Shown here piece after piece: positions 1-64,000 of a stretch of DNA of 64,000 nt. Within the stretch, counting starts at the first letter, position 1. Every line of letters begins with the position of its first letter. The notes beneath the pieces were generated by a model. The model did not search any database. It was not told the origin of the DNA and was given only the letters and a program-made list of their open reading frames with translations. The stretch is taken from assembly GCF_014764365.1 (NCBI RefSeq), contig NZ_CP061718.1:744001-808000 (forward strand), read 5' to 3'. The position numbers and the translations under genes were made by a program. The DNA is from Roseococcus microcysteis (GTDB lineage Bacteria; Pseudomonadota; Alphaproteobacteria; Acetobacterales; Acetobacteraceae).

Positions 1-29
1 TCCTGCACGTTCTGGGACTTCTCGGCCAT
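1..29 (-). CDS. hfq: RNA chaperone Hfq, first 9 codons (partial)
   Basis: The left edge holds only the beginning of a minus-strand gene that reads MAEKSQNVQ, the usual opening of alphaproteobacterial Hfq, the hexameric Sm-like protein that pairs small RNAs with mRNAs. A very strong ribosome binding site (AGGAAGGAGG on the minus strand, about 34-43) precedes the ATG. The position at the end of the ntr operon, after the D-amino-acid transaminase, is where hfq sits in many alphaproteobacteria, and this supports the call. The Sm motifs lie outside the window, so the identification rests on nine residues, the ribosome binding site and the context. Confidence 0.75.
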
Positions 30-75
30 GGTGGCCTCCTTCCTCTTCTTCATGGCGGGCAGGCCCGCTCGTCGC

Positions 76-747
76 TCAACCGGGCTGAGTCTCGCGGGTT
101 GCGGCGGGCTTGTCCAGGGCTGAGAGATGCACGGCCAGCGCAGCGCCATCCGCAAATGCCATATCTGGGGCACAATGCGTGACGCCGCCGTCATGTGCCG
201 CATCACCGAGCAACACCGCGCGGCAGCCCGCCGCGCGCGCCGCCTCCATGTCGATCGCGGTGTCTCCGACATACCAGATGTCAGGGCCGGGCGGCAGGTC
301 GAGCGCACGCAGCGCCATCAGCAAAGGTGCCGCGCTGGGCTTGTCCGCCACCGCGTCGCCGGCGCCCACAAGCACCTTGAAATGCTGGGCAAGGCCGAGA
401 TGCGCGGCCTCCTCGCGCAGCAACGCGCCCTGCTTGTTGGAAACGACACCCAGCGGCCAGGATGCGGCCGCTTCCAGCATCACCGCCGTACCCGGCAACG
501 GCCGCACCGCGTCGAGGTGCGTGGCGTGGATCGCGTCGTAGAAGATGTCCCGCGCGCGCTCCCACTCATCCCCGAAATGGATGGGGAAAGAGTCACGCAG
601 GGATTTGCGGACATTCGCCAGAACCTCCTCGCGCGACCAGGCGGGCTTGCCGAAGGCGGCGAAGGTCGTGTTGAGCGCGTATTGGATCGCGGCCCAGCCA
701 TCCACCAGCGTGTTGTCCCAGTCGAACAGCAGCGCGCGCGGCCTCAT
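76..747 (-). CDS. HAD-superfamily hydrolase (phosphatase, subfamily IA-like)
   Basis: A 223-residue protein of the haloacid dehalogenase superfamily, cytosolic and probably acting on a small phosphorylated metabolite. Motif I is FDWDNT, with Asp9 as nucleophile and Asp11 as acid/base. Motif II is the SNK stretch, and motifs III and IV appear as a conserved Lys (DKPS) and GDTAID. A helical cap separates motifs I and II, as in phosphoglycolate phosphatase relatives. The open frame extends far upstream, but the ATG at 747 overlaps the stop of the transaminase gene by four bases (ATGA), so it is the best start and implies translational coupling. The substrate cannot be deduced. Hfq follows 46 bases downstream. 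Confidence 0.85.
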   Translation of the reverse strand: MRPRALLFDWDNTLVDGWAAIQYALNTTFAAFGKPAWSREEVLANVRKSLRDSFPIHFGDEWERARDIFYDAIHATHLDAVRPLPGTAVMLEAAASWPLGVVSNKQGALLREEAAHLGLAQHFKVLVGAGDAVADKPSAAPLLMALRALDLPPGPDIWYVGDTAIDMEAARAAGCRAVLLGDAAHDGGVTHCAPDMAFADGAALAVHLSALDKPAATRETQPG

Positions 748-1616
748 GCCGCATTGCCCGCCTGCTGGTGGACGTGGCGCGCGAAGAGATCGAAGAGGCG
801 CCGCGTCATCGGCCCCGGCGTGCCATCGCCCACCGCCACGCCATCCACGGCCACGATGGGCTTCACGAAGGAGGTGGCGGAGGTCAGGAACACCTCGCGC
901 GCCGTGGCCAGCGCGTCGCGGTGAAATTCCTCCAGGCTGTAGGGGATGCGCGCCGCGTCCAGCTCCGCAATCAGCGCGCCGCGGGTGCAGCCGGGCAGGA
1001 TCACGGAATCGAGGTGGCGGGTCCGCAGCACGCCCTCCGCATCCACGATCCAGATGGTGGTGGCCGCGCCCTCGGTCACCATGCCGGTCACGGGGTCGTA
1101 GAGGATGGCCTCGCCCGCGCCCTGCTCGCGCGCCGCCTGGCGGGCCAGGCAATTGGGCAGCAGGTTCACGCTCTTGATGTCGCGCCGCGCCCAGCGCAGG
1201 TCGGGCGTGGTGATGGCCTTGATGGTCCAGCGCGCGATATCGCGCGGATAGGGGGGGATGCGGCGGATGGTGACCACCAGCGCCGGCGGCACCGGCTTCG
1301 TGGGGAAGGCATGGTCGCGCCGGGCCACGCCCCGCGTCACCTGCATGTAGAGCAGCCCCTCGGTGACGCGGTTGAGGCGCGCCACCTCCACCAGCACCAT
1401 GCGGAGTGCCGCGCGCGGCATCGGCATGGGCAGCGCGACTTCCTTCAGGCTGCGCTCCAGCCGGTCCAAATGGCGGTCCTCGTCGATGAAGCGGTTGGCG
1501 TGCAGATGCACCACCTCATAGATGCCGTCACCGAACTGGTAGCCGCGGTCCTCGATGTTCACGCTGGCGTTGCGCTGCGGCAGATAGGCGCCGTTCACAT
1601 AGGCAATCCGGGACAT
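744..1616 (-). CDS. dat: D-amino-acid transaminase (class IV aminotransferase)
   Basis: A 290-residue fold-type IV PLP enzyme, full length for the family. It would interconvert D-amino acids and 2-oxo acids, for example making D-glutamate or D-alanine for peptidoglycan. The PLP lysine is Lys148 in DIKSVNLLPN, and Glu182 in VTEGAATT is the conserved cofactor-ring residue. The N-terminal YVNGAYLP and EDRGYQFGDGIYE stretches are typical of the D-amino-acid branch rather than of IlvE. The gene lies 30 bases after ntrX and is coupled to the HAD gene. A dat-like gene between ntrX and hfq is a recurrent arrangement in Rhodospirillales. Related lyases (PabC) share the fold, so the exact substrate is inferred. 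Confidence 0.85.
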   Translation of the reverse strand: MSRIAYVNGAYLPQRNASVNIEDRGYQFGDGIYEVVHLHANRFIDEDRHLDRLERSLKEVALPMPMPRAALRMVLVEVARLNRVTEGLLYMQVTRGVARRDHAFPTKPVPPALVVTIRRIPPYPRDIARWTIKAITTPDLRWARRDIKSVNLLPNCLARQAAREQGAGEAILYDPVTGMVTEGAATTIWIVDAEGVLRTRHLDSVILPGCTRGALIAELDAARIPYSLEEFHRDALATAREVFLTSATSFVKPIVAVDGVAVGDGTPGPMTRRLFDLFARHVHQQAGNAA

Positions 1617-1646
1617 GCAGGGCTTTCCGCAAATGAGGCAGGCAGT

Positions 1647-3041
1647 CTAGGCCGTCCCGGCCGCCTTGTCCTCCGCCTGGACGTTCAGGAATTTCAGCTT
1701 GCGGTGCAGCGCGCTGCGTTCCATGCCCACGAAATTGGCGGTGCGGCTGATATTGCCGCCGAAGCGCATCAGCTGCGCTTCGAGGTATTGCCGCTCGAAC
1801 ATCTCCCGCGCCTCGCGCAGCGGCAGGGTCATGATCTCGCTGGAACGATCAAGCCGCAGCATGGCCGGCGCGGCGGAGACGATCTCGGGCGGCAGGGCCT
1901 CGGCGCGGATGGGCGCCTGCGCCTCGCCCGGCGCCATGATGAGCAGCCAGTCGATCAGGTTGCGCAGCTGCCGCACATTGCCGGGCCATTCATAGGTCTG
2001 CAACGCGGCAATCGTGTCCTCGGCCAATTCGCGCGGTTGCAGCCCCGAAGCCTCCACCGAGCGCGCCACGAAATGCCGCGCCAGCACCGGCACATCCTCA
2101 CGCCGCTCGCGCAGGGCGGGCACGCGCAGCGGCACGACCGAGAGGCGGTAGAACAGATCCTCGCGGAAGCGCCCCGCCGCGATCTCGGCCTGGAGGTCGC
2201 GGTTGGTGGTGGCGATGACGCGCGCATCCACTTTGATGCGCGTGGCCCCTCCCACCCGCTCAAACCCCTGCTCCTGCAGCGCGCGCACGATCTTGCCCTG
2301 GGTCTCCAGCGGCATGTCCGCCACCTCGTCCAGCAGCAGCGTGCCGCCATGGGCGCGTTCCAGCGTGCCGATGCGGCGCGGGGAATCGCCCTGGGCTTCG
2401 ACGCCGAACAGCTCCTCCTCGATGCGGGCGGGGTTCAGCGTGGCGCAGTTGAGTGCCACGAAGGGCTCGCCCGCCCGGCGGGAACGGGCGTGCAGCATGC
2501 GCGCCGCCACCTCCTTGCCCGAGCCCGCGGGGCCTGTGATCAGCACGCGCGAATTGGTGGGCGCCACCTTGTCGATGGCGCCGCGCAGCTGGGCGATGTG
2601 CGGCGAGATGCCCAGCAGCTCCGTCTCGGGGCCGGCGCGCAGGCGCAGCTCATTCACCTCGCGGCGCAGCCGGGCGGCCTCCAGCGCGCGCTCGACGATC
2701 AGCAGCAGGCGGTCGGACTTGAAGGGCTTCTCGATGAAGTCATAGGCGCCCTGCTGGATGGCCTGCACCGCCGTCTCGATGGTGCCGTGGCCCGAGATCA
2801 TCACGCAGGGCACCTGCGGCTCCTCGCGGTGCATGGCCTCCAGGATGCCCAGCCCGTCCAGGCGCGAATTCTGCAGCCAGATGTCCAGGATCACGAGCGA
2901 GGGCTTGCGCGCGCGGAACTGCTGCAAGGCCGTGTCGCTGTTGTGCGCCTGGCGCGTGTCATAGCCCTCGTCCGAGAGAATCCCCTCGATCACGGCGCGG
3001 ATGTCCGGCTCGTCATCCACGATCAGGATGTCATGCGCCAT
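1647..3041 (-). CDS. ntrX: Response regulator NtrX (AAA+ type, GAFTGA-less)
   Basis: A 464-residue response regulator paired with NtrY. It has a receiver domain (phosphoacceptor Asp53 in VILDIW), an AAA+ domain with Walker A GPAGSGKE and a LLLDEVADMP Walker B region, and a Fis-type helix-turn-helix near the end (GNISRTANFVGMERSALHRK). Where sigma-54 activators carry GAFTGA after ELFG, this protein has VEAQGDSPRRIG, so it lacks the loop that contacts sigma-54. It probably regulates in another way, as has been proposed for alphaproteobacterial NtrX. NtrX/NtrY is linked to nitrogen metabolism, redox and envelope control. Its start overlaps the end of ntrY by 11 bases. Confidence 0.93.
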   Translation of the reverse strand: MAHDILIVDDEPDIRAVIEGILSDEGYDTRQAHNSDTALQQFRARKPSLVILDIWLQNSRLDGLGILEAMHREEPQVPCVMISGHGTIETAVQAIQQGAYDFIEKPFKSDRLLLIVERALEAARLRREVNELRLRAGPETELLGISPHIAQLRGAIDKVAPTNSRVLITGPAGSGKEVAARMLHARSRRAGEPFVALNCATLNPARIEEELFGVEAQGDSPRRIGTLERAHGGTLLLDEVADMPLETQGKIVRALQEQGFERVGGATRIKVDARVIATTNRDLQAEIAAGRFREDLFYRLSVVPLRVPALRERREDVPVLARHFVARSVEASGLQPRELAEDTIAALQTYEWPGNVRQLRNLIDWLLIMAPGEAQAPIRAEALPPEIVSAAPAMLRLDRSSEIMTLPLREAREMFERQYLEAQLMRFGGNISRTANFVGMERSALHRKLKFLNVQAEDKAAGTA

Positions 3042-5327
3042 GGCCGCGCTCCATCACCACATCCCCGCCTGCCTCGGCCCCACGGACCTCCGCAGGGCTG
3101 CCTTCGGCCGGCCGGAGCGGCAGCAACAGCTCCGCCCGCGCACCGCGCCCGGTCGCCGCATCCCCCAGCAGGAGGCGGCCGCCGTGGTCCTCCATGATCT
3201 TCTTCACGATGGCAAGACCAAGGCCGGTGCCCTTGGGCTTGTGGGTGACGTAGGGTTCCGTCAGGCGCTCGCGCTCCTCGCCATCGGGCAGGCCGAGGCC
3301 GTCATCCTCGACACGGATCGCGACCATGCCCGCCCCACCGGATGCAGGCGCGAGGCTGATCCGGATATGGCCGAGCGGCCGGGAGCGGGAGGGCGTGGCG
3401 GGCGCCTCCTCATCCGCCGGCGCCTCCGCCTGGGCGCGCAGGCGGATGGAATCGGCCGCGTTCTGGAGCAGGTTGGCCAGGGCCTGCTGGATCAACCGCC
3501 GGTCGCAGGCCACATGCACGGGCATGCCGGGCGGGGACCATTCATAGGCGATTTCCGGGCTGCCGGTTCGTGGCAGCACCAGCGCCTCCTCCACGATGCG
3601 CGACAACTCCTCCTCGCGAATCACAGGCTGGGGCATGCGGGCGAAGGCGCTGAATTCGTCCACCATGCGGCCGATATCGCCCACCTGCCGCACGATGGTG
3701 TCGGTGCAGGCGGTGAAGGTCTCGGGGTCGTTGGTGATCTGCTTGAGGTAGCGGCGCTTCAGCCGCTCGGCGCTGAGCTGGATGGGCGTCAGCGGGTTCT
3801 TGATCTCGTGCGCGATGCGCCGCGCCACATCGGCCCAGGCCGCCTGGCGCTGAGCGGTCAGCAGGGCGGAGATGTCGTCGAAGGTGACGACGAAGCCCTG
3901 CCCCTCCATCTCGGGCGAGAGGCGGGCCAGCAGGGTCCGGCGCTCCGAGGGGGAACCCAGCTTGATTTCCGCCGTGCGCCCGGCGGGGCCGGCCAGCAGG
4001 GGCGCGAACTCCGGCACCACCTCGGCCAGGCGCCGCCCGATCTCGCGCTCCAGGTCGAGGCCCAGCAGCTTGCTGGCACCGCGATTGGGCAGGTTGATGC
4101 TGAGATCGGCGTCGAGGCCGATGACGCCCGCCGAAACCCCGCCCAGCACGGCCTCCGTGAAGCTCTGCCGGTCGGCGATCTGGCGATAGGCCTCCATCAG
4201 CTCGCTGCGCTGGGCGGCGAGCTGGTTGGTCATGCGGTTGAAGGCGCGCGACAGGCTGCCGACCTCGTCATCCGCGTCGCCCTCCTCCACCCGCACGGAG
4301 AGGTCGCCCGCCCGCACCCGCTCGGCCGCGGTGATGAGGCGCGAGATGGGCCGCGCCAGCTGGTTGGCGAGCACAAGGCCGATCAGCACCGCCGCCAGCA
4401 GCACCAGCAGCGCGCCGGCGGCGAAGATCATGATGAAGGTGATCTGCAGGCCGTCGCGATTTCGGTCCAGCGCCTGGTAGGCGGTGACGGCGGCCTCGGT
4501 GCGGCTGATATGCTCCAGCACCGTGCCATCGAGCGGCCGGCCGATCATCAGCATGAGGCCGGTCTGCGGCGCCAGCGCGAGAACGGCGCGCACCCGCCCC
4601 TCCTCCTCGCCCGCGACCACCGCCACCTCGCCATTGCGGGCGATGTCGATGGCCCAGCCGGGCGGTGGCGCCAGCATGAAGGCGGAGGTGACGCCGGCAT
4701 GGGCGACGATGCGCCCCAGCAGCGGTTCGAAGACCACCGCCTCGGTCAGGCCGCGCTGACTGGCCTGCCCGCCCAGCACGCGCGCGAAGGCGAGGTTCTG
4801 GTCGGGCAGCAGGACCACCGCGCGGTTGAGGTCGTTCACCATGGCCAGCGCATCGGCGCGGATGGCGTTCTGGTGCTCCTGGAGATAGGCGCGCGAGGCG
4901 ATGAGCGAGGCCTCCAGCGCCGTCCGCACACGGTCGTTGAACCAGGCCTGGATGCCCAGGTTGAAGAAGGTGACCGAGAAGCCCGCCACCAGCATGGCCG
5001 GCACCACCGCCACCACCGAGAACAGCAGCACGAGGCGCGTGTGCAGCCGCGACCCGGCCGAGCCGCGCCGTCGCTCCGCCCAGACGCGCACGAGCCGCCC
5101 GGCCAGCGAGGCCAGCAGCAGCAGCACGACCGCGGTGTTGCCCAGGAAGATGGCCGCGAGCTGCCCCGGGCTGGTGGGCCCGAAGGGCGAGCCGTCGGAG
5201 AGCACGACGAAGGTCGCCACCCCCATCACCAGCGCGGCCAGCGCCAGGCCCAGCGTCACGCCGCGCCCCAGCAGCATGTCGGCCAGCCGCCGCAGCAGGG
5301 GCACGCGCGGGCGGGCCGCCACGGCCA

Positions 5328-5328
<1 letters not shown>
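3031..5328 (-). CDS. ntrY: Sensor histidine kinase NtrY
   Basis: A 765-residue membrane sensor kinase. Two hydrophobic segments lie within residues 20-75, a third near 95-115, and a fourth follows a periplasmic sensor region (about 300-325). After these come a HAMP linker (QLARPISRLITAAERV), a PAS domain, a HisKA domain with His507 in ARRIAHEIKNPLTPIQ, and an HATPase domain with NLLQNAADS, DDGLGLP and GTGLGLAIVKK boxes. It would phosphorylate NtrX. The start codon shares one base with the ntrC stop (TGATG) and the 3' end overlaps ntrX by 11 bases, so the four ntr genes form one translationally coupled operon. The C-terminal tail rich in Gly, Ala and Glu is low complexity. Confidence 0.94.
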
Positions 5329-6766
<1,438 letters not shown>

Positions 6767-6770
<4 letters not shown>

Positions 6771-7900
6771 TCATCGGTCTCGGTCATGTCCTCGCCGGGC
6801 GGCGGCGCGGGAAGGGAAAGGCGGAAGGTGGTGCGGCCGGGGCGGCTGTCGCACTCGATCAGCCCTCCCTGGTTGGCGACGAGCTTGGCGACGATGGCGA
6901 GCCCCAGCCCCTGCCCGCCCCGCTTGGTGGTGACGAAGGGCTCGAACAGGGTGGCGCGCAGGGGCTCCGGAATGCCCGGGCCATTGTCGCGCACGGTGAC
7001 GGTGAGCGGCAGGTGGACCCGCTCATTGGAGCCGGGCACGGCGATCCGCACGCCATGGTGATAGGCGGTGCCGAGCTGGATTTCACCCTCGCGGGCGTCC
7101 ACCGCCTCGGCCGCGTTCTTCACCAGGTTCAGCATGATCTGGATGAGCTGATCGCGATCGCCCCAGACGGGCGGCAGCGAGGGGTCGTACTCCTCGGCGA
7201 TCCGCAGGTGGCAGGCGAAGCCCGATTGCGCCACGCGGCGCACATGGTCCAGCACGGAATGGATGTTCACGGGGCGTGGGGTGATGGGCCGGTCGGAGAA
7301 CATCTCCATCCGGTCCACCAGGGTGCGGATGCGGTCCGCCTCCTCCTGGATGAGGATGCAGAGGTCCCGATCGCCCTGCGACGCGCCCTGTTCCAGCAGC
7401 TGGGCCGCACCGCGGATGCCCGACAGCGGGTTCTTCACCTCATGCGCCAGCATCGCCGCCATGGCGGTGGCGCCGCGCGCCGCCCCCAGGAAATGCAGCT
7501 GCCGGTCGAGCATGGCGGCCGTCGAGCCATCCTGCAGCATCAGCACCACGCCGCCCGGCATGTCCGGCATGGGCGCGCCATAGGCCGAGACGCCGGAACG
7601 GTGCAGGCGCGGGCTTTCCAGCGTCAGGTCGTGGTCGGCCACCGGGCTGTCGGTGCGGCGCACCTGGTGCAGCAGCGCGAAGAGGCGGTTGTCGGGCGGC
7701 AACAGCTCACCCAGCGGCAGGCTCGCCAGCGTGACCTGGGAGTGTTGGAAGAACAGCTCGGCCGCCGGGTTGGCGAAGCGGAAATTGTCTTCCCCATCCA
7801 GGACCACGGCGGGCATGGGCAAGGCGGAGAGGATGTTCACCGCATCGGGCATGTCGCTGCCAGGGCGCGTGGGTGGCATGGCCAGTTGCCGCCTGCTCAT
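6767..7900 (-). CDS. ntrB: Nitrogen regulation histidine kinase NtrB (GlnL)
   Basis: A 377-residue soluble histidine kinase/phosphatase that responds to PII proteins and controls NtrC. A PAS domain occupies about residues 20-125. His153 in [12 protein letters not shown] is the phosphorylation site, and the ATPase domain carries [17 protein letters not shown] and [10 protein letters not shown]. There are no membrane segments, as expected for NtrB. The ATG at 7900 overlaps the dusB stop (ATGA) and the gene overlaps ntrC by four bases, the classical dusB(nifR3)-ntrB-ntrC order of alphaproteobacteria. An internal Met (MPDAVNIL) is a possible alternative start. Confidence 0.95.
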
Positions 7901-8961
7901 GCCGCCTCGCGGAAGGCGTCGCGGCAGGCCTCGACGCCCCGCTCGATCAGGGGGCGGTAGAAGCCGTCCATCAGCGCCTCGGCCTCCTCCGGCGTGTCCA
8001 CGCGGTTCACCTGGGCCCGGAACTCGGCGCTGCCGGGCAGGCCGCGCGAATACCAGGCGATGTGCTTGCGCGCCATGCGGACCCCCGTGTTCACGCCATG
8101 ATGCGACAGGATGGCGCGGTAATGCCGCAGCAGGATCTCGTGCTGCTCGGCCAGGGTGGGGTCGGGCAGGCGAACCCCCTCGTTCAGGAAGGCCGCGACC
8201 TGGCGGGGGAACCAGGGCCGCCCGTAGCAGCCGCGGCCGATCATGACGCCATCCGCCCCGGACAGGCGCCGCGCCTCGGCCGCGTCATCCACGGTGAGGA
8301 TGTCGCCATTGGCGATGACGGGGATGTCCACCGCCGCCTTCACCTCCGCGATGAAGGCCCAGTTGGCCGTGCCGGTGTAGAGCTGCTGCCGGGTGCGCCC
8401 ATGGATGGTGACGAGGCGGATGCCGCATTCCTGGGCGATGCGCGCCAGCCGCGGCGCGTTCAGGCTGTTGTGATCCCAGCCCATGCGCATCTTCAGCGTG
8501 ACGGGCACGGGCACCGCGCGCACCACGGCCTCCAGGATGGCGGCCGCCCGCACCTCGTCGCGCATGAGGGCTGAGCCCGCGCTCTGCCCCACCGCCACCT
8601 TCTTCACCGGGCAGCCGAAATTGATGTCCACGATGGCCGCCCCCCGGTCCACCACCAGGCGCGCGGCATCGGCCATGACCGTGGGCTCGCAGCCGGCCAG
8701 CTGGACGGAGCTGGGGGCGCCGAAGCCCTCGACCTCGGCCATCTTCAGGCTCTGGCGGTTCTCCCGGATCATGGCGGCGGAGGCGATCATCTCCGACACC
8801 ACGAGCCCCGTGCCCTCGGCCCGCGCCAGGCGGCGGAATGGCAGGTCCGTCACGCCCGACATGGGGGCGAGGATGACGGGCGTCTGGATGCACACACCCT
8901 TGGCGAGGGTGATGGGCGCCAGGGGCTGCGACTGGGGGTTGCTCATCATTTGGGCAGCCAT
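7897..8961 (-). CDS. dusB: tRNA-dihydrouridine synthase DusB (NifR3)
   Basis: An FMN-dependent TIM-barrel enzyme of about 354 residues that reduces uridines in tRNA to dihydrouridine. The diagnostic segments are [14 protein letters not shown] near the N-terminus, a NFGCPVKKV motif with the conserved Cys, the RMGWD stretch, [13 protein letters not shown], and IANGDI followed by [16 protein letters not shown]. The open frame runs upstream to 9204 but would cover the divergent ispDF start. I therefore chose the ATG at 8961 (MAAQMMSNP); the ATGs at 8949 and 8946 are equally possible because no clear Shine-Dalgarno site decides. It is the first gene of the ntr operon, and ispDF diverges from it across about 100 bases. 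Confidence 0.92.
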
Positions 8962-9062
8962 ACGCAAATCCGGGCGCGGCGTCCATGTCGCCCTTGCATC
9001 GTCGCGGGGCGATTTGTCCCCGGTCATTTGCAGGGAACCCAAAGCGGGGTAGCGAGGCGGGC

Positions 9063-10199
9063 ATGAAGATCGCCGCTCTCCTCTTGGCCGCCGGGACGGG
9101 TTCACGCTTCGGCGGCCCCGTCCCGAAGCAGTTCGCCCCCCTGGCCGGACGGCCCGTGCTGCGCCACGCGGCCGAGGCGCTGCTGGCCGGCGGCGCGGTG
9201 ACATGGCTGCAACCCGTGGGCGAGGCCGATTCCATCGCCCCCGTGCTGGCCGGCCTGCCGCATCTGCCCATCGTGGCCGGGGGTGCCACCCGCCAGGCCA
9301 GCGTGCGGGCGGGGCTGGAGGCGCTGGCCGCGCATGCGCCCGATGTGGTGCTGATCCATGATGGGGCGCGGCCTTACCTCCCGCCCGGCACCATCCCTGC
9401 CCTGCTGGCGGCGCTGGAAAGCCACCCCGGCGCCATCCCCGCCGTGCCGGTGGCCGATACGCTGAAACGCGGCGCGGGCGGCGTGATCGCGGCCACCGTC
9501 CCGCGCGAGGGGCTGTTCCGCGCCCAGACGCCCCAGGCCTTCCGCTTCCCTGCCATCCTGGCCGCCCACCGCGCCGCCACCCAGGACGCCACCGACGACG
9601 CCGCGCTGCTGGAAGCGGCCGGCCTGCCCGTGGCCCTGGTCGAGGGGTCGGAGCGCAACATCAAGATCACCCGCCCGGAGGATTTGCCCCGCATGGAACA
9701 TGACATGACCGCCCGGATGCTGCCGCGCGTGGGGACGGGCTTCGACGTGCACCGCCTCGTTCCTGGCCGGCCGCTGGTGCTGTGCGGGGTGGTGGTGCCG
9801 CATGAGATGGGCCTCGATGGCCATTCGGACGCCGATGTGGGCATCCATGCCCTGTGCGACGCCATCTATGGCGCCCTGGCCGAGGGCGATATCGGCACCT
9901 TCTTCCCGCCCTCGCAGATGAAGTGGAAGGATGCCGACAGCGCCCAGTTCCTGATCCACGCGGCCGGCCGGATCGCGGCAAGGGGCGGCATGCTGGTCAA
10001 TGCCGACGTCACGCTGATCTGCGAGCGGCCCAAGATCGGCCCCCATGCCGCCGCGATGCGCGCGCGGCTGGCGGATCTGCTGGGCGTGGAAATCGGCCGC
10101 ATCGGCGTGAAGGCCACCACCACGGAACGCCTGGGCTTCACCGGCCGCGGCGAAGGTATCGCCTGCCAGACCGCCGTGAGCCTGCTGCTGCCCGCCTGA
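9063..10199 (+). CDS. ispDF: Bifunctional IspDF (MEP isoprenoid pathway)
   Basis: A 378-residue fusion carrying two enzymes of the non-mevalonate isoprenoid pathway. Residues 1-215 are IspD (2-C-methyl-D-erythritol 4-phosphate cytidylyltransferase), with the [11 protein letters not shown] nucleotide-binding loop, a KQF motif and IHDGARP. Residues from about 218 are IspF (MECDP synthase), with GTGFDVHRL supplying metal ligands, [16 protein letters not shown] and [16 protein letters not shown]. This fusion is well known in alphaproteobacteria. The start at 9063 is set by the family N-terminus and by a weak purine-rich GAGGCGGG site; the frame extends further upstream without homology. IspE and the second-step substrate chain lie elsewhere. 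Confidence 0.96.
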
Positions 10200-10202
10200 A
10201 CA

Positions 10203-10234
10203 TAAAAAGAGGCCGCCCCCTTTCGGGAGCGGCC
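10203..10234 (-). terminator. Intrinsic terminator on the minus strand
   Basis: The minus strand has an inverted repeat GGCCGC/GCGGCC strengthened by three inner G-C pairs, followed directly by CTCTTTTTA. The plus strand has no T-tract after the stem, so the terminator works for minus-strand transcription, which no annotated protein gene supplies. Confidence 0.7.
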
Positions 10235-10340
10235 AAGGCAAGGTTGAGGAAGGCAAAGCTGTCGGGAGGGCGTAAGCCCTGCCGACCTACCTTAGATGGG
10301 GACCGTTCCGGTCCTCTTCAAGACCCTTTCGATAACGCAT
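10203..10340 (-). ncRNA. Candidate small RNA antisense to the ispDF-thiolase gap
   Basis: Between ispDF and the thiolase gene, which are both on the plus strand, the minus strand shows a signature of an independent short transcript. It ends in a canonical intrinsic terminator (stem GGCCGC...GCGGCC at 10211-10234, extended by CCC/GGG, then CTCTTTTTA). Two further hairpins lie upstream: GTCGG-AGGGC with its complement at 10261-10286, and GGACCG-TTC-CGGTCC at about 10300-10314. Between them is a C-rich single-stranded stretch (CCTTCCTCAACC) that could pair with Shine-Dalgarno sequences. No minus-strand protein gene feeds this terminator. TTGAAA at 10375-10370 could be the -35 box, but the -10 box is poor. 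The 5' end is a guess. I do not recognise an RNA family. Confidence 0.5.
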
Positions 10341-10446
10341 CGCCTAACAAAATTTCCATGACAACGAAGTTTCAACCCTCGCTCAGGCGGTGATTTCGCG
10401 CCCGCCCCGCACCCGCTATCCTCCCCCGCAACACATGGAGGATGCG

Positions 10447-11631
10447 ATGACCGGACACACCCATGACGCGGCCATCATCGGCTGGGCCCATAGCCGCTTC
10501 GGCAAGATCGAGGACGCGCCCGACGCCGAGGCGCTGATCGGCCTCGTCGCCCGCCAGGCCATCGAGCATGCGGGGCTGGAACCCGCCGATGTGGACGCGG
10601 TCTTCCTCGGCCAGTTCAATGGCGGCTTCACGCCCCAGGAATTCCCGGCCTCGCTGGTGTTCCAGGCCGTGCCGGAACTCCGCTTCCGCCCCGCCACCCG
10701 CTATGAGAACGCCTGCGCCACGGGCAGCGCCGCCATCCATGGCGCGCTCGATTTCCTCGCCGCGAAGCGCGGCCGGATCACCCTGGTCGTGGGCGTGGAG
10801 AAGATGACCGCGACCCCCGGGCCGCGCGTGGGCGAGATCCTGCTCTCGGCCAGCCACCTCAAGACCGAGGGCGGCATCGAGGCGGGCTTCGCCGGCGTCT
10901 TCGCCCGGATCGCCGAGGCCTATTTCCAGCGCCATGGCGACCAGTCCGACGCCTTGGCCGCCATCGCCGCCAAGAATCACAAGAATGGCGTGGACAACCC
11001 CTGGGCGCAGATGCGCAAGGACCTGGGGTATGAGTTCTGCCGCGCCGAGAGCGAGAAGAACCCCTTCGTCGCCCGCCCCCTCAAGCGCACCGATTGCAGC
11101 CTGGTGAGCGACGGCGCCGCCGCCATCATCATCGCGGAGGGCGATGTGGCCCAGTCCGCCCCCCGCGCCGCCCGCTTCCGCGCCACCGCCCATGTGCAGG
11201 ACTTCCTGCCCATCGCGCGCCGCGACATCACCCGCTTCGAGGGCCCGCGCGAGGCCTGGGCGCGCGCCTTCGAGGCGGCGGGGCTGGGCCTCTCCGACCT
11301 CTCCTTCGCCGAGGTGCATGACTGCTTCACCATCGCCGAACTCATCGAATACGAGGCGATGGGGCTGACGCCCGAGGGCCAGGGCCACCGCGCCATCCTG
11401 GAGGGCTGGACGGCCAAGGATGGAAAGCTGCCCATCAACCGCTCGGGCGGGTTGAAGGCCAAGGGCCACCCGATCGGCGCCACGGGGGTCTCCATGCACG
11501 CGCTCGCCGCCATGCAGCTGTGCGGCGAGGCGGGCGAGATGCAATTGCCCCGCGCCGAGGTGGCGGGCGTGTTCAACATGGGCGGCGCGGCCGTCGCCAA
11601 CTATGTGAGCATCCTGGAGCGGGCGGGCTGA
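10447..11631 (+). CDS. Thiolase, SCP-x/SCP2 type acetyl-CoA acetyltransferase-like
   Basis: A 394-residue thiolase-fold protein. The nucleophilic Cys90 lies in ENACATGSAA and His341 in GHPIGATG. The usual C-terminal CxGxG is replaced by FNMGG, and an EVHDCF motif is present. This pattern matches SCP2-type thiolases, in which the HDCF cysteine supplies the second catalytic thiol. Likely roles are thiolytic cleavage of branched or unusual 3-oxoacyl-CoA, or acyl transfer; the substrate is unknown. The start at 10447 is chosen because TGGAGGA lies seven bases upstream; the in-frame ATG at 10435 lies within that site. The gene stands alone, with no beta-oxidation partners adjacent. Confidence 0.85.
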   Translation: MTGHTHDAAIIGWAHSRFGKIEDAPDAEALIGLVARQAIEHAGLEPADVDAVFLGQFNGGFTPQEFPASLVFQAVPELRFRPATRYENACATGSAAIHGALDFLAAKRGRITLVVGVEKMTATPGPRVGEILLSASHLKTEGGIEAGFAGVFARIAEAYFQRHGDQSDALAAIAAKNHKNGVDNPWAQMRKDLGYEFCRAESEKNPFVARPLKRTDCSLVSDGAAAIIIAEGDVAQSAPRAARFRATAHVQDFLPIARRDITRFEGPREAWARAFEAAGLGLSDLSFAEVHDCFTIAELIEYEAMGLTPEGQGHRAILEGWTAKDGKLPINRSGGLKAKGHPIGATGVSMHALAAMQLCGEAGEMQLPRAEVAGVFNMGGAAVANYVSILERAG

Positions 11632-11641
11632 CCCACCCGCA

Positions 11642-11703
11642 AGAGCGGGATGCGTCGAGGTGCAATCACCGAAGACGCTGAGTCCCGCTCTCAGCCATGG
11701 CTG
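11642..11703. repeat. Extragenic palindrome between convergent genes
   Basis: A long imperfect hairpin sits between the convergent thiolase and TctC genes. The outer arms AGAGCGGGA (11642-11650) and TCCCGCTCT (11683-11691) pair perfectly. Inside them GCGTC (11652-11656) pairs with GACGC (11674-11678), and GGTG-CAAT-CACC (11659-11670) closes the tip. A perfect 12-base palindrome, CAGCCATGGCTG, follows at 11692-11703. No T-tract adjoins, so it is not a standard intrinsic terminator. The shape resembles the dispersed extragenic palindromes of alphaproteobacteria, but only one copy is in this window. Confidence 0.6.
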
Positions 11704-11743
11704 GAGCGGGCCGCGGGAACGCAGCTCGCTCCAAGGGCCCCCG

Positions 11744-12742
11744 TCAGTCCAGCGTGGCGCCCGAGGCCTCCACCAGCCCCTGCCAGACGCGCTCCTGCTC
11801 GGCCATGTAGCGGCCATAGGCCTCGGGGCTCTCATCGGTCACGGGGGTGAAGCCCAGCGGCTCCATCCGGCCCTTGAACTCGTCCGAGCGCGCGATCTGG
11901 GTGAGGACCTGGTGCAGCCGCGCGATCACGGGGGCCGGCGTGCGCGCCGGCACGTTCACCGCGTACCAGGACTGCATGTCGATGCCCGCCTGCGGCAGCA
12001 GCTCGGCCATGCCGGGCACGTCGCGCAGCTCGGGCACATAGGTCACGCGCTCGGCGCTGCCCACGGCGAGCGCGCGGAAGCGGCCCTCGCGCACATGGGG
12101 CATCAGGGCCGGGATCACGTCGAACATCATGTCGATGTTGCCCGCCACGAGGTCCACGATGGCCGGACCGCCGCCGCGATAGGGCACATGGGTGATGTCC
12201 ATGCCCGCCGCGCGGTTGATGCTGGAGAGCGTGAGGTGGCTGACCGTGCCCGTGCCGGAGGAACCCATGCTGATCCGCCCCGGATTGGCGCGGGCGGCGG
12301 CCACCAGCTCCCCGAAATTCTGCCAGGGGCGGCGGGCGTTCACGACCAGCAGCACGGTCCCCGTCACCACCCGCGTCACGGGGGCGAGGTCCCGGATGGG
12401 GTCGAAGGGCATGGAGCGGCGGTAGAGGAACTTGTTCGCCGCCAGCATGGAGGCGGTGCCGAGCAGGATGGTGTGCCCATCGGGCTCGGCCTTCGCGACC
12501 ATGTCGCCGCCCAGGTTGCCGCCGGCGCCGCCGCGATTCTCGACCACCACGGTGGCGTTCAGCAGCGGCTGCATGCGCTCGGCCAGCAGGCGACCGGTGA
12601 TGTCCACCGCGCCGCCGGGCGCGAAGGGGACGACGATGCGGATGGGGCGGGAGGGCCAGGCGGCCTGGGCGCGGGCGAGGCCAGGGGCGGCCAGCGGTGC
12701 CGCGAGGGCCGCGCCGAGCAGCGCGCGACGGGGGGCGTTCAT
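11744..12742 (-). CDS. Tripartite tricarboxylate transporter substrate-binding protein (Bug/TctC family)
   Basis: A 332-residue exported solute-binding protein. The N-terminus (MNAPRRALLGAALAAPLAA) is a signal peptide with a twin-arginine-like pair and an Ala-rich cleavage region after ARAQA. The mature part opens with WPSRPIRIVVPFAPGGAVD and continues with VENRGGAGG, HTILLG and VPYRGGGPA, the standard Bug-family ligand-binding stretches. Such proteins bind small carboxylates for TctAB permeases. No TctA or TctB gene is adjacent, so it is an orphan receptor. AGGAGA lies just upstream of the chosen ATG at 12742. The open frame continues upstream but without family similarity. The ligand cannot be predicted. 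Confidence 0.9.
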   Translation of the reverse strand: MNAPRRALLGAALAAPLAAPGLARAQAAWPSRPIRIVVPFAPGGAVDITGRLLAERMQPLLNATVVVENRGGAGGNLGGDMVAKAEPDGHTILLGTASMLAANKFLYRRSMPFDPIRDLAPVTRVVTGTVLLVVNARRPWQNFGELVAAARANPGRISMGSSGTGTVSHLTLSSINRAAGMDITHVPYRGGGPAIVDLVAGNIDMMFDVIPALMPHVREGRFRALAVGSAERVTYVPELRDVPGMAELLPQAGIDMQSWYAVNVPARTPAPVIARLHQVLTQIARSDEFKGRMEPLGFTPVTDESPEAYGRYMAEQERVWQGLVEASGATLD

Positions 12743-12816
12743 GGGAAGTCTCCTGGGCTGCGGATGGGTGGCTTTCCCGGGTGTCCGGCAGGAAGGCCCG
12801 AAAGGCAAGCCCTCGT

Positions 12817-13872
12817 TCAGGGTGGGGGGGCCTGCTTCACCCCGCCCCAGTCCAGCAGCAGCGCATAGCCCACCGCCAGCACCACCGGCCCGAGGAAGAG
12901 GCCCAGGAAACCGAAGGCGAAGACCCCCCCCAAAGCGCCCAGCAGGGTCAGCAGCAGGGGCAGGTCCGCCCCGCGGGCGATCAGCCAGGGGCGGATCACA
13001 TTGTCCACGGAGGAGATGCCCAGCGCCCCGTAGAGCAGCATGAACAGCCCCCAGCCCCAGGAATCGGTGGCGAAGAGCCAGATCGAGGCCGGCAGCCAGA
13101 CCAGCGGCGCCCCCACCGGGAAGATGGAGATCACCCCGGCCACCACCCCCAGCAGGACAGGCTGCGGCACCCCTGCCACCCAGAGGCCGATGGCCGTCAG
13201 GAAGCCTTGCGCCAGCGCCGTGCCCAGCAGCCCATAGACCACGCCCCGCGTCACATTGCCCGTCAGCTCCCACAGGTGCAGCGCGCGGTCACCGGCCAGC
13301 CGCTCCAGCAGACGGTAGCAATGCGCCGCGATGGCCGGCCCGTCGCGGTAGATGAAGAAGGCGAGGATGATGGCCACCAGCACCTCCACCAGCCCCGACA
13401 ACAGCAGCAGCAACAGCCCCAGCGCCTGCTGCGCGATGGTCCCGGCATAGGGGCCGACCAGCGCCGTGAGCTGCGAACTGTCGCCCGCCAGCGAGTCCCA
13501 GAAGCTGTTCAGCGGCCCGCCCACCAGCGGGATGGGCAGCAGCACGCCGGACAGATCCGGCAGCCCCTCGGTCAGCACGCGCTCGATCCAGGCGCGGATG
13601 CCGTCCACATCCTCGCGCGTGACGGGCGTCGCCAGCAGCAGGGGCAGGCCCAGCAGCAGGAATTCCAGCGCCACCATCACCACCGCCGCATAGCCCGGCC
13701 GCAGGGTCAGGCGGTTGGTGAGGAAGCGGAAGATGGGCCAGGTGCAGAAGACCAGGATGACCGCCCCCAGCAGGGCCGAGATGAAGGGCCGCAGCACCAG
13801 GAAGCAGGCCAGCGCCAGCAGGCCCGCTGCCAGCAGCCCGATCAGCCGGGCTACTGAGTCCTTGCTTTCCAT
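12817..13872 (-). CDS. AI-2E family transporter (YdiK/PerM-like membrane protein)
   Basis: A 351-residue polytopic inner-membrane protein with about seven or eight hydrophobic segments: one pair at residues 10-60, one near 65-85, and a block from about 150 to 340. The FFIYRDG motif, the GVPQPVLLGVVAGVISIFPVGAP stretch and the C-terminal FGFLGLFLGPVVLAVGYALL segment are typical of the AI-2E/UPF0118 family. Members export autoinducer-2 or act as ion antiporters, and most are functionally unknown. The gene starts 43 bases from the divergent FrnE-like gene and lies 74 bases upstream of the TctC gene on the same strand. Confidence 0.88.
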   Translation of the reverse strand: MESKDSVARLIGLLAAGLLALACFLVLRPFISALLGAVILVFCTWPIFRFLTNRLTLRPGYAAVVMVALEFLLLGLPLLLATPVTREDVDGIRAWIERVLTEGLPDLSGVLLPIPLVGGPLNSFWDSLAGDSSQLTALVGPYAGTIAQQALGLLLLLLSGLVEVLVAIILAFFIYRDGPAIAAHCYRLLERLAGDRALHLWELTGNVTRGVVYGLLGTALAQGFLTAIGLWVAGVPQPVLLGVVAGVISIFPVGAPLVWLPASIWLFATDSWGWGLFMLLYGALGISSVDNVIRPWLIARGADLPLLLTLLGALGGVFAFGFLGLFLGPVVLAVGYALLLDWGGVKQAPPP

Positions 13873-13915
13873 ACGGAACCCTATCGTTTTGCGGTGGTCT
13901 GCGTAGAATGGCCCC

Positions 13916-14575
13916 GTGAACGTCCTCGCACCACCCCGGCCGCGGCTTTCCGTCGAGATCGTCTTCGATCTCGTCTGCCCCTGGTGCTATCTGGGCGTGC
14001 GCCGCCTGCTGCGCGTCCTGGCCGAGCGGCCGGACCTGCAGGCCGAACTGCTCTGGCGCCCCTTCCTGCTGAACCCGGACATCGCCCCCGGCGGCGTCCC
14101 CCGCCAGGACTGGCTGACCCGGAAATTTGGCGGCGAGGAACGCGCCCGCCGCCTGCACGGCACCATCGCCGAGCTGGGCCAGGCCGAGGGCATCGCCTTC
14201 CGCTTCGAGCTGATGCGCCGCATCCCCTCCAGCCTGGATGGCCACCGGCTGCTGCGCTGGGCCGCCCCACAGGGGCCGCTGGACGGCCTCGTGGAGCGCA
14301 TCTTCCAGGCCTATTTCAGCGAGGGGCAGGATATCGGCCAGCACAGCGTCCTGGCCGCGCTGGCCGCCGCCGAGGGGCTCGACCCCGCCGAAGCCCGCCA
14401 ATTCCTGGCCAGCCCCGCCGAGACCGAGTGGGTCCATCTGGAGAACCTCCGCGCCCATCGCCTGGGCATCAACGGGGTGCCCTGCTTCCTGGTGGACGGG
14501 CAGCACGCCATCGCCGGCGCCCAAGAGGGCGAGGTGCTGCAACGCCTGATCGAGGTGGCACTCGCCACCTCCTGA
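13916..14575 (+). CDS. DsbA-family thioredoxin-fold oxidoreductase (FrnE-like), copy 1
   Basis: A 219-residue cytoplasmic protein of the DsbA/2-hydroxychromene-2-carboxylate isomerase-like FrnE group. The active site is CPWC (Cys21, Cys24) in DLVCPWCYLG, followed by the family's WRPFLLNPD, the helical insertion and the cis-Pro loop NGVPCFLVDG. It probably handles thiol-disulfide exchange. Translation appears to start at GTG 13916; the nearby ATG at 13908 runs into a stop within four codons. There is no Shine-Dalgarno site. A TAGAAT hexamer at 13904-13909 would place the transcript start almost on the GTG, so a leaderless mRNA is possible. A paralogue lies at 53725. Confidence 0.87.
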   Translation: MNVLAPPRPRLSVEIVFDLVCPWCYLGVRRLLRVLAERPDLQAELLWRPFLLNPDIAPGGVPRQDWLTRKFGGEERARRLHGTIAELGQAEGIAFRFELMRRIPSSLDGHRLLRWAAPQGPLDGLVERIFQAYFSEGQDIGQHSVLAALAAAEGLDPAEARQFLASPAETEWVHLENLRAHRLGINGVPCFLVDGQHAIAGAQEGEVLQRLIEVALATS

Positions 14576-14642
14576 CCTCCGACCTGGACGGCGCCCGGGA
14601 AAGCCCGACAATGGCGGGACAACCACAAAGGGGGCCCGTTCC

Positions 14643-15323
14643 ATGACGCATCTGACCATCGGCAGCGTGATCTTCCCGGACCTCGACCAGGTGGACCTGA
14701 CCGGGCCGCACGAGATCTTGTCCCGCCTGCCCGATTCGACCTGGCGCCTCTACGGGCCCAGCCTCGACCCCGTCACCGACATGAAGGGCCTGCGAATTCT
14801 GCCCGATGCCGTGCTGGAGGATGCGCCGCAGCTCGACGTGCTGCACGTCCCGGGCGGCTTCGGCGTGGACGCTGCCATGCGCGACCCGCGCCTGCTGGAC
14901 TGGCTGAAGCGCCAGGCCGAAGGGGCGCAACTGGTCTTCACCGTCTGCACCGGCTCCCTGCTGCTGGGCGCCACCGGGCTGCTGCGCGGCCGCCGCGCCA
15001 CCACCCATTGGGCCAGCCACCACCTGCTGCCCCTGCTGGGCGCCACCCCGGTGGATGAACGCGTGGTCGAGGACGGCAAGTTCGTGACCGCGGCCGGCGT
15101 GACCTCGGGCTTCGACGGCGCCCTGCACGTGGCCGCCAAGCTGCGTGGGTCCGAGGCGGCCCAGTTCATCCAGCTCTACATGCAGTATGACCCCCACCCG
15201 CCCTTCCAGGCCGGAAACCCCCGCACCGCCCCCGCCGCGACGCGCGACCAAGCCACCGCCGCCTTCGCGAACGTCGTCGCCGCGCGCGAGGCGGTGCTGC
15301 GGGGACTGCAGCTCACGGGGTGA
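14643..15323 (+). CDS. DJ-1/PfpI family protein, isonitrile hydratase-like
   Basis: A 226-residue protein with the DJ-1/PfpI glutamine-amidotransferase-like fold. The nucleophile elbow is VCTGSLLLG (Cys102), followed by RRATTHWASH, the pattern of isonitrile (isocyanide) hydratases and related DJ-1 members. The N-terminal VIFPDLDQVDLTGPHEIL supplies the conserved acidic residue (Glu or Asp) that supports the cysteine. Hydration of isocyanides is the best-characterised activity of this branch; glyoxalase-type or chaperone roles are alternatives. AAGGGGG precedes the ATG by about nine bases. The gene is 67 bases after the FrnE-like gene and ends just before the 206-base palindromic element. Confidence 0.82.
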   Translation: MTHLTIGSVIFPDLDQVDLTGPHEILSRLPDSTWRLYGPSLDPVTDMKGLRILPDAVLEDAPQLDVLHVPGGFGVDAAMRDPRLLDWLKRQAEGAQLVFTVCTGSLLLGATGLLRGRRATTHWASHHLLPLLGATPVDERVVEDGKFVTAAGVTSGFDGALHVAAKLRGSEAAQFIQLYMQYDPHPPFQAGNPRTAPAATRDQATAAFANVVAAREAVLRGLQLTG

Positions 15324-15334
15324 GGTGAGGCCCC

Positions 15335-15540
15335 GGGGAGGGCGCTGCCCTCCCCAGACCCCTCCCGCCGAGGGCCCAGGCCCTCGGAACCCTTTTGACT
15401 TAATGGGTATTCAGAGGGAGGGGCGTCACGGGCGCGCGCGTGATGCAGGGCACAACGTGCCCCTCCCTCCGAATACCCACTGAATCGAACGGGGTTAGGG
15501 GCCCATGGCCCCTGGCGGGGGTCCGGGGGCGGCAGCCCCC
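15335..15540. repeat. 206-base composite palindromic element, copy 1
   Basis: A five-part palindrome fills the gap between the convergent DJ-1 gene and the polyprenyl synthase gene. In order: hairpin A1 (15335-15355, 9-bp stem of GGGGAGGGC), hairpin B1 (15368-15387, 9-bp stem of CCGAGGGCC), a central long stem (15404-15424 with 15459-15479, 20 of 21 pairs), hairpin B2 (15497-15513) and hairpin A2 (15525-15540). The tip of the central stem has GCGCGCGTGA at 15434. A copy with the same order, nearly identical spacing and the same total length lies at 54362-54567. It contains no open frame of note and could act as a bidirectional terminator or as a non-autonomous mobile repeat. Confidence 0.85.
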
Positions 15541-15548
15541 GCCGGGCC

Positions 15549-16574
15549 TCAACGCGCCCGTGCGATGCAGAACCGCACCACCTCGGCCAGGGCGTGGCGG
15601 AAGGGGTTGTCGGGGAAGCCGGCCAGGGATTGCAGGGCGGCCTCGCCATAGGCTTCCGCGCGGGCGATGGTCTTGGCGACGGCGCCGTGGCGCGTCATCA
15701 GGCGCTGGGCTTCGGCGAAATCGCTCTCGTCCTGCTGGCGTTCCTCGATGGTGCGGCGCCAGAACTGCTGCTCGGCCGCGTCGCCGGCGTGGAAGGCGGC
15801 GAGCACGGGCAGGGTGATCTTGCCCTCGCGGAAATCGTCGCCGACGGTCTTGCCCAGCTTTTCCTGTTCGGCCGCGTAGTCGAGGGCGTCGTCCACCAGC
15901 TGGAAGGCGATGCCGAGGTTGCGGCCATAGGAATCCAGCGCCTCGGCTTCCGCCTCGGGCCGGTCGGCGACGACGGCGCCGAGGCGTGTGGCGGCGGCGA
16001 AGAGCGAGGCTGTCTTGCCCTCGATGACTTCGAGGTATTGCGCTTCGGTCGTGCCCAGGTCGTTCTGGATGAGGAGTTGCAGCACCTCGCCCTCCGCCAG
16101 CGTGGCGGCGGCCGAGGAGAGGATGCGCATCACCTCCAGGTTTCCATCCTCCACCATCAGGCGGAAGGCGCGGGCGAAGAGGAAGTCGCCCACCAGGACC
16201 GAGGGCTTGTTGCCGAAGAGGGCGTTGGCGCTGGCCTGGCCGCGGCGCAGGGTGCTTTCGTCCACCACATCGTCATGCAGCAGGGTGGCGGTGTGGATGA
16301 ACTCCACGCAGGCGGCGAGTGCCACATGGCGCGGCCCCTCATAGCCGCACATGCGCGAGGCACCCAACGTCAGCACCGGCCGCAGCCGCTTCCCACCCGA
16401 GCTGACCAGATGCGCGGCGAGCTGCGGGATGAGGGCCACCGGGCTGTGCATGCGCTCGACGATCAGGCGGTTGCACTGCGCCAGGTCCTCGGCCACGAGG
16501 GCGGTGAGGCGTTTCAGCGCGTCCTCGCCATGCCCGGCCGCGCCCTGGTCCTTCGCCTCGATCACACCACCCAC
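15549..16574 (-). CDS. ispB: Polyprenyl diphosphate synthase (octaprenyl/decaprenyl type)
   Basis: A trans-isoprenyl diphosphate synthase of about 341 residues that makes the long side chain of ubiquinone. The first Asp-rich motif is LLHDDVVDES and the second is QLVDDALDYA, with GGKRLRP and FLFARAF between the conserved regions. The product chain length is not readable with certainty. The frame is open upstream, but family proteins begin near this point. I placed the start at GTG 16574 (next option GTG 16565), since no good ATG exists and the initiation site is uncertain. It diverges from the DUF2007/methyltransferase pair, an arrangement common in alphaproteobacteria. Confidence 0.88.
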   Translation of the reverse strand: MGGVIEAKDQGAAGHGEDALKRLTALVAEDLAQCNRLIVERMHSPVALIPQLAAHLVSSGGKRLRPVLTLGASRMCGYEGPRHVALAACVEFIHTATLLHDDVVDESTLRRGQASANALFGNKPSVLVGDFLFARAFRLMVEDGNLEVMRILSSAAATLAEGEVLQLLIQNDLGTTEAQYLEVIEGKTASLFAAATRLGAVVADRPEAEAEALDSYGRNLGIAFQLVDDALDYAAEQEKLGKTVGDDFREGKITLPVLAAFHAGDAAEQQFWRRTIEERQQDESDFAEAQRLMTRHGAVAKTIARAEAYGEAALQSLAGFPDNPFRHALAEVVRFCIARAR

Positions 16575-16764
16575 GCTGTCATGCCCCCGAAACGCGCCAT
16601 GTCCCGCGCGATGGCCAATGGTCAGAAAAGACGCGGCCGGCCCAGGGCCGCTCAACCGGACATCACGGCTTGACCGTTCCGCGCCGCGCCGCAGGATAGG
16701 CCCCGGCACAGATGGCGGCAAGGCAAGGCCTGGCAAGGGCTCGGCACCGCTGGAGGGGACGCGC

Positions 16765-16962
16765 GTGGAGGTTGTGGCGGAGGATGGTGACCCGGTGCGC
16801 ATGCAGTTCCTGGCCGCCCTGCTGCGCGATGCCGGCATCGAGCCCGTGATGCTGGACGCGAACCTGGCGGGGCTGGGGCTGGCCGTCTTCCCCCGGCGCC
16901 TGGCCGTGCGACGCGAGGATGGGCCGCGCGCCCGGCGCATCCTGGCCGATGCCGGGGTCTGA
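16765..16962 (+). CDS. DUF2007 family small protein
   Basis: A 65-residue protein beginning at a GTG (VEVVAEDGDPVRMQFLAALL) and ending RRILADAGV. The pattern of an N-terminal strand, a helix that scans upstream sequence (LLRDAGIEP), and the closing FPRRLAVRREDGPRARRIL matches the DUF2007 (putative signal-transducing) family, usually about 70 residues. A strong GGAGGGG at 16752-16758 places the start at GTG 16765. It overlaps the following methyltransferase gene by 14 bases. The function is unknown. Its recurring position between ispB and the tRNA methyltransferase in related genomes is an expectation from memory of similar loci. Confidence 0.78.
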   Translation: MEVVAEDGDPVRMQFLAALLRDAGIEPVMLDANLAGLGLAVFPRRLAVRREDGPRARRILADAGV

Positions 16963-17683
16963 GCCGCCCGCCGAGGCCTTCACCGAGGATGCGTTGCTGG
17001 GGGGCCGCGTGCGGCTGACCCAGCCGCGCGAGGGGTTTCGTGCCGCGCTCGACCCCGTGCTGCTGGCCGCCTTCATCCCCGCCCGGCCCGGCGAGACGGT
17101 GCTGGAGGCCGGCTGCGGCAGCGGGGCGGCCTTCCTTTGCCTCGCGGTCCGGGTGCCCGGGGTGGCCGTGCAGGCCGTCGAGCGCGACGCCGAGATGGCG
17201 GCGCTGGCTCGGCGCAACGCGGAGGGCAATGGCGCGGCGGCGATGATCCATGCCGCCGACATCCGCACCCCGCCCCCCCTGCCTCGCTGCGACCACGCCT
17301 TCGCCAACCCGCCCTATTGGCCGGGCGGCACGCCCTCGCCCCAGCCGCGCCGGCGCGACGCCGCGCATGAGGATGCGGCGCTGGAGGATTGGGTGGCCAT
17401 GCTGGCGCGGCCGCTGCGGCACCTTGGCACGCTGACGCTGGTGTTGCCTGCCGGCCGCTTCGCCGCCGCCGCGGCGGCGCTGCGCGGCGCGGGCTGCGGG
17501 TCGGTGCGGCTGCTGCCGCTCTGGCCGCGCGCGGGGGTGGCGGCCAAGCGCGTGCTGATCCAGGCGCGGCGGGGCGGGCGGGGGGCGGATGAGGTGCTGC
17601 CCGGCCTTGTCCTCCACGCCGCGGACGGCTCCTTCACGCCCGCGGCCGAGGCCGTGCTGCGCGGGGGTGCCGCGCTACCGTAG
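16949..17683 (+). CDS. SAM-dependent methyltransferase, TrmN6 (tRNA1Val m6A37)-like
   Basis: A 244-residue class I methyltransferase. The SAM-binding motif is VLEAGCGSGAAFL and the catalytic N6-adenine motif is NPPYW at about residues 114-118. An N-terminal GGRVRLTQPREGFRAALDPVLLAAF segment is typical of the TrmN6/YfiC group, which modifies adenine 37 of tRNA-Val. The protein could instead modify rRNA or another RNA. The start at 16949 overlaps DUF2007; there is no clear ribosome binding site, so translational coupling is likely. The 3' end overlaps the convergent SDR gene by nine bases. Confidence 0.83.
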   Translation: MPGSEPPAEAFTEDALLGGRVRLTQPREGFRAALDPVLLAAFIPARPGETVLEAGCGSGAAFLCLAVRVPGVAVQAVERDAEMAALARRNAEGNGAAAMIHAADIRTPPPLPRCDHAFANPPYWPGGTPSPQPRRRDAAHEDAALEDWVAMLARPLRHLGTLTLVLPAGRFAAAAAALRGAGCGSVRLLPLWPRAGVAAKRVLIQARRGGRGADEVLPGLVLHAADGSFTPAAEAVLRGGAALP

Positions 17684-18463
17684 CGCGCTGGCCGCCGGGC
17701 AGGCCGTGCGCCCGCCATCCACCTGCAGATGCGCGCCCGTGATGGCCGAGGCCGCGTCCGAACACAGGAACAGCACCGCCGCCGTGACCTCGGCCGGGGT
17801 GGAATAGCGGCCCAGCGGGATATTGGCCTTGTAGCGTTCCGCCGCGTCGTTCACGCCGCGCAGCCCGGCCTGTTCCTCCAGCGAATGGATCATGCGCGTC
17901 TCGGTGGGGCCGGGGCAGACGGCGTTCACCCGCACGCCCTGCCGCGCCACCTCGCCCGCCACCGAGCGCGTGATGCCCAGCACCGCATGCTTGGAGCCCA
18001 CATAGGGCGCGAGCCCCATGGAGCCCGCCAGAGCCGCCGTGGAGGCCGTGTTCACCACCGCGCCCGCGCCCTGGCGCAGCATCACGGGCAGCACCGCGCG
18101 CAGGCCGAGGAAGACGCCCTTCACGTTGACGGCCATGACGGCGTCGAAGACTTCCTCCTCCTGCTCGACCAGGGGGCGGACATGGCCCTCGATGCCGGCA
18201 TTGTTGAAGAAGCAGTGGATGCCACCCCAGCTCTCCACGGCGGCGGCGACATAGGAAGCGACATCGGCCGCGCGCGTGACGTCCGCGATGCGCGACTGCG
18301 CGTCATGGCCTTCCGCCCGCAGCGCGGCGGCGGCGTCATGCACGGCCGGGTCACGGTCCACCAGCAGCACGTGGGCACCTTCGCGCGCGAAGCCCTGTGC
18401 GGCGTCGAGGCCGAGGCCATTGGCCGCCCCGGTCACCACCGCCACCTTGTCCTTGAAGCGCAT
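17675..18463 (-). CDS. Short-chain dehydrogenase/reductase (SDR), 262 residues
   Basis: A classical SDR with the cofactor motif TGAANGLG, the NNAG motif, a catalytic Ser in NTASTAA, and YVGSK supplying Tyr and Lys. The acidic residue after the second strand (LLVDRD) suggests NAD over NADP. The C-terminal GAHLQVDGG is standard. It likely oxidises or reduces a secondary alcohol of unknown identity. The gene lies between a methyltransferase (convergent, nine bases overlapping) and a lipase-like hydrolase gene ending 22 bases upstream on the same strand, so the two may be cotranscribed. Confidence 0.88.
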   Translation of the reverse strand: MRFKDKVAVVTGAANGLGLDAAQGFAREGAHVLLVDRDPAVHDAAAALRAEGHDAQSRIADVTRAADVASYVAAAVESWGGIHCFFNNAGIEGHVRPLVEQEEEVFDAVMAVNVKGVFLGLRAVLPVMLRQGAGAVVNTASTAALAGSMGLAPYVGSKHAVLGITRSVAGEVARQGVRVNAVCPGPTETRMIHSLEEQAGLRGVNDAAERYKANIPLGRYSTPAEVTAAVLFLCSDAASAITGAHLQVDGGRTACPAASALR

Positions 18464-18485
18464 CCTCCCCTCCTTCTTGTGTGTT

Positions 18486-19424
18486 CTAGGATAGCCCGTC
18501 GCGCAGCGCCGCCGCGGCGCCGCTGATATAGGTGGCGGCGGGGCGGATGATGGCGCCCATGGTCAGCATGCCGTGCAGCATGTCGGCCGCGTGCAGGTGC
18601 TGCACCCGCACCCCCTCGCGCTCCAGCCGCGCGGCATAGTCGCGCCCCTCGTCGCAGAGCGGGTCATGCGCCACGGTCAGCACATAGGCGGGCGCGGTCC
18701 CGGCCAGCGAAGGCGCGCGCAGCGGCGAGGCGCGCCAGTCATTCCAGCTCCCGGGGTCGGGCGCGTAGTGGTCGCGGAACCACTCCATGATGACGGCGGT
18801 CAGCGGCACGCCACCGGTGAAGCGGGCATAGCTCTCGTGCCGCATCGCCATGTCGGTCGCGGGGTAGAGCAGCAGCTGGAACTTCACCGGCGGCAACGCG
18901 CCATCACGCGACATCAGCGCCAGCACCGCCGCCATGGAACCGCCCGCGCTGTCACCGCCCACCGCGAGCCGTGCGGGGTCCATGCCATAGGTCGCGGCAT
19001 TCTCCGCCATGTGGCGGAAGGCGGCGGCGCAATCTTCGATGGCGGCGGGGAAGCGGTGCTCGGGCGCCAGGCGGTAGTCCACCGAGAGCACGGCGCAGCC
19101 CGCCTGGTTCGCCAGGCTGCGCGCCAGATGGTCATGGGTGTCGATGTCGCCGAAGACCCAGCCGCCGCCATGCATGTAGAGCATCCCGGGGAGCACCTGG
19201 CCCGGCACGCTGCCGGCCGGGCGGTAGAGGCGCGCACGGTTGCCGCCGGGCAGCACGAGGTCACGCGCCTCGGCCACCTCGGGCGGGGGCGGCTGCAGGA
19301 CGGGGCGGCCGGCGGCGTAGAGTTCGCGCGCCTCCTCGGGTGAGATCAGGTTGAAGGCGGGACGGCCCGAGGCCTTCACCATCTCCAGCAGCGTGAGGCA
19401 ATCGGGGTGGAGGGGGGCGGCCAT
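18486..19424 (-). CDS. Alpha/beta hydrolase, hormone-sensitive-lipase family
   Basis: A 312-residue esterase/lipase of the HSL (family IV) type. The oxyanion motif HGGGW, the nucleophile elbow GDSAGGS and the later Asp (AHDPLCDEG) and His (LHGMLTMG) complete the triad. No signal peptide is seen, so it is probably cytosolic. The ATG at 19424 is preceded by AGGAGA, which decides against the longer frame. The substrate is likely a short-chain acyl ester. It sits upstream of the SDR in a possible two-gene unit, and diverges from the PfkB-glycogen cluster. Confidence 0.88.
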   Translation of the reverse strand: MAAPLHPDCLTLLEMVKASGRPAFNLISPEEARELYAAGRPVLQPPPPEVAEARDLVLPGGNRARLYRPAGSVPGQVLPGMLYMHGGGWVFGDIDTHDHLARSLANQAGCAVLSVDYRLAPEHRFPAAIEDCAAAFRHMAENAATYGMDPARLAVGGDSAGGSMAAVLALMSRDGALPPVKFQLLLYPATDMAMRHESYARFTGGVPLTAVIMEWFRDHYAPDPGSWNDWRASPLRAPSLAGTAPAYVLTVAHDPLCDEGRDYAARLEREGVRVQHLHAADMLHGMLTMGAIIRPAATYISGAAAALRDGLS

Positions 19425-19542
19425 GGGCTCTCCTGACGAATGCGATGGCAAGCAGGTTGGGCCAAGCGCGGCCACCCGGCAACATGCCCGCAACGAGGAG
19501 AAGCTTGCGCGGCGCGGGCCGGATCAGGCCAGATGGCCGGGC

Positions 19543-20463
19543 ATGGACGGCCCTTCCCTGACCCCCTCCCCGCTCGTCATCTGCCTCGGCAATGCCGTGG
19601 CGGATCATGTGTTCCGCGTGGACGATGTGCCCCAGCCGCCGGCCAAGGCCCGTGCGCGCGGCTATGCGCTGACAGCGGGCGGCATGGCGGCCAATGCGGC
19701 CATCGCGGCGCGGCGCCTGGGCGGGCGGGCCGCCTTCTGGGGGCGCCTTGGCGATGACGCGAACGGGGCCATGCTGCTGGCGGCGCTGGCGGCCGAAGGG
19801 GTGGCCACCGATGCGGTGCGCGTGATCCCGGGCGCGGTCAGCCCCGTCTCCGCCGTGCTGGTGGATGCGGTGGGGGAGCGCGCGATCCTGGGCTATCGCG
19901 GCGAACACCTGGCTGTGGACCCGGCCTGGTTGCCGCTCGGTGCCCTGGCCGGTGCGGGCGCGTTGCTGTGTGACCCGCGCTGGCATGAAGGGGCGGTGGC
20001 GGCGCTGGCCGCGGCGGAGACGGCCAACCTGCCCAGCGTGCTGGACGCTGAGCGCAGCGAGACGCGCATCCTGCTCGACCTCGTGCCCCGCGCGCGGCAT
20101 GCCATCTTCTCCGTCCCCGGGCTGATGAACTTCGCCCCCGGCGCGCGCCCGGCGGAAGGCCTGCGCCGGGCCCTGGCCGAGGGCGTGACCGAGGTCGCGG
20201 CCGTCACGCGCGGCGAGAAGGGCGTGCTGTGGCTGACGCGCGGCCAGCGCACGCCGCGCGAGATGCCGGCCTTCCCGGTCGCCGCCACCAACACCACCGG
20301 CGCGGGCGACGTGTTCCACGGGGCCTATGCGCTCGCCATCGCCGAGGGCCGGCCGGTGGAGGCGGCACTGCGTTTCGCCAATGCCGCGGGCGCCCTGCGC
20401 GCGCGGGACGGCACCACCGCCACCCGCGCCGAGACCGAGGCTTTCCTGGCCGAACAGGGCTAG
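19543..20463 (+). CDS. PfkB-family carbohydrate kinase
   Basis: A 306-residue ribokinase-like sugar kinase. The first signature, the glycine-rich GGMAANAAIAARRLG, is at about residues 45-60, and the second is TTGAGDVFHGAYALA with the catalytic base Asp256. The substrate could be a hexose or a hexose derivative; the protein cannot be assigned further. It lies 69 bases upstream of glgP on the same strand and may be the first gene of the glycogen cluster, so phosphorylation of a sugar drawn from or feeding into glycogen is a reasonable guess. No strong ribosome binding site is visible at the chosen ATG. Confidence 0.85.
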   Translation: MDGPSLTPSPLVICLGNAVADHVFRVDDVPQPPAKARARGYALTAGGMAANAAIAARRLGGRAAFWGRLGDDANGAMLLAALAAEGVATDAVRVIPGAVSPVSAVLVDAVGERAILGYRGEHLAVDPAWLPLGALAGAGALLCDPRWHEGAVAALAAAETANLPSVLDAERSETRILLDLVPRARHAIFSVPGLMNFAPGARPAEGLRRALAEGVTEVAAVTRGEKGVLWLTRGQRTPREMPAFPVAATNTTGAGDVFHGAYALAIAEGRPVEAALRFANAAGALRARDGTTATRAETEAFLAEQG

Positions 20464-20532
20464 CCGCACGGGCCCGAAGACGCTTCCGGCACCCCGCCGA
20501 TCCATGCGAGGATCGCACCGCCCAAGTTGAGG

Positions 20533-23007
20533 ATGCGCCACTCCGTGACACCGCCCGACACGAACAGCCCCGCCCCCGTCGCCCGTGGCGCGGAGGCCAT
20601 GCGCGATGCCATCCTGCGCAAGCTGACCTTCGACATCGGCAAGAGCCGCGCCGGCGCGCTGGACCGCGACTGGTTCATGGCCACCGCGCTCGCGGTGCGC
20701 GACCATGTGGTGCAGCCCTGGCTGAATGACATGCGCGCCGCCTACGACACCGGCGAGAAGCAGGTCTACTACCTCTCGCTCGAATTCCTCATCGGCCGGC
20801 TGCTGCGCGAGAACATGTCGAATTTCGGCCTGATGGCCGATGTGCGGGCGGCGCTGGTCTCGCTCGATGTCAGCCCCGCCTTGGTCGAGGCCTGCGAGCC
20901 CGACGCGGCGCTTGGCAATGGCGGCCTCGGGCGGCTCGCGGCCTGTTTCATGGAGAGCCTCGCCTCCCTCTCCATCCCCGCCTTCGGCTATGGCATCCGC
21001 TACGACCACGGGCTGTTCAAGCAGGCCATCCGCGACGGCTGGCAGGAGGAATTCCCCGAGGATTGGCTGAACTTCTCGAACCCCTGGGAATTCGCGCGCC
21101 CCGAGATCGCCCACCCCATCGGCTTCGGCGGCAGCGTCGAGGAGGTGGAGGGCGGCGACGGCAGCATCCGCCATGTCTGGAAGCCCGCCGAGACGGTGCT
21201 GGCCGTGGCCTATGACACGCCCATCGTGGGCTGGCGCGGCAAGCATGTGAACACGCTGCGCCTGTGGTCAGCCCGCGCACCCGACGTGCTGCGGCTGGAG
21301 GCCTTCAACCGCGGCGACCATATCGGCGCCGTCTCCGAACGCGCGCGGGCCGAGGCCATCAGCCGCATCCTCTACCCGGCCGATGACAGCCCCTCGGGGC
21401 AGGAGTTGCGGCTGAGGCAGGAATTCTTCTTCTCCTCGGCCGCGCTGCAGGACCTGATCCGGCGGCACCAGCGCGTCTATGGCAGCCTGAACACATTGCC
21501 CGACCGCGTCGCCATCCAGCTCAACGACACCCACCCCGCCATCGTGGTGGCGGAGCTGATGCGCATCCTGCTCGATGACAACGGGATGGAATGGGCCGAC
21601 GCCTGGCGCGTCACCCAGGGCTGCATCAGCTACACCAACCACACCCTGCTGCCCGAGGCGCTGGAGAGCTGGCCCGTGGCGCTGATGGAACAGCTGCTGC
21701 CGCGCCACATGCAGATCATCTACATGATCAATGCCGTGCATCTGGGCGAGGTGTCGGAAGCCTATCCGGGCGACAACCGGCTGCTGGCCTCCCTGTCGCT
21801 CATCGAGGAGCAGTCCGGGCGGCGCGTTCGCATGGGGCACCTGGCCTTCGTGGGCAGCCACAAGGTGAACGGCGTCTCGGCCCTGCATTCGGAACTGCTG
21901 AAGCAGACGGTCTTCCGCGACTTCCACATGCTCCAGCCCCACAAGCTGACCAACAAGACCAATGGCGTGACCTTCCGGCGCTGGCTGCAGCAGTGCAACC
22001 CCTGCCTGACCGAGCTGCTGGTCGAGAGCATCGGGCCGGATTTCCTGGACGACCCCGAAGCGCTGCGGGGGCTGGAGAAGCTCGCGGGCGATGCCGGTTT
22101 CCAGCACCGCTTCGCCGAAGTGAAGCGCGTGAACAAGCAGGCGCTGGCGCAGGTGATCCGCGAACGCACGGGCATCCGCGTGGACCCGACGGCCATGTTC
22201 GACATCCACATCAAGCGCATCCACGAATACAAGCGGCAATTGCTGAACGTGCTGGAGACCATCGCGCTCTACGACGCGATCCGCGCCGAGCCGCACCGCG
22301 ACTGGCAGCCCCGCGTGAAGATCTTCGCGGGCAAGGCGGCGGCGAGCTACCATCGCGCCAAGCTCATCATCAAGCTGGCGCATGACGTGGCGCGGATGGT
22401 CAACCGCGACCCGATGATGCGCGACCGGCTGAAGGTGGTGTTCCTGCCCAACTACAACGTCTCGCTGGCCGAGGTGATCATCCCCGCCGCCGACCTGTCC
22501 GAGCAGATCAGCACGGCGGGCATGGAGGCATCGGGCACCGGCAACATGAAGCTCGGCCTCAATGGCGCACTCACCATCGGCACGCTGGACGGCGCCAATG
22601 TCGAGATGCTGGAGCATGTGGGCGCGGAGAACATGTTCATCTTCGGCCTGACCACGCCGGAGGTGGAGAAGCGCCGAAGGGAAGGCTGGCACGGGCAGAT
22701 GGCCATCGGGGCCTCCTTCCGCCTCTCGCAGGTGATGGACCAGTTGAGTTCCGGCGTGCTCTCGCCCGATGATCGCGGCCGCTATGCCGAGATGGTGCGG
22801 AATTTGCGCGACCATGACCACTTCCTCGTCACCGCCGATTTCGACAGCTACTTCGCCAAGCAGCGCGAGGTGGACATGCTCTGGGCGCAGCAGGCCGAAT
22901 GGCAGCGCGCGGCCATCCTGAACACGGCGCGTCTGGGCTGGTTCTCCTCCGACCGCACCATCCGCGAATACGCGGAGGAGATCTGGCGCGTGCCGGTGGA
23001 ACGTTGA
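20533..23007 (+). CDS. glgP: Glycogen phosphorylase
   Basis: An 824-residue GT35 enzyme that releases glucose-1-phosphate from glycogen. Diagnostic stretches include YYLSLEFLIGRLL, the GNGGLGRLAACF loop, QLNDTHPAI, and EASGTGNMKLGLNGALTIGT with the PLP lysine at Lys673. The length is normal for bacterial GlgP. The ATG at 20533 gives the shortest plausible start; a TTG six bases earlier is in frame, and no clear Shine-Dalgarno site distinguishes them. It is the first of five contiguous glycogen genes. The following glgB begins within 15 bases. Confidence 0.96.
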   Translation: MRHSVTPPDTNSPAPVARGAEAMRDAILRKLTFDIGKSRAGALDRDWFMATALAVRDHVVQPWLNDMRAAYDTGEKQVYYLSLEFLIGRLLRENMSNFGLMADVRAALVSLDVSPALVEACEPDAALGNGGLGRLAACFMESLASLSIPAFGYGIRYDHGLFKQAIRDGWQEEFPEDWLNFSNPWEFARPEIAHPIGFGGSVEEVEGGDGSIRHVWKPAETVLAVAYDTPIVGWRGKHVNTLRLWSARAPDVLRLEAFNRGDHIGAVSERARAEAISRILYPADDSPSGQELRLRQEFFFSSAALQDLIRRHQRVYGSLNTLPDRVAIQLNDTHPAIVVAELMRILLDDNGMEWADAWRVTQGCISYTNHTLLPEALESWPVALMEQLLPRHMQIIYMINAVHLGEVSEAYPGDNRLLASLSLIEEQSGRRVRMGHLAFVGSHKVNGVSALHSELLKQTVFRDFHMLQPHKLTNKTNGVTFRRWLQQCNPCLTELLVESIGPDFLDDPEALRGLEKLAGDAGFQHRFAEVKRVNKQALAQVIRERTGIRVDPTAMFDIHIKRIHEYKRQLLNVLETIALYDAIRAEPHRDWQPRVKIFAGKAAASYHRAKLIIKLAHDVARMVNRDPMMRDRLKVVFLPNYNVSLAEVIIPAADLSEQISTAGMEASGTGNMKLGLNGALTIGTLDGANVEMLEHVGAENMFIFGLTTPEVEKRRREGWHGQMAIGASFRLSQVMDQLSSGVLSPDDRGRYAEMVRNLRDHDHFLVTADFDSYFAKQREVDMLWAQQAEWQRAAILNTARLGWFSSDRTIREYAEEIWRVPVER

Positions 23008-23018
23008 GCGGCACGGCG

Positions 23019-25239
<2,221 letters not shown>

Positions 25240-25247
<8 letters not shown>

Positions 25248-26505
25248 CCGCCAATTGGCGCCCGCGCCCCTGGCCCGCACCGCCATGGCCTTCGTGCTGG
25301 CGGGGGGCCGCGGCTCCCGCCTGATGGAGCTGACGGACCGCCGCGCCAAGCCCGCCGTCTATTTTGGCGGCAAGTCGCGCATCATCGACTTCGCGCTGTC
25401 CAACGCACTGAACTCGGGCATCCGCCGCGTGGCGGTGGCGACGCAATACAAGGCCCACAGCCTGATCCGGCATTTGCAGCGCGGCTGGAACTTCTTCCGC
25501 GGCGAGCGCAACGAGAGCTTCGACATCCTGCCCGCCAGCCAGCGCGTCAGCGAGAACAGCTGGTATCTCGGCACGGCCGATGCGGTCTACCAGAACATTG
25601 ACATCATCGAGGACGCCGCACCGCGCCACATCGTGATCCTGGCGGGCGACCACGTCTACAAGATGGACTACGAACGCATGCTGCAGCAGCATGTGGACAG
25701 CGGCGCCGACGTCACCGTCTCCTGCCTCGCCTTCCCGCGCGAGCAATCCTCAGGCTTCGGCATCATGGCCGTGGACCGCAATTCCCGCATCACGAACTTC
25801 CTGGAGAAGCCCAAGGACCCGCCCGGCATTCCGGACCGGCCGGACCTGGCACTCGCCTCCATGGGCATCTACGTCTTCGAGACGCGCTATCTGCTGCAAC
25901 TGCTGAAGCGCGACGCCGAGAACCCGGAGTCCAGCCATGATTTCGGCAAGGACATCATCCCCTGGATCGTGGAGAACGGCCACGCGGTCGCGCACCGCTT
26001 CGAGCGCTCCTGCGTGATGTCCGTGCGCGAATCCTCGCCCTATTGGCGCGACGTGGGGACGGTGGACGCCTATTGGGAGGCGAATATCGACCTCACGGAC
26101 ATCGTCCCCCCGCTCGACCTCTATGACCAGGACTGGCCCATCTGGACGCATGCCGAGGTCGTGCCTCCCGCCAAGTTCGTCCATGACGAGGAAGGGCGTC
26201 GGGGCGAGGCCATCTCCTCGCTGGTGTCGGGCGGCTGCATCATCTCGGGCGGTTCGGCGCGGCGGTCCCTGCTGTTCACCAACGTCCACGTCCATTCCTA
26301 TGCCCGCCTGCACGAGGCGGTGGTGCTGCCGGGCGTGGATGTGGGGCGCGGGGCGCGCCTTTCCCGCGTGGTGGTGGATCGCTCCTGCCGCATTCCCGAG
26401 GGGCTGGTGGTGGGCGAGGACCCCGAGCTGGACGCCCAGCGTTTCCGCCGGTCGGAGAGCGGCGTCGTGCTCATCACCCAGGCCATGCTGGACCGGCTGA
26501 AGTGA
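25240..26505 (+). CDS. glgC: Glucose-1-phosphate adenylyltransferase
   Basis: A 421-residue ADP-glucose pyrophosphorylase, the committed and allosterically controlled step of glycogen synthesis. The nucleotide-binding region is [20 protein letters not shown] followed by [35 protein letters not shown] and FLEKPKDPP are further family landmarks, and the C-terminal left-handed beta-helix region ([19 protein letters not shown]) is present. A good CGGAGGA site lies before ATG 25240, which is inside the end of glgB. The final codons overlap glgA (GTGA). Confidence 0.96.
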
Positions 26506-27995
26506 ACTGGCCGCCCAGGCCTTCGGCGATGCCGCAGGACGCAGCGCCCGCCGCCCCCCGCCCCTCGCTGCGCGTGCTGGCCGTGGCGTCGGAGGCCTTT
26601 CCCTGGATCAAGACCGGGGGCCTCGCCGATGTGGTGGGCGCCCTGCCCGCCGCCCTGGCGCCCGAGGGCGTCGAGGTCACGACGCTGCTGCCCGGCTATC
26701 CGGCGGTGATGGCGGCCCTCGAAACCGTGCAGCGGGTGGAGCCCCTCCCCGATCTGCTGGGTGGCCCCGCGCGGCTGGTCCATGCGGCGCCGGGCGGGCA
26801 GCATGTGGTGGCACTGGACGCGCCGCATTTCTTTGCCCGCGGGGGTTCGCCCTACCTAGCCCCCTGGGGGCAGGACTGGCCGGACAACCCGATGCGCTTC
26901 GCCGCCCTCTCGCGCGCCGCGGCGACCTTGGCGCAGACGGGCGGCTTCGACGCGCTGCACGCGCATGACTGGCAGGCGGGGCTGGCGCCGGCCTATCTGC
27001 GCTTCGACGCGCCGCGCCTGCCCAGCCTCTTCACGCTGCACAACCTGGCCTTCCAGGGGCAGTTCCCGGCCGACATCTTCCCGGCGCTGGGCCTGCCCTG
27101 GGACGCCTTCGGTCCCGCCGGCGTCGAGTATTACGGGCAGGTGGGCTACCTCAAGGCGGGGCTGTGGTTCGCCGACCGCATCACCACCGTCTCGCCCAGC
27201 TATGCCGCGGAAATCCGCACGCCCGAATGGGGCATGGGGCTGGATGGGCTGCTGCGCGGCCGGGCGCGGGCGCTGGAGGGCATCCTGAACGGGCTCGACA
27301 CCGACGAATGGAACCCCGCGACGGACCCGCTGCTGCCCGCCCATTACGATGCGGCGGACCCCTCGGCACGCGCCGCCAACAAGGTGCATCTCCAGGCGCG
27401 GATGGGCCTCGCCCCCGACCCGGATGCGCCGCTCTTCGCCTTCATCGGCCGCCTCACCTGGCAGAAGGGCATTGATCTGGTGCTGGAGGCCCTGCCCGCC
27501 GTGCTCGACAATGGCGCGCAGATCGCGCTGCTCGGCACCGGCGATGGCGCGCTGGAAGACCGGGTGCATGGCGCGACGGCGGCCAATCCCGGCCGGGTGG
27601 GCAGCTTCATCGGCTTCGACGAGGGCTTTGCGCGGCTCTGCTATGGCGGGGCGGATGCGGTAATCCTGCCCTCGCGCTTCGAGCCCTGTGGCCTCGGGCA
27701 GCTCTGCGCCTTGCGCTATGGCGCGCTGCCCCTGGTGGCGCGCGTGGGCGGGTTGGCCGACACGGTGGTGGACGCCAACGAAATGGCGCTGGCGGCCGGC
27801 GCCGGCACGGGGTTCAACTTCGCCCCCGTCACCCACCCCATGCTCCAGGCCAGCATCGAGCGCGCCATCCGCCTCTATCGCCAGCCCGAGACCTGGGCGC
27901 GGCTGCGCGCCAACGCCATGGCAACCGATGTCTCCTGGGCACGTTCCGCCCGGAGATATGCCACATTGTTCCACGAAATGCGCGCCGGTGGCTGA
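26502..27995 (+). CDS. glgA: Glycogen synthase (ADP-glucose type)
   Basis: A 497-residue GT5 glycosyltransferase that extends alpha-1,4-glucan from ADP-glucose. The N-terminal [13 protein letters not shown] loop binds the sugar nucleotide. [23 protein letters not shown] and the C-terminal [21 protein letters not shown] stretch are all typical. Translation starts at GTG 26502, overlapping the glgC stop by four bases. The first 30 residues are a variable extension, so an internal start is possible. The stop lies eight bases inside the start of the next gene. Confidence 0.95.
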
Positions 27996-30900
27996 GGCCC
28001 TCGGCGCGACCCCCGGCCCCAAGGGGCTTTCCGTCGCCATTCCTGCCCCCGGTGCCACCGCCCTTTGGCTGTGCCTCTTCGAGGGCGAGGAGGAGGTGGC
28101 GCGGCACCGGCTCACCCCCGGCGCGGACGAGGTGTTCCGCGGCCTCATCCCCGGCGTGGGGGTCGGCGCGCGCTACGGGTTGCGCGCGGAGGGGCCGGCC
28201 AGCCTCGGCCGCTTCAACCCCGCCAAACTGCTGATCGACCCCTGGGCGCGGGCGCTGGACCGGCCGCAGCCCTTCCATGCCAGCCAATTCGACACGGGCG
28301 TCGCGCCCAGCGCGGAGGACAGCGCGCCGCACATGGCCAAGGCGGTCGTCACGGCCGACCTGCCCCCGCTGGACTGGGCGCCGCTGCCCCCCCGCCCCCA
28401 GGTGATCTACGAGGCGCATGTGCGGGGCCTCACCATGCGCCACCCGGAAGTGCCGGCCGACATCCGCGGCACCTTCGCGGCGCTGGCCCACCCGGCCGTG
28501 ATCGCGCATCTGCAGGGCCTCGGCGTCACGCATCTGGAACTCCTGCCCTGCGCGGCCTGGGCGGATGAGCGGCATCTGCCCGCGCTCGGCCTGACCAATT
28601 ACTGGGGCTACAACCCCGTGGCCTTCCTCGCCCCGGACCCGCGCCTTGCGCCCGGGGGCATGGCGGAGGTGCGCGCCGCCGTCGCCGCCCTGCGCGCGGC
28701 GGGCATCGGCGTGCTCCTGGACGTGGTGTTCAACCACACGGCCGAAAGCGACGCCCAGGGCGCCACCCTCAGCCTGCGCGGCCTGGGCGAGGCGCATTGG
28801 TATCGCGCCGGCGCCAACCAGTCGGGCTGCGGCAATGTGCTGGCGCTGGACCGGCCCTGGCCGCTGCGCCTGGTCATGGACGCGCTGCGCCATTGGGCCG
28901 AGGGCGCGGGGGTGGACGGGTTCCGCCTCGACCTCGCCACCACGCTCGGCCGGCGCGAGGGTCACGGCTTCGACCCCCACGCCCCCCTGCTGGCCGCCAT
29001 GCGCCAGGACCCCGTGCTGCGCACCCGGCGTATCATTGCCGAGCCCTGGGACATGGAGGCGCACAGCCTGGGCGCCTTCCCCCCCGGCTGGGGCGAGTGG
29101 AATGACAGCTTCCGCGACGATGTCCGGCGCTTCTGGCGGGGCGATGCGGGCATGGCCGGGCGCCTCGCCACGCGGCTGGCCGGCTCCTCCGACCTGCTGC
29201 CCGGGCGGCCGGGCGACAGCGTGAACTTCGTGACCGCCCATGACGGCTTCACCCTGGCCGACCTGGTCAGCCATGCCGCGCGGCACAACCTCGCCAATGG
29301 CGAATTCAACCGCGACGGCACGGCGGACAACCTCTCCTGGAACCACGGGGTGGAGGGCGCGACCGAAGACCCCGCCATCCGCGCCCGCCGCGCCAATGAC
29401 GCGCGCGCCCTGCTGGCCACGCTGCTGCTGGCGCGCGGCGTGCCCATGCTCGCCATGGGCGATGAGCTGGGCCGCGGCCAGGGCGGCAACAACAACGCCT
29501 ATTGCCAGGACAATGACATCTCCTGGCTGGACTGGGCGAAGGGCGACACCGCGCTGCGCGACTTCACCGCGCGCCTGATCGCCGCCCGCCTCGCCCACCC
29601 CGCCCTGCACGCCACGGTGCCCTTGACCGGCGAGGCGCAGGACGGCTTCCGGGACGTGGCTTGGCTGACACTCACGGGCGAACCGCTGGAGGGCGCCGCC
29701 TGGGAGCGCGCCCGCAGCCTGATGGTGGCCCTGCACCATGAGGGCGACCGCGTGGTGGCGCTCTTCCACCGCGACGAGGCGGCAGCCGTGGCACACCTGC
29801 CCCTGCCTCGCTGGGGCCATCGCTGGCGCCTGCTGGCCGACAGCGCGGAGCCTGCGCGCGAGGGGGAGGCCGCCTCGCCGCTCTCCATCGCGCCGCGCTC
29901 CGTCGTGCTGCTGGTGGAGGAAAGCCGGCCCGCCCGAAAGGCGGGGGCGCCGGAACCCGCCCTGCTGGGCCGCCTCGCCGAGGCCGCGGCCCTTGCGCCC
30001 ATCTGGCATGACGTGGAGGGGCGCCGGCATCTGGTGCCCGAGGGCACGCTGCGCGCGCTACTCGGCGCGCTCGGCCTGCCCGCCGAGACCGCCGCGCAGG
30101 CGCGTGATAGCTTGGCCCGCCGCATGACCGTCCCGCTGCTGCCGCCCCATGTCGCCGGCATCACCGGCCAGCCCACCCGGCTGAAGGTGGGCACGGCCCG
30201 CCGCCTGACGCTCGCACTGCATCTGGAAGGCGGGGAGCGGCGCGAACTGGCCCTGCTGCCGCAGGATGGCCTCGTCACCCTGCCGCCTCTGCCCAGCGGC
30301 CGCCATCGGCTGGAACACGGCACGGCGCTCTGCCACCTGACCATCGCGCCCGCCCAGGCCGTGCCGCCGCCGCCGGGCCGGCATTTCGGCGCCACCGCGC
30401 AGATCTACGCGCTGCGCCACGCGCGGGACCAGGGCCTGGGCGACTTCACCGCGGTTGGCGAGCTGGCCCGGGCCTTGCGGGCGGAGGGCGCGCTCTGGCT
30501 CGGTCTCTCGCCGCCGCATGCGCTGCACCTGATGGACCGCGCCCGCGCCAGCCCCTACCAGCCGAGCGACCGGCGCTTCCTGGAACCCTTCCTGATTGAC
30601 GTGTCACGGCTGGCCTCTGCCCAGGGTCTAACTTGGCCTGGTGCCGGGCATCAGGTGGATTACGACGCCGCCTGGGCCGCCAAGCGTGCGGTGCTGGCCG
30701 CGGAATGGGCACGCGTGGGCGCCGCCGACCCCGAATTTCAGGCATTCCGCCGCGCCGGCGGCACCGCGCTCGAGGATTTCGCGACCTATGGCGCGCTGGC
30801 CGAGCACCATGGCCATGGCGATCCGGCGCGCTGGGGCGCGGGGCTGGCCCACGCGCATGACCGCAGCGTGGCCGATTTCGCCGCGCGCCACGCCGATGCC

Positions 30901-31929
30901 GTGGGCTTCCACGCCTTCCTGCAATTCCTGGCCGACCGCCAACTGGCCGAGGCCGCGCGCGGCGGGGCCGGGCTCTACCGTGACTTGGCCGTGGGCTCCG
31001 CCCCCGATGGCGCCGAGGCCTGGTGCCGCGCCCTGCCCACCTTGCGCGGCTTCTCCATGGGCGCGCCGCCGGACCCGCTGGGCCCGCAGGGCCAAGTCTG
31101 GGGCGTGCCGCCGCCCGACCCCGTGGCCTCGATGGAAGAGGGCCATGCGGGCTTCGCCGCCCTCATCCGCGCCAATATGCGCCACGCCGCCGCGCTGCGC
31201 ATTGACCATGTGCTGGGGCTGAAGCGTTTGTTCCTCGTGCCCGATGGCGCCCCGGCCTCGGAGGGCTGCTACCTGGCGCAGGACCTGCCCGGCCTGCTCG
31301 GCGAAATCCGGCTGGAAAGCCACCGCGCCGGCTGCGCCGTGGTGGGCGAGGATCTCGGCACCGTGCCCGAGGGCCTGCGCGAGGCGCTGGGCGAGGCTGG
31401 GCTGCTGTCCTACCGCGTGCTGTGGTTCGAGCGGGAGGGGCAGCGCTTCATTCCCCCCGCACGCTGGCCCGAGGCCGCCGTGGCCTGCGTCGCCACCCAT
31501 GACGTGCCGACGCTGGCCGGCTGGTGGGAGGGCGAGGACATCCGGGAACGGGAGGCGCTGGGTCTCTTCGACGCCGCCGCCGCCCGCGCGGCCCGCGCCG
31601 AGCGCGCCGCCGAGCGCACGCAACTGCTGGACGCCCTGGCCGCCTCCGGCCACCCCCTGCCCGCAGGCGCGGCCGACGGCCCCTTCACGCCCGATATCGC
31701 GGCCGCCATCCATGGGCACGTCGCGGCCACGCCCAGCGCGGTCCTGCTTGTGCAGGCTGAAGATCTGGCCGGAGAGCGCGTGGCGGTGAACCTGCCAGGG
31801 ACCGACCGGCAGCGGCCCAATTGGCGGCTGCGCCTTTCCGAAGATGGCGCGGGCCTTACCGCCACACCCATCGGGCGCGCCATCCTGGATGCGGTGCGGC
31901 GGGAGCGGGGCGCCTCACCAGCGGCGTGA
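27988..31929 (+). CDS. Fused glycogen debranching enzyme GlgX and 4-alpha-glucanotransferase MalQ
   Basis: A single 1313-residue frame joins two glycogen enzymes. Residues 1 to about 650 are GlgX: a short CBM48-like N-terminus, then a GH13 isoamylase barrel with nucleophile Asp315 (GFRLDL), acid Glu352 (IIAEPWDM) and Asp419 (VTAHDGF). Residues from about 655 are MalQ: an N-terminal helical domain, then a GH77 barrel from about 800 (FGATAQIYALR), with Asp1073 (RIDHVLG), Glu1121 (VVGEDLGT) and Asp1172 (THDVPT). All six catalytic acids are present, so both parts should be active. GlgX would trim branches and MalQ would recycle the released maltodextrins. The GTG start overlaps glgA by eight bases and has no strong ribosome binding site, so the exact start is uncertain. 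Confidence 0.92.
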   Translation: MAEALGATPGPKGLSVAIPAPGATALWLCLFEGEEEVARHRLTPGADEVFRGLIPGVGVGARYGLRAEGPASLGRFNPAKLLIDPWARALDRPQPFHASQFDTGVAPSAEDSAPHMAKAVVTADLPPLDWAPLPPRPQVIYEAHVRGLTMRHPEVPADIRGTFAALAHPAVIAHLQGLGVTHLELLPCAAWADERHLPALGLTNYWGYNPVAFLAPDPRLAPGGMAEVRAAVAALRAAGIGVLLDVVFNHTAESDAQGATLSLRGLGEAHWYRAGANQSGCGNVLALDRPWPLRLVMDALRHWAEGAGVDGFRLDLATTLGRREGHGFDPHAPLLAAMRQDPVLRTRRIIAEPWDMEAHSLGAFPPGWGEWNDSFRDDVRRFWRGDAGMAGRLATRLAGSSDLLPGRPGDSVNFVTAHDGFTLADLVSHAARHNLANGEFNRDGTADNLSWNHGVEGATEDPAIRARRANDARALLATLLLARGVPMLAMGDELGRGQGGNNNAYCQDNDISWLDWAKGDTALRDFTARLIAARLAHPALHATVPLTGEAQDGFRDVAWLTLTGEPLEGAAWERARSLMVALHHEGDRVVALFHRDEAAAVAHLPLPRWGHRWRLLADSAEPAREGEAASPLSIAPRSVVLLVEESRPARKAGAPEPALLGRLAEAAALAPIWHDVEGRRHLVPEGTLRALLGALGLPAETAAQARDSLARRMTVPLLPPHVAGITGQPTRLKVGTARRLTLALHLEGGERRELALLPQDGLVTLPPLPSGRHRLEHGTALCHLTIAPAQAVPPPPGRHFGATAQIYALRHARDQGLGDFTAVGELARALRAEGALWLGLSPPHALHLMDRARASPYQPSDRRFLEPFLIDVSRLASAQGLTWPGAGHQVDYDAAWAAKRAVLAAEWARVGAADPEFQAFRRAGGTALEDFATYGALAEHHGHGDPARWGAGLAHAHDRSVADFAARHADAVGFHAFLQFLADRQLAEAARGGAGLYRDLAVGSAPDGAEAWCRALPTLRGFSMGAPPDPLGPQGQVWGVPPPDPVASMEEGHAGFAALIRANMRHAAALRIDHVLGLKRLFLVPDGAPASEGCYLAQDLPGLLGEIRLESHRAGCAVVGEDLGTVPEGLREALGEAGLLSYRVLWFEREGQRFIPPARWPEAAVACVATHDVPTLAGWWEGEDIREREALGLFDAAAARAARAERAAERTQLLDALAASGHPLPAGAADGPFTPDIAAAIHGHVAATPSAVLLVQAEDLAGERVAVNLPGTDRQRPNWRLRLSEDGAGLTATPIGRAILDAVRRERGASPAA

Positions 31930-32511
31930 GGGCCCGCAATCCAGGTGAACGAAGCCATCGCGGCGATAGAGCCCTACGCCACCCACCTGCATATCGGCCG
32001 CCGCACGCGCCACGGCGAGCGAGTTGCGGTCCGGCAGGCGGCAATCCGCCGCCATGCCCGACATGTGCAGCGAGGCGGTGGAGACCCGCCGCGACTGCCG
32101 AGCGCGGGCCGCATTGGTCTCGGGCGCGCGGTAGCCGCTGACCACCTCCCAGGTGGCGTCGGAATTCAACCGGCCCTGGACCCCCACCAGCACGTCGAAG
32201 AGGCGCGGGTCCATGGGCGTCGCTTCCTGCGCGCCCGGGTCACGCATCACCCAGTCGAGCTGTTGCAGGGCGCTGCGGTCGTAATGACCGTCACGCCAGT
32301 AGATGCCGGAGAAGCTCTCGCCGGTCTGCATGCGGCGCAGACTGATGCGGCGGGTGCTGCCGGCCACAGCCTGGGCCAAGGCGGGGCTGGCCAGCGGCGC
32401 GGTGGCCAGCGCCAGCGCGCCGCCCAACATGGCACGGCGGCCCAGCACGGGTTCGCAGGAGACCCCCTCCAGCCCCTCGCAGGCCGGGCACGAATGCGCA
32501 AAGAGCCGCAT
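31915..32511 (-). CDS. DUF882 (peptidase M15-like, YcbK-type) exported protein
   Basis: A 198-residue protein with the DUF882/YcbK fold related to D,D- and L,D-carboxypeptidases of the M15 family. Metal-site stretches are SGYRAPETNAA, LHMSGMAADCRL and FVHLDCGPSRRW at the extreme C-terminus. A GRRAMLGGALALA segment at about residues 24-36, then APLASPALAQA, looks like a twin-arginine-type signal. It follows an unusual 23-residue lead with three cysteines (HSCPACEGLEGVSC), which may be a wrong start or a real feature. The gene begins two bases after the L,D-transpeptidase stop; both probably act on peptidoglycan. Its stop overlaps the GlgX-MalQ end by 15 bases in the convergent orientation. Confidence 0.82.
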   Translation of the reverse strand: MRLFAHSCPACEGLEGVSCEPVLGRRAMLGGALALATAPLASPALAQAVAGSTRRISLRRMQTGESFSGIYWRDGHYDRSALQQLDWVMRDPGAQEATPMDPRLFDVLVGVQGRLNSDATWEVVSGYRAPETNAARARQSRRVSTASLHMSGMAADCRLPDRNSLAVARAAADMQVGGVGLYRRDGFVHLDCGPSRRW

Positions 32512-32513
32512 GC

Positions 32514-34031
32514 TCAGCCCCGCGAGGCCAGGGGCACGCCATCGCGCGCGGGCGCGGCCATGGCACGGGCATAGGCGGCATCCAGCCCGTAGATGTCCTG
32601 TCGGATCCGGACCTCGTTCCCCCGCACCATCACCGTGTCGTAGTGCAACCGGATGGGCAGGGTGCGGCGCAGCGCGATCACGATGGTCTGCCGGCTGTCC
32701 AGCACGCGGTCGGCCCGTGCCTGGTCCCAGCCCCCATTGCCGGAGAGCAGCAGCAGCAACAGGTCCATCGGGCGTTCCAGCCGGATGCAGCCCGAGGAGA
32801 AGGCGCGGTCCGTCATGCGGAAGAGGTGACGGTCCGGCGTGTCGTGCAGGAAGATGTCGTCCCGGTTCGGCATGATGAACTTCAGCCGGCCGAGCGCATT
32901 CGCATCCCCCGCATCCTGGCGGATGAAATAGGGGAAGCGGTCGGGGCGGATGGCGTGCCAGTCCACCGACATGGGGTCCACCTCGACCGTCTCGCCCGCC
33001 ACGCGCTGGAAGATGCGGAAGCCCCGCTGCGCCACCGCCTGAGGGTCGCGCCGCAGCCGCGGCAGCAAATCCTGCGCGGCGTTGCGCTGGGGCACGCCCC
33101 AGGGCGGGTTGAACTGCACGGAGGTCAGCCGCGTGGTGATCATGGGCGTGGCGCGGTCGGCCCGGCCCACGATCACGACCATGTCCATCAGCGTCCGCCC
33201 CTCCTCGATCACGGCCAGGCGGAAATCGGGGATGTTCACGTCCACATGCCGCTCGCGCGGGGCGGGGGCTTCGGCGCGGCGCATGTCGAGGGCGACGCGG
33301 AGCTGGTCCACCAGCTCCTGCGGGGTGCGGTTCAGCGCGGCCATGGTGCCACCGCCCACCCGGCCATCGGCCTCCAGCCCCGCCTGGGCCTGGAAGCGGC
33401 GCACGGCGTCGGCAAGCTTCGCATCGAAGAGATCGCCATCGCCCGGGTCGGCGGCGAAGACGGGGTCGGTCGCGGCGAGGCGCGCGCGCAGGGCGGGCAC
33501 CCGGACCGCGTCCGACCGGCCCGTCTCCAGCACCCGGCCATTGCCGCGCGGCACGCTGCCCCAGCCCGTCTCGGCCCGCAGCCGCGCCGCGGCCAGCGCG
33601 GATTTGAGCGGCAGGGTGCCCGGCGCCCGGTGGGCCGCGGCGTCAATGACGGCGGCGGGTTCCTCGGCGGCGGCGATCCGCTCGAACCAGGTGGCGAGCG
33701 CGGCGGGGTCGGCGCTGCGGCGTAGATCCACACGGCCCGGCAATTGCGTGACCCGCCCCTGCACCAGGTCGGTCAGCGCGCCGGCGGCGGCATTGGCGAC
33801 GGCGTAGGGGTCCTGCGCGCGCACGGCGTCGAGCCCATACCAGCCGGGGTTCAGACCATCCTCGTCGAGGCGCAGCAGCCTCTCGCCCAGCCGGCGCAGC
33901 GCCTCTGGCGAGGCGGTGAGCGTGCGTGTGCCCTCGGGCGGCGCCATGGGGGCCATGACGGGCCGATTGGTGGCGGCGGCGGGACCGGCGATCAGCGCGG
34001 CCAGGCCACCCAGCAAGAGGCGACGTTCCAT
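32514..34031 (-). CDS. L,D-transpeptidase, YcbB (LdtD)-like
   Basis: A 505-residue exported enzyme that forms 3-3 cross-links in peptidoglycan. A signal peptide (MERRLLLGGLAALIAG) is followed by a long N-terminal region, a peptidoglycan-binding domain at about residues 200-260 (FDAKLADAVRRFQAQAGL) and a YkuD catalytic domain. Its active site is SSGCIRLERP, with Cys415 and an upstream His in FLHDTPDRHLF. The large N-terminal domain with an internal PG-binding module matches the YcbB/LdtD group rather than small Ldts. The ATG at 34031 is chosen because the signal peptide begins there; no strong ribosome binding site is evident. It forms a two-gene unit with the DUF882 gene. Confidence 0.87.
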   Translation of the reverse strand: MERRLLLGGLAALIAGPAAATNRPVMAPMAPPEGTRTLTASPEALRRLGERLLRLDEDGLNPGWYGLDAVRAQDPYAVANAAAGALTDLVQGRVTQLPGRVDLRRSADPAALATWFERIAAAEEPAAVIDAAAHRAPGTLPLKSALAAARLRAETGWGSVPRGNGRVLETGRSDAVRVPALRARLAATDPVFAADPGDGDLFDAKLADAVRRFQAQAGLEADGRVGGGTMAALNRTPQELVDQLRVALDMRRAEAPAPRERHVDVNIPDFRLAVIEEGRTLMDMVVIVGRADRATPMITTRLTSVQFNPPWGVPQRNAAQDLLPRLRRDPQAVAQRGFRIFQRVAGETVEVDPMSVDWHAIRPDRFPYFIRQDAGDANALGRLKFIMPNRDDIFLHDTPDRHLFRMTDRAFSSGCIRLERPMDLLLLLLSGNGGWDQARADRVLDSRQTIVIALRRTLPIRLHYDTVMVRGNEVRIRQDIYGLDAAYARAMAAPARDGVPLASRG

Positions 34032-34159
34032 GCGGGTGGTCTTACACCCCCCCGCCGCCCCCGCCAAGCGCGGACTGCCCGTCCGACGCGGCAAGCGCCC
34101 GCGCACCCAAGGAAATTCGGCGGTTGACCCGGGGGCCGGGGCCGGGCGAGCCTTCCTCC

Positions 34160-35485
34160 ATGAGCCCGCTCGACGCCCCCGAACGCCGCAACAGCGACCT
34201 CGACGCCGCCCTGGCCGAGGCCCGCACCCTCTATGCCAAGGCGCGGCCCGCCAGTGCCGAAGCGCACCAGGCCGCCCAGGCCGTGATGCCCGGGGGCAGC
34301 ACGCGCTCGGTGCTGTTCTGGACCCCCTTCCCCATCAGCATGGCGCGCGGCGAGGGCGCGCGGCTGTGGGATGCGGACGGCCTGGAGTACCGGGATTTCC
34401 TGGGCGAGTACACGGCCGGGCTGTTCGGCCACAGCGAGCGCCGCATCCTCGCCGCGGCCCAGGCCGCCATGGCGCGCGGCATCAACCTTGCGGCCGCCGG
34501 CCGGGACGAGGCCGCCTTCGCGGGCCTGGTGTGCGCCCGCTTCCCGTCGGTGGAACGGGTGCGCTTCACCAATTCGGGCACCGAGGCCAACATCATGGCG
34601 CTGGCCACCGCCCGCGCCTTCACCGGCCGCACCGACATGATGGTGGCGCGCGGCGCCTATCACGGCGGCGTGCTGACCTTCGCCAAGGAACGCAGCGCGG
34701 TAAACCTGCCGGTGCCCACGCGCTTCATGGACTACAACGACCCTGAGGGCGCCGCCGCCGCCATCCGCGCGGCGGGCGATGCGCTGGCGGCCGTGCTGGT
34801 CGAGCCCATGCTGGGCTCGGGCGGCTGCATCCCGGCGAGCCGCGAATTCCTGGCCGCGCTGCGCGAGGCCTGCGCGGAGACGGGGGCCGTGCTCATCTTC
34901 GACGAGGTGATGACCAGCCGCCACGGACCCGGCGGCATGCAGGCGCGGCATGGCATCACGCCCGACATGACCACGCTCGGCAAATACATCGCGGGCGGCT
35001 TCAACGTGGGCGCCTTCGGTGGCCGCGCCGACATCATGGATGTGTTCAACGGCCACCGCGCCAATGCCCTGCCCCATGCCGGCACCTTCAACAACAATGT
35101 CTGGTCCATGGCGGCGGGGCGGGTGGCGCTGGGGGAGATCTTTACCGGCGAGGCCGCGGAAGCCCTTTTCGCCCGCGGCGAGACCCTGCGCGCGCGGCTC
35201 AACGCCGCCTGCGCCGAAGCCGGCCTGCCCATGCAGTTCACCGGCGCGGGCAGCATGATGACGGTGCATTTCCGCGCCGGCGCCATCACCGCGCCCTACA
35301 CCTCCACGCCGGAGGATGAGCAGCGGCGGGAACTGTTTTTCCTCGATATGCTGGCGGCCGGCATCTATGTGGCGCGGCGCGGGATGATCAGCCTGTCGCT
35401 GCCACTGTCCGATGCGGACCTGGATGCGCTGGTCGAGGCGGTGCGGGAATTCCTGGCCGCACGGGGGCAGGTGCTGCGCCAGTAA
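34160..35485 (+). CDS. Class III aminotransferase (glutamate-1-semialdehyde mutase-like)
   Basis: A 441-residue PLP enzyme of aminotransferase class III. The cofactor lysine lies in TTLGKYIAGGFNVGAFGG. Other family markers are PGGSTRSVL, SGTEANIMA, ARGAYHGG and LIFDEVMTS. Overall it resembles glutamate-1-semialdehyde 2,1-aminomutases but differs from HemL (which has GKIIGGGLPVGA), so it is more likely an uncharacterised relative that transaminates an amino acid or amine. The gene is isolated, with a short intergenic region to a small membrane-protein gene. The chosen ATG has no obvious ribosome binding site. Confidence 0.85.
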   Translation: MSPLDAPERRNSDLDAALAEARTLYAKARPASAEAHQAAQAVMPGGSTRSVLFWTPFPISMARGEGARLWDADGLEYRDFLGEYTAGLFGHSERRILAAAQAAMARGINLAAAGRDEAAFAGLVCARFPSVERVRFTNSGTEANIMALATARAFTGRTDMMVARGAYHGGVLTFAKERSAVNLPVPTRFMDYNDPEGAAAAIRAAGDALAAVLVEPMLGSGGCIPASREFLAALREACAETGAVLIFDEVMTSRHGPGGMQARHGITPDMTTLGKYIAGGFNVGAFGGRADIMDVFNGHRANALPHAGTFNNNVWSMAAGRVALGEIFTGEAAEALFARGETLRARLNAACAEAGLPMQFTGAGSMMTVHFRAGAITAPYTSTPEDEQRRELFFLDMLAAGIYVARRGMISLSLPLSDADLDALVEAVREFLAARGQVLRQ

Positions 35486-35512
35486 CGCAACCTTGAGTTG
35501 ATCACCGCCAGG

Positions 35513-35698
35513 TCAACTGATGATCCAGCCGACCACGACCACCAGGCCGATCAGGATCCCGGCCGCACGCATCAGCACCCAGAATTCGCCGCCCTGCACT
35601 TCCTCGTCCAGACGGGCAGATGACAGGGCACGCGGCGTAGGTTGGGGTTTTTTCCTAGCCTTGTCCGTAACTTGATTCGCGACATTGTGATTGACCAT
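35513..35698 (-). CDS. Small predicted membrane protein, 61 residues
   Basis: A 61-residue protein with a basic, polar N-terminal half (KARKKPQPTPRALSSARLDEE) and one C-terminal hydrophobic segment (ILIGLVVVVGWIIS), so it is probably a single-pass, tail-anchored inner-membrane protein. A clear GAGGAG site seven bases upstream supports the ATG at 35698 over an ATG six bases earlier that is too close to it. I do not recognise a family. It is flanked by the convergent aminotransferase gene and the divergent acyl-CoA synthetase, so no functional link can be inferred. The real gene status rests on the ribosome binding site, TM segment and good codon bias. Confidence 0.6.
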   Translation of the reverse strand: MVNHNVANQVTDKARKKPQPTPRALSSARLDEEVQGGEFWVLMRAAGILIGLVVVVGWIIS

Positions 35699-35873
35699 GA
35701 CCATTCTCCTCGGGGCAGGAGTGGCTCGCCGTCATGGGCGCATGCAGAAGGTGGCGCGACTGGCCTAAGCTTGACAAGGGCGAAATGTTTCGGCGTGCTT
35801 CATCAAGCACTTGACGGGTCTGATGCAACGCCTTTGCAGAAATAAATCATAGATTCCCCGGAGACGACCCGCC
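35699..35873. other. Intergenic spacer with a small hairpin
   Basis: The spacer between the divergent small membrane protein and the acyl-CoA synthetase holds TTGACA at about 35771 and a perfect short hairpin, GTGCTT-CATC-AAGCAC (35796-35811). The hairpin has no adjoining T-tract. An operator or promoter region is likely, but I cannot name the regulator, and no convincing -10 box is visible. Confidence 0.3.
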
Positions 35874-37364
35874 ATGACCAGCGCCCTGATCTTCGAACGG
35901 CAGAGCATCCCGGGCGAGGCGCTGGATCGGCGCGGGGCCGCGCTGGCCGGAGGGTTGCGGGGGCTCGGCCTCAAGGAAAATGACGCGGTGGCGGTGCTGC
36001 TGCGCAACGGGCCGGTCTGGGCGGATGTGATCCTCGCCTGCAGGATCGGCGGCACCTACTACGCCGCGCTGAACTGGCACCTGACCCCGCCCGAGATCGC
36101 CTTCATCCTGGCCGACAGCGGGGCCAAGGCGCTGATCGCGGACGCGGCGCTGCTGCCCGCCTTGCGCGAGATCCTCCCGCCCGGCCTGCCGGTCCTGGCG
36201 GTGGGCGGGGCGGAGGGCGCGCTGGATTATGAGACCTGGCTCGCCGCCCAGCCCCCCTATGCCGGCCCCCCCGCCAGTCCGCGCGGGCAGATGGGCTATA
36301 CCTCCGGCATCACCGGCCGGCCGAAGGGCGTGCGGCGCCTGCCCATCCCGCTCGGTGAACTGCCGGCCCGCCAGGCGCGGATGCGCCGCGTGGTGGAGGA
36401 GACGCTGGGGGTGACGGAGGGCAGCCGCGTGCTGGTCTCGGCCCCGCTCTACCATGCCGGGCCCACCGTGATCGCGCAGAACGCCCTGGCCTTCGGCGAC
36501 CTCCTGGTGCTGGCGCCGCGCTTCGACGCGGAGGAAACGCTGGCGCTGATCGAGCGCCACCGCATCACCACCGTCTATCTCGTGCCCGTGATGTATGTCC
36601 GGCTGCTGCGCCTGCCGCCGGAGGTGCGGGCGCGCTACGACATTTCCTCGCTGAAGGTCGTGGCCTCCACCGGCGCCCCCTGCGCGCCCGAGGTCAAGCG
36701 CGCCATGATCGAATGGTTCGGCCCCATCATCACCGAGACCTATGCCAGCACCGAGACCGGCATGCTGACCGCCTGCCGCGCGGAGGACAGCCTGGCCCGC
36801 CCCGGCACGGCGGGCCGCCCCGTGGCCGATGTCACGCTGCGCATCCTGGATGAGGAAGGCCGCCCCTGCCCGCCCGGCGTCGTGGGCCGCATCTATGCCC
36901 GCAACCACGCCTATCCGGACTGGACCTACCACAACAACCCGGAAGCGCGGGCGGCCGTGGAGCATGAGGGCCTCTTCACCCTGGGCGACATGGGCTGGCT
37001 GGACGGCGACGGCTTCCTCTACGTGGCCGACCGCGCCTCGGACATGGTGATCTCGGGCGGCGTGAACATCTACCCGGCCGAGATCGAGGCCGCGCTGCTG
37101 CGCCAGCCGGCCGTGCTGGATTGCGCCGTCTTCGGCGTGCCAGACGAGGAATATGGGGAGAGGCTGCACGCCGTGGTGCAGCTCGAAGCCGGGGCGGCGC
37201 TGGACGCGGCGGCCTTGCAGGAGGGGCTGCGCGGGGTTTTGGCCGGCTTCAAGGTGCCCCGCAGCTACGAGGCGGTGGAGGCCATGCCGCGCGACCCCAA
37301 TGGCAAGCTGCTGAAGCGCAAGCTGCGCGCACCCTTCTGGGAAGGCCGCGCGCGGGCGGTCTAG
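35874..37364 (+). CDS. AMP-dependent acyl-CoA synthetase
   Basis: A 496-residue ANL-superfamily adenylate-forming enzyme that would activate a carboxylic acid as its CoA thioester. The phosphate-binding loop is YTSGITGRPKG, the second motif is ETYASTETGM, then YVADRASDMVISGGVNIYPAE and the catalytic lysine near the end in DPNGKLLKRKL. The N-terminus is slightly short compared with typical family members (around 510-550). The substrate is not predictable; fatty or aromatic acids are possible. A GGAG lies about 12 bases before the ATG. The stop overlaps the convergent copZ stop (CTAG). Confidence 0.9.
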   Translation: MTSALIFERQSIPGEALDRRGAALAGGLRGLGLKENDAVAVLLRNGPVWADVILACRIGGTYYAALNWHLTPPEIAFILADSGAKALIADAALLPALREILPPGLPVLAVGGAEGALDYETWLAAQPPYAGPPASPRGQMGYTSGITGRPKGVRRLPIPLGELPARQARMRRVVEETLGVTEGSRVLVSAPLYHAGPTVIAQNALAFGDLLVLAPRFDAEETLALIERHRITTVYLVPVMYVRLLRLPPEVRARYDISSLKVVASTGAPCAPEVKRAMIEWFGPIITETYASTETGMLTACRAEDSLARPGTAGRPVADVTLRILDEEGRPCPPGVVGRIYARNHAYPDWTYHNNPEARAAVEHEGLFTLGDMGWLDGDGFLYVADRASDMVISGGVNIYPAEIEAALLRQPAVLDCAVFGVPDEEYGERLHAVVQLEAGAALDAAALQEGLRGVLAGFKVPRSYEAVEAMPRDPNGKLLKRKLRAPFWEGRARAV

Positions 37365-37561
37365 CCTGTCACCTTGTAGCCCTCGCCCTCGATGGCGGCG
37401 ACCATCGCCAGGCGGTCCAGCACCGTCTCGGCGCGCACAAGCCCGCCCTCCAGCGTCACCGCCACCTGGGCCGCGGGGTCGCGCGCCTGGATGGCCTCGG
37501 TTACGGCGCGCACGCAATGGCCGCAGGTCAGGCCCTGCACCGTCAGTTCCATGGTGGCCAT
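37361..37561 (-). CDS. copZ: Copper chaperone CopZ-like (HMA domain)
   Basis: A 66-residue heavy-metal-associated domain protein with the metal site GLTCGHC (Cys13, Cys16). CopZ-type proteins carry cytosolic Cu(I) to the exporter and sensor. It begins two bases after the stop of the CueR-like regulator, the third gene of the copA-cueR-copZ unit. A second in-frame ATG three codons later is an alternative start. Confidence 0.88.
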   Translation of the reverse strand: MATMELTVQGLTCGHCVRAVTEAIQARDPAAQVAVTLEGGLVRAETVLDRLAMVAAIEGEGYKVTG

Positions 37562-37563
37562 GC

Positions 37564-37947
37564 TCAGCTCTCCAGATGTTCGATGATGGGGCATTCGGGC
37601 CGCGTATTGCCCTGGCAGGCCCGCGCCAGATGCCGCAGCGAGGCCGCGACGGCCTGGAGCGAGCGCGCCTTCTCCTCCAGCGCCTCGACATGGGACAGCG
37701 CGATGCGCTGCACCTCGGCACTTTTGCGCCCGCTGTCCTGCCACAGCGCGAGCAGCCGCTTCACCTCGGAGAGGGGGAAGGCCAGTTCCCGCGCATGCCG
37801 GATGAAGCGCAGCACCGACACGTCCTGCTCGGTGTAGGCGCGGTAATTGTTCATCCGCCGCTCGGGCCGCACCAGGCCCAGCGTCTCGTAGTGGCGGATC
37901 ATCTTGGCGCTGACGCCGCTCGCGGCCGCCGCCTCGCCGATGTTCAT
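37564..37947 (-). CDS. cueR: MerR-family copper efflux regulator CueR
   Basis: A 127-residue regulator beginning [21 protein letters not shown], the MerR helix-turn-helix. Cys111 and Cys119 in [11 protein letters not shown] correspond to the Cu(I) ligands at 112 and 120 of the E. coli protein, and a Ser at 76 sits where monovalent-metal sensors have Ser77. It should activate copA and copZ when cytosolic Cu(I) or Ag(I) rises. It is located inside the copA-cueR-copZ operon, overlapping copA by four bases. Two candidate operators lie at 40317-40366. Confidence 0.93.
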
Positions 37948-40300
37948 TCCGGGGTCCCCCTCTCCTTGGCTTCTCTCCACGTCCAGCGGGAGAGCAGCAG
38001 CGCATTGCCCAGCACCGAGACGGAGGAGGCCGCCATGGCCGCCCCCGCCAATGCGGGCGACAGAAATCCGAACGCCGCCAGCGGCAGCCCGGCCGAATTG
38101 TAGATGAAGGCCCAGAACAGATTCTGCCGGACCTTGCGCCGCGTGGCCCGCGCCACTTCCAGCGCCGCCGGCACAAGGCGGGGGTCGCCACGCAGCAGCG
38201 TGACCCCGGCGGCCGCGATGGCCGCGTCCGTGCCGCTGCCCATGGCGATGCCGAGATCGGCCGCCGCCAGAGCCGGCGCGTCATTCACCCCATCGCCCAC
38301 CATGGCAACCTTCAGCCCCTGGGCCTGCCAGCCCGCGATGCGGGCGGATTTGTCGGCGGGGAGCAGCCCGGCCTCGACCTCGGTGATGCCGAGACGGGAC
38401 GCGACCGCCTGGGCCGCCGCGGGCGAATCACCCGACAGCATGGCCACCCGCACGCCCATGGCGGCCAGACGCGCCACGGCCTCGGCGGCGCCGGGCTTCA
38501 CGGCGTCCTCGAAGGCCAGCAGGGCCAGCACCCGCTCGCCCTCCACCAGCCAGGCCAAAGTGCGGCCGGCGGCCTCATGTTCGGCGGCCTCGGTCGTGAA
38601 GGCGGGTGCGGCACCGCTCTCGGCCAGCAGGCGCGGGCCGCCCAGTTGCAGGGCGCGGCCCGCCACCACGCCGCGCACGCCTCGTCCGGGCAGGGCGCGG
38701 AAATCCTCGACGGGTGCCGTGGCGCCACCATGGGCGGCCAGCACGGCGCGGGCCAGCGGGTGCTCACTGCCAGCCTGCAGCGCGGCGGCGAGCGCCAGCG
38801 CGCCCGGCTCCGCCTCATGAAGCGCCGCCAGCACGGGCCGCCCTTCGGTCAGCGTGCCCGTCTTGTCGAAGGCGACGAGGGTGGCGGCATGGCCGCGCTC
38901 GATGGAATCCGCGTCGCGCAGCAGGATGCCCGCCCGCGCCGCGGCCCCGGTGCCGGCCATGATGGCGGCGGGCGTGGCAAGGCCCAGCGCGCAGGGGCAG
39001 GCGATGACCAGCACGGCGACCGCGTGCAGGATGGCCTCCTCGCCCCCGCGCCGAGCGCCAGCCAGGCCAGCAGCGTGACGAAGGACAGCGCCATCACCAC
39101 CGGCACAAAGACCGCCGAGACGCGGTCCACCAGCTTCTGGATGGGAGCGCGGCTGGCCTGGGCGGCGGCGACCAGGGCGGCCACGCGCGCCAGCACCGTG
39201 TCCTCGCCGGTGGCGGTGACGCGGAGCGTCAAATGCCCGTCCAGCACCACCGTGCCGGTGATCAGCGCATCGCCCGGATGCTTGGGCACCGGGCGGCTTT
39301 CGCCGGTGATGGCGGCCTCGTCCAGCCCCGCCTCGCCGCGCTCGATCACGCCATCGGCGGGCACGCGCTCGCCAGGGCGCAGCGCCACGCGGTCCTCCAC
39401 GCGCAGCAGGGCGGCGGGGACTTCGCGCTCCTCGCCATTCTCGATGCGGCGGGCGGTGCGGGGGCGGAGGTCCAGCAGGGCGCGGATGGCGCCGGCGGTG
39501 GAGCGCTTGGCCCGCGCCTCCAGCCGCTTGCCCAGCAGGACGAAGAAGATGATGAGGGCGGCGGCCTCGAAATAGAGGTGGTCATGCCCCAGCAGCAGCA
39601 TCCAGAGCGACAGCCCGAAGGCCGCGCTGGTGCCGATGGCCACCAGCAGGTCCATGTTGCCCGTGCCGGCGCGCAGCGCGGCCCAGCCGGCGCGGTAGAA
39701 GCGGAAGCCCAGCCCGAATTGAAGCGGCGTGGCCAGCGCCAGCTGCCACCAGCCGCCCGGCATCCAGGCCATGCCCTGGCCCAGCGCCATGCCCAGCATC
39801 CCGGCCATGAAGGGCAGGGCCAGGAGGAAGGCGGCGCCCAGCGCCAGATCCTCGCGCGGCAGGCGGCGGCGTTGCTCCGTCTCGGCCAGGGCATAGCCGG
39901 CGCGGGTGAGGGCCGCCTCCAGCGCGGAGGTTTCGGTGCCGGCCATGATGCGCAGGGTGGCGCGCTCGGTGGCCAGGTTCACCCCGGCCTCGATCACCCC
40001 CGGCACGGCCCGCAGGGCGCGCTCGACCCGGCCCACGCAGGAGGCGCAGCTCATGCCCGTGACGCCCAGCTCCAGCACCTCTTCCCGCAGGCCGTAGCCC
40101 GCGCGGCGCAGCGCGGCCTCCAGGGCGGGCAGATCGGCGGTGCCGGTGACGGTGGCGCTTTCATCGGCCAGGTTCACCCGTGCCTCGGCCACGCCGGGCA
40201 CGGCGGCCAGCGCGGCCTCCGCGCGGCGCACGCAGCTGGCGCAGCTCAGCCCCGACAAAGCGAGGGTGGTCCGGGAAAGGGTGGCGGCGTGATCCATCAT
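37944..40300 (-). pseudogene. copA: Copper-exporting P1B-type ATPase CopA, broken by a -1 frameshift
   Basis: The protein would be about 785 residues but is split into two overlapping frames. The first (from ATG 40300) contains two HMA domains (GLSCASC and GMSCASC), the membrane segments, and the actuator domain with ITGESRP. The second (to 37944) continues with [21 protein letters not shown] and [12 protein letters not shown]. The frames meet at a run of five C at 39043-39047 on the plus strand (five G in the gene), where a sixth G would restore a continuous protein. Either this is a genuine frameshift, a base-calling error in a homopolymer, or slippage. The break falls just before the CPC copper-transporting motif, so the truncated product alone would be inactive. 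Confidence 0.85.
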
Positions 40301-40316
40301 GTTCCGACAGGTGGTG

Positions 40317-40338
40317 CCTGACACCATGGCAGGGTCAA
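40317..40338 (-). promoter_or_regulatory. CueR-type operator/promoter for copA
   Basis: On the minus strand a TTGACC -35 element (40338-40333) overlaps the start of an imperfect dyad, CCTGCCATGGTGTCAGG (40333-40317), the geometry seen at MerR-family copper promoters. About 19-20 bases separate TTGACC from where the -10 would lie, but the -10 is poor. A transcript would begin near the copA ATG, implying a leaderless or nearly leaderless mRNA. Confidence 0.5.
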
Positions 40339-40345
40339 GGCCGGA

Positions 40346-40366
40346 TTGACCTTGCGCCAGCGCAAG
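40346..40366 (+). promoter_or_regulatory. CueR-type operator facing the protease gene
   Basis: TTGACC at 40346-40351 is followed without a gap by a perfect 16-base dyad, CTTGCGCCAGCGCAAG (40351-40366). The layout copies CueR/MerR promoters, where the dyad fills an overlong spacer after TTGACC. It points to the trypsin-like protease gene, opposite to the copA operator. The -10 region is not convincing. Confidence 0.5.
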
Positions 40367-40377
40367 CGGGACGGCAC

Positions 40378-41445
40378 ATGGCTGGCATGCGCGCATTCAT
40401 GGCCACCCTGCTGCTGGGGGCGACCCTGGCTTTCCCCTCCCTCGCCCAGAATGCGGCGCAACCACAGGAATTCCGGGTGGTGAACCGCTCGGGCGTACCG
40501 GCCACCGCCCTGCACGCCGTCCGCAGCCCGCGCGGCGGGGCGGGCGACTGGGGGCCCAACCTGCTGCGCCCCGACCGGCCCCTGCCCGATGGCGGAGGCT
40601 TCCGCGTGACGCCCAGCGCCGATGCCGGCTGCCGCTTCGACCTGCGACTCGTGGCCCAGGACGGGCGCGAGGCCGTGCTGCGCGACCAGGATATCTGCGT
40701 GAACCGCAACCTGGACCTCCAGCGCCTGGCCGCCGCCGTCGCAGCCGCGCCCCGCATGGCCGGCCCCGCCAACCCCCAGGTGCCGCGTGCCGAGCCCAAC
40801 CGGCGGGCCCAGCGCGTCTCCACCGGCTCGGGCTTCCTCATCGCCGATGGCCTGGTGATGACGAACCAGCATGTGATTGATGGCTGCAACCGCATCATCC
40901 TCAACACGCCCTCCGGCCATTGGCTGGCCGCCGCCCCGCCCGCGCGGGCCGATGCGGCGCTCGACCTCGCCATCCTGAACGTCCCCGGGCTGGTGGGGCC
41001 CGCCCTGCCCTTCCGCGAGGCGCCCGCCCTGCGCCGGGGCGAGGGGGTGGTGGCCTATGGCTTCCCGCTGGCTGGCCTGCTGAGCTCCGAACCCAAGCTG
41101 ACGCGCGGCGAGGTGAACGGGCTGCGCGGCCTGCGCGACAACCCCAACCAGTTCCAGATCAGCGCCGAGGTCCAGCCCGGCAATTCCGGCGGGCCGCTGC
41201 TGGACATGCAGGGAAATGTGGTGGGCGTCATCGTCTCCAAGCTCAACGCCCAGCGCCTGGCGCAGAGCACGGGCGACATCGCGCAGAACATCAACTTCGC
41301 GGTGCAGGGGCGCACGGCACTGGAATTCGCGCGCCGCGCCGGCATCACGCCCCTGTTGGCCGAAAGCCGGGGGCGCGACCTGTCCACGGCGGATGTGGGG
41401 GATGTCGCGCACCGCTCCACACTCTTCATACGCTGCGAGAGGTAG
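40378..41445 (+). CDS. Exported trypsin-like (S1) serine protease
   Basis: A 355-residue protein with a signal peptide (MATLLLGATLAFPSLAQ) and a chymotrypsin-fold catalytic domain. The triad is His165 (MTNQHVIDGC), Asp196 (ALDLAIL) and Ser270 (QPGNSGGPLL). There is no PDZ domain, so it is not a full DegP. A variable N-terminal domain of about 130 residues precedes the protease. Three starts fit (40378, 40387, 40399); I use the first, but a copper-operator-driven transcript would begin around 40383, favouring a later one. It diverges from copA. A role in degrading misfolded periplasmic proteins under copper stress is an inference from that placement. Confidence 0.82.
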   Translation: MAGMRAFMATLLLGATLAFPSLAQNAAQPQEFRVVNRSGVPATALHAVRSPRGGAGDWGPNLLRPDRPLPDGGGFRVTPSADAGCRFDLRLVAQDGREAVLRDQDICVNRNLDLQRLAAAVAAAPRMAGPANPQVPRAEPNRRAQRVSTGSGFLIADGLVMTNQHVIDGCNRIILNTPSGHWLAAAPPARADAALDLAILNVPGLVGPALPFREAPALRRGEGVVAYGFPLAGLLSSEPKLTRGEVNGLRGLRDNPNQFQISAEVQPGNSGGPLLDMQGNVVGVIVSKLNAQRLAQSTGDIAQNINFAVQGRTALEFARRAGITPLLAESRGRDLSTADVGDVAHRSTLFIRCER

Positions 41446-41506
41446 GCCCCTCGCGGAACCGGGCGGGCTTGGCTAGTCTGCCGCCCAACAAGCCGAGGAG
41501 GTTTCC

Positions 41507-42538
41507 ATGCAACGCCGTGCCGTGCTGGCCGCGCCGCTGCTCGCCGCGCCGCTTCTCCTGCCGAGCCCCGCCTCGGCCCAGGCCGCGCTGGTGAGCGAGG
41601 AATTCATGGTCCCGTCCGGCGATGCGGGGATCGAGCTGTTCCTGCGCAACAAGCGTCCGGAGAACCTCACCAGCTTCTCGCCCGCGCGCACCGTGCTGTT
41701 CGTGCATGGCGCGACCTACCCGGCCCACACCTCCTTCGACCTGCCGCTGGGGGGGCTGTCCTGGATGGACTACATGGCCGGCCGCGGCTTCGACGTGTGG
41801 TGCCTCGATTTGCGCGGCTACGGCCGCAGCACCCGCCCGCCCGAGATGGCCCAGCCGCCCGAGGCCAACCCGCCCCTGGTGCGCGGCGAGGTCGCGGTGG
41901 CCGACATCGCCGCCGCCGCCGCCTTCATCCGCGAGCGCCGCTCCGTCCCCCGCCTGATCCATATGGGCTGGTCCTGGGGCACCGCGCTGATGGGCCGCTT
42001 CGCCGCCGACAACCCGACCCTGGTCGAACGCTTGGTCCTCTTCGCCCCCGTCTGGCTGCGCGAGGGCGCGAGCCCGGCCGGCGATGCGATGGGCGCCTAC
42101 CGCTTCGTCACCCAGGCCCAGGCGCGCGAGCGCTGGATGAATGGCGTGCCGCAAGCGGCCCGCGCCAACCTGATCCCCGGCGGTTGGTTCGAGCATTGGG
42201 CCGGCGTCACCTGGGCCACGGATCCCGAAGGGTTGCGCCGCAGCCCCGCGGCGCTGCGCGCGCCCAATGGCGTGCTGCAGGACAGCCGCGAATACTGGCA
42301 GGCGGGCCGCCCCTTCTGGGAACCCGGCCGCGTCACCGCCCCCACCCTGCTGGTGGTGGGCGAATGGGACCGCGACACGCCGCCCTCCATGGCCTTCACC
42401 ATCCTGCCGCTGCTGACCTCCTCGCCCGGGCGGCGGATGGTGCTGCTGGGCGAGGGCACCCACACCATGCTCATGGAGCGCAACCGGGGCGCTCTGTTCC
42501 AGGCCGTGCAGGTCTTTCTTGAAGAGGCATCCGCGTGA
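41507..42538 (+). CDS. Alpha/beta hydrolase with signal peptide
   Basis: A 343-residue exported hydrolase. The N-terminus (MQRRAVLAAPLLAAPLLL) is a signal peptide with cleavage after SASAQA. The hydrolase core shows FVHGATYPA, DLRGYGRS, a GWSWG nucleophile elbow and a terminal GEGTHTMLMER that provides the His. A strong CCGAGGAGG site lies before the ATG. Substrate unknown: an ester or amide. It is the first gene of an eight-gene run, and its last codons overlap the following dehydrogenase gene by four bases, so it is cotranslated with the cluster. Confidence 0.87.
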   Translation: MQRRAVLAAPLLAAPLLLPSPASAQAALVSEEFMVPSGDAGIELFLRNKRPENLTSFSPARTVLFVHGATYPAHTSFDLPLGGLSWMDYMAGRGFDVWCLDLRGYGRSTRPPEMAQPPEANPPLVRGEVAVADIAAAAAFIRERRSVPRLIHMGWSWGTALMGRFAADNPTLVERLVLFAPVWLREGASPAGDAMGAYRFVTQAQARERWMNGVPQAARANLIPGGWFEHWAGVTWATDPEGLRRSPAALRAPNGVLQDSREYWQAGRPFWEPGRVTAPTLLVVGEWDRDTPPSMAFTILPLLTSSPGRRMVLLGEGTHTMLMERNRGALFQAVQVFLEEASA

Positions 42539-43500
42539 CATTTCCGACCAACCCCACCATCTGCTTCGCCCATGTGGCCTATCGCTGCGCCGAGCGTTTC
42601 GCCGAGCGGGGCGCGCCCTTCCCCCATTTCGAGGTGCGCTCCCTGGCCGAACTCGAGGCGCGGATCGGCGAGGCGGATGTGCTGGTGGTCAGCGGCCTCT
42701 GGCGCAACACCCTGCCCGCGCTCTCGCCCCGGCTGAAGTTCGTCCAGTCGCTGTCGGCCGGCACGGACCAGTATGACCGCGCGGTCTTCGCGCAGCACGG
42801 CATCCGCCTGGCTTCCGCCGCCGGCGCCAATGCCAATGCGGTCAGCGAGCATGCGGTGGGGCTGATGCTGGGCATCACGCGCAAGCTGTTCGTGGCGCGC
42901 GACGACCAGCACAAGAAGTTCTTCTCCGGCATGAAGGGTGACTTCGCGCAGCGCGAGGATGAGCTGGCCGGCAAGACCGCCATCGTCGTCGGCACGGGGC
43001 GCATCGGCGCGCGGCTGATCAAGCTGCTCAAGGCCTTCGACATGCATGTCATCGGCGTCCGGCAGAACCCGGCCAGCGGCACGGCGGGCGCCGATGAGGT
43101 GCATGCCACCTCCGCCCTGCCCGGCCTGCTGCCGCGCGCGGATTTCGTGGTGCTGGTCTGCCCGCTGACCGACGCCACGCGCGGCCTGATCGGCGCCGAA
43201 GCACTGGCGGCCATGAAGCCCGGCGCCTACCTCGTCAACTGCGCGCGCGGCGCCGTGGTGGACGAGCCCGCGCTGATCACCGCCCTGCAATCCAACGCCA
43301 TCCGTGGCGCCGCGCTGGACGTGATGATGGCCGAGCCGCTGCCCGAGGAATCCCCTCTCTGGACGCTGCCCAATTGCTACCTGACGCCGCATACCGGCGG
43401 CGAGACCTGCGCCTATGAGATCAACGTGCTGGACCTGATGATGGAGAACATCGGCCGTCTCCAGCGCGGCGAGGCCAGCCTCGTGAACCAGGTGGCCTGA
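42535..43500 (+). CDS. D-2-hydroxyacid dehydrogenase, NAD-binding
   Basis: A 321-residue member of the D-isomer-specific 2-hydroxyacid dehydrogenase family. The NAD-binding loop is VVGTGRIGARLIKLL. The catalytic triad would be Arg in NCARGAVVDE, Glu in AEPLPEESPLW, and His in TPHTGGET. It starts at GTG 42535, overlapping the previous stop (GTGA). Reduction of a 2-oxoacid or oxidation of a D-2-hydroxyacid fits a degradation pathway. The substrate is unassigned. Confidence 0.9.
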   Translation: MTFPTNPTICFAHVAYRCAERFAERGAPFPHFEVRSLAELEARIGEADVLVVSGLWRNTLPALSPRLKFVQSLSAGTDQYDRAVFAQHGIRLASAAGANANAVSEHAVGLMLGITRKLFVARDDQHKKFFSGMKGDFAQREDELAGKTAIVVGTGRIGARLIKLLKAFDMHVIGVRQNPASGTAGADEVHATSALPGLLPRADFVVLVCPLTDATRGLIGAEALAAMKPGAYLVNCARGAVVDEPALITALQSNAIRGAALDVMMAEPLPEESPLWTLPNCYLTPHTGGETCAYEINVLDLMMENIGRLQRGEASLVNQVA

Positions 43501-43503
43501 GCC

Positions 43504-44895
43504 ATGGCGCTGGTGCTCTCGCCGCGCTGGTCCTGGTGCGCCGAGACCGGCCTCAGGGAGCACCCGCATTTCGTCATCGAGAATGGCCGCATCACGGCCA
43601 TTCTCAACGAGGCGCCGAGCCTGGACGCCGAACGCATCGCCCTACCCCAGGGGCTGCTGACGCCGGGGCTGATCAACCTGCACAACCACGCCTTCTCGGC
43701 CCCGCTGTTCCGGGGGCTGGCGGATGACATCCAGCCGGGCAGCCTGCCGGGGCACATCCTGTTCTCGCTGCTGATGCCGCTGGGCGACCTGGTCGCCGAG
43801 ATCATGGAGCCGGACGCCATCGGCGACGCGGTGGAGATGGCGCTGCTCGAATGCCTGATGACGGGCACGACGGCGATGCTCGACATCTGGCGCCCGCAGC
43901 AGCATGAATTCGTGCCCCGCGCCACGGCGCTGGGCCTGCGCACCTGGTCCTGCCCCTACACCTTCACCGTGCCCAACCTCGCCATGGGGCCCGAGGGCAC
44001 GCCGGTCTGGCAGGGTGAGGATGCCTCCGACGCCAGCTTCGACTTCGTGATGAAGCTGCACGCCGAATGGCACCAGGGGCCGGACGGGCTGGCCTCGGTG
44101 GGCTTCGGGCCGCATGGGCCCGACAGCAACTCGCCCGAATTGCTGCGGCGCGTGGATGCGGCGGCGCGGGAGATGGGCGCCATCGTCTCCGTCCATTGCG
44201 CGCAGAACCCGCTGGAGATCGCAGCCGTGCGCGCCGCCCATGGCAAGGGCAGCGTGGAGCATCTGCGCGATTGCGGCCTGCTGCGCCCGGGCGTGATCCT
44301 GGGCCATTGCTTCCTCGCGACCGATGAGGAGATCGCGATGGTGCGCGAGGCCGATGCCACCATCGCCTGCTGCCCGCTGGGTTTTGCGCGCTCCGGCAAG
44401 GGCGTGCCCATTGCGCGCTTCCTCGATTCCGGCGTGCGGCTCGGCATCGGCACGGATGGCGTGACGCTCGACATGGTGGACGAATTGCGCGCCGCCGCGC
44501 TGCTCGCCAAGACGCAATCCACCAATCCGGGCGCGGGCAGCGCCGAACGCCTGCTGACGGCCGCCACGCGCGACAGCGCCGATGCGCTGGGCCGCCCCGA
44601 TCTCGGGCGGCTGACACCCGGCGCCCGGGCCGATGTCGTGATGTTCGACCTCTCCGCCGCACGCTACCAGCCCATCTGGAACCCCCTGCGCGCGCTGCTG
44701 ACCAATGGGCGCGGCAGCGACGTCCACACCGTCGTCACCGCCGGCGAAATCCGGGTGCGCGGCGGCGACCTGGTGCGCGGCGACGCCGATGCCATCATCC
44801 GCCGCGGGGCCGCCGCCATCGAGCGCGTCTGGGCCGAGGCCGCGCGCCGTGGGGCCATACCCGCGGCACTTGCTTCACAAAGGGAATTCGCGTGA
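43504..44895 (+). CDS. Amidohydrolase, TRZ/ATZ-type (guanine deaminase-like)
   Basis: A 463-residue metal-dependent amidohydrolase with a TIM barrel. The metal-binding motif NLHNHAF supplies two His residues, VHCAQNP and GHCFLATD further ones, and GIGTDGVTLD the metal Asp. This is the pattern of the chlorohydrolase/S-adenosylhomocysteine-deaminase branch. A deaminase or ring-opening hydrolase is therefore likely. It begins three bases after the dehydrogenase stop and overlaps the M20 gene by four bases. Confidence 0.87.
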   Translation: MALVLSPRWSWCAETGLREHPHFVIENGRITAILNEAPSLDAERIALPQGLLTPGLINLHNHAFSAPLFRGLADDIQPGSLPGHILFSLLMPLGDLVAEIMEPDAIGDAVEMALLECLMTGTTAMLDIWRPQQHEFVPRATALGLRTWSCPYTFTVPNLAMGPEGTPVWQGEDASDASFDFVMKLHAEWHQGPDGLASVGFGPHGPDSNSPELLRRVDAAAREMGAIVSVHCAQNPLEIAAVRAAHGKGSVEHLRDCGLLRPGVILGHCFLATDEEIAMVREADATIACCPLGFARSGKGVPIARFLDSGVRLGIGTDGVTLDMVDELRAAALLAKTQSTNPGAGSAERLLTAATRDSADALGRPDLGRLTPGARADVVMFDLSAARYQPIWNPLRALLTNGRGSDVHTVVTAGEIRVRGGDLVRGDADAIIRRGAAAIERVWAEAARRGAIPAALASQREFA

Positions 44896-46100
44896 CCACC
44901 GACGAGACCATCGCCTCCATCCGCGGCCACGCCGCCTACCAGGCCGCCTGCGACGTGCTGCGCGCCGAGCATGACCGCACGGTGCAGGACATCATCACCC
45001 TCACGGAAATCCCCGCCCCGCCCTTCGCGGAAGAGAAGCGCGCGGCCGCCTATCTCGACATGCTGCGCGCCCATGGGCTGGACGAGGTCGCGCAGGACGA
45101 GGTCGGCAACGTCATGGGCCTGCGCCGTGGCTTCGGCAATGGCGACATCCTGGTGGTGGCGGCGCATCTCGACACCGTCTTCCCCGCCGGCACCGATGTG
45201 CGGGTGCGGCGCGAGGGCACCAAGCTGTTCGCCCCCGGCGTGGGCGACGACACGCGCAGCCTGGCCGTGAACCTCGCCTTCCTGCGCGCCATGGACGCGG
45301 CGGGCATCCGCACGCGGCATGACATCCTGTTCGTCGGTGATGTGGGCGAGGAAGGGCTGGGCGATTTGCGCGGCATCCGGCACCTCTTCGCGACCCATCC
45401 GAAGCGCGAGCGCATCCGTGGCTTCCTGACGGTGGACAGCCCGGAGGTGGAGCGCATCGTCACCGGCGGCATCGGCTCCCGCCGCTTCCGCGTGACCTTC
45501 CGTGGCCCGGGTGGCCACAGCTACGCCGCCTTCGGCATGGTGAACCCGATGTATGCCATGGCCGAGGCCGCGCGCAGCCTCGCCGCCATCCGCGTGCCCC
45601 GCGAACCCGTGACGACGCATTGCGTCAGCGTGGTCTCGGGCGGCACCTCGATCAACGCCATCCCGGAGACGGTGACGATGGAGGTGGATTTGCGCTCCGC
45701 CTCGGCCGAGGAATTGTCCAAGCTGGAACGCGCCTTCCTGGCCGGCGTCGAAGGCGCCGTGGCCGCCGAGAACATGGCGCGCGAGGGCACCATCCGCGTG
45801 GAGATCACCCCCGTGGGCGACAGGCCCGCGGGCCACACGCCCAATGGCGCGCCCATCGCGCGGCTGGCCGCGGCGGCGGTGGCGGCGGAGGGCTACAGCC
45901 CCTCCTTCGAATGGTCCTCCACCGATGCCAACATCCCGATGAGCCTCGGCATCCCGGCCCTTCGCATCGGCTCGGGCGGGCGCGGGGGCCGCGCGCATTC
46001 GCTGGAGGAATGGATCGACGTGGAGATCGAGGATTCGCTGCGCGGCATGCGCGCGAGCCTCGCCACGATCCTGGCCGTCGCGGAGATGGAGTTGGCATGA
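44892..46100 (+). CDS. M20-family metallohydrolase (peptidase T-like)
   Basis: A 402-residue zinc enzyme of the M20 peptidase family. Metal-binding stretches are AAHLDTVFP, GVGDDTRSLA, GDVGEEGLGD and a C-terminal RAHSLEEWI. The dimerisation domain (FRGPGGHSYAAF) is also present. Family members cleave small peptides or N-acyl amino acids and some remove carbamoyl groups. The GTG start overlaps the previous gene by four bases. Hydrolysis of an amide or carbamoyl intermediate would follow the amidohydrolase step. Substrate not assignable. Confidence 0.88.
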   Translation: MTTDETIASIRGHAAYQAACDVLRAEHDRTVQDIITLTEIPAPPFAEEKRAAAYLDMLRAHGLDEVAQDEVGNVMGLRRGFGNGDILVVAAHLDTVFPAGTDVRVRREGTKLFAPGVGDDTRSLAVNLAFLRAMDAAGIRTRHDILFVGDVGEEGLGDLRGIRHLFATHPKRERIRGFLTVDSPEVERIVTGGIGSRRFRVTFRGPGGHSYAAFGMVNPMYAMAEAARSLAAIRVPREPVTTHCVSVVSGGTSINAIPETVTMEVDLRSASAEELSKLERAFLAGVEGAVAAENMAREGTIRVEITPVGDRPAGHTPNGAPIARLAAAAVAAEGYSPSFEWSSTDANIPMSLGIPALRIGSGGRGGRAHSLEEWIDVEIEDSLRGMRASLATILAVAEMELA

Positions 46101-46155
46101 TGTTCGCCACCGATTCACGCCTCCGGGCTGCCGCCCTCCGGCGATCGGGGGCGGC

Positions 46156-46545
46156 ATGACCCTCATCGTCCGCATGGGCGACGTGACGCCCTATTCCCCC
46201 GCCAACCACCACGGCACCGTCAACCACCGCCTCATCGGCCCCGAAACGGTGGGTGCGCGCCAGGTCGAGATGCTGCACGGCACGCTGCAGCCCGGCGGCT
46301 CCGCCCTGCCCCACGCCCATCCGGGGCTGGAGCAGATCTGCTACCTGCTGGAAGGCCGCGCCCGCGTCGCCTGCAATGGCGAAGAGGGCGAGATGGGGCC
46401 CGGCGATGCCTGCTTCTTCCCCGCCGATGCCGAACACCTTTTCCAGGTGATTGGCGACACGCCGGTGCGCGTGCTCGTGATCTACGCACCACCCTATGGC
46501 GAGAACCCCGAGAAGGTGATCCGCCGCACTGACCATGGAGGATAA
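46156..46545 (+). CDS. Cupin-domain protein, 129 residues
   Basis: A single-domain cupin. The metal-binding motifs are LPHAHPGLEQICYLLEG (His, His, Glu) and GPGDACFFPADAEHLFQV (His). Small cupins act as isomerases, dioxygenases or sensor-like binders; nothing distinguishes these here. It ends inside the ribosome binding site region for the following TctC-like gene. The 55-base gap from the M20 gene contains a GGGGGCGGC that could serve as a ribosome binding site. Confidence 0.82.
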   Translation: MTLIVRMGDVTPYSPANHHGTVNHRLIGPETVGARQVEMLHGTLQPGGSALPHAHPGLEQICYLLEGRARVACNGEEGEMGPGDACFFPADAEHLFQVIGDTPVRVLVIYAPPYGENPEKVIRRTDHGG

Positions 46546-46549
46546 CGTC

Positions 46550-47524
46550 ATGTTCCAACGCCGCACGCTGCTGGGCGCATCGCTCGCCCTGCCCGCGCTG
46601 TCAGCCCCTGCCCTGGCCCAGGGCGGCTGGCGCCCCTCGCGCCCCATCACGCTCGTCGTGCCCTTCGGCGCCGGCTCGGGCACGGATGCCGTCACGCGCA
46701 TCCTCGCCCAGATGCTCTCGGCAGAGATGGATGGCGCGACCATCACCGTGGAGAACCGCGCCGGCGCCAATGGCACCATCGCCGCCATGGCCGTGGCCCG
46801 CGCCCAGCCTGACGGGCACACGCTGCTCGTCACCACCAACACGCCGCACGCCGCCAACCCCTGGCTGCTGCGCCGGCTGGACTATGACCCGATCGCGGAC
46901 TTCACGCCCATCTCGCGCCTGGGCAACTACGCCTTCTGGCTGGTGGTGCACCCCGACATCCCGGCCCGCACCCTGCCGGAATTCATCGCCCATGTGCGCG
47001 CCAATCCGGGGCGCATCACCTACGCCTCGGGCAATGGCTCGGGCATCGTCGGCGGTGCGGCGGTGGCCAAGCATGCGGGGGTGGAGATGACGCATGTGCC
47101 CTACCGCTCGGTCCCGCCCGCGCTGACGGACCTGCTGACCAACCGCGTGAACTGCATGGTGGTGGATTTCGCCCCCTCCATCGCGCATGTGAGCGAGGGG
47201 CGGCTGCGCGCGCTGGGCGTCACCTCCGGCCAGCGTTCGCGGCTGGCGCCCGATGTGCCCACCCTCGCCGAAGGCGGCATGACCGGCTTCGAGATGCTGA
47301 GCTGGGCGGCCCTGCTGGGCCCTGCCCGCCTGCCGGCCGAGGTCACGGCCACGCTGGGCGCCGCCATGCAGCGCCTGGGCGCCAAGCCCGAATACCGCGA
47401 ACGCATGGCGCAGGCGCGGTTCGAGGGCCTCACCTCCACGCCCGAGGAGCTCGGCCGCTTCATCGTGGCGCAGATCGCCGCCTGGGGCGAGATGATCCGC
47501 AGCGCGGGGATCGAGCCCGAATGA
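46550..47524 (+). CDS. Tripartite tricarboxylate transporter substrate-binding protein (Bug/TctC family), copy 2
   Basis: A 324-residue exported binding protein. A twin-Arg-like signal (MFQRRTLLGASLALPALSA) precedes the mature domain starting WRPSRPITLVVPFGAGSGTD. VENRAGANG, HTLLVTTN and VPYRSVPPALT follow, all typical of Bug proteins. A GGAGGATAA site upstream favours ATG 46550 over the longer MEDN start. It is an orphan receptor without TctA/TctB in the window. Its placement inside the hydrolase cluster suggests that it binds the compound the cluster degrades. Confidence 0.9.
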   Translation: MFQRRTLLGASLALPALSAPALAQGGWRPSRPITLVVPFGAGSGTDAVTRILAQMLSAEMDGATITVENRAGANGTIAAMAVARAQPDGHTLLVTTNTPHAANPWLLRRLDYDPIADFTPISRLGNYAFWLVVHPDIPARTLPEFIAHVRANPGRITYASGNGSGIVGGAAVAKHAGVEMTHVPYRSVPPALTDLLTNRVNCMVVDFAPSIAHVSEGRLRALGVTSGQRSRLAPDVPTLAEGGMTGFEMLSWAALLGPARLPAEVTATLGAAMQRLGAKPEYRERMAQARFEGLTSTPEELGRFIVAQIAAWGEMIRSAGIEPE

Positions 47525-47528
47525 GACC

Positions 47529-49805
47529 ATGAGGCGGCGCCGCCGCCCCTCCCTCTGGCGCGGCGCGCTGCTGGGCCTGTTGCTGCTGGTGCTGGCGGTG
47601 CCGGCGCTGGCGCTCGGCCTCGTCTGGTGGACGCTGCCGCCGCGCGACGAAAGCCTCGCCCTGCCCGGCCTCTCCGCGCCGGTGGAGGTGAGCTTCGACG
47701 CGCATGGCGTCCCGCGCATCCGCGCCGCCACGGAGCGCGACGCCACCATGGCGCTGGGCTACCTCCATGCCCGCGACCGCCTCTTCCAGATGGAGGCGAT
47801 GCGGCGCGGGGCGGAGGGGCGGCTTTCCGAGATCGCGGGCGGCGCGGCGCTGCGGCTCGACCGTTTCTCGCGCGTGCTGGGCCTGGCCCAGCGGGCCGAG
47901 GCGGACCTCGCGGGGCTCGAGCCCGCGACGCGCGACATGCTGGACGCCTATGCGGCCGGGGTGAATGCCTGGATCGCGGCGCGCGGCCGCTTCGCCGCGC
48001 CGGAATTCCTGCTGCTCGGCGCGCCCGAGCCCTGGGAGCCGCGGCATTCCCTGCTCTGGGCCAAGGTGATGGGGCTTTGGCTCTCCAACAATTTCCGCGT
48101 GGAGATGGAACGCGCGCGCCTCGCCGCCCTCCTCCCCGCCGAGCGGCTGTGGGATCTCTGGCCGCTGGATGGCAGCGCGGGGCGACCCGACCTTGCCGCG
48201 CTGCCGCAGCTGGACCGCGTGCTGGCCGCGATCCCGGTCTTTGGCGAGGACGCGCCCCTGCCCAGCTCGGCCTCCAATTCCTGGGCCGTGGCGGGGCCGC
48301 GCGCGGGCGGCACGGCGCCCTTGCTCGCGGCCGACCCGCATCTGGGCTATGGCGCCCCCGTGCTGTGGTACCTGGTGCGCGTGGAGCTGGCCGATGGCGG
48401 CCTGCGCGCGGGCGCCACCTCGCCCGGCGTGCCCTTCCTGGTGTTCGGCCGCACGCAGGACCTCGCCTGGGGCTTCACCACCACCCATTCCGACACGCAG
48501 GACGTCTATATCGAGCCGGAATCCGCCGCCCGCGTGGTGCGGACCGAGACCATCCGCGTGCGTGGGCGCGAGCCCGTCACCTTCGAGGTGCGCGAGACCG
48601 AAAACGGCCCCGTGCTCTCGGACCTCGACGAGACGCCGCGCACCGATGGCCGGGTTCTGGCCGTGCGCATGGCCAACCTGGAGCCGAACGACACCGCGGC
48701 GGACGGGCTGCGGCGCCTGGCGCTCGCGCGGGACCTCGCCGGCGCACGCGACGCCGCCGCGCGCATCACCTCGCCGCCGCAGAACCTGATGGTGGCGGCG
48801 CGCGATGGCGGCATCGCCATGTACCTCACCGGCCGCACTCCCCTCCGCAGCGAGGGCGATGGCTCCTTCCCCGGCACCGCGCCCTGGCGGGGCTTCATCC
48901 CATTCGACGATCTGCCGCATGTGGAGAACCCGGGGAGCGGCCTGCTGGTGAACGCCAACAACCGCGTGAGCCCGGAGGGCCACCCCGCCTTCCTCGGCCG
49001 CGACTGGTATGGCGACTGGCGCTTCCGCCGCATCCATGAACTGCTCTCGCCCGGCGCGCGCTTCACGCTGGCCGGCTTCGCGGCGGTGCAGATGGACACG
49101 CTCTCCCTGCCGGCGCGGGAGGCCCTGCCCTTCCTCAACACCCTGCCCCGCGGCTCGGGCGCGGTGGGGGCGGCGCAGGCCCTGCTGGCGGGCTGGGATG
49201 GCGACATGGACCCGGCCCGGCCGGAACCGCTGATCTGGGCCGCCTTCTCCCACCACATGCCGCGGCTTGCGGTCGCCCAGGCGGGGGCGCCCGACGCCCC
49301 CACCAGCGCGGAATTCCTGCGCTTCCTGCTGACGGACCCGCGCGGCGAATGGTGGTGCGGCGGGGATTGCCGGGCCATGGCGGCGCTGGCCATGGCGGAA
49401 GCGGTGGCGGACCTCGTGGCCCGCTTCGGCCCCGAGCCCGCCCAATGGCGCTGGGGCCAGGCGCACCAGGCCCGCTTCGACCACCCGCTGCTGCGCTTTG
49501 TGCCCGTGCTGAACCGGCTGACAGGCCTGGCCGCGCCCGTGGGCGGCGACGGCCACACCGTGCAGCGCCAGAGCTTCCGCATAGCCGGGCCGGAGCCCTT
49601 CGCGGCCGTGCATGGCGCGGGGCTGCGGATCGCGGTGGACCTGTCGGACCCCGACGCCACGGAGGCCATCATCGGCACCGGGCAGTCCGGCCACCCGCTC
49701 TCGCGCCACTGGGGGGATCTGCTGGAACGCTGGCGGGCGGGCGAGACCCTGCGCCTCACGCGTGAGCCCGCCGCCACGACCGCCCGGCTGCGCCTGACAC
49801 CCTGA
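47529..49805 (+). CDS. Penicillin acylase-family (Ntn) amidohydrolase
   Basis: A 758-residue protein with an N-terminal membrane segment (GALLGLLLLVLAVPALALG), then an alpha chain, a spacer, and a beta chain that starts at the nucleophile. The cleavage point should lie just before Ser249 in SSASNSWAVAG, the typical serine of the Ntn fold that is freed by autoproteolysis. The protein is therefore likely processed into two chains in the periplasm. Family members hydrolyse N-acyl amides such as penicillins, acyl-homoserine lactones and N-acyl amino acids. The gene starts four bases after the TctC stop and shares one base with the next start (TGATG). Confidence 0.9.
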   Translation: MRRRRRPSLWRGALLGLLLLVLAVPALALGLVWWTLPPRDESLALPGLSAPVEVSFDAHGVPRIRAATERDATMALGYLHARDRLFQMEAMRRGAEGRLSEIAGGAALRLDRFSRVLGLAQRAEADLAGLEPATRDMLDAYAAGVNAWIAARGRFAAPEFLLLGAPEPWEPRHSLLWAKVMGLWLSNNFRVEMERARLAALLPAERLWDLWPLDGSAGRPDLAALPQLDRVLAAIPVFGEDAPLPSSASNSWAVAGPRAGGTAPLLAADPHLGYGAPVLWYLVRVELADGGLRAGATSPGVPFLVFGRTQDLAWGFTTTHSDTQDVYIEPESAARVVRTETIRVRGREPVTFEVRETENGPVLSDLDETPRTDGRVLAVRMANLEPNDTAADGLRRLALARDLAGARDAAARITSPPQNLMVAARDGGIAMYLTGRTPLRSEGDGSFPGTAPWRGFIPFDDLPHVENPGSGLLVNANNRVSPEGHPAFLGRDWYGDWRFRRIHELLSPGARFTLAGFAAVQMDTLSLPAREALPFLNTLPRGSGAVGAAQALLAGWDGDMDPARPEPLIWAAFSHHMPRLAVAQAGAPDAPTSAEFLRFLLTDPRGEWWCGGDCRAMAALAMAEAVADLVARFGPEPAQWRWGQAHQARFDHPLLRFVPVLNRLTGLAAPVGGDGHTVQRQSFRIAGPEPFAAVHGAGLRIAVDLSDPDATEAIIGTGQSGHPLSRHWGDLLERWRAGETLRLTREPAATTARLRLTP

Positions 49806-50947
49806 TGCTGCAACCCGTCACGCTGGGGCTGCTCGCGGCCTTTGTCGGCTTCTCCTCCTCCTTCGCGGTGGTGCTGGCGGGCTTCGCGGCCATGGGCGCG
49901 ACGCCGGCCCAGGCGGCGTCCGGCCTCGTGGTGCTGTGCCTGCTGATGGGGGGGCTGGGGCTGGCCTTCTCCGTGTGGTGGCGCATGCCCATCAGCATCG
50001 CCTGGTCCACGCCGGGGGCGGCGCTGCTGGCGGGCTCGGCCATGCCCGAGGGCGGGTTCCCGGCCGCGGTCGGCGCCTTCCTCGTGGCCTCGGCGCTGGT
50101 GGTGGTGGCGGGGCTGTGGCGGCCCTTTGCCCAGGCCGTGGAGCGCATCCCGGCGCCTCTGGCAGCGGCCATGCTGGCGGGCGTGTTGCTCGACCTCTGC
50201 TTGGCGCCGGTGCGGGCGGTGGGGGCAATTCCCTGGCTTGCCCTGCCGGTGGTGCTGGCCTGGGCGGTGATGCTGAGGCTCAACCGGCTCTGGGCCGTGC
50301 CGGTCGCGGTGCTGGTCGCGGTGGCCGTGCTGCTGCTGGGGCCGGGACTGCCGGGGGCCTCGGGCTTCACGCCACCCGTGCTGGAATTCGTGGCGCCGCG
50401 GCTGGAATGGGGCACGCTGGCGGGTATCGCGCTGCCGCTCTTCCTGGTCACGATGGCGTCGCAGAACTTGCCGGGCCTCGCGGTGCTGCATGCCAACGGG
50501 TATCGGCCGGGCGTGCGGCCCATCTTCGTGGCCACCGGGCTGGGCAGCTTCGCCGGTGGCTTCGCGGGCGGGCAGCTGGTGAACCTCGCCGCCATCACGG
50601 CGGCGCTTTGCGCGGGGCCGGAATCCCACCCCGATCCGCGTCGCCGCTGGGTGGCGGGGGCGGTGGCCAGTGCGGGCTATCTGGGCTTCGCCGTGCTGTC
50701 CGGCATGGCGGCGGTGATCGTGGCGGCGGCCCCGCCGTTGCTCATCCAGGCCGTGGCGGGCTTGGCGCTGCTGGGCTCGCTGGCGGGTGCCTTGGCCACG
50801 GCGCTGGAGCGCGAATCCGCACGCGTCCCGGCCATCACCACCTTCGTGGTCAGCGCCTCGGGGTTGACCGTGGGGGGCGTGGGGGCCGCCTTCTGGGGGC
50901 TGGTGGCGGGCGGGGCACTGTGGTGGCTGTTGCGACCGCGAGATTAG
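49805..50947 (+). CDS. BenE-family membrane transporter
   Basis: A 380-residue polytopic membrane protein with about 11-12 hydrophobic segments. FVGFSSSFAVVLAGFAAMGA, AWSTPGAALLAG, MASQNLPGLAVLHANGY and FAGGFAGGQLVNLAAITAALCAG are conserved BenE features. The family is described as benzoate/proton symporters. The only evidence for its ligand here is its position at the end of the hydrolase cluster, where it could import a product such as an aromatic or organic acid, or the substrate itself. Confidence 0.87.
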   Translation: MLQPVTLGLLAAFVGFSSSFAVVLAGFAAMGATPAQAASGLVVLCLLMGGLGLAFSVWWRMPISIAWSTPGAALLAGSAMPEGGFPAAVGAFLVASALVVVAGLWRPFAQAVERIPAPLAAAMLAGVLLDLCLAPVRAVGAIPWLALPVVLAWAVMLRLNRLWAVPVAVLVAVAVLLLGPGLPGASGFTPPVLEFVAPRLEWGTLAGIALPLFLVTMASQNLPGLAVLHANGYRPGVRPIFVATGLGSFAGGFAGGQLVNLAAITAALCAGPESHPDPRRRWVAGAVASAGYLGFAVLSGMAAVIVAAAPPLLIQAVAGLALLGSLAGALATALERESARVPAITTFVVSASGLTVGGVGAAFWGLVAGGALWWLLRPRD

Positions 50948-50949
50948 CC

Positions 50950-50967
50950 CTGTCATCAAACTGTCAT
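50950..50967 (+). promoter_or_regulatory. Pho box (PhoB binding site)
   Basis: CTGTCAT-CAAA-CTGTCAT (50950-50967) is a pair of exact 7-base direct repeats with a 4-base spacer, which matches the PhoB consensus. It stands 35 bases before the GTG of the Na/Pi cotransporter gene. Induction under phosphate starvation is the expected outcome, an inference from the site. Confidence 0.8.
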
Positions 50968-51002
50968 CTTCAACCGGAATGGCGTAAACCTCGTTCACCA
51001 CC

Positions 51003-52661
51003 GTGAACGAATTCCGCTTCCTCCTTCAGCTCGCCGGCGAGGCCGCGCTTCTCCTTTGGGGGCTGCACATGGTGCAGTCCGGCATCCAGCGCGCCTATGG
51101 CGGGCGGCTGCAATCCATCCTGGGCGCGGCGCTGGGCCGGCCCTGGCGGGCGGTGCTGGCAGGGCTGGGCGTCACCGCGGTCCTGCAAAGCAGCACCGCC
51201 ACGGCGCTGATGGTGGGCTCCTTCGCCGCCGCCGGGCTGGTGGGCCTGGCACCGGCGCTGGCGGCCATGCTGGGGGCCAATCTGGGCACGGCGCTGCTGG
51301 TGCAGGCCCTCTCCTTCGACATGGCCTGGCTGTCGCCGCTCCTGATCCTGGCGGGCGTCGTCGCCTTCCGGCGCGCGGGCCGCACCCGCACGCGCGACCT
51401 CGCGCGGGTCGCCATCGGGCTGGGGCTGATGCTGCTGGCGCTGGCGCTGCTGGGTGCCACACTCGCGCCCGTGGAACGCTCAGCGGGGCTGCGCGAGGTG
51501 CTGGCCGTGCTGGCCGACATGCCCCTGGTCCTGGTGCTGATGGCGGCTATCCTGGCCTGGGCGGCGCATTCCTCGGTGGCCGGCGTGCTCTTCGTCGCGG
51601 CGCTGGCGGGCGGCGGCAGCCTGCAACCCGAGGCGGCGGTGGCCATGGTGCTGGGCGCCAATCTCGGCACGGCGCTGAACCCGCTGCTGCAGGCGCAGGG
51701 CGGCACGGGGGGGCCGCCGCGGCTGCGCCTGCCGCTGGGCAACCTGATGAACCGGGCCCTGGGCTGCGCCGTGGCATTGGCCTTGCTGCCAAGCTTCACC
51801 GCCCTGATGGCGGCGCTGGACCCCGACCCGGTGCGGCTGGTCGCCAACGCACACCTGGCCTTCAATTTGATGACAGCATTGGTGGCGCTGCCCCTGCTGC
51901 GTCCGCAAGCCTGGCTGCTGACGCGGCTATTGCACCCGCCCCCGCCCGAGGCCGACCCTGCCGCCCCCCGCTACCTCGACCGCGGGGCGCTCGGCACCCC
52001 CTCCGTCGCGCTGGCCCACGCGACGCGCGAGGCGCTGCGGGTGGCGGATGTGCTGAAGGACATGCTGGCCGCTTCCGCCCATGGCTTCGCCACCGAGGAC
52101 CGGGGGGCCGGCAAGCCCGTCGCGCGCATGGACGACACGGTGGACGGGCTGCACCGCGCCATCCACGCCTACCTCGCCGCCCTGCCCGCCGAGGCGCTGG
52201 GTGATGAGGAGGCGGGCCGCGCCCGGCGCATCCAGGGCTTCGTGATCGCCCTGGAGCAAGCGGCCGATGTGCTGGCTCGGGACCTCGCGCAGCACGCCGC
52301 CAAGCGCCAGCGCCGTGGGCTCGACCTCACGCGGGAGGGGCAGGACATGCTGGACGCGGTGCATGCCGCGCTGGGCGCGCAGCTGACGCTGGCCGTGACG
52401 GTCTTCCTCTCGGAGGACCTCGACGCCGCGCGCCGCCTCGTCGCGGCCAAGGAGAAGCTGCGCGAGACCGAGCGTGAGGCGGCCCGCCGCGTGGTCACGG
52501 CCGGCGGCGCCCTGGCCAGCGAAGGCGGCGCCGTGCCCAGCTTCGTGCTGGACTGCGTGCGTGACCTGCGCCGCGTCTCGGCGCACCTGGCCAGCGTGGC
52601 GCATCCGGTGCTGGAGCAGCATGGCGTGCTGCTGCCCAGCCGCCTGCTGCCGGGCAATTGA
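51003..52661 (+). CDS. Na/Pi cotransporter family protein (NptA/YjbB-like)
   Basis: A 552-residue membrane protein. The two inverted repeats of the NptA domain contain QSSTATALMVGSF and GANLGTALL (first), and AHSSVAGVLF with GANLGTALNPLL (second). A cytosolic C-terminal domain of PhoU-like helical character runs from about residue 340 to 540. The family carries sodium-coupled phosphate transport, inward or outward. The GTG start at 51003 lies just after the Pho box, and this supports the assignment. The stop is 6 bases before the convergent oxidoreductase stop. Confidence 0.88.
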   Translation: MNEFRFLLQLAGEAALLLWGLHMVQSGIQRAYGGRLQSILGAALGRPWRAVLAGLGVTAVLQSSTATALMVGSFAAAGLVGLAPALAAMLGANLGTALLVQALSFDMAWLSPLLILAGVVAFRRAGRTRTRDLARVAIGLGLMLLALALLGATLAPVERSAGLREVLAVLADMPLVLVLMAAILAWAAHSSVAGVLFVAALAGGGSLQPEAAVAMVLGANLGTALNPLLQAQGGTGGPPRLRLPLGNLMNRALGCAVALALLPSFTALMAALDPDPVRLVANAHLAFNLMTALVALPLLRPQAWLLTRLLHPPPPEADPAAPRYLDRGALGTPSVALAHATREALRVADVLKDMLAASAHGFATEDRGAGKPVARMDDTVDGLHRAIHAYLAALPAEALGDEEAGRARRIQGFVIALEQAADVLARDLAQHAAKRQRRGLDLTREGQDMLDAVHAALGAQLTLAVTVFLSEDLDAARRLVAAKEKLRETEREAARRVVTAGGALASEGGAVPSFVLDCVRDLRRVSAHLASVAHPVLEQHGVLLPSRLLPGN

Positions 52662-52667
52662 ACCTGG

Positions 52668-53615
52668 CTACGCCGCCAGGATCGCCTCCACCACCTCCTG
52701 CACCGCCAGCGCCTCGCCGAGCGTGGCGAGGTCCACGCTCTCGCCCCGCGTGAGCGCGGCCAGCTTGTCGAGCTGGCGCGACAGGGTCAGCGGGCGCATC
52801 TGCGGGTTGGGCAGGGCGTCAGGGGCGGCGTGCCAGCCGCCATCGGCGCCCTGGCGCTCGGCGAAGGACCAGTCGCGCAGGCGCAGCGCGCCCTTGGTGC
52901 CGGTCACAACGAAGAGGTTGTGGTCCTCCGCCGCCACGGTGCCGACCGAACCTTCCAGCGTCACCGGCACGTCCCCAGCCATCAGGCGCGCTGTGATGGC
53001 CGTCTCGCAGGCCTCGCCGCCCGGGAATTCGGCGTGTGCCTGCTCCAGCCGCAGCCCACCGCCCAGGCGCTGCGCGAGAAAGAGGAAATGCGACACCACC
53101 TCGCGCGTAAAGCCGCCCTCGGCGCGCAGCGCGAGCCAGGAGGCGGCGGCCGCCTGCCAGGCACGCGGCCAGGCGGCGAAGGCCACCTTGATGGAGATGG
53201 ACTGGATCTCGCCTACCTCCGGCAGCCAGGCGCGCAGCTGCGCGACGGCCGGCGAGGAGGCCATGGGGAAGTTCACCGCCGCCCGCTGCCCGGCCGCGGC
53301 CGCCACGAAGGCGCGCGCCGCCGCCACGTCGGAGGCGAGCGGCTTCTCCAGGAAGAGCGAACGCCCCGCCCCCAGCACCGCCTGCCCATGCGCGATGTGC
53401 GAGGCGGGGGGCGAGGCGACATAGACGGCCTCGGCCGCCCCGATCGCCGCCTCGGCGCTGTCCAGCATGGGCACCGCGCCCGTGATGGCAGCCAGCCGCG
53501 CCGCCGCCGCGGGCGAAGGGTCCCACACGCCCACAACCCGCGTGCCGCCATGGTCCAGCGCCGCGCGCAACAGGCGCTCGCCCATGATGCCGAGGCCGAT
53601 GATGGAAAGCTGCAT
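52668..53615 (-). CDS. Gfo/Idh/MocA-family oxidoreductase
   Basis: A 315-residue NAD(P)-dependent dehydrogenase of the glucose-fructose oxidoreductase/inositol dehydrogenase superfamily. The dinucleotide motif is IIGLGIMGERL, and the EKPLAS motif provides the conserved catalytic-site Lys. No secretion signal is present. A sugar, inositol-like or other cyclic alcohol substrate is typical. It is separated from the FrnE-like gene by a divergent spacer of 109 bases and does not belong to the preceding cluster. Confidence 0.87.
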   Translation of the reverse strand: MQLSIIGLGIMGERLLRAALDHGGTRVVGVWDPSPAAAARLAAITGAVPMLDSAEAAIGAAEAVYVASPPASHIAHGQAVLGAGRSLFLEKPLASDVAAARAFVAAAAGQRAAVNFPMASSPAVAQLRAWLPEVGEIQSISIKVAFAAWPRAWQAAAASWLALRAEGGFTREVVSHFLFLAQRLGGGLRLEQAHAEFPGGEACETAITARLMAGDVPVTLEGSVGTVAAEDHNLFVVTGTKGALRLRDWSFAERQGADGGWHAAPDALPNPQMRPLTLSRQLDKLAALTRGESVDLATLGEALAVQEVVEAILAA

Positions 53616-53724
53616 GGGGGTGATCCTCGCCTATTCCGGCTTGCGCGGGCCCGATCCAGCCCGCAGAACAATGACGGACCGGCAATGGCGCAATCGGGGC
53701 GCCGCCGCAACGGGGATACGTTTC

Positions 53725-54348
53725 ATGGAACAGGCCCGCCGCATTGACGTGATCTCGGACGCGATCTGCCCCTGGTGCTGGATCGGCAAGCGGCAGCTGG
53801 AAGCCGCGCTGAGCCAGCTCGGCGGCGGTTTCGCCGTGTATTGGCGCCCCTACCAGCTCAACCCCGACATGCCCGTCGAGGGCGTCGAGCGCGCCAGCTA
53901 CCGCGCGGCCAAGTTCGGCAGCCTCGAACGCTCGCGGGAGGCCGATGCGCGCGTGGCCGAGGCCGGGCGCGCCGTGGGCCTCGAATTCCGCCACGACCGC
54001 ATGCTGCGCACGCCCAACACCATCAAGGCCCATCGCCTCATCCGCTGGGCGGCCGGGCCGCGCCAGGATGCCATGGTGGAAGCCCTGTTCCAGGCCTATT
54101 TCCACGACGGCCAGGACATCGGCGACGACGCCACCCTCGCCGCCCTCGCCACCGGCGCCGGCTTTGACGGTGCCGCCGAATTCCTCGCCTCCGGCGCCGA
54201 GGAGGCCGAAATCCGCGCCGAAGACGCCCAGTTCCGCCGCATCGGCATCTCCGGCGTGCCGAGTTTCGCCCTGGACGGCCGCGTGATGTTCAGCGGCGCC
54301 TGGCCCGCCGAGCGCATGGCGGAGGTCTTCACCCAGCGGGTGGCGTAG
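53725..54348 (+). CDS. DsbA-family thioredoxin-fold oxidoreductase (FrnE-like), copy 2
   Basis: A 207-residue protein with the CPWC active site (Cys15, Cys18) in DAICPWCWIGK, WRPYQLNPDMP, a helical insertion and the cis-Pro segment SGVPSFALDG. It is a paralogue of the gene at 13916; the two share all main landmarks but diverge broadly. GGGGA lies about nine bases before the ATG. It acts in cytosolic thiol-disulfide exchange, with substrate unknown. Like the DJ-1 gene that follows copy 1, it ends at the edge of a 206-base palindromic element. Confidence 0.88.
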   Translation: MEQARRIDVISDAICPWCWIGKRQLEAALSQLGGGFAVYWRPYQLNPDMPVEGVERASYRAAKFGSLERSREADARVAEAGRAVGLEFRHDRMLRTPNTIKAHRLIRWAAGPRQDAMVEALFQAYFHDGQDIGDDATLAALATGAGFDGAAEFLASGAEEAEIRAEDAQFRRIGISGVPSFALDGRVMFSGAWPAERMAEVFTQRVA

Positions 54349-54361
54349 GGGGCGCTGTGTC

Positions 54362-54567
54362 CCGGGAGGGCGCCGCCCTCCCGGACCCTCCCGCCAAAGG
54401 CCGGGGGCCTTTGGAAACCTCTCAGTGTGATGGGGTTGGAGAGGGAGGGGCCTGGTGCGCGCGTGACAAGGTCACACCCGCGACGCCCCTCCCTCTCCAA
54501 CCCCATGAGACGGGGTCCCAGGGGCCTGGGCCCCTGGCAGGGGGTTCGGGGGGACGGCGTCCCCCCG
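54362..54567. repeat. 206-base composite palindromic element, copy 2
   Basis: This copy lies between the convergent FrnE-like and alpha/beta hydrolase genes. Hairpin A1 is 54362-54384 (10-bp stem), B1 is 54394-54414 (9-bp stem), the central stem pairs 54430-54451 with 54485-54506 (22 perfect pairs), B2 is 54518-54537 and A2 is 54547-54567. GCGCGCGTGA recurs in the loop at 54457, and a small GTGAC-AAG-GTCAC hairpin lies beside it. Although most stem sequences differ from copy 1, the order and spacing are the same. Compensating changes on both arms indicate selection for structure or a recent invertible origin. Confidence 0.85.
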
Positions 54568-54585
54568 AGAGCCAGCCTCCCTACG

Positions 54586-55467
54586 CTACCGCTGCGCGAT
54601 GATCCCGCCGCTGATGCTGGCCGGGATGCGGGGGCGCCAGGCGTTGGCGTCCACGGTGGTGATGAAGTCTTGCAGCGCGCTGTTGAAGGCGCCGGGGTCT
54701 TCCAGGTTCATCGTGTGCCCGCATTTGGGCATGACGAGCAGCGCCGAGGTGGAGATGGTGCGCTTGAGGTAGAGGGCGGGTTCGAGGGTCGGGTCGTCCT
54801 CGTCGCCGGCGATGATGAAGGTGGGGACGGTCATCTTCCGGAACCCGGCTTCGAGGTCGAAGAGCGAGGGGCGCTCGCGCTGGCAGCCCAGCATGGTCAG
54901 CGCGGAGCCTTCGGTAGAATGCTCGCACATCTGCGCCTCGAATTCGGCGAAGCCGCGCGGGTCCTTTTCCTCGAAGATGAGGCGCGTCGGGCCATGGGCG
55001 TAGATGCGGCCGAATTCCTGCATGCCGCCTGCGCGGAGCTTCGCCACCGAGGCATCGATCTCCGCCTGGAACTGCGCGCGCTTGTCGGGCGCGGCGCCAT
55101 AGCCCACCCCGGCCGCGGTCAGGCTGCGGGCCAGGTGCGGGTGGCGCAGGCCGAGATGCAGGGCCGCGAAGGCACCCATGGAGAGGCCGACCACATGCGC
55201 GGGGCCAAGACCCAGCCCCTGGATCACGGCCGCGATATCGTCGGTGGCGCGGTCCTGCGAATAGGCACGCGGATCGGTCGGCACGTCCGAGGGCGGGTAT
55301 CCACGGGCATGGTAGGCGATGCAGCGATAGCGGCGGGAGAAGTAGCGGATCTGCGGCTCCCAGCTGCGCGCATCGCCGGCGAATTCATGGACGAAGACGA
55401 TGGGGGTGCCGCTTCCGGCCTCGACGTAATGGAGCGCGACACCATCATCGGTCATGACATGGGGCAT
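54586..55467 (-). CDS. Alpha/beta hydrolase
   Basis: A 293-residue cytosolic hydrolase. FVHEFAGDARSWEPQ forms the oxyanion region, GLSMGAFAALH the nucleophile elbow, and a later AGDEDDP Asp with PKCGHTMN His completes the triad. It resembles the dienelactone/3-oxoadipate enol-lactonase branch, but substrate assignment is unsafe. AGGAGA precedes ATG 55467, which selects this start over the longer frame. The 3' end is 18 bases from the palindromic element. Confidence 0.87.
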   Translation of the reverse strand: MPHVMTDDGVALHYVEAGSGTPIVFVHEFAGDARSWEPQIRYFSRRYRCIAYHARGYPPSDVPTDPRAYSQDRATDDIAAVIQGLGLGPAHVVGLSMGAFAALHLGLRHPHLARSLTAAGVGYGAAPDKRAQFQAEIDASVAKLRAGGMQEFGRIYAHGPTRLIFEEKDPRGFAEFEAQMCEHSTEGSALTMLGCQRERPSLFDLEAGFRKMTVPTFIIAGDEDDPTLEPALYLKRTISTSALLVMPKCGHTMNLEDPGAFNSALQDFITTVDANAWRPRIPASISGGIIAQR

Positions 55468-55575
55468 GGGCTTCTCCTGCTGTTGCCAGCGAGGATGCGG
55501 CGGGCCTAAGGAGAGGTCCAGACGCGACCATGCGGCGAAAACATGCAGGGTTGCGCCCCTCACCCACTGGAAATC

Positions 55576-55603
55576 GGACTTGATTGGTCCTATTTAAGCC
55601 GGA
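55576..55603 (+). promoter_or_regulatory. suf promoter region with an IscR/SufR-like dyad
   Basis: GGAC-TTGATTG-GTCC (55576-55590) is an inverted repeat that overlaps a probable promoter with TATTTA (55591-55596) as the -10 element. The site is AT-richer than its surroundings. The position, just upstream of an Rrf2-type regulator gene, fits autoregulation by the Fe-S cluster-bound regulator. Its match to known IscR motifs is partial. Confidence 0.45.
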
Positions 55604-55619
55604 GCAGAAGGATACCGCT

Positions 55620-56066
55620 GTGCTCAGGCTCTCCAGACTGACGGATTACGCGGTCGTGGTCCTGGCCCGCATGGGCGAGGAGGCCGCCGCCTTGCAAAGC
55701 GCCCCGGGCCTTGCCACGCGCACCGGCCTGCCCGAGCCCACCGTGGCCAAGGTGCTGAAGACCCTGGCCCAGGCCGGGGTGGTGGAAGGGCTGCGCGGCG
55801 CGCGCGGCGGCTACCGCCTGGCCAAGCCGCTGCCCGACATCAAGCTGACCGAGGTGATCGTGGCCTTCGACGGCCCCATCGCGCTGACCGCCTGCGTGGA
55901 TGGTGGGTCGGGGCTGTGCGAGAGCGAGCATCTTTGCCCCGTGCGCGGTCGTTGGGATCCGGTGAACACCGCGATCCGCGATGCGCTCGAGAAGATTTCC
56001 GTGGCCGAACTGGCGGGGCACGCGCTCGCCCCCGTCGAGGCCGATTTCCGCCTGGCTGCCGAGTAG
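55620..56066 (+). CDS. Rrf2-family Fe-S-dependent regulator of the suf operon
   Basis: A 148-residue winged-helix regulator. The N-terminus LRLSRLTDYAVVVLARM and the helix-turn-helix around residues 30-60 are Rrf2/IscR-like. Cys92, Cys100 and Cys106 occupy the positions of the three cluster-binding cysteines of IscR. It should sense the Fe-S status and control its own operon. The start at GTG 55620 has an AAGGA site about eight bases away; the longer frame beginning near 55584 would include the promoter. It is followed by sufB after nine bases. Confidence 0.9.
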   Translation: MLRLSRLTDYAVVVLARMGEEAAALQSAPGLATRTGLPEPTVAKVLKTLAQAGVVEGLRGARGGYRLAKPLPDIKLTEVIVAFDGPIALTACVDGGSGLCESEHLCPVRGRWDPVNTAIRDALEKISVAELAGHALAPVEADFRLAAE

Positions 56067-56075
56067 GAGCACGCA

Positions 56076-57530
<1,455 letters not shown>

Positions 57531-57532
57531 CC

Positions 57533-58269
<737 letters not shown>

Positions 58270-58273
<4 letters not shown>

Positions 58274-59544
58274 ACACCATGGTGACCGGTGCCGCTTCCT
58301 TCCTGGGCCGCTTTGAGGGCCTGCGCGAACGCCTGCCTGGCGGCCGCACGCCCTGGGTGGCGAAGCTGCGCGCCGAAGCGGCCGAGAGTTTCCGCGCCCA
58401 GGGCCTGCCCGGCCGGCGCATCGAGGCCTGGCACTACACGGATCTCGGCGTGCTGGCGCAGCTTGGCTTCACCGAGGCGCTGACGCTGGCGGACGAGGCC
58501 CCTGCCCTGCCGCCCGCCCGCGCCGCGCACCGCGCCGTCTTTGTGGATGGCCGCTTCGCGTCCGCGCTGTCGCAACTGCCGGCGGGTGCGGCGCCGCTGG
58601 CCGAGGCGCTGGACGCCACCGAAGGCCGGCTGGGCGCGCTGGCGCAGACCCTGCCGATCGTGGCGCTGAACACCATGCTGTTCGAGGATGGGCTGGTGTT
58701 GGACGTGCCGGCGGGCGTGGATGCGGGGGAGATGGAACTGCTCTCCTTCGCCACCCATGCCGGCCGCGCCATTGCCTTCCATCCGCGCCACCTGATCCGC
58801 CTCGGCGAAGGCGCCAGGCTCACGCTGATCGACACCAGCCTGGGCGAGGCGGAGGCCACCTATCTGCACAACCCGGTCTATGAGATCGCGGTGGCGGAGG
58901 GGGCGGAACTCACGCATGTCCGCATCCAGCGCGAGGGTCGCGCGGGCTTTCAGCTTTCCACCGTGCTGGCCACGGTGCAGGCCGGCGGCACCTATGACAA
59001 TTTCACGCTGAATGCCGGCGGGCGGCTGGTCCGCAACGAGATCCATGTGGCGCTGCAAGGCCCCAAGGCCGCCTGCCACATGAATGGCGCGCAGCTGGTG
59101 GCCGAGGGGCAGCACGCGGACACCACCACCTTCCTCGACCACGCAGCCCCGGACTGCCCCAGCCGGCAGACCTACAAGACGGTGCTGGCCGGGCGTTCGC
59201 GCGGCGTGTTCCAGGGCAAGATCCTGGTGCGACAGGCCGCGCAGCGCACCGATGGCTACCAGATGAACCAGGCGCTGCTGCTCTCGGACGATGCCGAGAT
59301 CAACGCCAAGCCGCAGCTCGAAATCTACGCCGACGACGTGAAGTGCAGCCATGGCGCGACGGTGGGCGCCCTGGACGAAGCGCAGCTCTTCTACTTGCGC
59401 GCACGCGGCATCCCGGCCAGCACCGCCCGCGCCATGCTGGTCGAGGCCTTCCTGACCGAAGCGATCGAGGGCGTGATCAACCCCCTCGCGCAGGAGGCGC
59501 TGTCCGAGGCCATCTCCGGCTGGTGGCAGAAAGAAGCGGTGTGA
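58270..59544 (+). CDS. sufD: Fe-S cluster assembly protein SufD
   Basis: A 424-residue SufB paralogue in the SufBC2D complex. The N-terminal GRRIEAWHYTDLGVL is a family landmark, and VKCSHGATVGALDEAQLFYLRARGI near residue 357 contains the conserved His/Cys region. The C-terminal INPLAQEALSEAISGWW completes the fold. The ATG overlaps sufC by four bases and the stop shares one base with the sufS ATG (TGATG). Confidence 0.96.
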
Positions 59545-60788
59545 TGGACGCCCTCCCCGCCCGGCTGGACGTGGCGCGCATCCGCCAGGATTTCCCGATC
59601 CTTGGCACGCAGGTGCGCGGCAAGCCACTGGTCTTCCTGGACAGCGGCGCCTCCGCCCAGAAGCCGCGCGCCGTGATCGAGGCGATGACGCGCTGCATGG
59701 AAACGGCCTATGCCAATGTCCATCGCGGCGCCTATCACCTGAGTGAGGTCGCCACCGCCAATTTCGAGGCGGCGCGCGAGGCGGCGCAGCGTTTCCTGGG
59801 TGCCGCGACGCCCGAGGAAATCGTCTTCACCCGCAACTCCACCGAGGCCTTCAACCTTGTCGCGCACAGCTTCGGCCGCGCGCTGCTCAAGCGCGGGCAG
59901 GTGGTGCTGGTCTCGGAGATGGAGCACCACGCGAACCTGGTGCCCTGGCAAATGCTGCGCGATGCGGGCTTCGGCATCGGGCTGCGCTTCATCCGCGTGA
60001 CCGATGCGGGGGAACTCGACCTGGACGACTATGCCCGGCACCTCGCGCAGGGCGATGTCGGGCTCGTTTCCGTCACGCACATGTCCAATGTGCTGGGCAC
60101 CGTGACGCCGGCCGCCCGCATCGCGCGCATGGCGCATGAGGCCGGCGCCCGCGTCATGTTTGACGGCAGCCAGGCCGCGGTCCACCGCGCCGTGGATGTG
60201 CGCGCCATTGACGCGGATTTCTACGCCTTCACCGGGCACAAGCTGTACGGGCCCACCGGCATCGGCGTGCTCTATGGCAAGCGCGAATTGCTGGACTCCA
60301 TGCCTCCCTTCCAGGGCGGCGGCGACATGATCGAGACGGTCACGCTGGAAGGCTCCACCTGGGCCGCGCCCCCTGCCCGCTTCGAACCCGGCACGCCCGC
60401 CATCATCGAGGCGGCGGGCCTGCTGGCGGCCATCGAGTACGTGAACGCCATCGGCATGGAGGCCATCGAGGCGCATGAGCGCACGCTGGTGGAACACGCC
60501 TCCGCCACCCTCGCCCAGGTGCCCGGCCTGACCCTGCTGGGCTCGGCGCAGGACCGGGGCGGCGTCTTCGCCTTCTCCCTGGACGTGGCGCACCCGCATG
60601 ACCTGTCCACCTTCCTCGACCGGCGGGGCATCTGCGTCCGCGCCGGCCGCCATTGCGCGGAGCCGCTGCATGCGCGCTTCGGGCTGGAGGGCGGCACCTC
60701 CCGTGCCTCCTTCGGCCTCTACACCACCGCCGAGGAAATCGACGCGCTGGCCGAGGCGCTGGTCGCCGCGCGGAAATTCTTCGCATGA
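59544..60788 (+). CDS. sufS: Cysteine desulfurase SufS
   Basis: A 414-residue PLP enzyme that mobilises sulfur from cysteine. The PLP lysine is Lys233 in FTGHKLYGPTGIG and the persulfide-carrying cysteine is Cys371 in RAGRHCAEPLH. FVRNSTEA-like (FTRNSTEAFNL) and the group II short loop are present, so it is the SufS type rather than IscS. The open frame extends upstream, but ATG 59544 matches the family N-terminus and overlaps the sufD stop. Confidence 0.96.
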   Translation: MDALPARLDVARIRQDFPILGTQVRGKPLVFLDSGASAQKPRAVIEAMTRCMETAYANVHRGAYHLSEVATANFEAAREAAQRFLGAATPEEIVFTRNSTEAFNLVAHSFGRALLKRGQVVLVSEMEHHANLVPWQMLRDAGFGIGLRFIRVTDAGELDLDDYARHLAQGDVGLVSVTHMSNVLGTVTPAARIARMAHEAGARVMFDGSQAAVHRAVDVRAIDADFYAFTGHKLYGPTGIGVLYGKRELLDSMPPFQGGGDMIETVTLEGSTWAAPPARFEPGTPAIIEAAGLLAAIEYVNAIGMEAIEAHERTLVEHASATLAQVPGLTLLGSAQDRGGVFAFSLDVAHPHDLSTFLDRRGICVRAGRHCAEPLHARFGLEGGTSRASFGLYTTAEEIDALAEALVAARKFFA

Positions 60789-61252
60789 CGGGGCAGGCGG
60801 CCGGGTTCGAGGAATTGCGGGACCTCTACCAGGAGGTCATCCTCGACCATGGCCGCAAGCCTCGGAACCATTTCCGCATGGAGGTCTTCGACGCCTCCGC
60901 CCGCGGTGACAACCCGATGTGCGGCGACCGGGTGGAGCTTTTCCTGGCGCTGGCGGATGGCCATATCAGCAAGGCCAGCTTCATCGGCCGCGGCTGCGCC
61001 ATCAGCCAGGCCAGCGCCTCGCTGCTGACGGAGCTGGTGCCGGGCCTGACGCCCGGGGAGGCCCGCGCCATGGGCGCCCGCCTGCGCGAGATGGCGAAGA
61101 CCGGTGTGCGCGATGGCAGCACACCGGCGTTGGAACGGCTGTCCGCCCTGTCGGGCGTGCATGAATTTCCCAGCCGGGTGAAGTGCGCCACGCTCGCGTG
61201 GCACGCGCTCGACGCCGCGCTGGATGGATCGAAGGAGGCGAGCAGTGAGTGA
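60785..61252 (+). CDS. sufU: SufU-like Fe-S scaffold/sulfur-transfer protein
   Basis: A 155-residue IscU/NifU-type protein. Ligand residues are Cys46 and Asp48 (NPMCGD), Cys71 (GRGCAIS) and Cys134 (VKCATLAW), the same set that binds zinc in SufU of Gram-positive bacteria. It probably accepts sulfur from SufS, in place of SufE. It overlaps sufS by four bases. Confidence 0.92.
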   Translation: MTGQAAGFEELRDLYQEVILDHGRKPRNHFRMEVFDASARGDNPMCGDRVELFLALADGHISKASFIGRGCAISQASASLLTELVPGLTPGEARAMGARLREMAKTGVRDGSTPALERLSALSGVHEFPSRVKCATLAWHALDAALDGSKEASSE

Positions 61253-61604
61253 CCAGGCCGCCAGCCACGGAAGCTGGACCCCGGAGGGCGAAACCCTGCC
61301 GGCCGTGACCGAAGAGGGCGTCATCGAGGCGCTGAAGACCGTCTTCGACCCCGAAATTCCCGTGGACATCTACGAACTCGGTCTCGTCTACGCGATCGAG
61401 CTGGAGGAGGGCGGGCGCGTGAAGGTCGAGATGACGCTGACCACCCCCTCCTGCCCCTCGGCGCAGGAATTGCCCTCCATGGCCGAGGAGGCCATCCGCC
61501 AGATGCCCGGCGTCACCGATTGCCAGGTCGAGATCGTGTGGGACCCGCCCTGGGACCAGTCGCGGATGAGCGAGGATGCGCGCCTCGCGCTGAACATGTT
61601 CTGA
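61245..61604 (+). CDS. sufT: SufT-like DUF59 (MIP18) protein
   Basis: A 119-residue protein with the DUF59 core (IEALKTVFDPEIPVDIYELG), LTTPSCPSAQELPS with the reactive Cys, and VWDPPWDQSRMSEDAR at the C-terminus. SufT helps the maturation of Fe-S proteins. Start at GTG 61245 is supported by GAAGGAGG eight bases upstream and overlaps sufU by eight bases. Confidence 0.93.
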   Translation: MSDQAASHGSWTPEGETLPAVTEEGVIEALKTVFDPEIPVDIYELGLVYAIELEEGGRVKVEMTLTTPSCPSAQELPSMAEEAIRQMPGVTDCQVEIVWDPPWDQSRMSEDARLALNMF

Positions 61605-61620
61605 TGAAGGGAGTGCCGTC

Positions 61621-61989
61621 ATGAGCACCACCACCGAAGCCCCGCGCGTGAAGCGGGAATTGCCGCCCCTGATGTCCCTCTCCGAGGCGGCTGCCGAACG
61701 CCTGCGCCGCCTCTACGACAAGGCGGAAGCCGGCAAGCTGCTGCGCATCGGCGTGAAGACGAAGGGCTGCTCCGGCATGGCCTATGATTTGAGCTTCGTG
61801 GAAAGCCAAGGGCCGGGCGATGAGCGCGTGACCGACAAGGGCATCACCATCCTGGTGGACCGCAAGGCCACCCTCTACCTCCTCGGCACCACCATGGACT
61901 ACGAGGTGAAGCCGATGAGCGCCGGCTTCGTCTTCGTGAATCCGAACGAGAAGGGCCGCTGCGGCTGCGGCGAGAGCTTCCACGTCTGA
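61621..61989 (+). CDS. sufA: A-type Fe-S carrier SufA
   Basis: A 122-residue carrier protein. The three conserved cysteines are Cys50 (TKGCSGM) and Cys114/Cys116 (GRCGCGESF). It transfers assembled clusters to target proteins. It is preceded by GAAGGGAG and is the last gene of the suf operon. The stop codon lies within a short perfect hairpin that also spans the stop of the convergent TauE gene. Confidence 0.94.
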   Translation: MSTTTEAPRVKRELPPLMSLSEAAAERLRRLYDKAEAGKLLRIGVKTKGCSGMAYDLSFVESQGPGDERVTDKGITILVDRKATLYLLGTTMDYEVKPMSAGFVFVNPNEKGRCGCGESFHV

Positions 61990-62003
61990 GGCGCGCGGCC
62001 TCA
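61987..62003. terminator. Short bidirectional hairpin containing two stop codons
   Basis: TGAGGC-GCGCG-GCCTCA is a six-pair hairpin in which the TGA of sufA and the TGA of the convergent TauE gene form the outer stem ends. It is not followed by a T-tract and may only weakly terminate transcription. Confidence 0.35.
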
Positions 62004-62822
62004 GCTGAAGAGGCTGTAGAACATCCTGAGGCTGGTCACGGCCAGGAACAGCGCGAAGGCCCGCTTCAGCCAGAGCGGCTTGATGGTGTGGGCCAGCTTC
62101 ACGCCCCAGGGCGTGGCGATGATGGAGCTGGGCACGATCAGCGCAAAGCCGATCAGGCTGACATAGCCGAGCGACCAGGGCGGCAGATTCGGATCATTCC
62201 AGCCGCCCCAGATGAAGCCGATGGTGGCTGGCACCGAGATGATCAGGCCGAAGACGCTGGAGGTGGCCACCGCCGCGCGGATGGGGTGGCCGAACATGGA
62301 CAGGATCGGCACGCCCAGCGTGCCGCCGCCGATTCCCATCATCGCGCTCACGCTGCCGATGCCCATGCCGAGTGCCGCGCGCGGCGGGCCTTCGGGCACC
62401 TTCTCCGCCACGCGGAAATCCACGCCCGTGAAGCCCATGTTCAGCGCCACCAGCAGCGCGACCACGGCGAAGACGGCCGTCAGCCCTTCGCCGCGCACAT
62501 GCACGGCCAGTGCGGTGCCGATGGCCACACCCAGCATCATGGGCAGCCAGATGGAGCGCAGCAGCGTCTCGTCCATCGCGCCCGTGGCGCGGTGCTTGCG
62601 CGCCGAGACGATGGAGGTGGGGATGATGGTGGCGAGCGAGGTGCCCACCGCCAGCTTCATCTGGATGGCGTCCGGGATGTCGAAGAAGGGAAAGACGTTG
62701 AACAGCAGCGGCACGATGACGATGCCGCCGCCCACGCCCAGCAGCCCCGCCAGCGTCCCGGAGACGACGCCCGTCGCCACCATGGCCGCCGCAAGCGCCA
62801 TCAGCCACCCCACATCATACAT
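62001..62822 (-). CDS. TauE/SafE family sulfite exporter-like permease
   Basis: A 273-residue membrane protein with about eight hydrophobic segments. Two related halves are visible, with GLLGVGGGIVIVPLL (first) and MGIGGGTLGVPILSMFG (second), the signature of the TauE/SafE (DUF81) family. Members export sulfite, sulfoacetate or other organosulfur anions. The start at 62822 begins exactly at the N-terminal hydrophobic helix (MYDVGWLMALAAAM). The closeness to the SUF operon is convergent, so a functional link is not implied. Confidence 0.87.
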   Translation of the reverse strand: MYDVGWLMALAAAMVATGVVSGTLAGLLGVGGGIVIVPLLFNVFPFFDIPDAIQMKLAVGTSLATIIPTSIVSARKHRATGAMDETLLRSIWLPMMLGVAIGTALAVHVRGEGLTAVFAVVALLVALNMGFTGVDFRVAEKVPEGPPRAALGMGIGSVSAMMGIGGGTLGVPILSMFGHPIRAAVATSSVFGLIISVPATIGFIWGGWNDPNLPPWSLGYVSLIGFALIVPSSIIATPWGVKLAHTIKPLWLKRAFALFLAVTSLRMFYSLFS

Positions 62823-62965
62823 CGCGCGTCCCCGGCAGGTTGTGTTCGCGCCGGTCCTGTAACCCTCCCGACACCCGTCGCATAGCGCAAGGCGCGGCCC
62901 CCACCTTCCCGCGTGGCGCATGGCGTTCTAGCCTCCGCGCGAACACAGGCAGGAGGAATGGCCAC

Positions 62966-63874
62966 ATGATGCTCAAGGACAAGGTCGCCATCGTCACGGG
63001 CTCCGGTGGGGGTATCGGGCGCGAGATCGCGGTCGCCATGGCGGAAGCCGGCGCCAAGGTCGTCATCAACGACATCGGCGCCTCGCTGGGCGGCGAGGGC
63101 TTCTCGACCAGCCCGGCCGAGCAGACCAAGGCCATCATCGAACAGAAGGGCGGCCAGGCCGTCATCAACACCGACAGCGTCTCCGAGTGGGAGAATGCGA
63201 AGAAGATCGTCCAGACCGCCATTGATGCCTTTGGCCGCGTGGACATCGTGGTGAACAACGCGGGCATCCTGCGCGACCAGATCTTCCACCGGATGACGCC
63301 GGAGGAGTGGCTCTCTGTCATCAACGTCCACCTGAACGGCAGCTTCTTCATGAGCCGCGCCGCGGCCGAGCATTTCCGCAAGCAGGAAAGCGGCAGCTTC
63401 GTCCACATCACCTCGACCTCGGGGCTGATCGGCAATTTCGGCCAGGCGAACTACTCCGCCGCCAAGCTCGGCATCGTGGCGCTGTCGAAGTCCATCGCGC
63501 TGGACATGAAGCGCTACAATGTCCGCTCGAACTGCCTGGCCCCCTTCGCCTGGTCGCGCATGACCAGCTCCATCCCCGCCGAGACGCCGGAGCAGAAGGC
63601 GCGCGTGGAGCGCATCATGCGGATGGGCCCGGAGAAGAACGCGCCGCTCGCGGTGTTCCTGGCCTCGGACGCGGCCAAGGAGGTGACAGGCCAGATCTTC
63701 GCGCCCCGCATGCATGAGCTGTTCCTGTTCAGCCAGAACCGCCCCATCCGCTCGGTCCACAGCGAAAGCGGCTGGACGCCGGAGAAGATCGCGGAAGTCG
63801 CGCTGCCGGCCTTCCGTGCGAACTTCGTGCCCATGGAGCGCTCGGGCGACGTGTTCAGCTGGGACCCCGTGTGA
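62966..63874 (+). CDS. Short-chain dehydrogenase/reductase, MFE-type (302 residues)
   Basis: A large SDR that resembles the (3R)-hydroxyacyl-CoA dehydrogenase part of peroxisomal multifunctional enzymes. The cofactor motif is TGSGGGIG, the NNAG motif is VNNAGILRDQ, and catalytic Ser (ITSTSGL), Tyr and Lys (YSAAKLG) are present. A C-terminal extension of about 45 residues follows the usual core. AGGAGG lies 9 bases upstream of two adjacent ATGs (62966 and 62969). It is immediately upstream of an acyl-CoA dehydrogenase, suggesting an acyl-CoA oxidation operon. Confidence 0.87.
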   Translation: MMLKDKVAIVTGSGGGIGREIAVAMAEAGAKVVINDIGASLGGEGFSTSPAEQTKAIIEQKGGQAVINTDSVSEWENAKKIVQTAIDAFGRVDIVVNNAGILRDQIFHRMTPEEWLSVINVHLNGSFFMSRAAAEHFRKQESGSFVHITSTSGLIGNFGQANYSAAKLGIVALSKSIALDMKRYNVRSNCLAPFAWSRMTSSIPAETPEQKARVERIMRMGPEKNAPLAVFLASDAAKEVTGQIFAPRMHELFLFSQNRPIRSVHSESGWTPEKIAEVALPAFRANFVPMERSGDVFSWDPV

Positions 63875-63875
63875 C

Positions 63876-64000
63876 GTGAACTTCGAGCTCAACGAGGAGC
63901 AGAAGGCCTTCCAGGAGGTGGTGCGCGGCTTCGCCGAGCGCCACCTCGCCAAGGGCGCGGTGGAACGCGCCCACACGGTGGGCTTTCCGTGGGATGTCGC
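63876..64000 (+). CDS. Acyl-CoA dehydrogenase, N-terminal fragment (partial)
   Basis: The first 41 codons read NFELNEEQKAFQEVVRGFAE, the usual opening of acyl-CoA dehydrogenases. The start appears to be a GTG at 63876, one base after the SDR stop. The FAD-binding regions and catalytic Glu lie outside the window. Together with the upstream SDR it suggests fatty or branched acyl-CoA oxidation. Confidence 0.8.
   Translation, partial: MNFELNEEQKAFQEVVRGFAERHLAKGAVERAHTVGFPWDV

Follow-up and report, generated by a model that had tools for sequence, protein, structure and literature searches.

Two 206-nt stretches of the window, that is, of the whole 64,000-nucleotide piece of DNA analysed here (positions 744001–808000 of the 4,208,010-bp (4.2 Mb) Roseococcus microcysteis genome, hereafter G000; 71% G+C), belong to a dispersed family of composite palindromes. 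These lie downstream of genes, have covarying stems, obey a sequence rule linking each outer hairpin to the strand beside it, and have been inverted, lost or gained, and exchanged between close species. To the following reading of this family an even chance is given: each member is a non-coding repeat built of four intrastrand-triplex modules around a long hairpin, C, which would fold as a single strand and be rearranged by strand switching.

The original prediction, made from the letters alone, placed two such palindromes at 15335–15540 and 54362–54567, each with five hairpins in the order A1-B1-C-B2-A2, and both this layout and the central stems it described (20 of 21 positions paired in copy 1, 22 of 22 in copy 2) hold. 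The element follows the plan A-B-C-loop-C-B-A, and its parts are listed here, with the triplex classes explained further below.

Copy 1
15326–15333: outer inverted repeat TGAGGCCC, with partner GGGCCTCA at 15544–15551, which includes the stop codon of the minus-strand gene
15335–15355: hairpin A1
15359–15366, minus strand: putative third-strand linker of A1 (class-I triplex motif 15335–15366, stem 8; the plus strand reads as class III)
15370–15385: hairpin B1, followed by a GG turn and the linker AACCC (15388–15392)
15404–15424: left arm of the C stem (20 of 21 pairs)
15425–15458, plus strand: loop, 34 nt
15459–15479: right arm of the C stem
15497–15513: hairpin B2
15517–15540, plus strand: linker and hairpin A2 (class-I triplex motif, stem 5; hairpin 15525–15540)

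Copy 2
54362–54384: hairpin A1 (class-I triplex motif 54364–54392, stem 7, minus strand)
54394–54414: hairpin B1, followed by an AAACC linker
54430–54451: left arm of the C stem (22 of 22 pairs)
54452–54484, minus strand: loop, 33 nt, its orientation possibly opposite to that of copy 1 (modest evidence)
54485–54506: right arm of the C stem
54518–54537: hairpin B2 (class-I triplex motif 54512–54535, stem 5, plus strand)
54546–54568: hairpin A2 (class-I triplex motif 54539–54565, stem 6, plus strand)

Compared with dinucleotide shuffles, the fold energies give z scores of -7.4 for copy 1 and -9.1 for copy 2, with none of 200 shuffles as good. Both copies lie between convergent genes, as had been proposed: copy 1 between a DJ-1/PfpI gene (14643–15323, plus strand) and a polyprenyl synthetase gene (15549–16565, minus strand), and copy 2 between a DSBA gene (53467–54348, plus strand) and an alpha/beta hydrolase gene (54586–55467, minus strand). 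The motif GCGCGCGTGA, said to stand near the tip in both, is indeed present in both; its homology is more doubtful, because turning the loop of copy 2 over, relative to copy 1, slightly improves its match to the other loops (mean identity 0.63 inverted and 0.56 direct; inverted better with 6 of 10), and on this modest evidence the two occurrences may be non-homologous. DSBA-domain genes occur near both elements, one being the left neighbour of copy 2 and the other (13916–14575) the second gene upstream of copy 1. Elsewhere in the window, one short palindrome (61987–62003, TGAGGCGCGCGGCCTCA) has as its ends both stop codons of a convergent gene pair.

The two copies are part of a larger set. 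A blastn search of the whole of G000 with copy 1 returned 30 matches, fragments and both strands included, which correspond to 12 copies. A covariance model, R1, built from 11 G000 copies (alignment A1), gave 31 matches over both strands, equivalent to at least 14 copies, one relic (at 174440) and one weak match to a different repeat; since 150 of 6444 candidates were scored, 14 is a lower bound. Twelve copies are complete. The copy at 3240419–3240630 is without the loop, a few nucleotides closing its central stem where the 34-nt loop would be, and that at 1057169–1057396, which is 96% identical to copy 1 over 164 nt, is missing the A and B modules of one side. The weak match (351143–351325; 34.4 bits), excluded from the copy counts, represents a different repeat that is also found in G015 (C1:1725087), with A-B hairpins at both ends (GGGGCTCTGCCCCTGAAACCCCGCCAGGAAACTCGTTTCCTGG); by eye, its middle is unrelated and more AT-rich. 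A model of the half element returned 30 matches in G000 (150 of 8355 candidates scored), 27 of which correspond to halves of the 14 copies, another being the relic (here at 174530) and the last two weak, so that within this search no half unit was found dispersed alone.

The claim that changes in one arm are compensated in the other is upheld by the alignment of 11 copies, in which 94.1% of pair cells hold standard pairs (80.9% when shuffled) and both sides have changed in 31 of 56 pairs (15.0 when shuffled). The C stem is 100% paired, with both sides changed in 12 of 20 pairs. Over the whole alignment, sliding the partners by one base lowers pairing to 59–64%. R1 finds matches, some of them weak, in 16 of 19 genomes of the genus and a weak one in 1 of 12 genomes taken from other parts of the class (E 0.01). 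In a sample of the family, searched at E 1e-6 with stricter filters, the element is present in 85 of 200 genomes and 47 of 102 genera. A loop-core pattern found 47 stretches in named genomes, 46 of them in Roseococcus, Neoroseomonas, Roseomonas, Rubritepida, Falsiroseomonas and related MAGs; the remaining one is from Streptomyces, and its readable side is without arms. The element is thus the dispersed structured repeat that had been proposed. The window has no match to an Rfam family above the gathering threshold, and no description of this element in Acetobacteraceae was found among the best-ranked matches in open-licence literature.

The sequence rule and the inversions described below are additions to the original prediction. 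The linker 3' of each A and B hairpin is the parallel complement, or "mirror", of the 5' arm of its own hairpin. This was noticed on part of the data, namely 42 aligned half-elements in which the linker past hairpin A mirrors the 3' arm of A (e.g. GGGGAGAG...CTCTCCCC-AGA-CCCCTCTC), and was tested afterwards on the halves that could be parsed (A in 198 of 239, B in 172 of 239; the others were dropped). Among 54 distinct A modules of sufficient length, agreement counted over purine positions was 95.2%, against 69.2% for permuted linkers (sd 1.9, maximum of 2000 permutations 76.5); with one module per distinct 8-nt arm (24 arms) it was 95.3% against 66.6% (sd 3.1, maximum of 5000 permutations 78.4). 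In these modules, arm G faces linker C at 310 of 318 positions, while arm A faces T at 48, A at 18 and C at 11 of 77, i.e. T or A at 66. The B modules, whose third strands would be only about 5 nt long, obey the same rule with a GG turn (29 distinct modules, 87.7% against 62.8% permuted; 11 distinct arms, 90.5% against 61.3%, reached by none of 5000 permutations), arm G facing C at 57 of 67 positions and arm A facing T or A at 43 of 47.

The rule extends to named records outside those on which it was noticed. In records not titled Roseococcus, some of which are of the same genus, 11 arms agree at 96.2% against 70.4% permuted (0 of 5000), and with untitled MAGs also removed 8 arms agree at 96.6% against 71.6% (0 of 5000). 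When Rubritepida is removed too, leaving other genera only, 9 distinct modules agree at 95.7% against 76.5% (0 of 5000), and one module per arm, of which there are six, at 95.6% against 75.5% (10 of 5000). The linker is also specific to its own hairpin: in 48 distinct elements with differing A arms it fits its own arm at 96.3% and the opposite arm at 72.0%, its own being the better match in 88 cases and the worse in one, with seven ties. Pairing of the linker as Watson-Crick partner of the opposite linker was a weaker account, with 68.9% compatibility over 79 elements, and a G-quadruplex alone fails, by reasoning, for B linkers of the AAACC and ACACC types. The arms of the two sides differ as well: none of 33 distinct elements has matching A1 and A2 arms (2.7 expected at random; 208 of 5000 random sets as low), nor do B1 and B2 match in any of 56, which are not independent (8.9 expected at random).

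To our knowledge, there is no pairing or copying process that yields a mirror sequence. Such a relation is, judging by sequence, the one that a third strand would need. In the class I purine motif, a third strand antiparallel to the purine arm (G.G, A.A or T.A) is followed by the purine arm, a loop and the pyrimidine arm (PMC4666352), and the mirror rule, read on the other strand, gives the third-purine-pyrimidine order of class I in that scheme. Both T and A occur opposite arm A because the purine motif allows A.A-T and T.A-T together with G.G-C. A direct scan of the window for perfect class-I motifs with stems of at least 5 returned six, five of them inside the two elements, compared with 0.1 per shuffled window (20 shuffles); at stems of at least 6 there were three, all within the two elements, and none in shuffles. 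The motifs in the elements cover all four A hairpins and one of the four B hairpins, with stems of 5–8, and three of the five reach the stem of at least 6 required by the triplex search in PMC4666352. That at 15335–15366 in copy 1 can be read just as well, on the other strand, as a pyrimidine motif. No class II motif (stem of at least 8, one mismatch allowed) was found on either strand of the window.

Comparison with close relatives revealed how the element changes in place. In a trio of genomes that are about 94% identical (G000, G003 and G010), 13 loci were compared, each represented by a copy in G000 and by an ortholog in one or both of the others; two further loci, common to G003 and G010 only, lie outside this comparison. 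The whole element is inverted in G003 at 3 of the 13 (1117870, 1649254 and 3240419), between collinear flanks, most clearly at 3240419, where arm identity is 0.74 direct and 0.97 inverted and that of the flanks 0.96. At 594451 the B-to-B part alone is inverted (A 0.96 direct; B 0.75 direct, 0.90 inverted), and at 3370855 it is the loop (0.53 direct, 0.76 inverted). A loop inversion seen by eye at 1136969, between G000 and G010, was withdrawn (0.62 direct, 0.68 inverted), and the idea that the loop sets the polarity of insertion was dropped after the inversion at 3370855 was found. In a second clade (G005, G008, G014, G015 and G032), from which 24 of 33 ortholog pairs were compared and nine with deletion-shortened elements (L214, L223 and L235) excluded, whole inversion was found at 8 of 10 loci, with one mixed and one not inverted. 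Other changes affect composition: at 1117870 three species carry three different C stems, and at 1739599 there is A1-B-A2 only. In G003 one hairpin stands in the place of each window copy, between the same genes, and at copy 1 this hairpin is a chimera of A1 and A2. One site of an element is empty in G015.

A codon model trained on the window served to score which way the flanking genes run. The 14 copies in G000 comprise 11 between convergent genes (one with a weak left score), two between tandem genes and one unclear; 48 matches in named records comprise 20 convergent, 16 tandem and 12 unscored at contig edges, the Streptomyces record included; and 34 loci in the second clade comprise 16 convergent and 18 tandem. 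Divergent placement was seen in 0 of the 83 scored copies, which include many orthologs, two loci counted twice (L103 = L216, L126 = L208) and the G015 repeat of the other kind. The convergent setting seen at both window copies does not carry over to the family at large, as about half of the scored copies outside G000 lie between tandem genes. For comparison, the gene pairs called in the window are 37 tandem, 8 divergent and 7 convergent, the caller having missed one gene at 53.7–54.3 kb, and the other convergent pairs called there are without the element. In the 11 convergent G000 copies, hairpin A begins 7–35 nt past the stop codon, with a median of 11 (19 of 22 readable sides). In named-record copies between tandem genes, many of them orthologs, the genes run against the loop orientation of the pattern in 13 of 16 and along it in three.

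This placement fits the main rival of the triplex-repeat reading, a bidirectional transcription terminator or 3'-end RNA stabiliser under selection, with hairpins acting in RNA and neutral turnover of sequence, which is regarded as possible, if doubtful. The single hairpin retained in G003 would agree with it, as would conservation: in 14 direct-orientation comparisons the arms are 0.96–1.00 identical, against means of 0.93–0.95 for other windows, and in eight of them at most 7% of other windows match the element in conservation (11–64% in the other six). Since direct elements are thus often more conserved than nearby DNA, a selected function is suggested rather than mere instability. The details fit a terminator less well. 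A T run is absent after the A hairpins, where the linker consensus is nGACCCCnCCCGCC (a TTTT at 15393–15396 follows B1 of copy 1 and is absent in copy 2), and at many linker positions there is an A although a pyrimidine triplex in RNA would call for U. The structure far exceeds what a terminator needs, and there are only about 14 copies, while the other convergent pairs called in the window are without one. Furthermore, E. coli triplex repeats are reported to be without terminator activity (PMC4666352, on the basis of earlier work). The terminator put forward in the original prediction therefore stands as to position and falters as to the T run and the E. coli precedent. Such a role is nevertheless compatible with the triplex reading, and both may coexist.

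The original prediction also offered a non-autonomous mobile repeat, which is borne out in part, as close species differ by gain, loss and exchange of copies. Movement by a transposase encoded elsewhere in the genome, as for a MITE or REPIN-like non-autonomous transposon, could account for the 1057169 copy, so similar to copy 1 at another locus and without an ortholog in G010. It could likewise account for a copy present only in G010, which starts at a TAG stop 1 kb from a 92% identical neighbour, the site being empty in G000 and G003. At the sites of the two window copies G003 keeps one hairpin each, so that a loss there is no less probable than a gain in the other genomes. Moreover, no clean target-site duplication was seen at the sites compared, and a search limited to the RAYT family (PF01797) found no match in 12 genomes of the genus while detecting the family in 5 of 14 control genomes. 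A transposon is consequently considered improbable.

A structure-recognising recombinase acting on folded hairpins, as the integron integrase acts on attC, would invert elements and exchange cassettes or cargo, as the inversions and the module exchange at 1117870 might suggest. One case of cargo is on record: in G014 (C298:15200–17300), A1 and B2-A2 arms flank a DUF900 alpha/beta hydrolase gene (ORF 536–1600) in place of C-loop-C, in a stretch of 62% G+C between flanks of 72%, the same site holding a plain element in G005 and nothing in G015. It stands alone, because the extra genes that G008, G032 and G000 also carry at the site (L239) are without such hairpins at their ends. An integron integrase scored above the curated cut-off in none of 19 genomes, tyrosine recombinases were only sub-threshold and also present in the 14 controls, and the nested inversion ends, at A, B or the loop, fit strand switching just as well. 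This makes a recombinase very unlikely. Finally, chance likeness of two GC-rich spacers, which the 71% G+C of the window might favour and by which the prediction could have failed, is refuted by the further copies (at least 14), the compensated arms and the shuffle controls.

In the preferred reading, that of triplex modules rearranged by strand switching, a palindrome of A1, B1, B2 and A2 around hairpin C, with its loop of about 34 nt, would be exposed as a single strand on the lagging strand or by transcription through the 3' end. Each exposed module would form a hairpin, onto which the adjoining purine run would fold back as a reverse-Hoogsteen third strand. The fold would stall the polymerase, and the nascent strand, we infer, would switch between like modules of the two arms, giving inversion (A-to-A, B-to-B or of the loop), deletion to one hairpin, or copying of the element. 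Behind genes the element would do little harm and so persist, and it may block convergent read-through. The arms are argued not to be long enough for ordinary homologous recombination; the same rearrangements could come from repair or from an unknown recombinase. For the E. coli motif, Holder et al. report that neither work on duplex DNA nor in vivo footprinting gave a stable triplex (PMC4666352). A broader proposal, which we hold to be rather unlikely, is that of self-inverting class-I triplex palindromes, in which sequence is selected for a three-stranded fold, and in which a process that depends on this fold, either strand switching or a recombinase that reads the structure, flips modules and trades them from locus to locus, in some cases along with a gene between the arms.

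The family bears on the question of what intrastrand triplex repeats mean in living bacteria. The conserved E. coli motif is reported without a demonstrated function in gene expression (PMC4666352). In the present family one third-strand rule holds across many different sequences; taken comparatively, this is evidence that it is the three-stranded relation that is being kept. The inversions, in turn, are natural, countable events that offer a test of whether such folds are tied to genome rearrangement.

Several known systems resemble the element in part. Integron attC sites are set aside by the integrase search. Hairpin inversions of plastid DNA are small inversions of non-coding DNA between the arms of an inverted repeat; they share with the element an inverted stretch between such arms, whereas in the present family, which is bacterial and dispersed, inversions occur at several nested levels. 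Double-hairpin, or repetitive hairpin-forming, elements of mitochondrial DNA are mobile-looking and likewise keep their structure while the sequence changes; they differ in belonging to organelles, and we know of no triplex rule for them.

REP, BIME and REPIN sequences are also intergenic palindromes, often in inverted pairs and mostly between convergent or tandem genes (PMC3733652). The present element differs in that no RAYT match was found in the 12 genus genomes searched, on which ground a RAYT-mobilised REPIN is rejected, and in its half unit, not found dispersed alone in G000; CGTC repeats are reported missing in Acetobacteraceae (PMC3733652).

The element would best be read as a composite relative, in kind, of the E. 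coli BoxC/PIT triplex repeats. As described in PMC4666352, the BoxC/PIT/TM_ECO repeats are likewise dispersed and intergenic, with a GC-rich hairpin and an adjoining third strand under purine-motif rules. Their inverted pairs always join two different types, A with B, much as A1 differs from A2 and B1 from B2 here, and they change between close strains, intergenic deletions sometimes leaving one hairpin, like the cut-down states described above. The E. coli motif is of class II (Y-R-third), a single 34–37 nt module with one consensus, oftener upstream than downstream of ORFs (PMC4666352), whereas the present element is of class I (third-R-Y), its four modules, varied in sequence, being set about a long hairpin, and it lies downstream of a gene and undergoes whole-element inversion. 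It is not BoxC proper, whose class II order is absent from the window at stems of at least 8. It is filed among intrastrand-triplex repeats because the PIT/BoxC repeats are reported, in PMC4666352, to combine heterotypic pairing, instability and an absence of terminator activity.
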